Below are positions 1-64,000 of a DNA stretch of 64,000 nucleotides, piece after piece; positions within the stretch are counted from its first letter, which is position 1, and each line of letters begins with the position of its first letter. This DNA comes from Poronia punctata (Eukaryota; Ascomycota; Sordariomycetes; Xylariales; Xylariaceae), in assembly GCA_022579005.1 (NCBI GenBank), contig MU401534.1:94039-158038 (forward strand), read 5' to 3'. A program made the translations under genes and the position numbers. The notes under the pieces are model-generated. The model ran no database searches. It saw nothing but the letters and a program-made list of their open reading frames with translations, and was not told the DNA's origin.

Positions 1-850
1 TGTTCTAGGTCTCTCTGCATTTATGACTCCTTGCTATTCTTAACCGCGGCTACGGAGGACACAACAGGATCTATGCGTTTACAAGGCCCAAACCATTGCC
101 TTTTGACATAAAAGTGGGGTATATGTATTGTGACAAATCGCAGTGCCTAGGTAGTAGGTACCTTATTTTTGTGATAAGAGCCCGCGTTGGAGAAATAACA
201 CGCCAATGGCACGTGGGAATGCTGAGCTAGACGCCGGAGCCTTTACAGGTTGCGGAAGACGCGGCCCATTGCTCGGATACTGTCATACTGACATCTGACA
301 TGCATTGTTGTATGACATTTACAAGCGGCTGGGAATAAAGGAATATGCAGAGGTAGTGGTGTGTACGTTGGTCGCAACCAACATGTTACCATGCCCCATC
401 CCGGGTACTATCTCAGGCCTTGTATTGTACCTATTGGTCAGACGCAGGAGGTCGGTTATCCAGACAGTGCGGTACGGTGTAATATGGACGGTGGATTCTC
501 GTCCAGGGGGGTGGGTGTACCTTTTTTAGCTGTTGGTCTGTTGCCTTGCATTTCTTATTTACGTCCAACACAGAGTTAAGTACTCATACTTATTTTGCTA
601 TTTACCAAGTATGGCAAGTTAATATGTCTTATATACATATAAATTGAGGTAGGTACACTCCATGTCAAGTTTCCATAGTTCCCTGCCAAAGGCAGCCAAC
701 GCAAATGCATCCCTGCACCTGCCCTGCCCTCGCCCTCGCCTCCTAACCTTGGACTTTTATCGTCAACATTCTATTCCGCATCTCCTTACCCTCTCTCGTC
801 TTCTTCTCTCCCGTCCCATTTTGTATGGCCTTGGAACTAACTTGCTACCT
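1..850. other. Intergenic, no gene supported
   Basis: Short overlapping ORFs of 72-74 codons occur around 305-579, but none shows a recognisable domain, signal peptide or splice structure. The stretch just before 851 is pyrimidine-rich, as expected of a fungal 5' leader for the following P450 gene. Confidence 0.5.
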
Positions 851-2562
851 ATGGCTATCCTTCAAATCTTTCTAACCACAGTGCTTTTGGCCGCCCTGCT
901 GACGATCGGAGGTGCCATACGCCGTTTGTTCCTTCACCCCTTGGCTCATATTCCTGGCCCAAGACTCGCCGCTCTCACCTGGTGGTATGAATTCTATTTC
1001 GACGTCATTCAACCTGGTAAATATGTCTTTAAAATCCAGCAGCTGCACAAACAATACGGTAAGGCCAATACGTGCGCAAGTGTAAGTCTACAGCGCAGCA
1101 TCACTGATCTACCTACCTCGCAGGACCAATCATCCGTGTCACCCCGGACGAGATTCACATCTCTGATGTTGGATTTCTCGACACAATCTATGCCCCTTCT
1201 TCGTCCCCGAGAGACAAGTATGAGTACCAACTGAGAACTCTGCGGGTTCCCGGTGGAGTTGGCACTACTGCCAGTCTTGACGCCCATCGCAGACGACGTG
1301 AAGCTCTGGCTCCATTCTTCAGCAAACGCAATGTGACCCTCCTTGAGCCGACGATTACGGAGAAAGTTCAACAGCTTTGTCAATTGCTGTCGAAACATGC
1401 CTCCGAACAGACGCCAGTTAATCTTTCGGATGTCTTCTTCGCCTTCTCCAATGAGTAAGATCTCTTAACATTCGGGACAAAGAATGACCCTCCTAACAGA
1501 GGCTAGTGTTGTCAATAACTTCTTGTTCTCTCAGAGAACAGACGCCCTTTCGGATGAACAGAAAGCGGCCACATTACGCCATAACAGCTACGAGCTCATG
1601 ATGGGAATTCATTTCAACAAGCACTTCCCCTTCATCCCCGACTTCCTAGAATCCCTCCCGGAATTCATCAGCAAGCCTATTATGCCACCTGGATTGCTTG
1701 ATATGCTAGACCTATTTGACGTATGCGTTGCCCTGAGAACTATTGGCATCGTGTTCTAATGCTAAAGACGCAGCGAGTCCGAGCCGAACTGGTAGGCATC
1801 ATCAAAGCCAAAGCTTCTGGGGCCGGTAGCGACTCGTCGAGTGCAAAATCTGTATATCATACTGTGCTCGACAATCCTACTTTGCCCGCACCAGAGAAGG
1901 CTTTACTCCGGCTTGAGCAAGAAGGTGCACTCCTGGTTCTCGCAGGAACCGAATCACCAGCCAAGTCCCTCAACCTGATATTCTACCATCTGCTGGCCAA
2001 TAGACAGATCATGAGCAAGCTACGACAAGAACTCAGCACCGTCGCACAACCAGCGTCGTGGACCCAACTTGAGCGACTGCCATATCTCACCGCGGTCATC
2101 GAGGAAGGTCACCGTCTCTCCTTTGGTGTCACGGCCAGAACGGCACGTATCGCTCGGGAAACACTTATATACAGCCCTACATCTCATGCGGCTTACTCTT
2201 CGAACATTGGAAAGTCGTACAAGATTCCCGCCGGTACTCCCATGAGCACAACGACCTTGAGCGCCCATACCGCGCCGAGTGTTTTCCCCCGCCCATTCGT
2301 CTTCGACCCGGAACGCTGGCTCGGTGACGAGGGCCGCAAGCTCCAGAAATACCACATGTCATTTGGTAAAGGCAGCAGAAAGTGCCTTGGCATCGAGCTG
2401 GCCCGTGCCGAGATGTATCTGGTGACTGCAGCCCTGGTTCAGGGTTTTGACATGAATTTGCGGAAGACTGAGGCGAGCGATGTGGCATTTGCCCATGATT
2501 ATCATGTTTCAATGCCGAGCAGTCGGTTCAAGGGGTTGGAGGCTACGGTGACTGCCCTGTGA
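851..2562 (+). CDS. Cytochrome P450 monooxygenase (trichodiene-oxygenase-like class)
   Basis: Heme-thiolate monooxygenase, probably ER-anchored, oxidising a small molecule. Exons 851-1058, 1124-1454, 1507-1720 and 1774-2562 give 513 residues, normal for the family. The start at 851 begins a hydrophobic anchor (residues ~2-22) followed by the Pro-rich hinge HIPGPRLAA. Exon 2 carries the [11 protein letters not shown] segment typical of fungal P450s near trichodiene oxygenases. The I-helix motif is AGTES, the ExxR pair is in EEGHR, PERW follows, and the heme loop is [10 protein letters not shown] with the Cys ligand. Intron 2 has two possible AG acceptors; only the one ending at 1506 keeps frame and gives the expected ...NDVVNNFLF... 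join. All key residues are present, so it looks functional. It lies 2.8 kb from the RiPP-like cluster and could act with it, but nothing in the sequence proves that. Family assignment is secure; the substrate is unknown. Confidence 0.9.
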
Positions 2563-3715
2563 GGAAGTGAAACATGGTTTCAATGGCTAAAGTATTAATC
2601 ATTAAGCAAAGAAGTGCAACTTTAGATATCATTACCTTGCATAGTTTGCAGGTAATGAAAACGATGCTTTGAGGGTCTAAATTGTATAGAAACTTCCAAG
2701 TTGTATACCTAGCCTCTAGGTGACTATATCTGTGCTTTTAAGAGCAGCTCTATATGCTTACTTTTAAACTATAAAAAAGGCTTAAAACTATTTTATAACA
2801 TAAATTAAAGCTAACTCTATTTATCCTTACCTATTAAGCATTAGTCTACCTACTTGATTAAAGGTTTGCAATAACACTATGATAACCAAAATGTACACGT
2901 AGTGCTTAAGAGAAAATGCCAAGATCTTATGTACGTCTCCCCAAATCTAGGTGGTGTGTGCGGGAACGTGACACACATACTGTACCAGGGCCCAGGGGCT
3001 GGTTGGGGCTAACTTGGCCTGAGACTGACACCGTACCTCCCTCCACATCAGGAGGCTGTAGGACATCAGCGCGGTAGGACGTGGATGTGGCACTCTGTCA
3101 AGCTTTAATATGCACTCGCCTTAGCCGATGCTGCGTCAAGGTTACTCTCAACCCCAATACAAGAGCGAAGGCCGCTTGTGCCTCAGACCTACATCTACTT
3201 CTGTCTTCCATGCCTTGATGCCATCCAAACAGTCACCTCACGTCGGCCGTTGGTCGTTGGTCCGACTCCCGAGGTCGTTGGTCGTTGGTCGTTGGTCGTT
3301 GGTCGTTGGTCGTTAAACCGACGCGCCAGTCCTGCCCACTGCACGCAGGCGGCAGCAGTACTACCACCCACCAAGGATCCTCGTACCGGTCAACTACAAG
3401 AATTTCCGGTGGCCATACAGCCACAATATGAGGTGCCGACATGAGCGAAGCATCTATGCCCCTCTACTAATTGCCTTCTGGACTTGGGTGTATTTGAAAA
3501 AGCACCCCCGGATCCTACGCTTATCATTATACGAGTATGTTAATAAATTCTCGTGTGACTTTCTCCCAAGGTTCTAATGTTTTTCTGATTTTCTTCGTCA
3601 GGCACCCTGGAAAAGTAGAAAGGTCCTTCGTGCAGCAGTGTTTGAGTTGCAGGCTTCCTGATGCTCGACAGGACTTCAGCAGCTGCTTCCCCGGTATCCA
3701 AACACCACCGTCAAC
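2563..3715. other. Intergenic region with an AT-rich patch
   Basis: No gene recognised. About 2740-2850 is rich in TA and TTA steps, like a small RIP-type relic. A heptamer tandem repeat lies at 3273-3314 (listed separately). Confidence 0.5.
3273..3314. repeat. Perfect 7-bp tandem repeat, six copies
   Basis: Six uninterrupted copies of GGTCGTT (42 nt), with two further degenerate copies just upstream (3244-3262) separated by an interruption. It lies in intergenic DNA between the P450 and the rhodopsin-domain gene. Confidence 0.95.
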
Positions 3716-5142
3716 ATGGACGGCCCTCCAGTCATGACAGATTATTATACCACTCCGGCATCAATCATCTTCATCAGCATCTTCTTTCCCATCCTCGGCG
3801 CCACTTGTGTAGCTCTACGTTTCTACACTAGAGCCAAGGCGAAGAGTGCGTTTTGGTGGGACGACTGGCTATGTATTTCAGCGCTGGTATGCACACGCAA
3901 TATATTCCGGTCCGTTCAAAGTACAGGCTAACTAATGCTGGCCAGATTTTCGAGCTTGCGATGGCGGGGCTCCTGATATGGGGTGCTTCGAAGAAGGCGC
4001 TGGGGCGGCATCTTCCTGTCTCAACTGACCCAGGTCCAGACGCATATCTGTTCTTTACCTCGCCCCAACAAATCATTCTGCAGCAAGTATGTATCCGGCG
4101 ATCAAGATAATCGCGCCACTTGGAAGAAAATTTTACCAACGCTTGTTACAGATCCAGTATTTCTTCGACCTCATTGGAGTTTTTGCCTTTGGGTCGCTCA
4201 AGCTCAGCATCCTGTTCTTCTACCGCAAGATCTTCTGCGTCAGCAACCCACACAAGGATGCCTTCAACATCATTACAGCTTCCATGATCGCAATAGTTAT
4301 CGTCTGGACTTTGAGTTTCGGGATCGGGGCCATCTTTCTCTGCGGAGCTCGTCCTGCATACGCGTGGGCGCCCGTGGCTCATGTTGCGGAGCATTGTCCT
4401 GCGCAGCTACAGTTTCTCGAGGCATATGCCATATCCGATTTCATTGTGGATTTTTTTATCTGGTCGCTCCCAATTCCCAAAATCTGGGGGTTGCACATGT
4501 CTGTTAGCAAGAGATTGAGCGTCATCGCCATCTTTCTCGTCGGTGTACTGTAAGTTGTCCGGGCCTTTTCCCTCTCTCCTGGATAGCAGGTTGGAGCTGT
4601 GAATCATGACTAACATGATGGATAGCACAATCGCTGCTTCCGGCGCGAGAATGGCCATCTACATCATTTACGTCGTCAACGCATTTGCCCAATCCGACGG
4701 CGAAAGTACGGATCTCCTCCCCGATCCCCTGCTCACCTAAGAATACTAACATCCGGCAGAAATTATCACCTACCTCCTCTTCTGGACCATGATAGAATGC
4801 GGTCTCGGACTTATGGTAGTATGTCTACCTGCGCTACGTGCCCCCATGCGCACCTTCTTCACTGCCATCTCGCCTGGCTCGCTGATCAGCGGCATCAAAT
4901 CCGCCTTCACAACGCGCTCGCTGAAGAGCGAGGGGAGTCTAGAAGCAGGTTTCTACCGGCTCGATGGTGTCAATCAGTCGCACAAACCGTCGGCTTCTGA
5001 TTGGAGTCGCTATGTGCCGACGGAGGGGGCGCTGCATACGTGTACTTCTGTCGTTGGACCCACCGACTCTGATAATTTGGCGAGACAGGTGAAGCCGATG
5101 AATGGAGCAATTCATGTTCGGAGTGAGATCCGGCAGTATTGA
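3716..5142 (+). CDS. Rhodopsin-domain (PTH11-related) integral membrane protein
   Basis: Seven-helix-type membrane protein of the large fungal family formerly DUF-labelled and now called Fung_rhodopsin, related to Magnaporthe PTH11; a role in surface sensing is known only for some members. Five exons, 3716-3886, 3946-4086, 4152-4549, 4626-4705 and 4760-5142, give 390 residues. Family marks are the first helix (ASIIFISIFFPILGATCVALRF at residues ~12-33), the WWDDWLC motif after it, a YFFDLIG...KLSILFFYRKIF helix pair, and MIECGLGLMVVCLPALRAP in the last exon, followed by a hydrophilic C-terminal tail. A second in-frame ATG at 3734 is an alternative start. It ends 242 bp from the convergent UstYa-like gene. 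Family call is firm; ligand and role cannot be read from sequence. Confidence 0.85.
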
Positions 5143-5383
5143 GGGAAGCTCTAAGACGTCTCGAAATGGTTCTGTCATGCTGTATATAGCATTTTCTCGC
5201 AAGTCGTAATAAAGCAAGAGCCATGTTTACATTTTCCAGCCGCTCCTCAACTACTTGAATACGAAGAGGGGCGCATCCCCCATAAAAGGAGCCGTCTACT
5301 TGCATAGTATTAGACTTAAAAGGAGGTTAAAAAGATTAATCAAGTTCCTATCAACTGCCGCATTCCACCTACACATTCACAAT

Positions 5384-6202
5384 TCACAGCCCCTCAAGAT
5401 CCGCGCAATGGCCAGTAGGCCAACAAGCCGTATGCTCCTTCGCAAACTCCGTCAAAGCATCCCAGTCACGACACAGCCGAAACTGACCATCCCCTGTCAG
5501 CTTCGACTGATAGGGCGCATACAGCGGCGTATCATTCGCGCGGCATTGAATCTCTTGCCGAAGCGCATCGTAGCAATGATTGATATGGATGGCTTTCTCG
5601 TCCACGGACTTGCCTGTCATCAGGTCCTGGATGACTTGCCGCAGGTATATCTGCTCGCACGGTTAGTTTGAATTTTTTTTTTTTTTTTTTGGAAATCCCG
5701 GAGATGGTTTGAGCTGTTACTGGAGGGAGGGGGGTTATTTTGTTGCATACCACGCAGTGCAGCTCGTGAAAGCCTGCAAGTACATAAACCCCCTTCTCCG
5801 CGTCGTCGGGGAAGTCCTCGGCGACAGGGAGGCCAGCGCGTGCGGCCTCGCGGTGCGGAATGGCGACGAACCCGTTGGTGGTGAAGCGGCTCCATGCGAC
5901 GTCCGATATGGATTGGTTCACGTTGCCGTATTCCGTGTAGGTGTGGAACTCTCTCCACGATTTCCCTCGCGAGTATATGCCAGCTTTCAGATCTTTCTTT
6001 TAGTGTCCAATTTTTTGGGGGGGGGGGAGGGGGAGCGTGTCGAAATTTATTTCAACAACTTACTGAAGCCATGGTCGTCGACTGCGAGCTGCAGCCGCCG
6101 GATTTGCGTGTATAGAGAGACGTTGCAGGTGACGAGGAGTAGGCAGAGGAGAACCAGCGGTGTGGGCTGGAGAAGGAATGGGGGACGTCTTGAGGATTCC
6201 AT
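5384..6202 (-). CDS. UstYa-like oxidase (DUF3328), first copy
   Basis: Putative peptide-modifying oxidase. UstYa/UstYb-type proteins cyclise ribosomal peptides in ustiloxin, phomopsin and asperipin pathways and are type II membrane proteins. Exons read on the minus strand are 6202-6064, 5983-5751 and 5650-5384, giving 212 residues, somewhat short but within the family range. The N-terminus has one membrane segment (PLVLLCLLLVTCNVSLY). Exon 2 has the family stretch EYGNVNQSISDVAW...GFVAIP. The two diagnostic HxxHC motifs are HELHC (end of exon 2) and HINHC (exon 3), followed by GDGQFRLCRDWDAL. The only ATG for exon 1 is at 6202. The introns contain long poly-G (6017-6027) and poly-A/T (5671-5690) runs. 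It is divergent from the repeat-peptide gene at 7055, sharing an 850-bp intergenic region with it. Family call is strong; the reaction is inferred. Confidence 0.88.
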
Positions 6203-7054
6203 GGAGTGCTGGTTTTCCCGGTTCGTCGTCGGCGGTGGAGGTCCTTTCAAATTGAATCTGATAATTGACGTCGCTTCAGGGGCCCAGGGGCCAGGAGGGG
6301 TTGTTGCGATAGCTGTTCAGCAGATCATCAGATGCAGGTTCCGACTTTCAAGTTTCGCGGAACTGGGAACCAATTGCAGAAGACATGACATGCGACCGAA
6401 GTAGGTACCCTTTACTTGAGAAACTAGGGCCAACAAACCTGCTCCCGATCTTTATTCCCTGCCAAACGCTCCGTTTTGAGCCTCCAGTGCACGTATACCT
6501 AGGTTACCTACCTTAGGTAAGTAAAAGTAAGTACCCGGTGTCCATGTTACTATAAGGTAGACCGATGCACCTTAGTGGAGTACAAGTGTTTGCCGCGCGC
6601 CAACATGTTACATTGCAGGTCCTCTCGGAATACTTGCAAGTTGCAACCAACAGAGCAAGATTTTTCCATCCACCCTCTTCGGGCTGACATCTACCTAAGG
6701 TAGGTAGGGAGGGTTATTTCAAATGGTTACTTTGCTTTGGCCGTAATACTACCCTTCAACGTCAGCCTCTGGGGGGTTTAAAGTGTAAAGTGCTACCGGG
6801 CCTTTCGGGATCAGGGATTCAGAGTCACCAGACATTGTGTTCTAATGCAACGTTTTGATATAACGTGAGTGAGTACCACCCAGCCAGCCTGTAGGCTGTG
6901 AGGTGTGAAAGACCTATCTATCTATGAATAGTACTTCCTATATTACAGGGTGAGTTTGCACCCATCCGCAAGTCCACTGTCCACATCGGCAAGAAACTCG
7001 ACAACGCAAACTTCAAGCCCGCTCCATCAACCGTCTTCTAACTTACACGTAATC
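6203..7054. other. Shared upstream region of the UstYa-like gene and the precursor peptide gene
   Basis: Divergent intergenic region of about 850 bp between the two starts. It contains several TACCTA/TAGGTA-type blocks (6500-6530, 6690-6710) that are also common elsewhere in the intergenic DNA of this window. No specific regulator site can be named. Confidence 0.5.
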
Positions 7055-7313
7055 ATGAATTTCTTCCTCATCTCCCTTGCCAGTCTTGGCATGATCAGTC
7101 AAGTCGTAGCTCTGCCACGTGCAGGTATGTTGATTGTGCGGGTCCGAATTCGTATCCTTCTTGGCTGACGAGAATCTAGGAGCAAGCGGTATGGCTCCCG
7201 CCGGCGAGGCCTTCAGTCCCAGTGAAGAATCTGTCGATGGTACCCAAATCGCCGAGGGCTGGAAACGTAACGAAGAAGCCGTCGACGGTACTCAGATTGC
7301 CGAGGGCTGGTAA
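7055..7313 (+). CDS. Secreted repeat precursor peptide, dikaritin-type RiPP candidate
   Basis: Candidate ribosomal peptide precursor. Exons 7055-7124 and 7180-7313 give 67 residues. Residues 1-19 form a signal peptide (MNFFLISLASLGMISQVVA). Then come a short linker and two repeats, EESVDGTQIAEGW (residues 39-51) and EEAVDGTQIAEGW (55-67), separated by Lys52-Arg53-Asn54; Lys-Arg is a Kex2 cleavage pair. Over the 30 nt coding VDGTQIAEGW the copies differ at four positions, all silent third bases, which suggests selection on the peptide. It lies between two UstYa-like genes, as expected for a dikaritin cluster. The repeat has no Tyr; Ile and a terminal Trp are the obvious candidates for cross-linking. 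The last codons are followed by TAA that also forms a GTAAGC donor-like string, but no further repeat copy is seen downstream. Alternatives are a Kex2-processed signalling peptide (KEP) or a pheromone-like precursor; the Cys/GQP features of alpha-type pheromones are absent. Confidence 0.75.
7224..7310 (+). repeat. Two 39-bp coding repeats of the precursor peptide
   Basis: Copy 1 is 7224-7262 and copy 2 is 7272-7310, separated by nine bases coding Lys-Arg-Asn. They encode EE-S/A-VDGTQIAEGW. The only amino-acid difference is Ser versus Ala; the remaining base changes are silent third positions. Confidence 0.9.
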
Positions 7314-7616
7314 GCCATCTTCGGCTGTGTAGTTGGAACTTGGGGACGCGGGGATATGATTTCAAAACCGGCATATATATGAGACTGTACGGGTGGCCTG
7401 TATGTCAGGAAGGCCTTCAAACATTTTGCGGAAGGAAGGTACAGTCTTTCGAAGGGGAAAAACAGCATGATTGGGGAGAATTCGGGAAGTGTATGATCTA
7501 TTTGATTTAGTTTTGTTGTGTCTTGGAGCGAATCAAATCTTCATAACTGCTCTGGACAGCTTGACTTCCTCCTCTCTACATACCACACTGTACATTGTCC
7601 GCAACCAAACAAACCC

Positions 7617-8540
7617 TCACAAGACTCCCGATATGCCATCATCGATGATCTCGCAGTGATTGAAATGATCAAACAACGGAACTGGATGATCACCGTCTGC
7701 ATAGCACGCCGTATTCTCTCTCGCCCACTTCTTCCTGCTGTCCCAATCAACACATTTCCGCAACTGCCCATCCCCCGTCTCGTTGCGACCCCAAGTGTAT
7801 AGCAAAGTATCCCCCGAGTTACCGCACATCACATATTGCAACAAACTATCGAAACAATGCATCGAGTGCGGCACTGGTACACTTGGGGTCTTGCCCGAGA
7901 CGAGTTCGGTGAGGGTCTTACGGATGATAGTGAGACAGTGGAGCTGATGATATCTACATAGAAACAAACGTCAACAACTGGTGCTGCGTTTACGAGGGAG
8001 GGGGATGGAGAGAGGAGAGACCGACGCATCGATAATGTAGACACCTTTTGAAGAATCCGAAGGAAGGCTCATGCTGGCTGGGAGATTGTGCTCCGTAGCC
8101 CACGTATGATTGACAGCTACGAATCCAAACGCAGGCACAATTCGATCCCAGGCCGCATCGACAGCGTCCTTGGCTCCCGGGTCTTTGGAGCTGTAGACAC
8201 CGGAGACCCAATGGAATTGTCTCCAGCGCTCATCGTCCGATGTCAGACCTTGTGGATATGAGCTACTATCTCCCTGTCACGGAGTTGACGGACGGCACTT
8301 ACGATAGTCTTGGACCTGTACCCCTGTCCCCCCTCCAAATGGCTTCAGAGAGTGCTCGAACGTGAGGAATGCACACACGATACTGAGACCTAAAATTGCC
8401 AGCTCCCGCCAGCACTTAACCAGGTGCGTGAAGAACCGAGATCCTCGGGCCCTACTTCCAGAAGATGTCTTCTCGCCCGGGTCGTTGTCGTCGCCCAGCA
8501 AGGCGTACCGAGCTGTTGGGAGTCGTAGATTGGGAAACAT
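7617..8540 (-). CDS. UstYa-like oxidase (DUF3328), second copy
   Basis: Second putative peptide-modifying oxidase. Exons on the minus strand are 8540-8303, 8248-8026 and 7953-7617, giving 265 residues, a usual UstYa length. After a hydrophilic N-terminal tail there is one membrane helix (LAILGLSIVCAFLTF, residues ~47-61). Exon 2 contains the ...DAAWDRIVPAFGFVAV family stretch. The split motif is rebuilt at the exon 2/3 junction as GVYIIDAYHQLHC, and the second HxxHC is HSMHC, followed by GDGQLRKCVDW. The exon 2 donor is GTCGGT, a weak site, but it is the only one that keeps frame and restores the motif. It converges with the precursor gene, 304 bp apart. Having two different UstYa-like proteins is typical of ustiloxin-type clusters (UstYa plus UstYb). 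Family firm, reaction inferred. Confidence 0.88.
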
Positions 8541-9992
8541 GATGCTAGAAATAAACCGCCACGCGGCACCTGAAGAAAGGAGGATCCAAGTCTTGCTGAG
8601 GAGACAAGCTGGGATTCGGGCTCACAGAATACGTCCTTGGATAGTCCTTTCGAGACGGTCCTGGTGATGAGGTAGATGGTCCGGGCAGGTACTGTAATTA
8701 GGTGTACATATAGGTACTTTATCTCCAAACCAGGATCCCAATCCTTGGTCTTAGAGATCCATACCGAATACAACCCATCTAGATTCTACTATACCCGATC
8801 TTTACAATTGTGACTGGACTGTTGGTGTACGTGTAGTTATGGTTAGGTCTAGAGGGCACATAGGTCACATCCCCGCGGCGGCACGGTCTTATCTGGTGCA
8901 CGGTCCTAGAGTATCAGCTTGGATGGCCTGGATAGTGCAATACTAAGGACGGAGGGTTTTCTAAAAAAATACAATATACAGGGGCTAAAAGTCATGCACA
9001 TTAGATTCACCGGGGGGGCCGGGTATTTCACGAATCACGAACATCAATAGGGAACCTCTTACCTGTACTCCCTTACTAGGACTTTTTATCTTCTAATTAA
9101 AGGAAAAGGGGCGATATGACTACGACCAACGTGTAAGCACATTTGCCTACCTCTTTATGTACCAATACTTATCTGGGGTTTTTGTCAAGCAAGGCGAGTC
9201 ACTAACCCATAAGGAACAAATAGGCCTAGAGACGAATTCGTTTTAAAAAGCCCTGCTAGGATGCTAGAGATGGATACTTTACTTTCCTATCTTCTGGAAG
9301 AACCATGCATATCATATGCATGTCATATCTCACATTTGGCATTCTACAATGTGGGGTGATTAATGGGATCTAGGTACATAGCTACAGACCAGAAGTCCCC
9401 AATATTGACTGTTGACACATGCAAAGGATTTCGATAATACAGCCTATTTAAGTAAAGGGGGCGTTGGTTTGCCTTGGTTTGCGTTGATTAGTGTGAGTGA
9501 GGGAGGTGTGTTGTTAGCCGTGCTATCAACCGAGCGGCATTTTTGCTACTTAGGTAGGTATGCGAGTGATGTAGTATTATGGCGTTGGCTGTGTTGTTAG
9601 GCATGTTAGTTGCGTAGGTAGGTAAGTAAGTTGGTATGTTGGCTGCGAGGCTAGGATTGTTGGGAACTTGGAACAGGCGAGGTTGGTAGGTAAGGTTATA
9701 GTCACACTAGCGCATGGATTTTCCACCCCTGTTAGGTTATCCAACCGCCAGCCTGCTTCAAATCTCTGGCGAAAACTGGTTGGGTATGTATGTACATACA
9801 TCGGTGTGCAATAGCTGTACTACGAGTACAGTCCCTGGATATATTCTGTGATGGTATTGATGGCATCTCAATTTAACACCGAATAATAAAACTATTTCAG
9901 AATAGAACCAGCATACCGTTAGAAACCCCTGACGAGTTAAATACCAACTGTATTGTCTAGTCAAAGAGTCCTACTGCAATAATTAAAAGATA
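8541..9992. other. Intergenic, no gene supported
   Basis: Only short unrelated ORFs are present. GTAGGTAGGTA-like blocks recur around 9551-9700. Nothing else recognised. Confidence 0.5.
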
Positions 9993-10329
9993 TGCTGCAT
10001 CTGCTGTAGGGTTGGTGCCCCTAGGTATCTCCTGTAGTGCAGTGTCAAGCACCTGTCAACATATGGCACACAGTATAGTTACGTCTCCACTGGCACCGTC
10101 TACCTACCCTTGCCTCAAGAGATTGAAGCTATTCGCAGTTTTGTAACCTTGTAACCTGACGCATTTCATACTCCCTAACCGACCGCCTCAATTAAATTCA
10201 GCCCTTTTACGCCGTTTTCAAAAGCTGCAAAGGGGGGTTTGGGGGTACCTTACGTGGAATTGTTGAGAACTTCAGCACTGTATCAGCTGCCTCAACTGGT
10301 CTAGCACTGCACTACAGTAGATGCAGCAC
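9993..10329. mobile_element. Small inverted-repeat (MITE-like) element, copy 1
   Basis: Ends are a 17-bp terminal inverted repeat: TGCTGCATCTGCTGTAG at 9993-10009 against CTACAGTAGATGCAGCA at 10313-10329, one mismatch. The interior shares the segment around 10101-10160 (TACCTACCCTTGCCTC, then ATTGAAGCTATTC) and the CTGTATCAGCTG stretch with copy 2 at 15358-15894. It has no coding capacity, so it is probably a non-autonomous DNA transposon. I see no clear target duplication here. Confidence 0.75.
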
Positions 10330-11986
10330 GTCTCCAGCATGATTAATGAGTATCATCGACGTCAGACCAAACCAGGCCGAGTCTTTGGGCGATCTACTGC
10401 ACAAAAGGACAATACCAAACATACTTGACACTCTTCAACGCATTGTGGATAATGCTGGTCCCGCCATTGTCGAGAAATCATCGCAGGGGATGACAGTATC
10501 AGTTTTGCAGTTGTGTGCAGCGAGTTCTTTCTCTGCGGAACGACAATTGGCATTCCACCGGAAAGAAGATATGGGAGGTTTATCCCAATCGACTAGACTC
10601 TTTCATGGTATGGGAACGTACCAACTGGAAATATAGGTATGTTCCAAATGCCAGGTATTGTTAGCACAAAGTGTCCTTTACTTGAATTGCTCATCGGTGA
10701 GGTATTTTTTACTAACTGTGGCGACTGCGCTTGTCCGGGATGTCATTGATTGAGCCCATCGACGTCGCAGGTAAGACGCTTCAGGCGGGAAACAAAGTTG
10801 TTGGTAAGACTGAATTCCGCCGATCTCTCTATCTGCGCAGAAAAATAACAACAGTTAGATCTCATATCGCCAACTGCACTACCAACCGGTCTGTTTAGGG
10901 GCCCGATCCACTCCTTATAGAGTTTTTGCAGTTTACAGACGATCCCAAGCTGAAATTCTTCCATGGCTTATTATCGCCCCTTTGGAGGAGGTCATAGGTA
11001 CTTAGTAGGTACTCTTTGCCCAGGTCGGTTTGTAGCCAAACGATGAATGGCATATACGCTATTGCTGCTATATTCACAAGAGTTCGAAGTTAGCCTAGAT
11101 GCTGAAATGACCGCAAAGGCTGTTGGGAGCAGTTGGTAGCAAAGAAAGTCGTGTTTCCGAGGCTTGGCGCAAAGCAAGCCAAGTCCTGGGGCTAGCTTGC
11201 CCATCCGTGGACATGACGTATTTCTAGGTTTGATAAGCAAGGACAAGACGGAATGAATGTAAAGGGTGCCGTATCACCACGATGTAGTTGCTATATTTAG
11301 GTAGAGAGGTCGTCATTAACACGTCCGTTTGAGCCTACTGACGGATTATAAAGAAAAACCATGATAATGCCTAAACACGTACATGCCTTATGCCGGTCAA
11401 TGAGAGTGGAATATAGGGGCAATATCTTGGCTTATATCTTTACATGTAGACTTGTACCCTATTATTGCACGCCTACATAATACCATGATTAGTACCTTGG
11501 GTAAGTCCGGACACTCTAAACATCCTTTGCGAAGCAAAAGCCCTGGTGAAGAACATTTGAGCTCAACTAGAAGATAATTAAGGTAGATCAACATACGTCC
11601 ACATTGCTTAAGAAAACATAGATAATAGATATTATTATAGAGAAGTAAATTCATTTTCTCTTACCATCGTGATCGACAGGATCCCATAGGTAGGGCGTTT
11701 ACAAAACACGCATATGCCCATCAATCCCGGTACCTATCTGCACAATTGATAAATCAAAACATTTAAACCGGCTGTACTATATAGGCTGTAAGGTACATAA
11801 ATACAAGGTTAAGTACATAAGTTTACTTTCTACTGAGCAAAATAACCATAAAATAGCAGGTTAGGAACCCAAAATTTTGACAATGCGGGAATAGCAACAT
11901 GAACCCATCACCTTCAACAGTTGAAATATCTAGTTCGAGGAATCGATAGAGCAAGGCAGCAAAGAGCAAAACTAGGTAGCTATGTA
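10330..11986. other. Intergenic; one unassigned 96-codon ORF
   Basis: A 96-codon ATG ORF lies at 10346-10636, directly at the edge of the inverted-repeat element. It has no recognisable domain, and I do not treat it as a gene. The rest holds no supported feature. Confidence 0.4.
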
Positions 11987-13092
11987 TCACTCTCCAATGT
12001 CATCCAGTCCAGTTCCCTCGACGGCAAACAAGTCCTAATTCAGGTTAGAATATTTCTCCCCGGAGGGGGGGCGGCTTCTTAGAAGGTTAGGCATTATAAA
12101 CTCACCATAACGGATTGACGCACGGCACTCTTTGTATCGTGTCCGACCCACTCGGCATAATAGCCATGCCAGACACGGCCGGAAGTTCGATTCAGAATAT
12201 CGCCGACTACCAACTCGCAATACTCGGCCGTTTCTAGTCTCGGCATATCGTCCTGGCCCTGAGCTCTACCAGCCACCTTTCCCTCGATATCCTTGTACAG
12301 CCTGAAATAGGTAGAGAGTCAGCCATGTAACATGTTCACAAGGGCGGGGAGAAGGGATTGTTTTCCTACTTACTACCGTAAAGTTAGCATAAAGCCCCTC
12401 AGGAAACGAAAAGAGTGTAGTTAGGAAGGGGGCGAGACCTTACCGAGTCGGTGGGGAGTTTGAAATCTTCAAAATAAGTCTGGCCTTTAGACTTGACCCC
12501 GCTCGTCACCACTTCCAGGACGTCTACGCCAAAGGGTTCAAGTCCGAGACGCAGCGTCTCGCCAATAACTTCTAAACCAATCTTTGAAGCTGCATATGTA
12601 CCTACTTACAGTCAATATTTCCTTATCCCAAAAAATCGAGAAGATATCAACTTGAAACTTACCCATATACGGGATATTCAGATGTCCAGCCGTAGAAGTG
12701 ATATAAACAGCCAAGCCCTTCGCTTTAATGAGCAAGGGGGAGAATGCCTTGGTGAGAGCAATCGGAGCAATCAGGTTGATCTCGAAAATCTCTCTGACCG
12801 CGTCTAAGTCCTCGTCGAGGATAGGCATGAAGTGATTGCGTCCGGCATTACTGATGAAGCAATCCAGACCTTTTCTGCTCGTACGCTTAACCGCTTCGAC
12901 GGCAGCTTTGATGTCATCGGCTTTGACGACATCAAGCTTCAGAAACGTCACGTTAGGCAGACCCTCGAGATCACTCATTTTGGAAAGATCGCGGGCGGTG
13001 GCGTAGACGTGGAAATCGCGCTGTTGGAGGATGCGGGCTAGGGAGGACCCGATTCCTCCGTTACTGCAGCCGGTTATAAGAGCGGTCTTCAT
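11987..13092 (-). CDS. Short-chain dehydrogenase/reductase, AYR1-like
   Basis: NAD(P)H-dependent reductase of the classical SDR family, closest in pattern to 1-acyl-dihydroxyacetone-phosphate reductases (AYR1). Minus-strand exons are 13092-12663, 12601-12439, 12301-12106 and 12034-11987, giving 278 residues. Motifs are the cofactor loop TGCSNGGIG at residues ~8-16, the NAG motif in FISNAGRN, the catalytic Ser in ITSTAGH, and YAASK (catalytic Tyr and Lys) at the start of exon 2. The exon 2/3 join is awkward: the strong donor GTAAGG after codon Ser (12443) breaks the frame, whereas a weaker AAG/GTCTCG donor five bases later keeps it and adds Val-Arg. Exon 4 adds a short acidic tail. It may belong with the metabolic genes to its left, but 3.4 kb of element-bearing DNA separates them. 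Confidence 0.85.
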
Positions 13093-14586
13093 GTTGGGGT
13101 GGTTTTTTTTTTTTTCCCCCTTTCGCGTGTGGGTGTTAAGTGTCACAGTCTACACTGCCAGGGGGTCCGTAAAGACTTATTGTTATTGCACAAGGAAGGA
13201 AGGTTTCTCTGAGAAGTAAAGGTCTCCTGTATCTACTTATATAGGCGTTTCGGTGTAGACTTGGTCTGTACACGTAGGCACCGAGACCGGAACCGGGACA
13301 GTAAGTGAGTGAAGTTCTTGTTTTACAAGTAGATTGGGAGAATAGAGGAGAGGGAAAAATGGTGATGGGAATAAGGTCATGGTGCAGCCTTTATAGGTAA
13401 CCAACCCTGTTCGTTTTCCGGGAGCCTACGTACCTATCGACTAACCTAACTGTATATACAAAACACTTGGAGAGGGGTAAACCCGGAATCCAACAGAAAA
13501 ATTTGATCCCAGGATCAGGGTAACGACGCCCATTTCATGCCAAATTATAGTAGGCTGACGATAGAGCCGACAGTTCGTTCTCAACTTTTAGGACGTTTTA
13601 TTGTGTTAGGTGCACCCCTTGGGTCGCATGATATACATGTTTTTTTATATAATGATGAGTTGCTCTAACGGGTAGGTGGACTTTACATAATTTACAATGG
13701 TGTGAGTTTAGGAAAACGAACAGTCGGCTCTATAGTCCGCCATATCGAGGCATATCTAAATTACCTAATGATTGGAAGAAGCACATGCAGATTGGAGATT
13801 TGGATTTTATCTACCCTTGAGGCTAACAAATCCTCTCCAACTTACAGCTTAGTCCTACTGTGTACCTATTTAATATCTTCAAGGGAAACATACCAAAGTA
13901 TTCCCAGAGATCTATAGGAATAGCAAGAGTTCATCGGCTATTATTACATTTGTGCTTGGCCAAAACCAAAAAGGAGAAAAGTAGGAGGGAATCAGGAATA
14001 GCAACAGGAACGCATTACTTTCAGCAGTTGAACAAGATTGACGATATCTATTGCGTGCGTGGTATTTCGGGCCTATAAACTCTGCTGCTGGATACACAAT
14101 ACCGAAACTTGCCGAGGGGTGACTCGGCTTTATATAACCACATTTGTGGCATTGTGACATTGTGACACATTCCGATCGGTCTGCCATATTCATATTAATG
14201 GCCCGGAAAAGGCTTACTTGGGCAAGGCGAGACTCAGCAAACTCAAGTAAGGTATATATACTGACCTGAGGGTGGTGAATAAATAAGCTGTACACAACGC
14301 GGTCACGTTATGAGGTCGAGGTGACGATGGACTCGTAGTCTCTGACATGTTTGACAAGAGAAGTGAATCAGTTTGTTATACCCAGCTCTAAAGGGCCGAG
14401 CCGTACAATGTCTATAAAGCAAGACAGATAATCCCCATCCATCTCTAGAGAAAAGTTGTCCTAAAACCAAGACAAAACCTGCCCCCTATTATTGATGGGC
14501 CCTTATTGATTTAACTTGGAAACAACATCAAAAAATACCTCCCTATCATAAGAACCTACATAACCCCCTAAACAAACAAACAAACA
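13093..14586. other. Intergenic, no gene supported
   Basis: Contains a poly-T run at 13107-13116 just upstream of the reductase gene. No recognisable gene or repeat element. Confidence 0.5.
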
Positions 14587-14856
14587 ATGAAATCCATCAT
14601 CGTATTCGTCTACCTCTCGGCAACGGCTCTCGCCTGCGGAAACGGGGCATACAGATGTAAACATCCCAACCAGACCGTCGCCGTCGAATCCGACGCCACG
14701 CAAGGAATCTGCGACCACATCGGTGCCGAGACATGCTGGTGTTACTCGCTCGCGGAGGATTACTGCGATCCCTGGGGGCAGAATATTAGAGAGTTTCAGA
14801 AGTTGTGCGAGGAACGGGGTGATGAGTGGCATTGGGTTGAGTGTGTGGGGGTATAA
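14587..14856 (+). CDS. Small secreted cysteine-rich protein (effector-like)
   Basis: Unidentified single-exon gene of 89 residues. Residues 1-16 (MKSIIVFVYLSATALA) form a clear signal peptide. The mature part is acidic and has eight Cys (ACGNG, YRC, GIC, TCWC, DYC, KLC, VEC), an even number consistent with four disulfides. The leader AAACAAACAAACAATG is a good fungal start context. Small size, secretion and even Cys count fit an effector candidate or a secreted cysteine-rich peptide; no family was recognised. No function is assigned. Confidence 0.7.
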   Translation: MKSIIVFVYLSATALACGNGAYRCKHPNQTVAVESDATQGICDHIGAETCWCYSLAEDYCDPWGQNIREFQKLCEERGDEWHWVECVGV

Positions 14857-15357
14857 TTAAGGGAGGGGTTTTCTGGGTGAAAGACTTTTTGTGGTGGGAA
14901 TGATTTGGATATGGGCTTGTTGTTATCTCCTTGTCAGGGATGGTGGTATTAATTTTGGCCAGGTAAATGCAGCCAACTGAGAGTATTCGCAAGTTTGGAA
15001 TATGGAAGCAACCTTCACTTTACGCTAGCTTCTTTCACATTCAGATTGCAAGGTCCCCCATACATTCTCTTAGTCAAGGTATTCAAGTGACTCATATATG
15101 CAACGACAAGCCCATATACCTACCTAATCATGACCACCTGCTCCCGGCTTTTGCTGTGATAATGTGACCACTATCAAGCTTGCCCCTATTTCATTCAAGA
15201 TCGGCAAATCCAGACAATTATCTGAAATATCCCGCTAGATACCTACACAAGGTCACTAAACGCGTAACCTCTGTGGTTCCCGAATCAACGTATGTGTTGT
15301 ATGACAGATCGAGATGTGTCGAACCTTGTGTACGTTACGTCCATCTCGGCATGTTTT
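14857..15357. other. Intergenic, no gene supported
   Basis: Spacer between the small secreted protein gene and the second inverted-repeat element. No feature recognised. Confidence 0.5.
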
Positions 15358-15894
15358 TGAGGTGTGCTGCATCTGCTGTAGGGTGTGTGCTAGATCTGCT
15401 GTAGTGTAGTGTCCGGCACCCGGTGCCGGATAGCGTATAGTGTGGCTACGCATCTAGAAACACTGTTTAGGTACCTACCCTTGCCTCTAAAATTGAAGCT
15501 ATTCACAGTTTTTGCAACGTCTTTTAACGCATTTTATACTAGGTCCTAACCTAGGCGCCTAGGTATTTGCAGCCCTTTTAATCCCCTTCGATCCCCTTCG
15601 ATCCCTTTCGATCCCCTTCGATCCCCTTTCATCCCCTTTTAATCCCCTTTAATCCCTTTTAATCCCCTTTAATCCCTTTTAATCCCCTTTAATCCCTTTT
15701 AATCCCCTTGAATCCCCTTTAATAAAAGGAGACTTGCCTTTAGAAGCCGGGCATGCTAGGAAATGCGCTCTTTAAAAAAATGCCCCTTTAGTAGGTACTA
15801 AGGTAGTCGGCGCTGTATCAGCTGTAACCACCTGGCTTGGCACTGCACTACAGCAGATCTAGCACACACCCTACAGCAGATGCAGCACACCTCA
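15358..15894. mobile_element. Small inverted-repeat (MITE-like) element, copy 2, with candidate target duplication
   Basis: The ends are long inverted repeats: 15358-15405 (TGAGGTGTGCTGCATCTGCT...) matches the reverse complement of about 15847-15894 closely. TGTTTT directly flanks both ends (15352-15357 and 15895-15900), a candidate 6-bp target-site duplication. The interior shares TACCTACCCTTGCCTC and ATTGAAGCTATTC with copy 1 at 9993-10329. This copy is longer because a 10-bp minisatellite lies in its middle. No coding capacity. Confidence 0.8.
15571..15720. repeat. 10-bp minisatellite inside the inverted-repeat element
   Basis: About 15 consecutive 10-bp units of the type (A)ATCCCCTTT or ATCCCCTTCG. 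In the second half AATCCCCTTT and AATCCCTTTT alternate, making a 20-bp higher-order unit. The corresponding position of copy 1 (around 10200) has only a single AGCCCTTTTA-like unit, so the array expanded after the copies separated. Confidence 0.9.
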
Positions 15895-16850
15895 TGTTTT
15901 CCCCCTATTTACTGAAATACCTATACAGACGTAGGAAAGGCATCCTCGGAATTATATATTTTTGCATAATTAGCAAGCGACTGGTCTACAGCTAAACATC
16001 TCATTCGTCACGAGAAAAGGGAAAAAACACTCTTTGGATCGAAACACGTAGTGAATGATCATACATACAGTAGTGAGTCAGTTGATTTACCATTTCTTGT
16101 AACTTTCCCTTACTGAGTCCGTTTCGGATGAGGATGTCAAGAATATATGTCTGTCCCCGGCTTGTCACAGTTCAATATATGTAACCCTTTTAGACATACA
16201 ATGTCGGGTTTCCCACATTGGCTATGTTCTACTTTTACCATCTAGTGTTTTGGGATAGTATGCAGTTGTGGTCCGTCATATAGTTTTCTGTCGGACAGGA
16301 CTCGTTATTCGCTGATCTCTTTCTTCCACATCATATTTAGTGTACAATCGCATTCATCACGTTTTCTGCCACTCATGGTAATTAGGATGTTCAAACTGGA
16401 ATTCTACGATATCTTGGGTTTCTAGCCACTTGATTTCCAAGTCGATTTCTGTCGAGAATCCGAGCCATGGGGCTTGAATCAAGCCACACCAAGTTGGAGA
16501 CAGTTAGGTTACGGACTCAAAAGTCGGTACCGGGTAGGTAAGCGCCGCATCAATGACAAATACATCTGTGCCTCTTATTTTGCCTAGTATGAAACGACGG
16601 GATAGTGGGACCTACCGGTATCGCGCACCGGAAGAGATGTAGTAATATGGGGCTTCTCATGCATGACCATTGAGGGGACCAACATTTAAATGTGCTAGGC
16701 ATTGTAAGTTATTATCACCTTCTACCAAGACCTCCGTCTCTTGAAGTACCGTCAATCAATAACTTTTATTAGAATCGGGCCTCGTTCAAAAACCCTACAC
16801 TTGAAAGTTGATAATCTGACCCTTTCAGAAGCAAAGCCCAGGTGCTAGCA
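15895..16850. other. Intergenic, upstream of the alpha/beta hydrolase gene
   Basis: No gene recognised. Serves as the upstream region of the hydrolase gene at 16851. Confidence 0.45.
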
Positions 16851-17900
16851 ATGTCGCTCGTCAAGCTCGATCCGGAGTGGGCGGAGCTGTGGGCGCTCTT
16901 TTCGCAAATGCCCAAGCCCGTCTACGACGACGTCTACGGCCTACGCAATGTTCTAAAGGTGGCCCTCACGGCTGCTAATCAGGCATTTCCAGCCCCAGAG
17001 GGTGTCAAGGAGACGAAACACACATACCCTTCGCTAGATGGTACCAACATTGACATCCATCAGTTCGTGCCCCCTTCAGCGTCAACTGCGTCGCAGGCTT
17101 CGCAGCGAGCCATTGTCTATGCTTTCGGCGGTGGAATGATAGGAGGCAGCGTCGAAATTTGGCGGACGAGTATCAAGGATCTAGCAGCCAGCACCGGATC
17201 GCCCGTCTTTGCGGTGCAGTACCGGCTAGCTCCGGAACACCCGGCACCGGCAGCGGTTGAGGATATCTACTCGGCCGTGCTATGGCTGCAATCAGAAGCC
17301 GCCAGATTCGACATCGACCCGAAGCGCGTCGTTCTCTTCGGAGGAAGCGCGGGTGGGGGTCTCGCGGCTGGAGCGGCCCTCTTGGCCCGTGATAGAGGGC
17401 TTCCGTACCCGATAGCGGCCATGTTACTTTATTACCCGATGCTTGATGACCGAGCTGAATTGCCCGATGACCATCCTATGCACCCCTATCTAACATATAC
17501 AAAACGCTCCAACGACATGGCCTGGGAAGCTGTCCTAGGTAGAAAGAGAGGTGTGTGCCATGAGTCCATGACATATAGACTATGCCTAGCCAAGATCCAC
17601 TGCATGAGTGTGCTGACTTGGAAACTACTAGCTGATCGAACGGACGAGAACGTTCCCATCTACGTTGCTCCCGCGAGGGCCAAAGACTTGAGCGGACTGC
17701 CTGACACATTCATCGATATCGGCGGTGTGGACATATTCAGGGACGAGTCTATCGCGTTCGCGGCGAAACTAGCAGCGGACGGCGTCTTCGTCGAGTTCCA
17801 CCTTTATCCCGGCGTCCCTCATGGATTTGACAACTCCAGGCAAATGCGTGTTGCGCAGCAAGCGGTATCAAATCGGATTAATTTTGTGTCGAGATACTAA
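16851..17900 (+). CDS. Alpha/beta hydrolase, hormone-sensitive-lipase-like (AB hydrolase 3)
   Basis: Esterase-fold hydrolase. Exons 16851-17550 and 17632-17900 give 322 residues. Family marks are the oxyanion region AFGGGMIGGS, the YRLAPEHP motif, nucleophile Ser in GGSAGG, Asp in DIGGVDIFRDE and His in PHGF, so the catalytic triad is complete. The usual HGGG is FGGG here: Phe replaces His, which is atypical. The 81-nt segment 17551-17631 starts GTGTGT, ends CTAG and contains no in-frame stop, so it could be spliced out or retained (adding 27 residues). Conserved order in the family favours splicing. The ATG at 16851 is the only start near the domain. Substrate unknown; a role in secondary metabolism is possible but not shown. 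Confidence 0.85.
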   Translation: MSLVKLDPEWAELWALFSQMPKPVYDDVYGLRNVLKVALTAANQAFPAPEGVKETKHTYPSLDGTNIDIHQFVPPSASTASQASQRAIVYAFGGGMIGGSVEIWRTSIKDLAASTGSPVFAVQYRLAPEHPAPAAVEDIYSAVLWLQSEAARFDIDPKRVVLFGGSAGGGLAAGAALLARDRGLPYPIAAMLLYYPMLDDRAELPDDHPMHPYLTYTKRSNDMAWEAVLGRKRGVCHESMTYRLCLAKIHCMSVLTWKLLADRTDENVPIYVAPARAKDLSGLPDTFIDIGGVDIFRDESIAFAAKLAADGVFVEFHLYPGVPHGFDNSRQMRVAQQAVSNRINFVSRY

Positions 17901-18686
17901 TCTGAGCTTGTTTCGAGTTGCTTGGAATTCGATAGGTCGGATTTACAAGAGAACAAAAGCCCCCCCGAAATGCATTTCATACCTGTCTCGGCGTCGGAGT
18001 GCGAGTATATTCACTTTCTGGTAGATACTGGAAGCTGTCCACAAAGTGCTGTGCAACCATCCCCACTTCCAAATATGGGTTTGATGTCTGCGATAGAAAC
18101 ACCAACAGAGTCAATATCAGGGCAAGAGGAACCTCGATACCAACATAGTCTTGAAAACTGACCGGTTCGGGCAGAGAATTAGGCGGGGCTCGCATCATAC
18201 GTGCCAGTGTAGCTGCATTTGCCAGACGATCAATTAATTAATCAATCTGTCAATAAGACAAAGTGCAAACAATCTTTGATTTTTCCTTTCCAAGTCCTTG
18301 TGATGACTGTAACTGTAACTGTACAACCCTCTTGTAACAAAATTTACATTGAAAACCGCCTGCGAGAACACTCCGCAGTTAATAACAAGGAGCAAACAAA
18401 CGGGATGATCAGTGTCACCATCCACCATTTGTTTGCGAAAGATCAAGATGCTGAAACGACGATCGGCGCGCTGTCTCGTTCCTGCCAAAAATAACCATTG
18501 CGGTGTAGATCACCAGATGAGGCGTCATTAGATAAATAAGTAGCCACGACTCGCGGGGCCTCTTTCCAACTTTGAACTTTACACTGTACTGGACTACCTA
18601 GATAATTGGATCTGGTATCAGCTCAATCATTTAACTTTCTCTCGATAACTCCACTCGCAAAAAAATCACAATCACGCCTCATCAAA
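17901..18686. other. Intergenic, no gene supported
   Basis: Short ORFs on both strands without recognisable features. Nothing else seen. Confidence 0.5.
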
Positions 18687-19147
18687 ATGCTGTTCATGAT
18701 GCGGATAAGCGCCTTGCTCGCTCTCATGTCCAGCCACCTCGTGCACAGCTGGAACGCAACCATATATGAATCAGCCAATTGCACCGGAAGTCGGGTACGT
18801 TTCTCTCACATGATAGGGGGGAATAATACTAAGATGATTATTACTAGTACGTGATTTATCCGACCGCCGAGCACACCAAGTACTTCGAGATGGAAGGCTC
18901 TTTCGGAGCCGGGATGGAGTGCACGTACCACGGCACCAGGAACAACGGTACAGCTACGGGCACCGCCTGCAACGAGCAGTTCCCCGTGGCCCGATCCGTC
19001 TTCAGCGATGTCGGCTCCTGCAACGATTACTCGGGGCCCCACTCGAGCGGCGAGCGCGTGGCTCGCCAGACAGAGGGTCAGTGCATGACGACGGATTTCG
19101 ACATTCGCTCTGTCGTCTGCTTCGACCGGCATCACGAAACTAAATAG
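18687..19147 (+). CDS. Small secreted cysteine-containing protein
   Basis: Unidentified. Exons 18687-18794 and 18848-19147 give 135 residues. The N-terminus is a signal peptide (core ISALLALMSSHLVHS, cleavage near residue 22). The mature protein begins WNATIYESANCTG and has six Cys (NCTG, MECTY, TACNE, GSCND, GQCMT, VVCFD) and several N-glycosylation sequons (NAT, NCT, NGT). The 53-nt intron GTACGT...CTAG keeps phase 0, and reading through it would lose the C-terminal Cys set. The pattern fits a secreted effector-type or extracellular protein. No family named. Confidence 0.7.
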
Positions 19148-21644
19148 ACATGCGCGCACACACGGCGGCCCTCTTCGTTGAAACACATGAAGAAAAATCT
19201 CGCAAACGAATGATCACGACGGCCATGTACGATTACCTTGATGCATGTTTCACGATTGAATTTCTTTGGCCCGACTGGGCATGCACATTTACGCTTGATT
19301 AAATGAGCTTCCGCCGTAAATCTATAGTTCCTAACGGGGACATCGGGGATCATAGAGCGTCAAGAAAGCACACACAGTCAGGATTGACAGTCAGCCAGCC
19401 GGCCATATATGAGATTTGCAGTTTTTTGCGCAAAAGGTTATTATGACTTGGTGCTAACTATGGCTTTTAATTTCCCTGGGCGTGTGGAACTGTTTCCCTC
19501 TCGGTGGATTGTAAATATTGAATATTGTATATAGAAGTATGGAAAACTCCCATCCGGTTGTTTCCGCCCGATGATTTTAATTCAAGGACCGAACCAGGCC
19601 AACTCCACCCAATCTTTTAATAGGTACTTGGTTACATGGCCATGAAAGCAGCCCCCTTGCCCTGACATACAAGGCATCAGAAGCATGGGTAGCATTGTAA
19701 CAAAAGGTGGACCATGAGGCATCAGGGCAGTGTCTCGAAACCTTACTGCTGCTGTAACACATTCCCCTCCACGTGTAAATTGGCTAGGTTATATTGGGTC
19801 TCTTCAGGAACAGCCTCATTGGACACGTCACTGCAGATGCATGTATCGCCTAGTTGGGTCAAGATACTCGACGCAACAGAAAATAGTAAGTTGTGTAGTA
19901 GCCTCGATATAGTTCACTACTACTCTGCACGTAAATGAAACAGCACCTGAGCGGTGAGTAAACCTTTCTAGGTACATACCTACCTACTCGTCGCCCTAAA
20001 GGTGGGATGCTTCGTAATATCCAGACTCCTAGAGTAATATCCAGAGAAGCGGCCGCTCCAGGCGGGTCCTTGCCCGAAATAGGTCGTAGCCAGTGTCTTT
20101 AAGGTTAGCGCTTTAGTTATGCAAGCTATAAGGAGTACTTGTCTAAGACAATTTGACGCAGGTGATGGGATAGGTATTCAGGGCTTTTGCGAGGAAGCGC
20201 GGGGTTGACCGGATCCATGGATCTCATTTGTGATAAGGCCACCTCTCTACAGGTTGAGCTTCAAAGTCTTAGATAAAATAGGTATACTCTTAAGAGGATT
20301 ATGGTTTGTGATTCAGAAGGGGAACAAGGTTCGCTCTGGTCGGAATTGGATATATTTGTATTTTAGGTTTTGTCGACGGTACACATAGTAGTCGCGCTCA
20401 CTGTACGGATAAATAGGTAAAGTAAGTATGCTACAAAGCACCTCCCGTCGAGTAACGTCGGAGGACGTAGGACCAGGCTTGGATTTTGATTGCGGTCTTA
20501 ATCACTGGTATAATACGGGTACACGTATTATAAACATCCAGACACACGTGTACATTTATCAATATCCAGTTCTGATATAAGGGTGTGATGGCTATATTAC
20601 ATCCAGATATTTTAGGGTTTCTCACCTAGGGGCCAGGTCCCTCTCGGTCACCATACCAGTCATTTAAATGAATTGGCCAAACTTCAAGATAACATCTACA
20701 TGGTTGGCTTTCGTGTCAAGAAACATCTCTACACGTATGTCTAACTCGACCTACCTAATCTAGAGAGTACCTTACCTTCTTATTGTATATAGGCTATTGC
20801 ACTTGCTAGGTTAATGGGGTTTGGACCAGGCAAGGCCCCCAAGTAAGGAGGATGCTGGACTACACAACTTGATCCAATTGGCAAAGGCCCGAGGTGACGA
20901 CGGACTGGAGGCGCGGGCGCTTAAGCTGGAAGATCTACTGTTCCAAGTACCGTATGCCAAAGGAGCTACTCTATCTGGTGTCCCATCAGTCCAGTTAGCC
21001 AGACTTGATCTATTTTAAATCCAGCAAAAGGCATAAGTGAGACACACTCGTACAATAAATAGGATGTTTAGCACCTGGCATCTTCAACCAGACGCCTAGA
21101 ATAGAACAGGTCGAGCAAGTCCATAGCTCAATTAGTCATCTAGCGTACTAGCCTAACCTAGTAAGTCGCAAACGCCCAACCCAATTATCTCCAGTAGAGG
21201 CATAGATTAGAACAGGGCAAAGCACCAGAATGCTAGGCCCCACGTCCCCTCATCCCCCCCATCAGACCCCCATCAATCAATCAGCCCATCCGTCCTCACT
21301 TGTCGTTCACATCTGCCTCAGCTTTTAATAATTTTACATCGCGCATCTTATCACTCTGTGCGCGCACAGAATATCATTGTATCTTCGTGCGCATCGCCGG
21401 GCCATCCATTGGCAACCGGTCTCCACATTCTTTAGGCCTGTCTCGTGCCGGACGCTCGAGTCGACCATTTGTGCGCTGGTTAGGAGCAATAGTATACCTA
21501 GTTGTCAGATTTCCCCCGACACAGCCCCGTTCACCTTTACTCGTACTGCCGGCGCTGCGCCACCCCGTCAGGCAGACTTCTGTGTCAACCTCGCAAAAAG
21601 CTTGGACTTCTAAAGACAGCATCAAAGTTGACGTATCGGTATCG
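19148..21644. other. Intergenic and long 5' region of the Crz1-like gene
   Basis: No convincing gene. The 65-codon stretch 20821-21018 has no ATG start and no recognised domain. The reading frame of the downstream transcription factor is open back to 21300 without an ATG, so 21300-21644 is read as its 5' leader. Confidence 0.5.
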
Positions 21645-23861
21645 ATGGATCAACCATCTACCCTATCCACTACGCCGGCGCGTGGCCGATCCCCATCCGT
21701 GGGGCATCACCATCAGCAGCAGCAGCAGCAAATCCATATAAGAAATAGTACTTCGCCTTCGCCTCATCCCTATCAATCTCCAGATGCCTCTATCGGACTT
21801 GGTATCGGACTCGAGCCCTCTTCTACGGATTCCCAATTCTCACCCGACAGCTTCAACAGCTTCGACGCCAGTAATACTCAGTTCTTAAACACATCCCAGT
21901 CTCAAGGATATACCCATCTCGGAGGCGCCGATACGATACCCTTTGACCCGAACCAAGATTTTATACAATCACAGCCCGACTTTACGGAATTCAGTACCGG
22001 CGACTTTTCCTTGTTTCCGCCGCCTGTGCAAAACGACCAATACAATACGGCACAGTTCTTTAGCGGGGAGTCATCGGTTCCGAACCCGAATGACCTGTCA
22101 AACATGACGTCCCCCCAGACGCACCAGTCGCCCACCCCGCCTCACCTGTTGAAGCCGGCACACAGTTCCGCTCACCAGTCGCCGTCTTTTAACCAACATC
22201 AATTCTCTTCGCCCCCCGGCCGGCATTCCAGACATACTTCAACAGGGCATGCTTCATTGACGCCTGAAGATGCTCTGCTTCACGGGCATTTGGATTGGAC
22301 ACAGGCCCAGTTTCAAGGCCATAGACGGACGCCAAGTGAATACTCCGAAGTGTCATCTAATGCAGCATCGCCCAACTTAACAGGTCGTGATGGGTTTGAC
22401 CATTCCGACCACGGCCATTCACCGATGCAGCGGCCGCAGGATAATTTCTTCGATGGTGTCGCGGGGCTACATAACTTTAGCATATCGGATCCCAACCATC
22501 CTAGCCGTAGCCCATCACACAGTCCCCACATATCGCCGCGACTCCTCCCTCAAATGCCGGACACGGCTCAGTCCAACCAACACATGATGCTCGGCACGGG
22601 ATACCAACCCGGCCCTCCGGCTGGTTACACTATGCCGGAAGAATTCCCCTCGCTGGCACAACAGGGGCCTTCGATGGAACAACACGTCCCTCAGGGACTA
22701 GCACCACCTTCGATAAATATTGATTTCGCCCCTAACGCGAAACAAACTACATTCGAGCCTCTAAAGGCACCCTTGGACGAAAGCTCTTTGACCCCTCCTG
22801 ATAGAGGTAATAAGCCCCGCCACTTTACCCTTCTCCCGCGTCGCTTGCTAAATAAATATGTAGGACGGCCTAGATCTCGGCCCCGAGCCGCCACTGATTC
22901 GATGTATAGCGGTGGTGGGGGGAGCTCCCGGCCGCAGACGCCAGGGAGTTTATCGCCGCATCTCGGTGCTGATTTAGCAAATCGGAATCGTTCCGGATCC
23001 GAATCGTCTTCCCGGTCACTCTCTCCCTTAGCCCCCGGCGACAGATCCGGTAGTGCCAATGCGGCCTCGAGGCGGCGCGTCTCGATGTCGTCCGTACCGA
23101 ATAACGTAATTGCGCTCCGGCTAGCGGATCCCGACTACCAAGCCTCTCAGGAGAATGGGAATTCGAAGAGGGTTCAGAAGCATCCTGCGACATTCCAGTG
23201 TACTCTATGCCCTAAGAAATTCACCCGCGCCTATAATCTCCGTTCGCATCTCCGCACACATACGGATGAGAGACCATTCGTGTGCACAGTGTGTGGTAAA
23301 GCTTTTGCTCGACAACACGACCGAAAGCGCCATGAGGGATTGCATTCAGGCGAGAAGAAGTTCGTCTGCAAGGGTGAGCTGAAAGCTGGCGGCCAATGGG
23401 GCTGCTCTAGGCGATTCGCGCGTGCCGACGCTTTGGGCCGTCACTTCCGCTCTGAAGCCGGTCGTGTGTGCATTAAACCACTGCTGGACGAGGAGCTCAT
23501 GGAAAGACAACGGGCCTGGCAAGAGCAGAACATGATGGCGGCGCAGAACATGGCTCAACAACACCAGCAACAACAACAACAAGCCATGATGGATCCCAAC
23601 ATGTATTCGATGGAGGCTTCATATGGCCTCCCGGCTGCATTATTGGCACAGTATCCAGCTCTAGCGCAGATCAACTGGGCGCAAAATGACATGGGTAATA
23701 TGGAAGACGAACTTAGCGGGCGCTCAAGTTTTGACGCGTCGGACTATGACGATGGCGACGAAACGGGCTATGTCAGCGGACCAGGAACAGGGTACGGGGC
23801 AGGCGGAGGGGCGCAAAACTTTGGCGAGCTTGGATACACCAGCGATATAGGCGGACGCTAG
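21645..23861 (+). CDS. crz1: Calcineurin-responsive C2H2 transcription factor, Crz1/CrzA-like
   Basis: Nuclear C2H2 factor that in other ascomycetes is dephosphorylated by calcineurin and activates calcium and cell-wall stress genes. Single exon, 738 residues, starting at the first ATG (21645). The N-terminal half is Ser/Pro/Gln-rich with His/Gln runs (HHHQQQQQQ near residue 24). PSINID (residue ~355) fits a PxIxIT calcineurin-docking site. Two classical fingers begin at FQCTLC (~517) and FVCTVC (~545). A third, atypical finger ([19 protein letters not shown], ~572-608) with a long insert between its first Cys pair is a Crz1 hallmark. Ser-rich blocks before the fingers would supply phosphosites. 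The C-terminal part has a second Gln run and an acidic tail. Ortholog call is strong by finger arrangement. Confidence 0.9.
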
Positions 23862-25331
23862 ATTTATCGTTTGGTCTTCTCGAATCTCGTCTACGCCTTT
23901 TCCATTTCTGTTTGCCACGAACGAATTTTATAGCGTTAGAGCGTTTTACGGTTTCTCTTTTGTGTTACAGAGTATATGATTAGACGGGGAGGCTGATACC
24001 GATACCACATATGGAGTTGTATATGTTATCACAAATTCTGGCTTGCCACAATAGCGAGCGATGAGGATTTTCGTTTCTGTTTTTATCGGGGTAGATGGTT
24101 TGGGTCAATTCTTTCAATGCTCGGCGGGTAAACCTTTTCGTTCGGGTCATTAAGCACAAGTACAGGTCAGACATGGCGAGGTTACGATGATGATGATACT
24201 CTAGACATGTTTTCATTATCAAGTACTGGGACTGCGTTCTTCTCATGAGTCATCTGTGCGTGATAACGTTTCCACGTAAGTATACTGATATTTTGAAGGA
24301 TTGGGCTAATTATATAGAAGGCGGAAACGAGGCTGTCTAGAGAAGAGGTCCGTCGTTCATCTCATAGCGAGAGGAAAGGGGCAACAGTCAACTGCCCGTT
24401 TTACAACAGCGCATCATGCCTCGACGCGAATTAGATGTTAAGAGTATATTGAAATCACCTATAGGCACAATATTTGTTATGTTGGACTGGGGTAGGGTAG
24501 GCGCCAGCATCAATACGTACTCGTAGCATGTAAAACAATGTGACAATTTAGATAAAGGATGAATAAGCGGCCGGTGGTAAACGTCCGGCTTGATATTAAC
24601 CCGGCCAAGTCCGTCCTCCGGAGACATTCCTTCCCGACCCTCCCCCCACTTTGCTTAACATCTCCACACGCAGTTTTAACGAGTACTTACCTACTTTATA
24701 ATAGACAGCCTTGGTCTTTTGCGTCGCTTTTTGATGGTGTGATATATACCATATATGTGTTGCGGCGGTGATAGGCCGAAGGTATGTAATACAAGACATA
24801 CCTCTTGTTGTATTTTAACTGTTACGGTAGCATCTAGATAGTAAGGTCAATTAGTTGGCAAATCCGGGCTCCGGGACCCCCGCGCAAATACCAATCCCTC
24901 GGATGTACTTGTAAATTTATAAACCACCTACCTTACCTAGGACCTAGGTAGGCCCGCATAGCTCAAGAAAGGTGGGTATCTGTTTTATCTCCGGGCATTA
25001 AAACACCAACTCTGGTTGATTAGTAATTAATTACTGGGGATAATTCCAACATTCCTACGCCAACCCAAGGCTGCCTTGACAATGAAGGATTACAAACCAT
25101 ATGTTTTGTAGAAAACTTCAATTAGCCATAACATTCTTTTTTGCGGGGGTTGGATGGATGAATTGTTTTGGCGTAACCTAGGTAGGTACTTAGATAACTC
25201 GTCCCACTGGGAGAAGTATATATAGTTGGGGATAATTCCGGGCATCTTTTACTCAGGTTACATACCTACATTGAAGTGTATGTACCTAATCTATCCATCT
25301 TCCTTCCCAAACCTCGTATTCAATCAACAAA
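23862..25331. other. Intergenic, no gene supported
   Basis: Contains the 3' region of the Crz1-like gene and TACCTA/CCTAGG-rich blocks at 24925-24955 and 25179-25192. No gene recognised. Confidence 0.5.
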
Positions 25332-26652
25332 ATGTCGACCGCCAAAGCCCTCATCTTCGCCGGACCAGATAAAGCCGAGATAAGAGAAGTTCCCCATCCG
25401 GAAATCGGGCAGGGAGAACTCCTGGTCAAGACGCGCGCCGTGGCCATCAATCCTACCGATTGGAAGAGTCTCAGTAAAGCCGGGGAGAAGTGGTTCGGTA
25501 CCCGTCTCGGATGTGATTTAACCGGGGAAGTTGTCGAGGTTGGACCTGGTGTGACGAGGGATATCAAGAAGGGGGATAGGACTGCTGGTTTTGTGTTTGG
25601 GGCGTAAGGATTTCAATTTTTCTTTTTTCATTTCTTTCTGTTTCATTTATGTACACAATTTGCGATGGTATGCTAATGAGAGAGAGAGGTGGGGGGGAAA
25701 CAGGAGCACGACACGTCCTGATAATGGTGCTTTTGGAGAATATGTTCGTGTGAAGGAACATATACAGGCCAAAATCCCGGATCACGTCACGGATGAGGAG
25801 GCAGCTACGCTTGGGATTTCTGTTACTACGGTGGTATGTGTGTTCACCCCCCCCCCCCCCCTTTTTTTCTTTTCTTTTTTTTCTCTTTTTTTTTCTTTTT
25901 TTTCTTTTCTTTTTCAGTGTTCCTTCATTTCCCTTTCTTCCCCTTCCCGCGACTTTACTTACCTTACTTACCACTTTCTCATATATGTATAGGGCCAAGG
26001 TCTCTACAAAACCCTCCAACTCCCCCTGCCCAACAACCCCGCCAAGACGGCCTTCCCCATCCTCATCTACGGCGGTAGCACAGCAACAGGCATCTACGGC
26101 ATCAAATACGCCAAACTATCCGGCCTCACCGTGATAGCGACATCATCGCCGCACAATTTCGCGCTTTTGAAATCCATCGGCGCGGACCACGTTTTCGACT
26201 ATAGATCCGCCACGGCGGGCGCCGAGATCCGCGCCCTCACGGATAATAAGCTCGAGTACGCGTGGGATTGCACCGGGTACGGCGCGGCGGTCTGCGCTGC
26301 CGCGTTATCCGATCGGGGAAGGCCGAAATACGCGACTATCATCCCGGTGAAGGAGGAGGAGTTGCTGGATGTGAATCCGGTGGTTGATGGGCCGTATTTC
26401 ACGCTCGGGTATGATGCTATGGGTGAGCCGTTTGAGCGTATGGGGCAGGGGATGTGGACGCCGTCGAAGGAGGAAGTGGATTATGCGAGGATGTTTTGGG
26501 AATTGTCAGAGGAGTTGTTGGCTAGTGGGAAGTTGACGCCGTTGAAGCCAGAGGTTAATCGGTTGGGGAGTGGGCTGGAGGGTGTTATTAAGGGGTTGGA
26601 TGAGTTGAAGAATGGGAGGGTTAGTGGGAGTAAGTTGGTATATACTTTGTGA
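25332..26652 (+). CDS. Medium-chain reductase, zinc-independent enoyl-reductase-like oxidoreductase
   Basis: NADPH-dependent MDR-superfamily oxidoreductase of the fungal trans-enoyl-reductase/quinone-oxidoreductase type. Exons 25332-25603, 25704-25833 and 25993-26652 give 353 residues. The N-terminal GroES-like half has AINPTDWKSL and GCDLTGEVVEVGPGV. The Rossmann part has ILIYGGSTATGIYGIKYAKLSG and the SPHNFALLKSIGADHVFDY substrate/cofactor strand. The catalytic zinc ligands of true alcohol dehydrogenases are absent. Intron 2 contains a C13 run followed by a long CT-tract (25849-25916). Such proteins occur both in secondary-metabolite clusters and alone; no polyketide synthase is visible here, so its substrate is open. 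Confidence 0.88.
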
Positions 26653-26913
26653 TTATTATAAGTCAATTGCAGGTGTGCGCGGGTATGATAGATAGATAAG
26701 TCAAGAAATGATTGAATCGAATTTTTGAGAAAGTCTTATAAGGAGTGAGACGTCATACAGGTTTTTGTTTTTTTTTTGTCCTTCATTTGTATGTATACAT
26801 ACCGCCTTGAATAGTTACTATACCTACATGGATACCCCCTAGTTTAACTCCCATACTCCCCTTTCCCTTAACCCCATATCATATTTAATAACAACCCACC
26901 AATACCACTACCA

Positions 26914-27483
26914 CTACCACTGCCTCTGCCGATCCGACATATTCTGATGATTCCTCCCATCAGGTGGGCCATCAACCCTCTTCTTGGCATGCAACTGCCC
27001 GAAAGGCGGCTTATATTTATCCGGGTCCCTCATCTCCGGATGCAAGTATCTTGGTCCACCATGTTCATCTTCTTCCTCGGCTTTTTTCCTATTATGCGAT
27101 CTATTTGCCTGACCTGATAGTTGTTGCTTCTTGGGAGTAGCAGGCGGAGATGTTGTTGATGATGAGGGCGTCATCGTCGTCTCACTCTCAGATGAAACTG
27201 AAATTGCCGGCTCGGGTTTGGGAGATGGGATCATAAAGTAGGCTAATGCTGGTAGACCTACGGATGCGCCGATGAGGCTATTGTGTGTTAGCTTAGGTAT
27301 AAGTGTTTAAGATTAGAGGATAGAAGATACGCACAGGTTTCTGTTGTTGTTGTTGTTGATGTTACCACTACCGGGGAAATTTGGTCGCTCGGTGGCATAT
27401 GTTCGTTTCAAGGGCTGTGATACCCTTGGGACCGAGCGAGTGGTTGCTCGGAATAAATTGTTTGTGACGATGGGCGACGACAT
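26914..27483 (-). CDS. Small single-membrane-span protein with mitochondrial-type presequence
   Basis: Unidentified. Minus-strand exons 27483-27335 and 27277-26914 give 170 residues. The N-terminus (NNLFRATTRSVPRV, then KRTYATERPNF) is Arg/Ser/Thr-rich without acidic residues and ends in a typical RTYAT-like processing region, so matrix or inner-membrane targeting is likely. An Asn run (NNNNN) precedes a hydrophobic segment (LLIGASVGLPALAYFMI, ~50-66). The rest is hydrophilic, Ser/Thr/Pro-rich, then basic, ending RQRQW; HGGPRYLHPEMRDPDKYKPPFGQ is a compact stretch that looks conserved. No function assigned. Confidence 0.72.
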
Positions 27484-30400
27484 GACTGTTTTGACTCTGC
27501 TACTGTTGTAATAATATCGTGCCAAGTTTGGTTTGAGAGGAGGTTTGGTTTCGAGCAAGGTAGGTTAGGTATATGAAAGGACATGATGGTGGCGGACTTG
27601 ACGTAGTGATAGGTATGATGTTATTAGATGACCTCTGTATGACATCTCATATCTTGAGACGATCCATTGTTTGAACTCCATCTCATAAGCTAAGAAACTC
27701 TAAATCACAGGCCCTTTTACAACGCCCATAATAAGTGTATAAGCGGGACTCTGTGAGATCATTTCACGTCCTCTACCTTTACTGAGGATGTAACGATAGG
27801 ATGGGTCCATCAAGGATCGGACTCGCTTTGTTGCTAAGACTTATTATATTTGTGGGATGGCCGGATTGGACCCTTTCTTTGAGCCAACTCGATGACGAAG
27901 AGGGCGACTTGTGGAACTAGATGTCCAGGTCTTGGGTATGTAGCTACTTGAGGGAAAGCTCTTGAATATTAATTTTTGCGTCGGAGTTGATGAATGATTG
28001 AAATTGAAATTGAAATTGCCTATCCTCCATGTCGCGACTGTTATTCGGCATTCCTTCTCATTCCGACTTCACCTCTCATGAGTCTTGCGCACCTCAAATG
28101 AGTTGATAATACACCATTCTTCGACACACACAGCTAGGTTGAATAATATCTGATTATACAGTCATTGTCTCTTGTTGTCAAGTAACTATGCTTTAACAAG
28201 GCCTATCGTAAGACTTGGTAGGATTTAAGATAGCTCTTGCAAGCATTCATTTATCTTACTCTTTTGCTCTTTTACCCTTTCCATCTCCTCACAGCCACCT
28301 GTCTTGGAAAGCTAAGGGCTACCCTCAAACAGAGGAGGGAGAATGTAGCGAGGAGGACAAAGTGCCATTGCTAGTCAGCCTGACTTGCTAGATGGGCATC
28401 TATGTATTTAGAGTAGGACCTAGCCTAGCACGCCTGTATACCCCACGGGAGGTTCGGTGGGTGACTACTACGTAGTTACCCCCTGGCGTTAAATATAACA
28501 ACAACAACAACAACAGCCACCTGTCTTATTTCGCAGTACTGAAAAAAGAGACAAACTTACCTGAACCTGATTCCCATTGCATCCCCAAAAACCTTCAATT
28601 CAACACAATGTCCAATAGGTACATGCGGATGTTCCCTAGATCAGAGGCCAAGCACATACAACAATACTGACGAAACGCTTGAACATATCGACCCGCTTAC
28701 TCACAGATGAGATGATAGAGTATGAGGTGACCTAACCTGAAACCAGAAGCTCGGCCTTTATCCACACTGCAGCCTTGGTTTTGCAATGGGACAGACAACA
28801 ACAAAGTGTCCAGTCATGAAGGTATGTAGGTAGGTAGGTACTAAGTCTAAAGCGCCTTCCACGTGTCGCTCTTGGCATCGCTTAGTTTCATTCCAAGGCG
28901 AACAAAGCTCCTAAGGCTATGTACCTAGTAGGGAGGAAGTCCGTGTTATGTACCTCTGCAGCCGTTATTGTTGATTGGGCTCTTAGACTATGTAGGTACT
29001 TGGAAGTAGGAAGGTACGAGTAGGTACATGAGGTAGGTTGTGTTGATTCGGATACCTATGTCAAGTGAGGAGATAGGCTGCAAGTATAGAAGGTTAGGGA
29101 TTCAGTTTTCAAGCTGACCCTATCAATTCAATTTGTTATTTTGTAATCGGGCATTTCCCATCTGGCCCCGAAACAGCAAGGGGTTCTTGAGAACTTTGGT
29201 GGTATGTTTTCTTCCGAGACAGGTGATACGGTACTCAAGGTGTAGATTAGGTGAGTGTCTTGCCCATTTGGTCAGAGGTTACCCTCATTGGTAGTATTAT
29301 CTAATGCCTAAAACACCCCGCGCTGGATATCCTGCTGCTGGTTTGGCGGAAATATATGCTATGCTGTATTACTTGTCTGTCCGTGTTATTTTGCCAGCTC
29401 CCCTTGCAGTTCGGTTTATTTATTTTCAAGGAACCTCAATGATTCTATAGAAAGCTGATAAACAGTAGGTGGTTCGTAAGGCGGCCCCTCGTGATCTCCT
29501 TCCTATCTCTTGCTAGCACCCGTGATTTGGCAATTCCATAAGGAACCGTGAAATATTACTGGCCCACGTTTTTCTTATGCGTCAAATCTGATCAATATTT
29601 TTTTTGCGCAGAACCCGCCTTGCTTTCATATTCGATTCTTCAGCTTTGGGGCAGAGGCTGGAGCGAGGGGTGGCGGATACAGTTGAATATGAACTGCAAT
29701 CGCGTAACCTACTATGAATGTAGGTGGCCGGGCTAAAAGTATGTAACCTCTTCCCGACGTCGCTCACAGTGAGTGACACCACCCGCTTTCAATCAATGGG
29801 TTTCAGGTCCAATTGGTCGGGCACTAATCTAGGTAGGCGCCTATCTGCCGAAAATATTCATCTGATGGGATGAACCAAGATGACTAAGCAATGATATTAT
29901 AAACCTGAAGATATTGTAGATCGGCTATTGAGATGTTCATGTTGACCTGGTTGTTAAGCAGGCAGTTTCAGGCATATAAAGTCGAAGCGATATCGCATTC
30001 GGCTGCCTTATTACCTCCTACACCATTTGGTCAGGTTAGGTAGCAATAACAAAAGATTGGCAGGCACATGGGCACATGGCCTCGTGTAAAAAGGGGTCTT
30101 CTCTCTCCCCCCACACCTCAGATCCGGTCGAATCAGTCCGTCAATCAAGTCGCATCTTCCCCTCACTCCTTTCAGGGGCGATATTGGTACTTAAAGGAGC
30201 TCGTGACATTGAGGCGTTTCATGTCTTTATTACAGCCATTTAACCTTGCCCTGTCTCATTATCATCAAATTAAAGGATAGTTTTGCTGGATATCGGCAAC
30301 AACATCATGTATGGTGGACGTTGACCTAGCACATATGCTCTTACGATTACGTAAGTGGTTTAGAGGACTAGGGACGCACACATCGCTCGTTAGAACAGGT

Positions 30401-33292
30401 AGACTAGTACTCGCATGCAAGACGAACAAGATTCGGCCGCAACCAGCTCAGCTGTGTGGTAGGAATGGTCATTATAGGTATAGACAGGCGCGTGACCAGC
30501 TGGATTCGATTTAATACACATGTGCTCGACTCATCTATATGCACAGAATAAACAGGCACGGGCAAGTATGGGGGGTAACATCGACAATTGGAGGGCATGG
30601 GATCCCAAGCAATACGTGCGTAGCTATGGTCCCATTGCGGGCTCAACCCGCGGCTGGCGTAAACCGGTGCAAAGAAAAGAAAGAGACTACTGTACCTAGC
30701 AACCAGACTATATTTTTAAGAATGCCCTCTCGCGGAGGGGGAGGAACTAAAGATATGGGGTAAGGCAGCGAAGGAGTCATGTGCGGGCCGAACGGCGGCC
30801 ATTGACTGGACGCGTACCTTGCGAAGCCGGAACTACGGACATTCGGTTCATGCGTCAAATGCTGCTGCGAGTGTTTTTGCTTTTACACACAGAGACACGT
30901 ATGGGCGGCGAGGAAAGAAAGGAGTTGAGCCCAATGGAGCTCGATGGAAAGGAAAATCTTATGGGATTGGCAAGCCAATAACGACATGTTTTGACTTTGC
31001 GCCGTTTTCCGACTATTGCATGTATGTACGTGTAAATCTCACCCGCTTCGGCGCAGAACCTATCGTGTCCTGTTACCGAATAGGTAGTCAAAAAAGAAGC
31101 TGTACGTTTATTTTGGTAGGTTTATGTGGTGGGAACGTTGATGCGCGTAGAGGCGGTGAGGCCCTTTCGGGCGGAAGACGGTGGGCTCGCGCATGGAAGA
31201 TTTGCGTTGGGCTACTCCACCATTGGTCGCTGGCTGTTTACCTCCATACGTATGTGAGTAAGGGCTTCCTTTCTGGCTTCGGGAGCTGCTGGAGGCAGTA
31301 GGACAAGTGAGATGAGTCCATTCAGATGATGGTTCTTTAGATGATGTGCTTGGACATACCTTCCTCTCTATGGGGGTTCGATGGGGATACGTTAGCTGCC
31401 GTGGATATGGTATTGCGGGAAGACTAAAGCAAGTAAACACAAGGCATCATTTACCTCAGGTGCGAGATGACGGGTAGGTCAATGACTTACATACATACCT
31501 ACTCGTGACTAGACTAACCTAGGGTTTCTAACTACACGTACTCGGGTATGGCTGCTGTATCATGACATCTTGAATTGCTGTTGCTCACTATCGAGGGTGG
31601 ACTACAAGTACGGTACACGTATGTACGTGTAGAGAGCGGCCCACACAAGCTAGCTCGTTGGACAAGTGGGAAGTGGTTCGGTACGGTCCGACTCGTCCAT
31701 AACTGGCTTTAAACATACCTCCTCGCGTACATACATTGTACCTAACTGGGACTTACATGGAGTATGGTTGGAATATTTTGCTACTTTGACTCCAAGTCTC
31801 CTACAACTAATCGTGGTGTATTGCCAGTAGATATATCACTTCATCTTGAAGTAAGTGTTTAGATTCTCTACAAGTACACGTATATCTGGCCTGTTGTGAT
31901 GGCGACCCTATGAGGTAAAAGTGGGTAGCGCAAAAAGATGGGGAACATCCATTTTAAAGAGGCCTAAACAGTGAATATAAAAGCTGTCATAGATGAGTGA
32001 TCCGGGAGAAGCCAGGAAATATATAAACATATCACATACTTACATGGCAGCAGGTAGGTAGGCACTTACTTAACCTTGTGTATGATTACTGTGTTACTTC
32101 TGTGTAACAGTCTTGATGGATTGAATGTGGTCGACTCTGTGATAGGTACCCGTACATACCCACAGACACCATCCTCATAAGGTACATACATAATGTAGGT
32201 ATGTACGGGTATGTAGGCGCTCACGTAGGGCAGGAGGTTTATATATAAAAAGTAATTGTGTACAACCGTAAATCAAAGATAAAATCTCACTGATGCGAGT
32301 ATATAGACATCTACACCTAGGTTGGTCCTCTTCTCTTCCAGCTTTTTAACCAGTATTTGGAGGTAGAGACAACGTGATATGGTACATATTTCAAAGTACT
32401 TTTATAGTTCTCCACGTACTCGTAGTACCGTACCTAAAACCACCACCTGTATCTTGACTTCTTTAGTTCTAGGTGCCGGTATTTTCCCCTCCCTGTCACT
32501 ACCTGTCCCCTCCTTTTTCCCCCATTATAGATTTCTTGATGGGTCCCATCGGTACATTGCATCACGGTCGGGCCAATGGCTGTCCTAACCAGCCATCCAA
32601 CTTTAATCCAGCAAAACACCAATGCTGCTCCCATCAATGCCCGTCCCTCCCTGTCCAGATGACCCTTGCAGCTCTCAAGTCATATGCGAATTGTGCCAGT
32701 GGTCGTCCGGCACGCCTACATCAAATATACAGCCTACATAAGCCTAATACCTCCTGTCCTATCAGCCCTTCTTGCCTTGATCGTGCGTATTCCTAGAACC
32801 AAACAGAGCCGTCAAACAGACAACCCGACCTGCAGTAGATGCCGCATAATTGACAAGTCGGTGTAAAGGCCTTGTCGTTGCCTTGTTCAACTTTTGGTAA
32901 GCATTTTTGAACGCGCAGTTGACTCTGGCCTTGTCTCTCACCTTCTTGCATCGGCGCGACAAGAGAAAAAACATTGGGGGAAATAGGGAATAAACGTATT
33001 ATCTTACACCAACAAGTTCCCAACTGAGATAGTGGCCGTTGACACCTTGGCCCGCCGTCTTGGTCTCTAATCCTCCTTGTTGGCTGTTAAGCCTACTAAC
33101 ATCCACTACGAAATAACACCATAAACGAAGCTGGCTTGTCAGTTCGCCACTCGACATCATCGAATCAATCAGCCATCTCTGGCGCTACCATCCTCTCTAG
33201 ACTGTCCCTTGCGTTCTTCTTCGGAGGCGATACTGCGGCGTCCATGGTGTTCATGCTTACCGTCGACCGGTTGAGTTCCATATCTCAAAGAA
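27484..33292. other. 5.8-kb stretch without a convincing gene
   Basis: ORFs up to 160 codons (30819-31301) have no recognised domain, signal peptide or splice partner. The stretch contains an (AAC)n run near 28498-28514, GTAGGTAGGTAC blocks (28826-28840, 29000-29030), a 14-bp inverted repeat at 32147-32211 and the 5' region of the large repeat-protein gene. A noncoding transcript cannot be excluded. Confidence 0.45.
32147..32211. repeat. 14-bp perfect inverted repeat (hairpin candidate)
   Basis: TACCCGTACATACC at 32147-32160 is the exact reverse complement of GGTATGTACGGGTA at 32198-32211, with a 37-nt spacer. No gene is adjacent. The arms resemble the widespread TACCTA/GTACATACC intergenic motif, so chance pairing of that motif is possible. 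Confidence 0.6.
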
Positions 33293-36200
33293 ATGGCTAC
33301 TGCTATTACGGAATTTGTCTCTTACTCTAGAGAGAGCGAATGCGGTTTGAGAACGGACCCGCAGTACACTGCCGGGACACTTCTATGGGCTGACCTTGAT
33401 GTGCACACGAGGTTGAAACTGATCTCCCAAGTTTGGTTTTCGCTGAGAACAGATGTGAGCAACCCCCTGTGATTCATAATTTTGACAAATGCGCAACTTA
33501 AATTCTGCTGTCAATCAAGATCCCTACCACTGTAGCTCGGGGTTGGACCTCTGGGTGACTAGTGATTAAATCGTGTTCTCTATCATCTCGTCTCTACTAA
33601 GTCAGGAACTAATGTCTAGAAGGCCTTCGGTCCAACATGCTCTCAGTCGCGCAACCTGTATCAGAATGCGACATGCCGACCGTTGATATTACCCGGCACC
33701 GGACCGAAGCGATCGCGGCGGCTGCCTACATATTCTCTTGGAGAACTGTCCACCTGCGACGACCCAGTGGATTACACACGAGCCGATGAACATGCACGAA
33801 GACAAAATCCGAACCCGTCCAACACGGAAGATCTGCCCCAGCCAGCATCCGAATTACCACAACAAGAACGTGGTCGGGGTGACGGTTTATTCAGACCCTT
33901 GATCCCTGAATCCTCGTGCGATTTCACCTCCAAGGACGGATTTAAGCAACATAAAGGCAAAGCAAAAAAAAAGGGACCTCCTGCTCGACAGCCTACCTCG
34001 AGTGGGCCTGCCAAAAAAGACGAAGGCGGGGATAATGATGGTGGCGACGGGGCAGGCGGGGGCGGTGGAGAGGATGGTGGTAATGGTGGTGGCAGCAACG
34101 GAGATGGCGCAGGTGGTGGAGGGGGGGACGACAAGAAGGATGGTGCTGGCGATACAAAGCCTGAAGCTGAATGGGCTACGTTCGACAATGCTGGGGACAA
34201 GAAGAAGAAGAAGGGTAAGACCGGGACCGAGGATGACACCGCGCTAGAAGCAAAACCCGACACTTTCGAAGATATTAATATTACCGACAAACCCGAGACC
34301 AGCTTTGGTACGTGGGGAAATACTTGGAAGACTGGCGCATCTGCCATATCTGTTGCATGCTAGCTAACAAGACTGAAGGCAAAGAGGGGAAAAACGACGA
34401 CTTGCTAGCCAACCCCTGGGGCGCCATCCCGAAGAAAGGCAAAAAGAAGACGAAGACAACCTTTGGTTTTGGTGATCCCGAGAACGCAGGGGAAGCCAAG
34501 AACGAGGAACCGCTAATATCAGTTAACAAGACAGGAGGGAAGGATGACTCGGGTTTTGGGTCGGGTGGCTTGAACAAGGATAAGAAAAACAGCCTTTTGG
34601 ACCTTGGCGCCGAAGAGGAAGTGAAAGATCCAGGTGCCGATGGTAGCTGGCTAGGTGGTTGGAGTTCTGCCACCACAACGAAGAAAGGTAAGGGAGTCGT
34701 GACTACGGCGGAACCCGAGCCAATTACAGCCGGCCGAGACACCGCAGCCGCTGCTAATCTCTTGGACGACACAGACGCGAAACCGAATAAAGTGGACGAA
34801 GCCGCAGCGCCCGTTCCCGCAGCGGCGGAACCTACCCAAGAGTCATGGGGCATTGATTGGGGCGGGGCCAGCAAGAAAAAGAAAGGTGGTTTACTTGGCG
34901 TATTCGGCACATCCGGGCCAGAATCTACAGCAGATGGCGAGGAGGAGGGCGCCGGCTGGTGGCCTGGCGGCAAACAGAAAAAGAGCAAAGATGAAGGGCA
35001 AGCCGACCAAGGACAGAGTAGTGGGTGGAATAGTCTCCTCTGGGGGGGGTCTTCCCAGAAGGTTAATGGAAGTGGTGACAGAAAGGGTAAGTCACAGAAG
35101 TACAACATTGCCCTAGTTCGAGACAGCACCGTCTAGAAACCCTAGGGCCTGTTACTAGTGGGGGAGGGCATCTCCAGGGTCGGGTTTGATTTTAAGAAAT
35201 AAATGACGAAGAAAAAAACAAGCGTATGCTGACGACGACTTCATATCAGATCCGGCCAAAAAGCAGGAAGAAGACGATGGGGGTTGGGACTGGAACAACG
35301 ACAAGAAAACGTCGCCTCCGCCAGCCCCCACGCCACCAACTCTAGATTTGGAAGAAGCCGATCCAGGAGCCGATTTCTGGCAGCAGACTCCGCCTCAAGC
35401 CGAGCCTGCGACAGCTGCCGAGATTGAAGCAGAAGAGAAGGAGTTAGCTAAGCTAAATAAAAAGAAAATCAAGAAGGGATTGAAGGGCCTGGATAAGAAC
35501 GACTCGAACCGATTGGAAGAATTGCAAGCCAGAGCCGACGCCAGAGCTCAGGCAGCTGCCGCAGCAACAGCAGCGCAAGAACAGTCATTAGAAAAGATCG
35601 AAGACAGCGGCCCGATAGATGTTTTGGAGGTTGAAGACACTGCGGGCGCCGAACCACCCGAAGTCGACCAAGAACAAGCAGCTGCAATGGAGGCAGCTGC
35701 GATGGAGGCAGCTGCAGAAGAAAAGGAGCTCCAAGAGCTGGAGAGCAAACCTAAGAAGAACCCGGCAGTCAAGAACCGGATCAAGGAGCTCAAGAAAAAG
35801 GCGGAAGCCCGTAAAAGAGCGGCGGATTTGGCTGCTGAGGAGGCAGCGCGTGCAGCCGAAGAGCAAAGGATCCAAGCGGCCGAAGCCGAGGCAGCAGAAG
35901 CAATACGTATTGCTGAGGAGCAGGCAGCAGAAGAGGAACGCCAAGCAGCAGCCGATCTCCGCGAACTGGACAAGCTCAAGGCCAGAACATGGTTCACCTC
36001 AGGCAACAAAGAACAGATAAAAGTTCTTGAAGCTAGGATTCAAGCTCGAAATGCTGCTGCGGAAGCCAAGTTGGCAGCTGAGAATCCAAACGCAGAAACT
36101 CCTGCAGAAACTCCTGCAGAACCCGAAGAACCCGAAGAACCGGCAATCCTCAAGGTTGAAGAGCCTACTACAAGCGAAGCGGACAAGCAAGCGGAAGTAG

Positions 36201-39200
36201 ACGCCGCAGAAGAACTAGCCGATATTAACGAACTTACGAAGCTCAAGGCTAAGAAAAGGCCCTCCGCAGCCACACATGAAAGGATAGGCGTTCTCGAGGC
36301 TAAAATCGAGGCTCGCAAGGCTGCCGCAGAAGCCAAGTTGGCAGCTGATAATACAATCGCAGAAACTGCGGCAGAGACCGAGGAACCGGCAGTCCTCGAA
36401 GTCGAAGAGCCTATTATAAGTGAAGCGGCCCAGCAAGCTGAAGAAGATGCCGCAGCAGAATTAGCCGATATTCAAGAAATTAAAAAACTCAAGGCTAAGA
36501 CAAAACAAACCTCGAAAGTACAAGAAAAGATCAAAGATCTGGAGTCCAAAATCGAGGCTCGCAAGGCTGCCGCAGAAGCTAAGTTCAACGCGGAATCGCA
36601 AGCTGCGCTCGAGGCAGAAGTCCCACCCGAGGCGGAGGAACAGGCTACAGAGGAAAAAGACGACGCCACACGCGAAGCAGAAGAGCAAGACCAAGAGTTG
36701 GTTAATCTGCAGGCCAAACCGCAGCCCAGTAAAAGAGAGCGAAAACGTTTACAAGATCTTTTTGGTATTATAGCCGCTCGCGTGTCTGGAACAAGCGAGG
36801 CAGACGAACAAGCTGCACGTGAGGCGGAAGAGCAAGCCGCACGTGAAGCAGAGGCCGCACGCGAAGCAGAAGCTAAGGCGGCAGAAGAAGCAGAAGCTGA
36901 GGCTGCACGAGAAGCAGAAGCTAAGGCCGCAGAAGAAGCAGAAGCTGAGGCTGCACGAGAAGCAGAAGCTGCAGAGAAAGCAGAGGCTGCCCGGGAAGCA
37001 GAAGAGCAAGACCGAGAACTGGCTATGCTTCAGGCCAAGCTTAAGCCTAAATCAAAAGAGAGAAAACGAATACAAGAACTTATTGCTATCATAGCTGCCC
37101 GCGAGCCGGTTGCAGAGGCTATAGCAACAAGCGAGCCAGGAGATGAAGCTGCAGGCGAGATGGAAGATCAGGCTGCACACGAAGCAGAAGATCAGGCTGC
37201 AATCGAAGCTGCAGAACAAGCTGGACGGGAGGCGGAAGAACAAGCTGCACGAGAACAAGAGGCTGCAGAACAAGCTGAACGAGAGGCGGAAGAACAAGCT
37301 GCACGAGAACGGGAGGCGGAAGAACAAGCTGCACGAGAGGCGGAAGAACGAGCTGTACGTAAGGCCGAGGAAAAGGCGGCGCGCAAGGCTGCTAAAGAGC
37401 AAGATCGGGAGTGGGCCGATCTCAGGTCCAAGTCCAAGCCCTCTAAAAAGGACAAAAAACGACTAGATGAACTCACTGCGATCATTAAAAACCGAGGCGT
37501 AACCAACAATACGACGGAAGTCGACAAGGCAGCCGATGAACCAGCCGCCGCCGCCGCCGCCGAGCCAGAAGGAGTGACCGAGGTCGTACTTGAGGCTGAG
37601 GAACAGGCCGAGCTTGAACAGGCCGAGGCGGAAGCGGCTGCATCACGAAAGAAAAAGTCCAAGAAGGGGGCCAAGGCAGATGACGGATATTCCGAATCCA
37701 ACAGCAGAGACGAGAAGATAATAGACGATGACTTGGATTTGGACGACGTCGACCTCACACCTGAGCAGGCTGATGAGATCCTTGCCGCCGTCCCGCCACC
37801 GGCCAAGCCCAAATCCAAACTTGCCGACCCTTTCGCATTCTGGGGTTCCAAGCCTGCCGCGAGCATCTTGGTTCCTCAAGGGGTAAGTCCTTCCCAATCC
37901 CAGCAGATCACTCCAACTGAGATTATATTTGCTGAGTCACTACAGGTTCTGGGAAACGCCTCGAACGGTTGGGCCGGAGCCGCGTCTTCGAGAGCTGCCG
38001 AGGACGACCGGATGCTGAAGAAGGGCAAGGGAGGTAAGCTTGCGGAGAAGCTGAAAAAGTTCGAGCCGGCCGCGGATGATGATTTGGATGGTGACTTGAT
38101 CGATGTACTCCCCGAAGCACCAGCACCGCCGCCGCCGCCGCCAGCTGAACCCGGCGACCCTGGAGATGACGATAACATCCCTGGCAGCTTTCCCATGGAC
38201 GACGATGATCAGGAAGCTGAATTTCATGATTGCGAAAGCAAAGGCGAAGGCGAAGCCCCAGACGAAGAACTAGGCCAAGAGGAAGTCGATAATGGAGACC
38301 AGATGGTCGAGGATGAGAACCAGATCGTCCAAATCGTCGATCTAGCACCCCCTCCGAGCGCCCCTAAAAAATCGAAGAAGAGCAAAAAGGGCAAACAGAA
38401 AGATTTGGAAGACGAGCCTAAAGAGGTGGAGGACGATGATGAGATCGTCGAAATCGTCGATTTCTCGCCGCCGCCGGAGAAGAAGTCCAAAAAGAGCAAG
38501 AAGAGTAAAACCAGAGAAGACATGCATCCTCCCGTACCGCCCGCCGTGCCGCCGCCGCCACCTGCCGTTCCCGACGCTCCGCCCACACCCCCTCCCGAGG
38601 TCAAGTCTTCCAGAAAGGAACGATCAAAGGTTAGCCGCGACGGTGGCGCGTCATGGGGCGTATGGTCAGCTTCGGCCTCACCACAGAAGGAGGAGAAGAG
38701 ATCCTCCAAGATGCGGACTGAGAACAAGCAACCCAGGAGGGAAAGGGAGGAGAAGGTGTCTTCGAAGGGTTCGAGCTCAGACAAGGCAGAGCGGCAAGAC
38801 AAGAAGACTGCGCCGACGCCAAAGTCCCGCATGAACAGTCTTTTCCAAAGCACTCCGCCTCTGTCGCGTTCCATGTCGACGCGCGATAAGCGTGGCAGCA
38901 AATCAAGCTCGAGGCGCGAATCGCTTGATATGAGTGGCGGGCTCGTGTCACCTCCGCCAGAAGCGCCAGAGATGTCATCCAAAGCGGCACGTCTTCTCGG
39001 CGTGGACAAGGGACGCGATCGCAGAGCACCCAGGCCACGTGCAGCAGTAGAAGAAGAAGATATTACGATGGTCAACCCAAGGGACCTCGAGACTAGCTAC
39101 GAAAAGGCGGCCCGCAAGAGGTCAAAGGTCAGGATAACCCTCCCCCCCCCCCCCCCCCACCCCCTTTTTAATTTCCCAATGGCATCGCTAACATAGAGCA

Positions 39201-40320
39201 GGCTAAGCGGGACGACGATGTTGTCATGGTCGACGAAGGTGGGCCGGCCGAGCCGCCACCTCTAAAGCGATCCAATTCCAGCGCCAAGAAGGGCATTTCC
39301 GGTCTTTTCGGCGGCTTCAAGTCCTCAACACCGCGCGGCGAGTTCCGACCTGAGCCCCGGCCCGAACCCCGTCGTCGTAGCACATATCATACGACGGACG
39401 ACGAAGCAAGGCCTGATAAGAGATCGAGGCGAACAAGAGAGCCAGTTTATGCCGAAGCTGAGTATGATGCCGATCGTGAAGCGCGTCGCGCCGCTCGTAG
39501 GGCACAGAGAGAACAGGAAAGGGCCGAAGAGGCGTCGCGGCGTGAGAAGGAAGAAGCTCGACGTGAAAGACGTAGGCGCCTCGAGGAAGAAGAGGAGGAA
39601 ATGCGCAGACAAGAAGAGCGTGAGGCTCGGCGGGCAGAGCGGCGGGCAGAACGAGAGCGTGAAGCACAACGTCGGCTCGCAAGCGAAGAGGCCGAGGCAA
39701 AGGAACGTCGCCGCCTTCGCCGACTCGCAAAGGAAGCTGCGGCCGCGGAAGCTGAGGCTGAGGCTGAGGCAGAGGCTTACCGAGCAGAGCGAGTCGAACG
39801 ACGGCGACCACGCTATGCGGATGCGTCAGAAGACGAGGAGGAGCGTCGGAGGAGACGGGAGGCCAGACGAAGCGAGAAATCTAGTCGTCATCGGCCTATG
39901 CCGGCGGAAGACTTTGTGTACAATAGGGAAAGGTCTTCGAGACATACGGATGACGAGCGTGGCAAAAGAAAGCAAGGCTCTGTCTGGCCACACTCGGGGA
40001 CGAGCTCGTGGGTGAAGGAACATTCGGATGCAGGGCCACCACCCGAAGATGGGCTTACGACGGATGCTCCTCCGGTCACGGACGATGACGAAGCTCGTCG
40101 GGCCGCCCGACGTGCTGCTCGCCGGCGGGAGAAATACGGCGAGGGGGACCGAGACTACGAGGCTGACCAAAGACGACGGCGCGCACGACGAGAAGAGCGC
40201 GAGCGTCGAGAGCGTGGCCCAGGCGGCTCTGATGGTAGCGGAGATAAGGGGCCGCGGGAATCTGTTTTCATGGATACGACGCCTCGGAGCAGCTGGTGGA
40301 AAAAGCTGACGGGATCATAA
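33293..40320 (+). CDS. Giant low-complexity coiled-coil protein with Trp/Lys cassettes and a repeated helical motif
   Basis: Unidentified protein of about 2172 residues. The exons 33293-33454, 33620-34307, 34379-35086, 35223-37882, 37946-39127 and 39202-40320 sum exactly in frame. The start at 33293 gives a compact exon (MATAITEFVSYSRESECGL...) ending LRTD before a GTGAGC donor; the frame of exon 2 has no usable ATG of its own. Residues ~130-550 are Gly/Asp/Lys-rich with recurring W-containing cassettes followed by Lys runs (EWATFDNAGDKKKKKGK, SWGIDWGGASKKKK, GWDWNNDKK). Exon 4 carries at least eight copies of a ~35-residue helical motif and Ala/Glu heptads. The C-terminus is Arg/Glu-rich coiled coil ending SSWWKKLTGS. 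The 63-nt segment 37883-37945 is an intron by its GTAAGT...CTACAG ends but is also open in frame. A structural or scaffolding role is only a guess from composition. Confidence 0.75.
35429..37500 (+). repeat. Eight copies of a degenerate ~35-residue coding repeat
   Basis: Approximate starts are 35429, 35713, 35925, 36190, 36437, 36676, 36998 and 37390. The consensus reads E-x-D/E-x-E-L-x-x-L-x-x-K, then a Lys/Ser-rich turn, then R-I/L-x-x-L-x-x-I-x-A-R. Examples: ELAMLQAKLKPKSKERKRIQ and ELVNLQAKPQPSKRERKRLQ. Two helices around a basic Ser/Pro turn are implied. The spacers are Ala/Glu/Arg-rich. Confidence 0.8.
36820..37000 (+). repeat. 48-bp coding minisatellite in the giant gene
   Basis: A 48-bp unit beginning GCAGAAGCTAAGGCGGCAGA occurs twice in direct succession at about 36867-36962 with a single-base change, followed by a shorter partial copy. 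It encodes Glu/Ala heptad-like sequence (AEAKAAEEAEAEAAR). A related GAGGCGGAAGAACAAGCTGC unit repeats at 37230-37350. Confidence 0.8.
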
Positions 40321-43151
40321 GCGTTATCGCGGTATCGGGCTCTCCACCCGATACTAACACGACTTGTGTAAATCCGCGCAGGTATATAAGAGAGAACACA
40401 TGGGCGTCTCGTGTGGATTTTCTCTTTTTGTTAGTAATTTTCCCCTTGGTTACTTGTTTGGTTTGGGATTGCAGATATTATATACCCTTTTGACGTACCT
40501 TTTGAGACGTGTGTTTTGGGACTCGGGTACCACGAGGCACTGACCTGGATTAACCTAGCCCTTACCTACTTGGCGATGGCCGTCTGAAATTGGTCTTTTA
40601 GGGTGAAAACTAAGACGTCCGGATATTTCTCTGGATGGCCAGACGTGGGGCAACGGTGGCCCGGTTGCCACCATGCATTTTGAGGTGTCTTTTGGCGTGA
40701 CGTGGCGAGGATGTTTGGCCTTGGGAACATCAATAGGTGGGTATGCTGGCAGTATCTGCCTAGCCTATAGAGAGCGAGCGATGATATATATATCTATGGC
40801 GTACTGGCTTTGTATTGCTGTTATTATTAGTATAGCAAGTTGCCAGACTGTCACCAATTAAATAGGCAAACATATATGCTTTCTCAATGTTTATACAAGG
40901 GAGTCTTAGATGCTCTTACACAATCTTTATTTTGATGTATAAAAGGTTGATTTTAATCTTAAACAAGATAATATTAAAAGGAATCTAGGCCTAACTACTT
41001 ATATACCTATAAACATAGGTAGTAAATATTTATCTTCTAGTTGCCTTTTATTATAAATAAATGTTTTTAATTTCTGTTTCTAGCAAGTATTCTTATATTA
41101 TCTAACACAGTATTATATATACTTATATTTTACCTTTATTTTTGGTTGTAGTTTACTTACTGCCTGCCCTCTTTACCTGCACCTTCTTTACCTACTTATA
41201 ATAACAACACCCTCTGCTCCTTTCCTTCTTTCTTTCCCCTCTCTCCTTCCTTTCTTTCTTTCCCTTTTTCCTTCCCTAGGCCCTAGTACCCTAAGTTTAT
41301 ATACTAACCCAAGGAAAGGACCCGGGTGCAAATCCCGGCTGACGCATTTTTTTTTTCTTCCACTCTTTTTCTTTCTCTTGTCCCGTCTTTTATTATATAG
41401 GTACATAGAGAATAGAAAAAATTGGAACACTGATTTTAACCTGACCGACCCTTACAAAAATCAAACGTTTGTAATTGATTGATTGATTGATTTATTGGCC
41501 ATGTTCATTTACATTTACATTTGCGTTCGTAAGATTCATCTGTCCTATATCTCTAGTGAATACTTACAACTGGTATGTATATCTATCTAACCTAGACCTA
41601 TGTAACCTAAAGCTAAAGATGTAGTAGTAGTTAATATCGTGCACAGATCTGTCAACCTCGTATTGTGAGATACATACCTTCTTACCTACCTACTTACCTA
41701 TACTATTATCATCAAACTAAAAAAGTAAATGACTTACTTGCCCCCCCCTCTACTATACCAAACCAGACCAGACCAGCAAAAACCTCGGTTTACGTCCTGA
41801 TAACTACCTAGGTACCTACCTCCCTACATAGTTCCAAGGAAGAGACACGCACATGTAAAAGTATCCGCATCGTTTCCCTTGCACTTTTCCTGCCTTAGAG
41901 GAAAGATGTGACATCTGTGGCCTTGTCTGATAGCAATCAATAGCCAGCAGCTCTAGGGAAAGATCCGCTTGTTCTAAGAGCGATTTGGTTCTAAGAAAGG
42001 GAGGGAGAGGGGGTTAGATGTGCATACCTAATTGGGAGATAGGAGACAAGAAATACATAGAGAATACTACCGGGCTTGATATTTATATAGCCCTTAACAA
42101 TTCTTGGTAGCATACGTACCTATACATATATATATACCCCTAGGTTAGTCTAGAATAAAAGTAGGGGACGTGGTCACGATTGGAAATACCTACGTAGGAA
42201 GTCAACGGTTTAAGGGTAGGCTGTCCCAAATAGGGTCATTAGTCATCAACGGGTTGGACTTACTTACCTTACGCTTACAAATACCTATTTCTCATCTTGT
42301 AGAGTTTATTATCATTATTATCAAGAACCAAAGATGGTAGCTTCTGCGTTTCTTGTTACAGTTCGCAAGCAAAAGCTATCACTTACCATTATATCCAATG
42401 CTAGGATATATGTAACCGACCTAGTCAAAGTAAGTAATCAGATGCCGATAGACCTAGGTTAGACCTCTCTCTATACAAGTAGCAAGAATCAACAACATAG
42501 ACACCTAACCTACCTGTCAATACAATAGGATTGCAATCAAGGACCGTTACAGCAAAATTGTTTCAGTTATCAGCTTGATACAATGTAGGTAGGTAAGGTA
42601 GGGAAGTAATCCGTAATTTCCAATTGCATAAAAACAAAAAAGTAATAACCAGTAAAAACGTGCACGTAGCCAATGGGCATTGTCAAGTCAATTCGCGCAA
42701 GTGTCATTTCATTTCCCATAGGTATTCAACATGAAAAAAGGAAGAAGAATAAAAAGGGGCCACGATGGAAACGAAACAATAAGGGGTAAGAGGAAACACG
42801 ATAAAGACATTTTTTTTACTGATAAAACCCTGGTATGCTTGCTCCTAGGAAACGCCCTTTCCCCCCAACACTCGATATTCCTGAACTGGAAAAAAAAACC
42901 CCAAAATGAATCTGCACCCGCCTTTCCTGCAGTCGTGAGCGATAATGGATAATTTCGCCGCTTTCGTAAGTGCAAGCTGGGGTGGATAAAATTGCACTGT
43001 AGTGTCATGGTCTAACATGCCGATCGTAGTCGAATCTTTTACCTCTATCGCTTCAAGAGAAGACTTATCATACCCAACGATCCCCAGAAAGCCCCAACCA
43101 TACAATAGGATCCGAGTTGTAATGAGGTGAAGATTGTAATCAAGGATGGAG
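40321..43151. other. Intergenic with AT-rich relic and a tRNA-end-like fragment
   Basis: No protein gene recognised. 40860-41150 is AT-rich with TTATA steps, like a small RIP-affected relic, followed by a pyrimidine tract (41210-41275) and the tRNA-like fragment at 41322-41356. TACCTA/TAGGTA blocks recur near 41690, 41810 and 42584. Confidence 0.5.
41322..41356 (+). other. tRNA 3'-end-like fragment followed by poly-T
   Basis: CCGGG-TGCAAAT-CCCGG at 41322-41338 can form a T-arm (B-box-like, with G instead of T at the second loop base). It is followed by CTGACGCA and ten T residues, as at a Pol III gene end. No matching 5' acceptor strand (TGCGTCA) or A-box is visible in the 150 bp upstream, so this is at most a truncated tRNA or a tRNA-derived element remnant. 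Confidence 0.35.
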
Positions 43152-46100
43152 TTATTCATGTTCCGTGTCGCTCCCTTCGTCTTCGGAACTTTCGAGAGGC
43201 CCATATTTGGCCTTGTATTTTTCAAGCTCGGCCATCTGTCTTGCTACGTGGCCGAGAATGACCGACATCGGGGCACGCAAATCTTCGAGCTGTTTGATAC
43301 GGCCACCGCCCACAGCCGTGTGGCGCAATGCCAAGGTCGAGACGCAAGTCTATATGCAATATTAGCAACAGTCCCCAAATTGCGGCTTCGGAAAGGAAAG
43401 AAAGTCTCAAGACATACCTCGATACGGCTCACTTGATGCTCCATGAAATTGAATAGGAACCGATCCGTGACCTCTCCACCGCGTTGCTTCATACGCTCGA
43501 GTAGTTCGGTCTCGGGCGGCTGCAGGCCCCGTCCCGTCATCTCCTCCAAAGAGCTGCAGAGCATCTCTAGCCGGAGGCTGACCTTCCAAAGAGACCAAAC
43601 CATCTCCGGATCGATTCCGAGCTCGCTTCCTGGTACAAGTCGAGCAGGTTGATCCGGCGTGCCCCCCGCAGCAGCTTGGGTCATGTGGTACTCGATCCGA
43701 CCCGCGAGTGCGTGTGGGTAGAGGGAATAGACGTATTCAGGGTTCTCTAGCCCCTTTAGTTTCCGCTCGCCCATCTCCTTGACCTCGAACCCTTGCGACG
43801 TCAGCGATTTCAATTCTCTCCGGATCGCCAACGCCGTCGCCCCGTCGTCGAAGGCGTCATCAGAGCCCATCGAGCCGTTTCGGTCGTTCTCCTGGTACGT
43901 TTCAAGACAGCGCTGGATTTCCGAGATGAAATCAGCCGACACGGCAATCTGACCACCGTCGGCCACTGCCGAGATGCGAGAGGCCTTGTTGACCATGGGC
44001 CCGAAGTAATCCATGCGGCGAGTCACGGGGTCGATTTCGGCGACGGGTTCACCGTAGTGGATGCCCATTCGGACAGAGAGGCCTTTGAAGATCAGGTTGT
44101 TGTCCTTGTCACTGACCTCTTGGCAGGAGACCGAGTTCAGCACTTCAGACGGCCAGGGCACCTCAAGTAGCTGCATCTGCACGGCAAAACACCAGAGCAA
44201 AGCCGACGTCGCCGTGGGGAAGGATACCATGAAAGCATCTCCTTCCGTTTTGACTTCGTATCCGCCGATCCGCCGGAGCTGGCGCCGCATCACCTCGTTG
44301 TGGAGTTTGATGGACGACCTCATGGCCTCGGGATACATCTCCCACAAATTGGTCGAATTCTTGATGTCGGTGAAGACGATGGAAGGCTTCTCCGTCGGTG
44401 CCGGAACTTCCGCACCAAGCCGATTTATATCCGAGTCTTGTATCCCCGTTCCCTTCACCTTTTGCTTCTTCTTGGCCGGGTATTGGAAGTCGTCTGGGAC
44501 GCCCGAGGGATACAGGGACATGCTCTGTCCTCTGTGGAAACGCAACGAGCGTTCTTGTCGTCTCTTCAGATCGGCAACACTGAGCATCATGACCATGATC
44601 TTGTTAGATGAGCCATACGCCATAGCGAGATCCCGTAGTTTCTGAGATGCTCTCATCAGGTCGCCCCTCTCCGATTTCGAGACGTCGACGATGAGCCCGG
44701 GTGTAAGATATTCCCACAACTCCTTCGTCGCGATCACGACTGTCTCATCCAAGGGCGTGATGGGGACATGGTTGACGTGGGGCGCCGCTTGAACGGCCGG
44801 CATGAGGTGAACGTATCCAAAAGCGCGGGAAACGTCGAGAATATCGTTCAGTTTCCCTTGACGAGATACCCAACCTCCGGCATCCCGGATCCGTTGACGC
44901 TCCGACGGTTCGGCCGGGTCATGCTTCCGCGTTAATATTTTGTGACCACCGTCCGATTGGATGATCATCGCCTCGGCATTACCGACGTTGGCGATGTACA
45001 GGTCTTGGGACTGAAGATAGGCAATGGTGGCCACACCTCCCGAGTGGAGGTCCTCCTTGCTCAAGACCACCGGCGCTCCGGACCCCCGGTGCATACCCAT
45101 CGGTCTCTTCTCCGTATGTTCTATAGCTACGGTAACCAAGTCCTTATTGAGGGAGAGAAAAGCGCGGCGCAGCGCGTCGGCCGGTCCTTCGTTCTGCCGC
45201 GTCTTGAGAGCCTTCAACTCCATGGTGAATATATGTCCAAAGTTTTCATGCAGGTACTTGGCTATCTTAGAGCCACCGCTAGAAAGTGCCTGGCCATCGA
45301 AAAGTCCGAGCAACAATTCGGTGTCGGAAGAGTTGAATCGGGGAACGACTAGATCGATAGTGGATAAGTGCTCGTTCCTGCCCATCGTATCCGCCATGCC
45401 ATATGGTAGGTGACCAGCTAGTGAGCCCGAAGTTCTCACACGACGGTCCTCGCTCTGATCCGGGATGCTGGGTTGAGTCAGGGTCACATCCATTAAGCCA
45501 AGAACACGGAGATTCAGCAGCCGGCTGAAATCCGTGTACTGCTCGCGGTTCTGCGCAGCAGTCCCGTGATTATTCTGTTTGATCTCAAGCCTTTTGTTGC
45601 CTGACAGATTCAGGTAACGCAGATTGGGGTTCAAGTTCCAATTCCAGTCATATGGCACGTTTGAGATATTGTACTTGAGCGAATTATTTCCACAGTCCAG
45701 GACGGCCAGCTTCTTCGCCCTCGAAATATCCGCGGGCAGGTTGGTGAACTTGTTGTTGTTTATGTGAAGCACCTGAAGAAGGCTATATTCTTCGAGGTCG
45801 TCCACAGGCAGACTGGTCAGGTCGTTGCCCGAGAGGTACAACTCGACGAGCTGGGGCCAGCTCTTGATGCATCGTTGGGGCATGTCGCTGATTTCGTTGT
45901 ACGATAGGTTGAGAACCCGCAGCTCGCTAAGCAGCGTTATTTGCTCAAACACGTCGTCGTCGATCTGATTGTCGGCCAGGATCAGCTGCCGCAAGGAGCC
46001 AGCAAAGGTGTTAGTCAATCTGTTTGAATGAGCTGAGTCTTTCCTCGGCGCCCCAGTCGGCAAAGTAGGCCCGCCAACGCCGCTTCCCACGGTGCCTCTA

Positions 46101-49100
46101 CTAACCACCGAGGTCTTGCGCCCCCCTTTACCATAAACGGACACGACCGAGCTCTTTCGGTCACCCGAGATGGCCGGGTTCGGTCCGACGCTGAGAAGCG
46201 TGCTTGATGCCTGACTGGGCCTACGCGACCCATCAGGCAACAGGTCTTCGGCGCTAGACGACTGGGACAGCGGACCACTTGGTGACTTGCTCGGGGGCAC
46301 AGGCGGCTGTGCCTCGCCTGGCGGTTGGGGCTGGCGGGAAGCTGGCTTGGGGAAATTCTCGAGAACGTTTGAGGATGCATTAAGCGTCTCAAGTTTGTTG
46401 GCCCACCAGATATCCATCGGCAGCTTCCTGATATTGTTTCCCCTTACATCCAGAATCCTCAGTTCTGTCAAGCATCCTATCTCCGGAGGAAGTTCGCCAA
46501 CAGAGTTATGCGCAATGCTGAAATGCTCCAACCTTCTCAGGTTTCCGATTGTGCTGGGCAGAGACACGAAATAGTTCCGGTCCAGGTTCAGTCGCTCGAG
46601 GTTGACTATGTTGTTGAACGCTCCGTCGATGCTCGCAAGCTGAGCATTAGACAAGTTTAGGTTTTTCAACGTCGGAACTGGGTTCACAATCTCGAATTTT
46701 GTGATAGGGTTGGCATTCAACTTGAGGCTGCGCACTCTTTCGAAACTGCCGCGAAATGTGGATATCATATTGTGGTCCGCCGATAACACTTCCAACTTGG
46801 GCAGCTCCGAAATCACATCGATCGAAGTCAGGGCATTGAACTTGATGTCTACCTCGCGAAGGTTACTTAGCCCGCTAAAGGTCGATGGTAAGGACCCTGA
46901 AAGTCGATTGTTCGTCATGACGAACTTCTCGAGGCATCGTATGTTTCCAATCTCATCCGGAAGGGAAGCGATCGAGTTGAAGCTGATGTCCAGGTCGACC
47001 AGACTTTCGAGCGAACATAGAGCAAGGGGGAACTTGTCGAGAAAGTTTGAGGACAAATACAAGACGCGGAGGGATCTGAAAGCGTCAAAGTCCGGCGGCA
47101 AACTCTTCAACCGGTTGTTGGCCAAGGTTAACCTCAGAATTCCGTGTAGGCGCGCAAGCTCCGCATGTTCGACTTCCTCCAGTCGGTTATTCGACACATC
47201 GAGCAACGTTAGCTTCGACGCTCTGCTTATACTTATAGGCAGCTTCCGAGCTTCGTTATTGGCATACTTGATATCTCGCAATTGAGGGCAGGCCTGGATG
47301 AAATCCCGAGGAAGATCGAGAGAAAGGTTTCGTGACAGGTTCAACGAAATGATCTCTGTCGTCCGCGAGTACAGAGCGATGGGTATGGTGATCAGATTCC
47401 GTCCGGATAAGTCGACATGATTAAACTTGGCCGACCTACCACTGAGTCCGAGATCGTGCGGCGTGGCATTGAAGGTGTGGTCTCGCCCAGACATGAACAG
47501 GAACCGGCAGAGATAGCCGTTGTCCTCGCGACCAATGTCCTCTAGCCGGTCTTTCTCCTCGTATCCCGCTTGTTGCAACAGCCTTTTCTGTATCAGAAGT
47601 GGCCGTTCGACAGGAGAGAGGACTCGGCAAAGGTCATGCTTTTTCAGCACGATGTGATAGTTCTCGACGCCCTCAGTTATCAAGGTCTTCTTAATAACTT
47701 GATTCATGACTTCGGTCACAGTTGCACTCAACGGTAGTTGTACCGTGGTGAAGGATCCATCGGAGCGGAATATACGGATGCAATGGGGAGCAGCCTTCTC
47801 TTCCGGTCTCGGCGGCGTTCCGGCCTCGTCAACTTCTAGCGGATGATCATCGCTATCTTCTGTCGGGTGGCGGACGGCCCAACTGTCCGGGGCATTCCAC
47901 GCACCGCCTGGCTTGGTCGCTGACATGGGTTCAAACATGGGTTCTGTGTCAGGAAACATCGTAGCCGGATCCATGGCTGTCAGATTGAGCGGGCCGGATA
48001 AGATACCCTCCATGTCGTTGAGATCTGTGTCAAGGTGGAACACGCTGCCTTTATTATTCTTGTCGGTCGGACCAATGAGCTCGTCGCCATCATCGTGTAC
48101 CTTTGGTGGGCGAGACTTCTTCGACGTAAAGGGGAACTTGTTATTAAAGGTTGCTTGCCGGGACGCGCTTGGTCGCGTTTCACGCTCACGATCCGAATTG
48201 GGTGCAGTCTTTTCATACGGCGACTGCGTCCCGCGTGGCAGATCTTGTCTCGAGGTAGAATGCACCAAGGACCGAGAACTGAGCCCCTCGCGCCGGCGTC
48301 CGCTCCGCCCATCATCCTTCGGCTTGTGTCGTCTTATCCGATCTAGAATGCCTCTCTTTCCGTGGCCTCCCGGTGAGGTTTGTCCATCCAGTGACGCCAA
48401 TCTGCTCCCACCGCTATTATTACTCGGCGCGGGGCTCTGGGCTCGTGAGCGCATCCCGGTCGCGGTAGAGCTACCCCGTTCTTTCATCGTATTGATACTC
48501 AGAGTAGAATCCTCTCGACTAGGATGAGGTCGCAAGGCACTTGGTTCGTCTAGGCTCTTATTGTGACGGTGGTGATGACCAGGTAAGTGGACCAACGAAT
48601 GGTTGGAGCGGTAAGATGAGGACATCTGGCCCGCTAAGTTCTGATTCGAGCTTTCTTGGTGGGCCTGCGAGTACCGTTCTTTGTCTGGCCCAGCCAACAT
48701 GTCACGTACAGGGGCCTCACCGTATTTTGCAATATCGTCCACCTCCTGATAGAGGAATGGCACCACATCGCTTGACGGAACTGGGGTTCGGGGTCGGGAG
48801 GATGTCGGTGACGGCTCTCGAGTATGGTCCGTCGCATTCGAATCATTCCTGCCGCGGCGCGCTCGACCGAACGAGTAGGAGCGTTGTTCTTTAGTATGGG
48901 GTGGCACAGGTGGCAGGCTCGTCTCTGAACTGTCCCGGCCCGGAAACTCTTCCCCAAAGAATCCTTGAAGCTTTTTAATCCCACCCCGACCACTGCTATT
49001 CCGGGATCCTTGGCTGCTCGCAGTGGTTATGCTCGCTTGCGAAGGCCGTCGGCGATCGTCAAAATAAGCGGGGTCGAAGGTATCGTTGTTTGGGGTCTGG

Positions 49101-49825
49101 CCGGGTCGAGTAGAGCCTAGCCGATAGGCGGGCGACAGTTGCGATGGTGTCGATAGGTTATCGCTAGAGTCATTGTAGAAACCGGTCAGGGTTGTCTGCG
49201 ATGTGGCTGCACCAGCCGCTCCGTTGGCCGTCATCCAGGACGATACGCCCTGAGGCACATTTGGATTATTCGAAGGCGGTTCTCGATGAATCTGGGGCAA
49301 GCGCCCGCCGGATGGTTCGAGTACGGCAAGGTCGCGACGGTAATTCGCAAGGTCGCTCATGCGACGATTGTCGAGGAGGGAGCTAGCAGAGGCGGGCGAC
49401 GCAGAAGACAAAGCGGAGTGGTGACCGTTGGGTGACGTTGGGGAGATCTGCGAGCCTTCTTTGTGCTGTCTAATATGATGTCGAAAAGGCTAGTGTTAGC
49501 CCGATGTGTCCATTTCAGCTCATCACTATCATCGGGCTTTAGCCCACAAGATAATTCATGTAGAAGCCGAACTCTCTACATCGCCCTCTCGGCCTCTCGG
49601 CACAAAACTTATCAACATCAACACCCCCTCACCAATCTACAGTTAAAGAGATATAGAGACGCACCTGAGACGACCGTTCTCGTTTGTCTTGATGGGTCTT
49701 GGAGCAAGCTTAGACGAGGATGGATTGGATGCGGTACGGCTAGGCGTGGGCGGCTTCACGGTGATGTTAGACATCCCGCTACTAGTGCTCACCATGGAGC
49801 TAACGCGGCCATCGTCCCTCGTCAT
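43152..49825 (-). CDS. Adenylate cyclase (fungal LRR type, Ras-associating)
   Basis: Makes cAMP from ATP at the plasma membrane for the cAMP-PKA pathway. Minus-strand exons 49825-49665, 49469-43418 and 43349-43152 give 2136 residues, normal for MAC1/CR-1-type enzymes. Order: disordered Ser-rich N-terminus, a WNAPDSWAV segment typical of the fungal G-alpha-binding region (~575), Ras-associating domain (PHCIRIF..., ~613-700), LRR block (~733-1100), Ser/Pro insert, second LRR block (~1210-1345), PP2C-like domain (~1407-1680), catalytic CYCc domain (~1748-1910) with FTDIKNST metal site and EGDAFMVSF, then a C-terminal region ending in an acidic tail (SSEDEGSDTEHE). The last 66 codons lie in a separate exon after a 68-nt intron. 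The ATG at 49825 starts MTRDDG, after which a 195-nt intron joins RL-R-QHKEG. The upstream region contains an assembly gap. Identity is certain. Confidence 0.96.
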
Positions 49826-49945
49826 TGTCACTCATACACCAGTCCTCGTAGCTGGATTAATGAGTCGGCACCGCCATTAAACCAAAAGCGCGCATCTCGT
49901 TTTCGATGTGGGATAGGTGGCTACCTAGGAGAGTGGACGGGGCTC

Positions 49946-50140
49946 GGGGGGGGGGGGGGGGGGGGGGGGGGCAAGAAATTGCCCAAGTATGCGGGGGGGG
50001 GGGGGGGGGGGGCGGAGGGGGGGAAATGTGATGGGGGGGGGGGCGGGGGGCATGANNNNNNNNNNCCCCGCCCCCCCCGCCCCCCCCGGCCCCCCCCCCC
50101 CCCCCCCCCGCCCCGCCCCCCCCCCGCCCCCCCGCCCCCG

Positions 50141-50172
<32 letters not shown>
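49946..50172. other. Assembly gap (10 N) flanked by poly-G and poly-C
   Basis: Runs of G (26 at 49946-49971, then 49993-50012 and 50033-50050 with few interruptions) lead to a 10-N gap at 50056-50065. Almost pure C with scattered G follows to 50172. G on the left and C on the right of a join is what no-signal poly-G read ends from two-colour sequencers would give on opposite strands. Apparent 78-237-codon ORFs through this stretch are artefacts. Confidence 0.85.
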
Positions 50173-52883
50173 ATGAACTTTCGCAATTCACAGAGGTGTC
50201 GTTTCGTGGGTCACGTAGTTCGTAATTAGGCAATGTTTTGGGGGCCGGCTCCTAAGGCTATGGCGAAAGGCGCATTCGGGCGAAGGTAGTCGGTAACCAT
50301 ATACGTCTTTCGGTAAACGAAAGGGATGTAAGCTTCGCCGTGAGGAGTCACTGTGTTAATTCACTCGCGCATAAGTATACAGCCAGGCGTAGCGTGGTGA
50401 CAGCTATTTGGATAATCTACAATGAGGGTGGCGTAAATGGATGGGCAAGAGAGGGTAATGAATGGCACCAGGACTCGGTCCTACACAACAGGAGAGGTGT
50501 GGGCCGAGACTGTCTGGGGAAAACAACCGACAATGGATACGGTTGTCCCTTGGCGCTATGTCCTCGCAGACGAATCCCTACACAACTAACAGTAGCACGT
50601 GTACAGAGTGTGTCTACGAGTACATGGATAACCTCGCTTTATTAGTTGAATTCTGCATTAAGAATAGGTACCACCTGCCTGCCTGCACCTCAAGTCTATT
50701 AATGGAAAAGACCATATCACAAAGATGGCAGGAATACCTACGAGTAGATGATACAAGTAGGTACCTCGCACGTAAAGAGGGATCTCAACTGCTAAGGTAA
50801 CACGCATGCAACTACGAGTACAGGACACTACATGTATTACGAATAGGTAGAACAAACAGGATGTGAGCAATTTCTCATTTAAGATGCCTACTAAATGCAT
50901 GCCACCTTGGAGAAACCACGAGAACCTTGGATCAATGTCCTGTTCAAGCATATACAATACATATCCCTAGTCGCTGGTCTGGTCTGGTCTGGTCTTGTAC
51001 GAGTATGGTACACATCTGCACTTATCATGCAAGTATAATAGTATTACCTCTCTACCGGTTTATTAGCGCCAGCCTCCAGGTAATGGTGGAGTGACAACAA
51101 TGCGAAGCGACGATGGCCCAGCCAGCTGGGTTTATTTATCAAAGTATATTTGACTTCGGATGAAGTTGAACTCCTTTGTGTTTGTACGTGTACATTAGGT
51201 AGTATGCCACCAGCCGACCTCTCCCTCTTGACCTCGCATAACCAAATGCTGATCCACGTTTAAGATAGACGGTTTACTAATTAAAGGCAGACATTGTATC
51301 CTAAAACCTTTTACAATATACTTGACACATTTACGCTTATGTCCATCCTCTGCTAGACATCTATGTTCAGCCGAAAACTTGTCGAGAGTCCTATTGTAAC
51401 TATTTTACCTGGCAAGCCATTCCAAGCATTTCGGTAACTGGGTCAAGAGGTGGGGGGATCTCACCAGCTGCAGCATACTCGTACTAGGTACTGTAGCTGT
51501 ACTCGTAGTCTGGTAGGTACACACTACCTATTGTTCACCTCATCCCAGAATGCCTACCAGAATCAAATTTGGGTATTTACAAGTTTCAAAACATAAGCAA
51601 GAAGTACCTACGCTGTATACACGCTGATGCGGAAAACATAGGCACGTGATTTGTATTGTTCAATACAGGTTATACCTGACCAGGTATAATCACAAAGGTC
51701 CCAACCTGACACTATTCCTGAATATAACCCCCTCATCAACGCAAATCAGGTTAACGTTACAAACCAAGCGCATTAGTGTGTTGCGGAATTGGGTCGGCAG
51801 ACCCGATCTTGGCGTTGGTCCTACTCTCTTGCCAAAAGTGTGATATTGTTATTCCGTTGTAAGCCGGTTGAATCCATATGGCGCTTCATATCGTACGTTT
51901 GTTGGGTTCACATTGTCAATTAGGTCAAGCCTGCCTGCGTTATCCCAACTTTGTTTTAATCTAGGTAGGTAATCTGCCCCGGGCAGAACCCGGGTGCTTG
52001 GGAAGGGTCCGCATATCCTGGAGGCTGGAACCCTGGACGGATCATTTCCGGGTCTCGTTGGGGTTAACCGTGTTGGGTTATCATCCCTTGACCATGCAAC
52101 TGATACCTATTGTACGGTTGTGTCTGGTCGCTGACATCAAAAGAATTGGATTATATTTAACACTAATTTCCTCCCTACTCGTACCAGCATGGAGGTCGCG
52201 TGATAATCTTATTACATCCCCATGACTTTATATTTTGATAAACTACCTATCATATCGACCAACTTTTCTTTTTCTTATTGTCTGTACGCGTAGCCCAACA
52301 ACCAATTTTCCCCAGCAAAGTAGACGTACTAGACTACGAGTAGGTAGATGGTGCTTAACAAATAACCCGGTTTCTTTTGATCAGTGTATACAGCGTTTGA
52401 CGTTTACCCAAGTCCTGTTACTATCTTTACCCTCTTTCTCGGTTTCACCACATCAGGCACCGGCATCACAAGGTACCAGGCTGGTCCCCGGCTTCATCCC
52501 GTGCGGGCCGGTGCCCATTACGATATGAGTAAAGTATATACGAGTACATAAAAGCCTTTATTAAGCCAGAGCCCAAGAAGAGTTGAGTTGGTAAATGGAT
52601 TACTACCTGATCGACAAGGTATATCATGTCCCGTGACTTCCCAGGACATTTCTCAAAAACGAACAGCCTCCCAAGAAACTTCAAGGAAAGAAAGGGCACC
52701 TCTTGCCCCGCGGGCTCGCCTCGTCTCAAGGCCATCCATTCGCTACACTGCCAACCAGGTTCCGTTGTCGATACTCCACTTTGCCCGCAAACACCTGGAG
52801 CCATCTCACAGGCGCGCAATGTGTACCTAACCACCCCCTTTCCCCGCCCAACTAACTAACCTTAGTCTAACGGCCTGTCAATA
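50173..52883. other. Intergenic, no gene supported
   Basis: Only short ORFs (up to 122 codons) without recognisable domains. It probably includes the true upstream region of the adenylate cyclase gene, displaced by the gap. Confidence 0.45.
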
Positions 52884-53351
52884 TCACTCATTGATATCGT
52901 CGCATTCATATTTTCTCTCCTGCACAAGCGGCGCCACCCAAAAGTGGAAGAGATGCGTCAAGGCGACCGTGGCGGGCACGAACATGGACCACCACGGAAG
53001 TGTCCGGTACCAGCCCTTGGCGAGCTTCTTCATCCGCTTACTCGGGCCCGCCAGGTTCCGCCGTCTGGCTTCCGCTAGCTCCCCCTTGTAATTCGCCATG
53101 TCCATCGAGCTGCTATTTTATTTCTTGTTATTACTTACTTACAATATGTTTGAGCTATAGAGGGCGGCTTACAATGTATAGATATACATGTCTGCCGACA
53201 TGCCCATGGGTAGAGGTAAAGCCGGCGGCGGCTCGGGATTGTCGACGTCTTCTAGCGGCGGCCAAACTTGCCGGTAGTCATAGGTAGACAGACGTCCGAG
53301 CCCAAGCCCTGGACGGTCCGGCTGAAGTGAAGCATCATCGTTTTCGTTCAT
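52884..53351 (-). CDS. Small single-span membrane protein, unknown function
   Basis: Unidentified. Minus-strand exons 53351-53173 and 53112-52884 give 135 residues. The N-terminal half is acidic and Pro-rich (DVDNPEPPPALPLP). Exon 2 begins with a basic helix (MANYKGELAEARRRNL) and continues with a hydrophobic segment (MFVPATVALTHLFHFWVAPL, ~108-127) and a short acidic tail. Intron phase 2 restores YTFSSMDMANY across the junction. The layout, basic helix then one membrane span, is like many small fungal organelle membrane proteins, but no family was recognised. Confidence 0.65.
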
Positions 53352-53696
53352 TGTACTTATAGTAGGATAAGAAGGATTACAAGGTAATGTACGATTTCCT
53401 GGATAAAAAGAGACGGCTGTGTCGCAAAAACTTGAATTGGTAGACCGGATATAATTATTGAACATTGAAATATCGGACGACTAGCAGGTTGGTAGACAGT
53501 ACTGCTTTAAAACTTCAATTATGGAAAGCACACAGATGCCGTGAAGGAAGGGACAGGACAGTTGCCATCAGCAAAGTTCCAGTACGCTTTCCGAGTTGAT
53601 GTTCCAAAATCATCATGACACTCGAGGGGTATCAGTAAACAACCGCATGGAAAGACAGACAACGTACTACAGCGTAAAACAAATCTACAACTGTTT

Positions 53697-55100
53697 TCAT
53701 GATAGTTGTGCCACCTTGGCCTCAAGTTCCTTAACCCATCCCTCAACTACCGTCATATTGCCAGACATGGCAGTTTCACCTTCTTTCATTGTGCTCTCGA
53801 CCTTTTCCAGTCCTTCTCGCCATTGTTTAATGTCCGATGCCATCTCACGTTGTGACTCCTCGATCCGAGCCAGTGTCTCGCTTGCTGTCGCTGCATCTGC
53901 GTGTATAGTCCTCAACGAGCGAAGCCTATCGAGTAGAGGTGGTAGAAGGGGTGTCAGATTCTCAATGGTAGGTAGTGTGCCATAGAGAGCGTTGATTTTA
54001 GCGATCTGTTCCGCATCGTCCGCTTCCACCGTAGGGCCACCCGCCGAGGAAAGCTCCTCTTGCGCCGTCTTTGCAGCTTTTCGAGATTTTTCCAGTTGTT
54101 CGGCCTCTTGCGTCAACGTCCGTACGCGGCGACTTATACTGTCGAGTGATGCGGTGGATGCTTCTGATAATGTCATGATTTGGTTCTGGAGTGTTTCTAA
54201 AGTCGGCATGATGGCCCGAGGGAGCCGGTTCCCTTCCAACTCGGGTGTGGCAGAGATACCGATCGCCTTTTCGAGGAGCGACAGCCGCCAGTCAAAGTCG
54301 GCAACCTTTGCGAGAGCATGGCTTTGCTCGTAGTGTGGTGCATAGGTGACAGTATATGTAGCGTTGTCCGTGGGCGGGAACGGACTGTCTTCATCTTTGG
54401 GCAACTTCTGGGCAGGTACTGCAAGTCGAGGCTGTGGACGTGGCGGCTCTTCCGTTTGGACTGATAGCTCCTCCAAGGCCTGACTGAGTACCAAAAGTTC
54501 TTCATTTTGCTTTGTTGAGGGTGCATCTTCCGAGGCCTTGTTCTGTCTGGCGAACTCCTCTTTGGCTTCCAAGATCTCGCGTTTTAAGCGCGCAAGTTTT
54601 CTTTCCAAGTCTTCGCTACCTTCTTCATCGCTTAGATCGCCAATTTCTACAGTGCCATCCTTCAAAACATGTTGCCTTCTGCTCGAAGCCCGGTATGATT
54701 TACGTTTTCCGTACACGCGGTCAGAGAAATCCACATCTCTAGCATCGACTTGGGCTGGCAAAAAGCGAGATCGGGCTTGGTCAACACGTAGTCGCGAGCG
54801 AGATATCCCATCATCATGTTCGTTGTCGTAGTCGTCGTCGTCGTTGAATTCATTATCTGATTGCGACCTATCAACAGTCGTCTGAATAGGGGTATTAGCT
54901 CTATGCAGGAACTCGGAGGCGGCAGCCTATGTGGTAGGTTCGTACAGGAACTGTCGAATTATCGTCGGTTAATTCAGGAGTCTCGTATATGTCGGGTGCA
55001 GAGTCCTAAGTGATGTAAGCAACTCGAGTTAAATAGTGAGGGTAGCTTGGGCTTCAAGTACCAGGTCTGGTAAGTCGGCATATTTTCGATTGACAGCCAT
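53697..55100 (-). CDS. Dynactin subunit 2 (dynamitin, p50)
   Basis: Structural subunit of the dynactin shoulder, which couples cytoplasmic dynein to cargo and is needed for nuclear migration in hyphae. Minus-strand exons 55100-55062, 55005-54946 and 54881-53697 give 427 residues, the usual length. The start is fixed by the conserved dynamitin N-terminus MAVNRKYADLPDLDSAPD, split by intron 1, and followed by IYETPELTDD. Intron 2 (64 nt) has a GCTAAT branch-like site and ends TTCAG. The motif VDARDVDFSDRVYGKRKSY follows, then long coiled-coil segments (~120-170, 230-420) ending WVKELEAKVAQLS. No unusual features. Identity is strong. Confidence 0.92.
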
Positions 55101-55891
55101 AGCAACTGAACTTTATCTCGATTGACCAGCTTGGTCAGAACAAGAGAGTTTACGAGTAAGCTAAAGGGAGATATGATATTCCAGCTGCTCCAGTACTTCC
55201 ACCCACGTGTATGAAGCTTCTCCCTGTCACGCCTGTTGAATCTGAGAAAGGAGTACCTATTTACGACGTACGTAGTGCCAAGCTGCTGGCGTCTGGTAGG
55301 CGACGTGGTAAACAGTACCTCGACAAGGTACTTGAGTTTATGTGGTGTCGGGAGCGATAACACTGTACGGTGAGGTAGCGGCGCCAAACACTTCACAGTA
55401 AATGCAACCAAATGACCCACATATCCCCTTTTCAGGAATATCTTTCAAAGTAGGTAATCTGGGGCGCCCCATTATATACAAACCCCCCAGCACAAAGAAT
55501 GGGATTTGTCAAGTACCTAGGTCCCAGGTACCTATCCTCCAACTGTACTGTACGCGACCGGGTTTTTGTTGGAGGCGCGTCACTTGCATCCGCCAGAAAA
55601 AGCATGTCCATATTGCAATTTGCAGCGTCGAGGTGCTCAGTATCCAAGTGAGAGGAGGTGGAATATCTTGCTAAATTCCTTATCCAAATCCTAGTAGATC
55701 TGTTATTGACTACTGTCGCCTTTTCTGGCCACTGACCGAACTGGTAGTTGGTTGGTAATTCTTTCTTTTGAAGCTTGCCTAGCTGTACCTACCAACTCAG
55801 TTGCCCGGTTATTGAACCCTTGCGGGAGACGGTCCCTCAAATGCAAAGGGACCATATCACCCGTACATTCATTAGATAAAAGGGGCAACAG
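55101..55891. other. Divergent intergenic region between dynamitin and RTC4-like genes
   Basis: Shared upstream region of about 790 bp. A 12-codon upstream ORF starts at 55841 and ends TAA at 55877-55879, in the same frame as the RTC4-like start at 55892. No named regulatory site is recognised. Confidence 0.5.
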
Positions 55892-57787
55892 ATGAAAAAC
55901 TCTGCGTTTTCGAGTCCTCGGGTTCTGAGCTACAAACCACGCAGGCCAGTGGGTATATCGCGAACCGACTCCGGGGGCGCCCCTCTCACAAAGATCAATG
56001 GGCGAGATTATCCACCTAAGCTCGGGTCCGACACTCACAAAAAGGTGACGGCAGCAGTCAAACCATCGCCCACTATGAGGAAAGATACAGACGCTGCTAA
56101 GCTGGACGATATATTGCTACCACCTCTGAGCAGTAGTGATGAGGCGGAAAATAACCGGCAGCGAAGAGCTGCTTCCAGCGATATCTTCGATTCAGACGAG
56201 GAGTATGATAAACGTCGGACGGCGAATATCAAAAAGACCGAGTTCAGCAGGGCAAAATCGGACTACCCAGGCGTGTTCCCGATCCCGAATGAGAAAGGAA
56301 TCAGGGCGCCTCGAGTAAGCCATCGTAAGTATAATACAGGTAATAGTTACGGCTCTGCAGGTTCCAAACGGACCGCCGAAGAAGACCGGCCGCGGGCCGT
56401 CACTCAACTGGAAAGAGAGATTGAACAACGCAAAGTGACCAAGCAACCGCCAAGGAAGAAGAAAAAGCCGGTTGGATACGGCACCAAATCTTCTGCCACC
56501 TGGGCGCGCCCTACCTCTTCGGCTGGCCAAGACAAAGGTAAGTGTATAAGACCATCCGTCAGTGCAGTTACATGCCAATACTTTTATCCAGATCAAACCC
56601 CACCTAGAAAGTCATTAGGGTCCCCGTGGAGCAGTCCATTCGATTCACCTCCCAAGAAACCCAAGTCTAGGCCACTAAGTCCCGGTGATGTCGACGGAGT
56701 GGCAGCGGACAAACCAGGATCTAAGAATCTGCCATTACGCACCTCTCCGAGGTCGACATCGAGGAAGGGAGGGTCTAGAAGTTTCAGTATATCCAGTATA
56801 TCCAGTTTATCCGACTTCGATAAGGGTTTACCTGCTCTGGGAGGCAAAGCTAAGCGCCCCATTCCACGGAAAGCCACGTCGAAACAAGCAGCGTCTAAAC
56901 GTAGCAAGCCTTCTCCCGAACCTGAAGAACCTAAGGAGAAGCCAATCTATCAGATACTAAGGCTGGAAGACCTTGGTCCGTTCAGCAAGGCTATTTCTCC
57001 GCAAAAGGCCGCAGCTATTGCGAAAAACACAGAGGATAGTTTCTGGGACGACGATGACGTATGGGATGATTCCGATCTGGAGCAATTCAAACCCAGTAAA
57101 TCCAAGTGTCCGCTTTGTGGCCAGGTGGTCGATAGCGAGCTTCTCGAAAAGCATACGCCCGCGGGCCCCATGAGCATCAAACAGCAGACCCAATTCTGCG
57201 CGCTGCATAAACGGCAGTCGGCTATGGATCTAGGAAGGCAGAGAGGGTATCCCGAGATTGATTGGGACAAGCTTGACATGCGTTGTAGCGCATATCAAAA
57301 ATATCTCGGCGACATTCTCCAGGGGAACGCGGAATCGCATTATCGCCAAGTTTATAAGGAAAACGTAAATTCTGTGAAGAACCGGACAACGCTTCAAAAT
57401 AGGGCGACGCTCACGCCGGGCTACTATGGACCGCGGGGTGTTGTGGTCATGACGGACTTTATCATTCGCAAGCTTTCGCCCCTTATTCGCAAGCGAGCGG
57501 TGGAGGACCGGCTGATTGCCGCGAGATCTTCCATGGGGTACATACAAGGTGTGCTTGTGCCCGAATTGGCCGTGCGCCTCATCATGGAAGACATGTCTGT
57601 CAACGAGAGCAGGGCGAGAGGAATAATGGAGGAAAGCGCTGAATTAGGCCAACTACTCCATGACGAGACCAAGGATGTAGTAACAACGAAAGAAGAAGAA
57701 GAAGCTGAGGACCACATTATAGGGTTCGGGACAGATGAGGACGAGGTAGAGCATAGCACTGATGAAGACGAGTTGGCCTATCTTTGA
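55892..57787 (+). CDS. RTC4-domain protein (restriction of telomere capping 4-like)
   Basis: Nuclear-type protein with the C-terminal RTC4 domain. In yeast Rtc4 was found in a screen for telomere-capping suppression; its biochemical role is poorly known. Exons 55892-56537 and 56592-57787 give 613 residues. The intron is 54 nt and also open in frame, but has clean GTAAGT...CCAG ends. The N-terminal ~330 residues are basic, Ser/Pro-rich and disordered, with runs such as RKKKKP. An acidic WDDDDVWDDSDLE patch precedes a CPLCG Cys pair (~390). The RTC4 core follows (FCALHKRQ, GYPEIDWDKLDMR, ...YYGPRGVVVMTDFI, ...GVLVPELAVRLIMEDM), ending in an acidic tail. A second intron-like string lies near 56323-56360 but is too short to trust. 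Domain call is strong. Confidence 0.85.
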   Translation: MKNSAFSSPRVLSYKPRRPVGISRTDSGGAPLTKINGRDYPPKLGSDTHKKVTAAVKPSPTMRKDTDAAKLDDILLPPLSSSDEAENNRQRRAASSDIFDSDEEYDKRRTANIKKTEFSRAKSDYPGVFPIPNEKGIRAPRVSHRKYNTGNSYGSAGSKRTAEEDRPRAVTQLEREIEQRKVTKQPPRKKKKPVGYGTKSSATWARPTSSAGQDKGKCIRPSVSAVTCQYFYPDQTPPRKSLGSPWSSPFDSPPKKPKSRPLSPGDVDGVAADKPGSKNLPLRTSPRSTSRKGGSRSFSISSISSLSDFDKGLPALGGKAKRPIPRKATSKQAASKRSKPSPEPEEPKEKPIYQILRLEDLGPFSKAISPQKAAAIAKNTEDSFWDDDDVWDDSDLEQFKPSKSKCPLCGQVVDSELLEKHTPAGPMSIKQQTQFCALHKRQSAMDLGRQRGYPEIDWDKLDMRCSAYQKYLGDILQGNAESHYRQVYKENVNSVKNRTTLQNRATLTPGYYGPRGVVVMTDFIIRKLSPLIRKRAVEDRLIAARSSMGYIQGVLVPELAVRLIMEDMSVNESRARGIMEESAELGQLLHDETKDVVTTKEEEEAEDHIIGFGTDEDEVEHSTDEDELAYL

Positions 57788-58650
57788 GATATAGGAACTA
57801 GTCGGAAACTGTCCCGCGTGGGTTTATTTGCTTACCCTGTTTTGCTACGAAGGGGGGAGCCAACGGGGCCATACAGGAAGAGCTGATTTTTGCCAGGGGT
57901 TAGTTACATGGGATAATACCTAAAGTGGCTGCGACTCTAGCTAGATAGACAGTGAAGCCGATGGGAGTTATGGTTTGTCTGACTAGAACTTACTAGAACT
58001 TGAAGATGTTCACGGTCATGCAAACACTATACGCGTCGCCAGCAGTGAAATTCCAAGGCATCCATCGCCCAATCGCTCTCGACATGAAATAGACCAAATA
58101 ACTGACGGGCCAATGCTACTTTCCCCAACTGGCTATCATACATGAGTGGCACAGTTGAACAATATTCACTTGGAGGGCTGGACCGATATATTAAGAATAA
58201 GTGTTAAACACGCCCGGGCCACTCTCTCATCGGTCGTCCACCTCCCCGGCACCCATATCATACTTGGAGCCGGCACCCACATCGGGAGGCGGTTGGACTG
58301 TGCCTACCTACCTACCTTACCTACTTGATTGGAAAATAGCCAGTCAGGCGGTTAACCAGCTTGCTATACAAGTATACGTACGTTGGGTTATTACGTGTAT
58401 GGTTGGTAACAAGTCACAAATCCATGGACTCTTACAGTTTGACGAGCCGGGCGCTACCTATCCCGGCCGTCCTTCTTTAAATACATATTATTATCATTCT
58501 ACACCCTAAAACCTCCAATGCATAATAATGTGTGTATAAGTACGTATGCAAACAACAACAACAACAAAAAAAGTACCTAGAATGACTTTCGGATCCACTT
58601 TTTCACGTGTAGCTTAGTTACCCCTTTTTGCTACTAGAATGAATCTTGCG
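57788..58650. other. Intergenic transition to AT-rich DNA
   Basis: Ordinary-composition intergenic DNA with no gene, ending at an (AAC)n run (58551-58566) shortly before the sharp change to AT-rich sequence. Confidence 0.5.
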
Positions 58651-61600
58651 AACCCTGTACCCCTTTAGCTAGACTAAAAGAAAGTATTTTACTTTTTAAT
58701 CTAATAGTCTTTTTAGTACCTTTATCTTAAAAGTATTATTAAAGCTTTTGCTAACACGAAGATCTATTAATTATTAAATTTAAAATTGTTTAATTTATAT
58801 ATTATATAAATAGCTTGTTATTTAGCTGCTTTTAAGCTTTTTTACGCTTAAGCGTTATATTTTAAATTTATTTTATAACTAAGCATTATATTTTAAATTT
58901 ATTTTCTTTACTATATAAAGCTATTATACTTTTATTTAGTTTATTAAAAAACTGTTTATTTACTTTTTTTGCTTTTAAAAAATTTGCTAATTAAAAGCTT
59001 ATAAATTTTATAAATTTATTTTTTTATTATAACTTTTTTAAACTTATAGCGTTATTTATATTAAGTTTAAAGTACTAAGCAGTTTTTTTATTTATTAAAC
59101 TTGCTTTTTTTTTTAAATAATAAACTATTTTTTATTTTTATAGCAAAATTTTTAAAAAAAATTTTATTAACGTTACTTAAAAACGTTACTTTTTATTTCT
59201 TTTATTTTATTAAAAAAATAATAACTAAAAGTTATAATTACTTTTACTTTTAACTTAAAAATAATAAAATCGCTTTTTTAAACTTATTATAAAACTTTAG
59301 CATAGTACTTAAAGATTTTTTATTTTAAAAAATCTTATTTTAAAAAATCTTATTTTAAAGATTTTTATTTTAAAAACCTTAACTTTAAACGTATAATTTT
59401 ATTTTATTAATACTTTTATTATTATATTTAAGTATAAAAGCTATTATAATAAAAATATAAAACTGTTAGAATATTGGTAACAACACTATAGCTAAGAACG
59501 CGGCTTAGGCTGCTAAAGCTATAGGAGTTAAGCTAACTTAACTAAGTAGATAAGGCACTTGTTAGCTATATAGTAGCTAACTTATAGCTTAAACACTAGC
59601 AAAGTTTTTTTAGCTTTTTTAATTTTAATTAAATTAGTTAGCTTTGTATAAAGACAATATAAAAGGAAATTGTGCTTTAGCTATAATTTTTAACTTAGAA
59701 CTTAAATAATTATGCAAAACTAATTTAAAAAATAAAATTTATTGTTATTTGTTTTATATATTATTTATTACTTTATTTTTTTTATTTTATAAAAAAATAA
59801 AGTTTTTAGCTATATATATTTATTGTATATATAAAAAATAAAGTACTTTTTATTTTTTAGTAAAGAAACTAACACTAATTAGTTATTATTTTTAATAATA
59901 TATGTTATTATTTATTAATAATAAATTAGCAAGGCACCTTAATAAACAAGATTTTTTAAGATATTATTGTATAAAGTAATACTGCTTTATAAAACGCTTT
60001 ATATAAAGAGATTTTCTTTAAATCTTATAATATTACTTTAAGCTTTGCTTTTTTTAAGCAAAGGACGTGTAGCTTATATAAGCTTGCAAGTAAGCATTTT
60101 TATACCTTTTGTTTTTTTTTATTATATAAACTACTATAATAGCTAAAAACAAAAGCTAGTTTTTAAACGCTTAAAAAAACTATATTGCTAAGAACATTAT
60201 TAGTAGTACTTAAAGTCTTTATACTTTTATATATAAAAACATTTTTATAAGTTTAAACATTAATATTAAGGTTTAAAAAAACTATGTTAACTTTAACTAT
60301 TTTAACGTAAAATTTTAGCTTAACTAGCTATTTAATAAAAAAATAGTTATAACATACGTAGCTAGATGCTTATATAACTACGTACAAAATAGCAGACTTT
60401 TTATAAATAGCTTTATATATAATTATTAAGCAGACTTTAAAGGTTAAAACTAAAATATTTTTAAGCTAGTTAAAAATAGCTTTTAAAAAAAGCTTTAAAA
60501 CTAGGTTTAAAAAAAAGTTTTTATATTTACTTTTAAAAAAGATTTATATATAAAAAAATTAAAAGAATTTTTATAGTTTATAGCTACTATATAATTTATA
60601 ACAATATTTTTAGTTATACTATAGTACTTATTTATTTTATAACTATTAACTTTTATTTAACTTATACTTAGACTTATACTTGTTTTTATACTTATACTTA
60701 TATTTATACTTATATTTATACTTATACTTATAGCAAAGCTTATATTTATAACTATACTAGCACTTATGCTTATAGCTATATTAGCAGCTTGTTTTTATAT
60801 AAAAATACTTATTTTATTATATTACTAATAGCTAAACCTTTTATACTAAATATAACTTTAAAAAGTACGTTTTTTTATTAAAAAACAAAATTAACTCTTA
60901 GCACTTAGTATAATAAACTTGCTAAATAACGCTAGACTTTATTAATAATAATAGCTTTATAGCTAAAGGTATAGCAATAGTTAATACTTATTAGTAACCT
61001 TTTTTTAAAAAAACATATATTTTTAAAAGTATAGTATAAAAAACCTTTATATAAAAACATTTTAAATACTAATGCTAATACTATATAAAAATACTATTAA
61101 CTTGCTTTTATTTAAGCTAGTTTATTTAAACTAAGTTAAGCTAAAGCTTTTTATAATATTTAATAAAACATAGCAAAAAAACTAAAATTATATAAAATAA
61201 CTATATAACATTTTTTTTAATAAAATACGTATTTTTATAACTACGTATAAAAAGCTTAGTTTTTATTTAATGTAGTATTATATTGTTTTTTTAACAATTT
61301 TTTAAAATTATATAAAGCAGTACTATATTAATTATATTAAACTAATAAAAAAATAAAATAAAATATATAACGTGCTTAATATATATTTTAATACTTATAT
61401 TAACTATAACTAGTATTAAACTAATTAGATTATAATAACTTTTATATAAATTAAAAACAAAAACTTAAAAAAGTTTAACTTAAAAGCGTTTAAGTTGCTA
61501 TTTAATAAACTTTAATTTATATAATAAGCACTAAAACTAAGGTTTAATAGTAAGATTTTTTTATATATAACTATTATATAAGCATATATTAAAGTTATTA

Positions 61601-64000
61601 AGCTTAAATTAGCGCTTATTGCTTAAAAAATAATAAGCAAAGCTTTAATATTTAACTTATAAGCAATAATACAAGTTATTACTAATAAATAAATAACTTA
61701 GTACTTAATATATAAAAAACTAGCTAATATTAACTATATTAACTAAAAGTATAATTATAATTAGGCTTAAAAGTTATTTAAACAACGTATAAAAAAATAC
61801 TTAAAAAAAAGTAAATTTACTTTTTTTAAACCTACCTTTTATATATTTACTTTTTAAGCAGCGTAGTTTAAGTAGTATGCTATATAATAATGCTTTATAT
61901 ATAAAAAGCTAAATTATAAGTTATATAACTATTTAAAAAAAAAAAGAAATAAAGCTTATACTTTATATATTATAGTATATAAAGATTATAATATTTTTAT
62001 TGCTAACAATATTAACGCGTATATTTAAAAGTATAAAAAAATAAAAGTTAAAAAGCTATTAAATAATAATAACAATATAGCTAATAATTTTAATTTTAAA
62101 AAAAGTAACTAAGCTATTTAATTTTTAATAAAAGCTACTTACTTTTATTATACTATAAAAGAAAATATTTACTAGCTTATAGCAAAACTTATAAGCTTAG
62201 CAAATTTATTTTTTTTAAAAAACTAGTATATATATAAGTACTAAAATATTTTATAAAATACTAGTATAGCTAAAGTATTAACTATTAAATACTTATAAGC
62301 TAAAGCTTTTATATAAGAATACTTAAAAACTAAAATTAACTAAATTTTAAGTAGTACAATAATATGCTTTAAAAAAGCAATAAAAAAAGAGTTTATTAGG
62401 TTTATAAAAATTTAAACTTTTATTAATAAAATAATTTTTTATATTTTAAAAATACTTACTTTTTTTTTTGCTTTTATTATATAATATAAATAAGCTTAAG
62501 GCTTACTTTAATAATGTTAAAAATAAGATTATATAATATAATAGAGTTAAAATTTCTATTATTTAAAAATAAGGCTATTTATTTTTTTATATTTTAATTG
62601 CTAAAGCAGTTATATATTTTATAAAATTAAAGCTACGCTAACTTTATTAACGCTTTAAATATTTTTATATAAAAAAGCTATATAACTTGCTTAAGTTAGC
62701 AAGCTATAATAATATTAGTATAAAGGCTTTAAAGGAGATTTAAAAGGTTTATTACTAATATTAAACTTATAATTTAGCTTTATAAAAGTTTAAGTTTATA
62801 CTTTGTAATAACTTTAATTTTAACTATAAAGTTATTATTAATATTGTATACTTAAATAATAAGCTAGTATTATATATAATTAATAATAGTATATTATTTT
62901 AGGCTGCTAGATTTTTAAAGTTATTATTTACGCATAATATATAAAATGTACTTTGCTAATGCTAGATAAATATATACTAAAGGCCTTTTAATTACGTTGT
63001 TTATAATTTTAGTATAAACTTTATATTTAAAAAGTTTTATAATAACGCTTAGCTTATTAAAGTATTATATATTGTAAAACTAGTAAAAGCATATTAAGCA
63101 GTTAAAAAGATTAAAAAAGTATATAGCCTTTTGCGTAAAGCTTTTAATATTTTATATAAAAAGCTATAAAGTAGTATAAAAAAAAAAACATTTTTTAAAT
63201 AGCAGTTAAAGCGTTAAACAACACTGCTAGACCTAATAGATTAGTACTAACGCTGCTTATTTTTAGTGTATATTTAAAAGTTAATACTAACTTTCTTTTA
63301 TTTTCTAATATTATATAAAAAGCTAAAGTAGTTAAAAAAGCTATAAAAAAGCTTTAAATAATTAAAGTAAAAAAAAACATTTTTTAAGCTTTAAATACTT
63401 ATAATAGCTTTATAATATATAATGTATTATTATTTTTATTAAAAAGCAAGATAATAGTTTAAAAAAAGAATAAAAAATAAACTAAATTGTATAAAATCGC
63501 ATTAATTAATAACTAAAATATTACTATTAATATAGTTAATAAACTAATGTAATTTTAATATATTTAAGTTAAGCTATATTATAAAAAATAAGTTAATATA
63601 AATTTTATAAATTTTAAAATTAGCTAACTTGTAATAAAAACCTAGCAACGATGCTAAGATAAACTAAAAAAAAATACTTTGTATAAAGTTTATTTAATAG
63701 CTAAAAAAAAAATAGACTATGACTTTATAGTATAACTATAAAAAAATAGCGTAATTATTACTTTAAAACTTTTATTTTAAGAGTTTAATAAAGTAAAGAT
63801 TAAAAATTTAGCTACTAAAGGCGTATTTGTACTTATAAAGTATAATAAAGCAATTTATAGCAATATTTAGATTTTTAATATATGCTTAGTATAAAAAGTT
63901 AAAAAAAAAATAATAATGTTATATAAAAAATTTAAACTTGTTATTTAAAGGCATAGTAATTAGAAAAAGTAAAAGCTGCTTACTTAATTGCTAACTATTT
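58650..64000. repeat. AT-rich, RIP-like degraded repeat block, continuing past the window
   Basis: From about 58650 the sequence becomes extremely A+T rich, dominated by TTTA, TATA and AAAA strings with little CpA or TpG. No ORF of 60 codons or more occurs on either strand. The edge is abrupt. This matches repeat-induced point mutation of transposon DNA in ascomycetes. A hexamer-like (TTATAC)n tract lies at 60658-60735. I could not recognise which element it was, and did not try to restore it. Confidence 0.8.
60658..60735. repeat. Degenerate TTATAC/TTATAT tandem tract in AT-rich block
   Basis: CTTATACTTATA-type units repeat about 12 times with single-base variants. They are probably a C-to-T-decayed hexamer or codon-pair repeat. 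Confidence 0.7.

Follow-up and report, generated by a model that had tools for sequence, protein, structure and literature searches.

A conserved, putative dikaritin-type RiPP locus with a tyrosine-free, tryptophan-ending core in Poronia punctata

A short gene for a repeated peptide, placed between two UstYa-like genes, raises the question of what product such a trio makes and whether any further gene takes part. We addressed this in a window of 64,000 nucleotides, bases 94039-158038 of the Poronia punctata contig MU401534.1 (here C81; 158038 bases, within a 45-Mb assembly), where an initial annotation had described the trio as a candidate new dikaritin-type cluster. Judged from its sequence, this is a conserved uncharacterised RiPP locus, a dikaritin-type variant with a Trp-ending and Tyr-free core. 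We put the probability that it is a dikaritin-type RiPP locus, with UstYa enzymes modifying the peptide of the precursor, at about 0.78. The features of the locus and its surroundings are collected in Table 1.

Table 1. Features in the window, with positions counted from its first nucleotide.
Feature	Position	Strand	Remarks
Cytochrome P450	662..2562	+	PF00067, 157.7 bits; approximate model; possible tailoring partner
Fungal-rhodopsin (PF20684) gene	3716..5142	+	multi-exon, approximate exon junctions; adjoins UstYa A
UstYa A, putative copper oxidase	5384..6202	-	3 exons, 212 aa; PF11807, homologues, motifs
Precursor gene	7055..7313	+	2 exons encoding 67 aa, with signal peptide, leader and two cores; gene model and homologues
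Phase-1 intron, GTATGT...TAG	7125..7179	+	after the signal-peptide exon (70 nt); spliced protein identical to annotated P0003
Repeat 1, SEESVDGTQIAEGW	7221..7262	+	no Kex2 site before it
Lys-Arg, predicted Kex2 site	7263..7268	+	KR after every internal complete repeat in 16 proteins
Repeat 2, NEEAVDGTQIAEGW	7269..7310	+	stop codon directly after
UstYa B, putative copper oxidase	7617..8540	-	3 exons, 265 aa; PF11807, homologues, motifs
Short-chain dehydrogenase frame	12538..13146	-	PF00106, 79.3 bits
Alpha/beta hydrolase	16842..17900	+	PF07859, 179.8 bits

The precursor is encoded by exons 7055-7124 and 7180-7310 of the forward strand, with a TAA stop at 7311-7313. The spliced product agrees in 67/67 residues with a protein that is annotated as hypothetical in Poronia punctata. 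Gene model and identity bear out both the 67-residue precursor with two Lys-Arg-split copies and the intron that had been placed here from the nucleotide sequence. The N-terminus (MNFFLISLASLGMISQVVAL) is hydrophobic in a crude hydropathy screen, in line with a predicted ER signal peptide. The two copies of EE[S/A]VDGTQIAEGW with Lys-Arg in between give the repeated, Kex2-split cores expected of dikaritins. Over 13 residues the copies differ by 4 synonymous codon changes and 1 non-synonymous change (Ser/Ala). No Pfam family was matched by the precursor at E 0.1, and its core is not known to match those of ustiloxin, phomopsin, asperipin, epichloecyclin or victorin. A further exon past GGTAAG at 7309 was considered and rejected, since the downstream sequence, judged by eye, holds no repeat; the stop at 7311 was therefore kept.

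One point of the repeat structure needs correction. Lys-Arg does separate the copies, but the first Poronia copy has none ahead of it, whereas 12 of the 15 relatives do (of the other three, P0006 and P0013 carry ER at this place, and P0012 shows neither dipeptide). Kex2 may therefore cleanly free the second copy only.

Both flanking genes lie on the strand opposite to the precursor. The exons of UstYa A are 6202-6064, 5983-5751 and 5650-5387, the stop reaching 5384, and those of UstYa B are 8540-8303, 8248-8026 and 7953-7620, the stop reaching 7617. Both proteins exceed the PF11807 cut-off of 25 bits, at 87.5 bits for UstYa A and 75.1 bits for UstYa B. Each contains two HxxHC motifs (HELHC and HINHC in A, HQLHC and HSMHC in B), and the six HxxHC positions are invariant across 26 aligned homologues, out of 72 returned. 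Coordinates, motifs and PF11807 scores all agree with the initial annotation, which had set the precursor between two UstYa-like genes with both motifs in each. UstYa homologues with two HxxHC motifs beside the precursor are a mark of dikaritins; the absence of UstYa neighbours, typical of fungal pheromone precursors, is not seen here. The structure model of UstYa A had a mean pLDDT of 55, too weak for use, and for P0017 no relative with a solved structure was found at E 1. A third UstYa gene was noticed on C81, just beyond the edge of the window.

The initial annotation had proposed to look for the precursor in other fungi, and 15 homologues were found. Together with the window's own they make 16 precursor proteins, from 19 candidates (E 1.7e-40 to 3.2e-14), and all 15 retain the core with small changes. 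The genera include Neopestalotiopsis, Gnomoniopsis, Hypoxylon, Xylaria, Paramyrothecium, Stromatinia and Seiridium, among others, and the Tyr-free, Trp-ending core spans Xylariales, Hypocreales and Helotiales. In the first aligned core, D, G, Q, E, G and W are invariant in 16/16 rows. Trp closes each of the 35 complete repeats, and after it comes either KR or the C-terminus of the protein; the residue four before the Trp (n-4) is Ile in 34 and Val in 1. Complete copies number 2-3 in 15/16 proteins and 1 in P0013. P0012 ends within a fourth copy.

As for the enzymes, 25 homologues of UstYa A (from 169 candidates) and 47 of UstYa B (from 446 candidates) were found. All three genes follow each other by consecutive tags only in Stromatinia cepivora (Helotiales), where EAF04_008275 is B, 008276 the precursor and 008277 A. 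The tags of B and A leave a one-gene gap, known from the tags alone, in Sclerotinia borealis (8305/8307) and Aspergillus tanneri (008658/008660). Taking source records of equal size as a proxy for the same contig, A and B occur together for 11 of the 25 A hits, including Sclerotinia and several Aspergillus, the precursor with A in 4 cases and the precursor with B in 2. By the same proxy, precursor, A and B are all found together in Paramyrothecium and Stromatinia, and precursor with A in Seiridium and also on one 2800-base contig. The remaining 14 A hits have no B hit on an equal-sized record, perhaps partly due to short or clustered records. Judged by these matches, the unit of precursor and UstYa A/B recurs in other fungi.

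In a tree of 34 sequences (20 of the 72 homologues plus 14 UstYa genes from the Poronia genome, several rows being partial), A and B formed one group each (99/93). The paralogues on C197 and C74 of this genome join A (97/93), a placement that includes a C197-C74 join among the long branches which, the program warns, may come together falsely. A further seven UstYa genes from the genome, including the third one on C81, lie beyond one branch (96/95). The tree leaves aside C117, C455, C29, C124 and the second C4 gene.

The arrangement is also repeated within the Poronia genome. On contigs C197 and C4 the gene order is rhodopsin-family gene, UstYa, precursor, UstYa, as on C81. In both, the rhodopsin-family gene and the precursor share one strand and the two UstYa genes the other, in the same orientation. 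C81 has this order with every strand flipped, so its rhodopsin-family gene and UstYa A are convergent, not divergent as at C197 and C4. The C197 precursor, which lies between its two UstYa genes, has seven RR-separated repeats ending in VHISEGF or VQVSEGF, with a stop straight after SEGF. QIAEGW and [IV]SEGF agree in four places: n-4 is beta-branched, n-2 is Glu, n-1 is Gly and the C-terminal residue is aromatic. In the C4 precursor, SDDEAVVYKW[DE]G occurs twice. C74, where the order differs, combines a single UstYa gene with a rhodopsin-family gene and a secreted candidate with just one copy.

When 14 other UstYa regions were scanned for repeats, C197, C5, C350, C29 and C44 showed clear Kex2 repeats, and hits at L024 and L033 were discarded as low-complexity. 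The Kex2 repeats of C4 were recognised by eye. In the remaining 44 kb of the window, the scan gave one weak match. At C81, C197 and C4 the signal peptide is followed by an exactly placed phase-1 intron; in C350, C29 and C44 such an intron is one among several possible junctions, and C5 has none. Being found at paralogous precursors as well, this intron is no mark of the C81 locus.

In the route that we propose, the precursor would enter the secretory route, where the membrane-anchored UstYa A and B would oxidise the core. Their HxxHC pairs may form a dicopper site like the one that is described, together with oxygen-dependent crosslinks, for UstY enzymes in a portion of PMC12186524. Cleavage by Kex2 after Lys-Arg and removal of KR by Kex1 would then yield a peptide with Glu-Gly-Trp at its C-terminus. 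The C-terminal Trp might be crosslinked to the beta-branched residue at n-4 (Ile, once Val), as in victorin. This Trp-Ile crosslink, drawn by analogy, is the chemistry that we favour over any other single one, though we still hold it to be less likely than not.

The UstYa pair could also act on the peptide without closing a ring, by hydroxylation, halogenation or dehydrogenation of Ile, Glu or Trp, which we regard as unlikely, though not negligibly so. A ring does not follow from the presence of UstYa proteins as such, since they are known to halogenate, hydroxylate and desaturate as well; hydroxylation, chlorination and desaturation by UstYa-type enzymes are reported in passages of PMC12048977 and PMC10512285. 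The core also lacks Tyr, the residue that is crosslinked in ustiloxins, phomopsins and asperipin according to section 7 of PMC7329392. Against a ring-free product, the beta-branched n-4 residue and the C-terminal aromatic are kept in both QIAEGW and [IV]SEGF, which fits a side-chain crosslink without proving one. It is very unlikely that the peptide is an unmodified linear hormone or pheromone and that the UstYa genes serve another purpose. Such near-fixed Kex2-repeat peptides are pheromone-like, and a rhodopsin-family gene adjoins, but precursors between UstYa genes recur, and pheromone-type precursors have no DUF3328 (UstYa) neighbours, with three exceptions, in the part of Umemura 2020 that deals with them (PMC7329392). 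Decay of the locus in Poronia, with loss of its product, might be read from the missing Lys-Arg before the first copy and from there being just two copies. All three open frames are intact, however, and synonymous change prevails between the copies, and we consider decay extremely improbable. We retain the reading of a dikaritin-type RiPP modified by its UstYa enzymes.

The initial inventory of the locus was incomplete, having overlooked the adjoining rhodopsin-family gene, the third UstYa gene and the paralogous loci. The neighbour scores 143 bits with PF20684 against a cut-off of 27 (approximate model), and “seven-helix” is said of it here from the name of the family. Over residues 95-235 it shares 50% identity with an Aspergillus copy whose annotation joins it to a UstYa B relative in a fused protein. 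P0072 (A. niger) is a single annotated protein containing both PF20684 and PF11807; in P0084 (A. awamori), PF20684 is followed by a UstYa B-like stretch. Rhodopsin and UstYa B stretches in single annotated proteins suggest that the two genes adjoin in A. niger and A. awamori. For these species, neither a UstYa A match (among 25 homologues) nor a precursor match was returned. The structure model of the rhodopsin-family protein, built on two sequences, had a mean pLDDT of 39, too weak for use.

With part of P0084 as the query, the window's gene ranked first (152.9 bits) among the 25 exon matches in the genome. The next loci are C197 (73.2), C4 (73.1) and C74 (57 bits), and all are less than 3 kb from UstYa genes. 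Overall, 4 of 73 rhodopsin loci lie within 5 kb of 15 UstYa clusters, where random placement would give 0.28 (Poisson P 2e-4; 26 of 27 UstYa matches used, one C66 exon match being left out). With the window's rhodopsin as the query, C70 and C98 outrank C4 and C74, and no HxxHC motif was found within 10 kb around C70 or C98. A clean UstYa-linked subfamily of rhodopsins was thus not adopted: the Aspergillus query favours it and the reverse query does not.

We consider that the rhodopsin-family gene is probably linked to the trio and that a mere chance neighbour is rather unlikely. Chance would suit the 69 of 73 rhodopsin loci that lie more than 5 kb from UstYa genes, the ranking of C70 and C98 in the reverse query, the Aspergillus niger group, which shows the UstYa B relative only, and the flipped strands of C81 compared with C197 and C4. 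It is at odds with the A. awamori/niger copy adjoining a UstYa B relative, with the position of the four best loci of the Aspergillus query, all beside UstYa genes, and with the excess of such loci over random placement. If linked, the protein may sense, export or help mature the peptide. A self-sensing module, in which a UstYa-modified ribosomal peptide is encoded with its own seven-helix receptor, seems distinctly unlikely. Were it true, C81, C197, C4 and perhaps C74 would be parallel ligand-enzyme-receptor cassettes, with cores diverged as QIAEGW, [IV]SEGF and DDEAVVYKW, and modified RiPPs would be fungal hormones, beyond toxins.

Considering the other genes nearby, the P450, the reductase and the hydrolase remain unproven as tailoring partners of the peptide. 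The dikaritin-type reading of the initial annotation gains from the PF11807 matches, the Kex2-type repeats and the recurrence elsewhere; these partners are the part that could not be tied to it. As for the locus being new, the four core strings have no occurrence in the searched literature, the gene itself being already annotated as “hypothetical”, and the core family may stand unnamed within some survey's supplementary table.

An upstream secreted protein (L010, 7010-7795), which carries DDATQIASGYRC, was considered as an ancestor or second substrate and is kept as a lead only. The patterns D[GA]TQIAxG[WY] and, more loosely, TQIAxG, both designed after this protein had been spotted, each have 3 matches in 45 Mb and 0 in the reversed control. 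The occurrences are the two repeats and the L010 protein, 10 kb away; by simple arithmetic, chance alone would give 4-5 for the looser pattern. The protein's score of 34 was matched by 50/20000 shuffles, and two unrelated frames out of 2109 reach 33. Its two weak matches (E 0.0007 and 0.0012) were ascribed to chance, no single stretch being significant.

Compared with known systems, the locus shares secreted repeats, KR spacers and a conserved peptide with alpha-pheromone-type Kex2 repeat proteins; unlike these, the C81 precursor has UstYa genes on both sides. Plant lyciumin-type burpitides combine a copper oxidase, a ribosomal peptide and a C-terminal Trp, with an enzyme family different from UstYa, and asperigimycin is a Trp-containing fungal RiPP. 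In the portion of the Le Marquer survey that names conserved repeat peptides, the C81 core is not among them, and the receptors that perceive Kex2-repeat peptides are posed as a question (PMC6339444). No connection between UstYa genes and genes for rhodopsins or GPCRs was found in the searched papers outside their supplementary tables. The putative RiPP cluster 55 of T. reesei also lists a PTH11-type GPCR gene, near the far end of a predicted region of 22 genes and with no UstYa in that list; the section on this cluster does not present the GPCR as a partner (PMC7099791). The Poronia locus offers direct tests of a UstYa crosslink at Trp and of a receptor partner for a fungal RiPP.

Lastly, dikaritins are defined in passages of PMC10512285 as KEP precursors cyclised by UstYa homologues, with only five reported as of 2022. 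A narrow definition, which PMC12048977 takes from Ding et al., expects in the cluster a tyrosinase, a methyltransferase and a transporter or peptidase. Tyrosinase (PF00264) gave 20 hits in the genome and 0 on C81, which places the locus outside that definition, and none of the other three was seen among nine domain-scanned proteins. In the part of the Umemura survey concerned (PMC7329392), UstYa genes stand beside 22% of Kex2-repeat precursors, and some UstYa-adjacent precursors have Trp or His-His replacing Tyr, so a Tyr-free core has precedent. Victorin, whose ring is closed from a C-terminal Phe to an internal Leu according to a section of PMC9233826, resembles the Poronia peptide, by description, in its C-terminal aromatic residue, which is Trp here. 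Like the ustiloxin, phomopsin and asperipin-2a dikaritins, the locus combines a signal peptide, Kex2-split repeats and UstYa proteins with two HxxHC motifs; unlike them, again by description of the sequences, it has a core without Tyr, a contig without tyrosinase and a rhodopsin-family neighbour.

The gene order around the 67-aa precursor, which lies between the PF11807 genes UstYa A and UstYa B with a fungal-rhodopsin gene (PF20684) adjoining UstYa A, recurs in paralogous clusters on two other contigs of the Poronia punctata genome (table). The precursor on C197 has 7 repeats, each with an SEGF end, and the one on C4 carries two copies of the core SDDEAVVYKW[DE]G. Additional Kex2-repeat precursors were found close to UstYa genes in four regions, L027, L029, L034 and L035 (contigs C5, C350, C29 and C44). 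Their repeats are listed as DAAYREGAWG (11 copies), SGDAVPWNAVGSE (10 copies), a QFVGTYVPAGDEGEAAE-like repeat (5 copies) and the GEAIVPWKEGV family.

A third UstYa gene lies just outside the window, with a PF11807 score of 145.5 bits on an approximate gene model. In the tree of UstYa sequences it is separate from UstYa A and B. The predicted secreted protein adjoining it contains EESEPYDDATQIASGYRC, which resembles the core motif EE[S/A]VDGTQIAEGW, and has no second copy elsewhere in the Poronia genome.

Features in the window, in L010 (the stretch of contig C81 directly before window base 1) and on other contigs
Feature	Location	Strand	Description
Third UstYa gene	L010 about 8330-9350 (outside the window, 0.65-1.7 kb ahead of its first base)	minus	PF11807 match
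Predicted secreted protein	L010 7010-7795		about 214 aa
Paralogous cluster L026	C197:37200-47199		rhodopsin, UstYa, precursor, UstYa
Paralogous cluster L030	C4:210700-220699		rhodopsin, UstYa, precursor, UstYa
Small protein	window 14587-14856		several cysteines, hydrophobic start; Pfam scan, nothing above cut-off
Small protein	window about 18680-19147		several cysteines, hydrophobic start

Between Paramyrothecium (Hypocreales) and Poronia (Xylariales), identity reaches 91% for UstYa A and 86% for UstYa B. UstYa A of Seiridium, whose record carries an extra stretch, is 85% identical to that of Poronia. Such high identity across orders is unusual and perhaps reflects horizontal spread.
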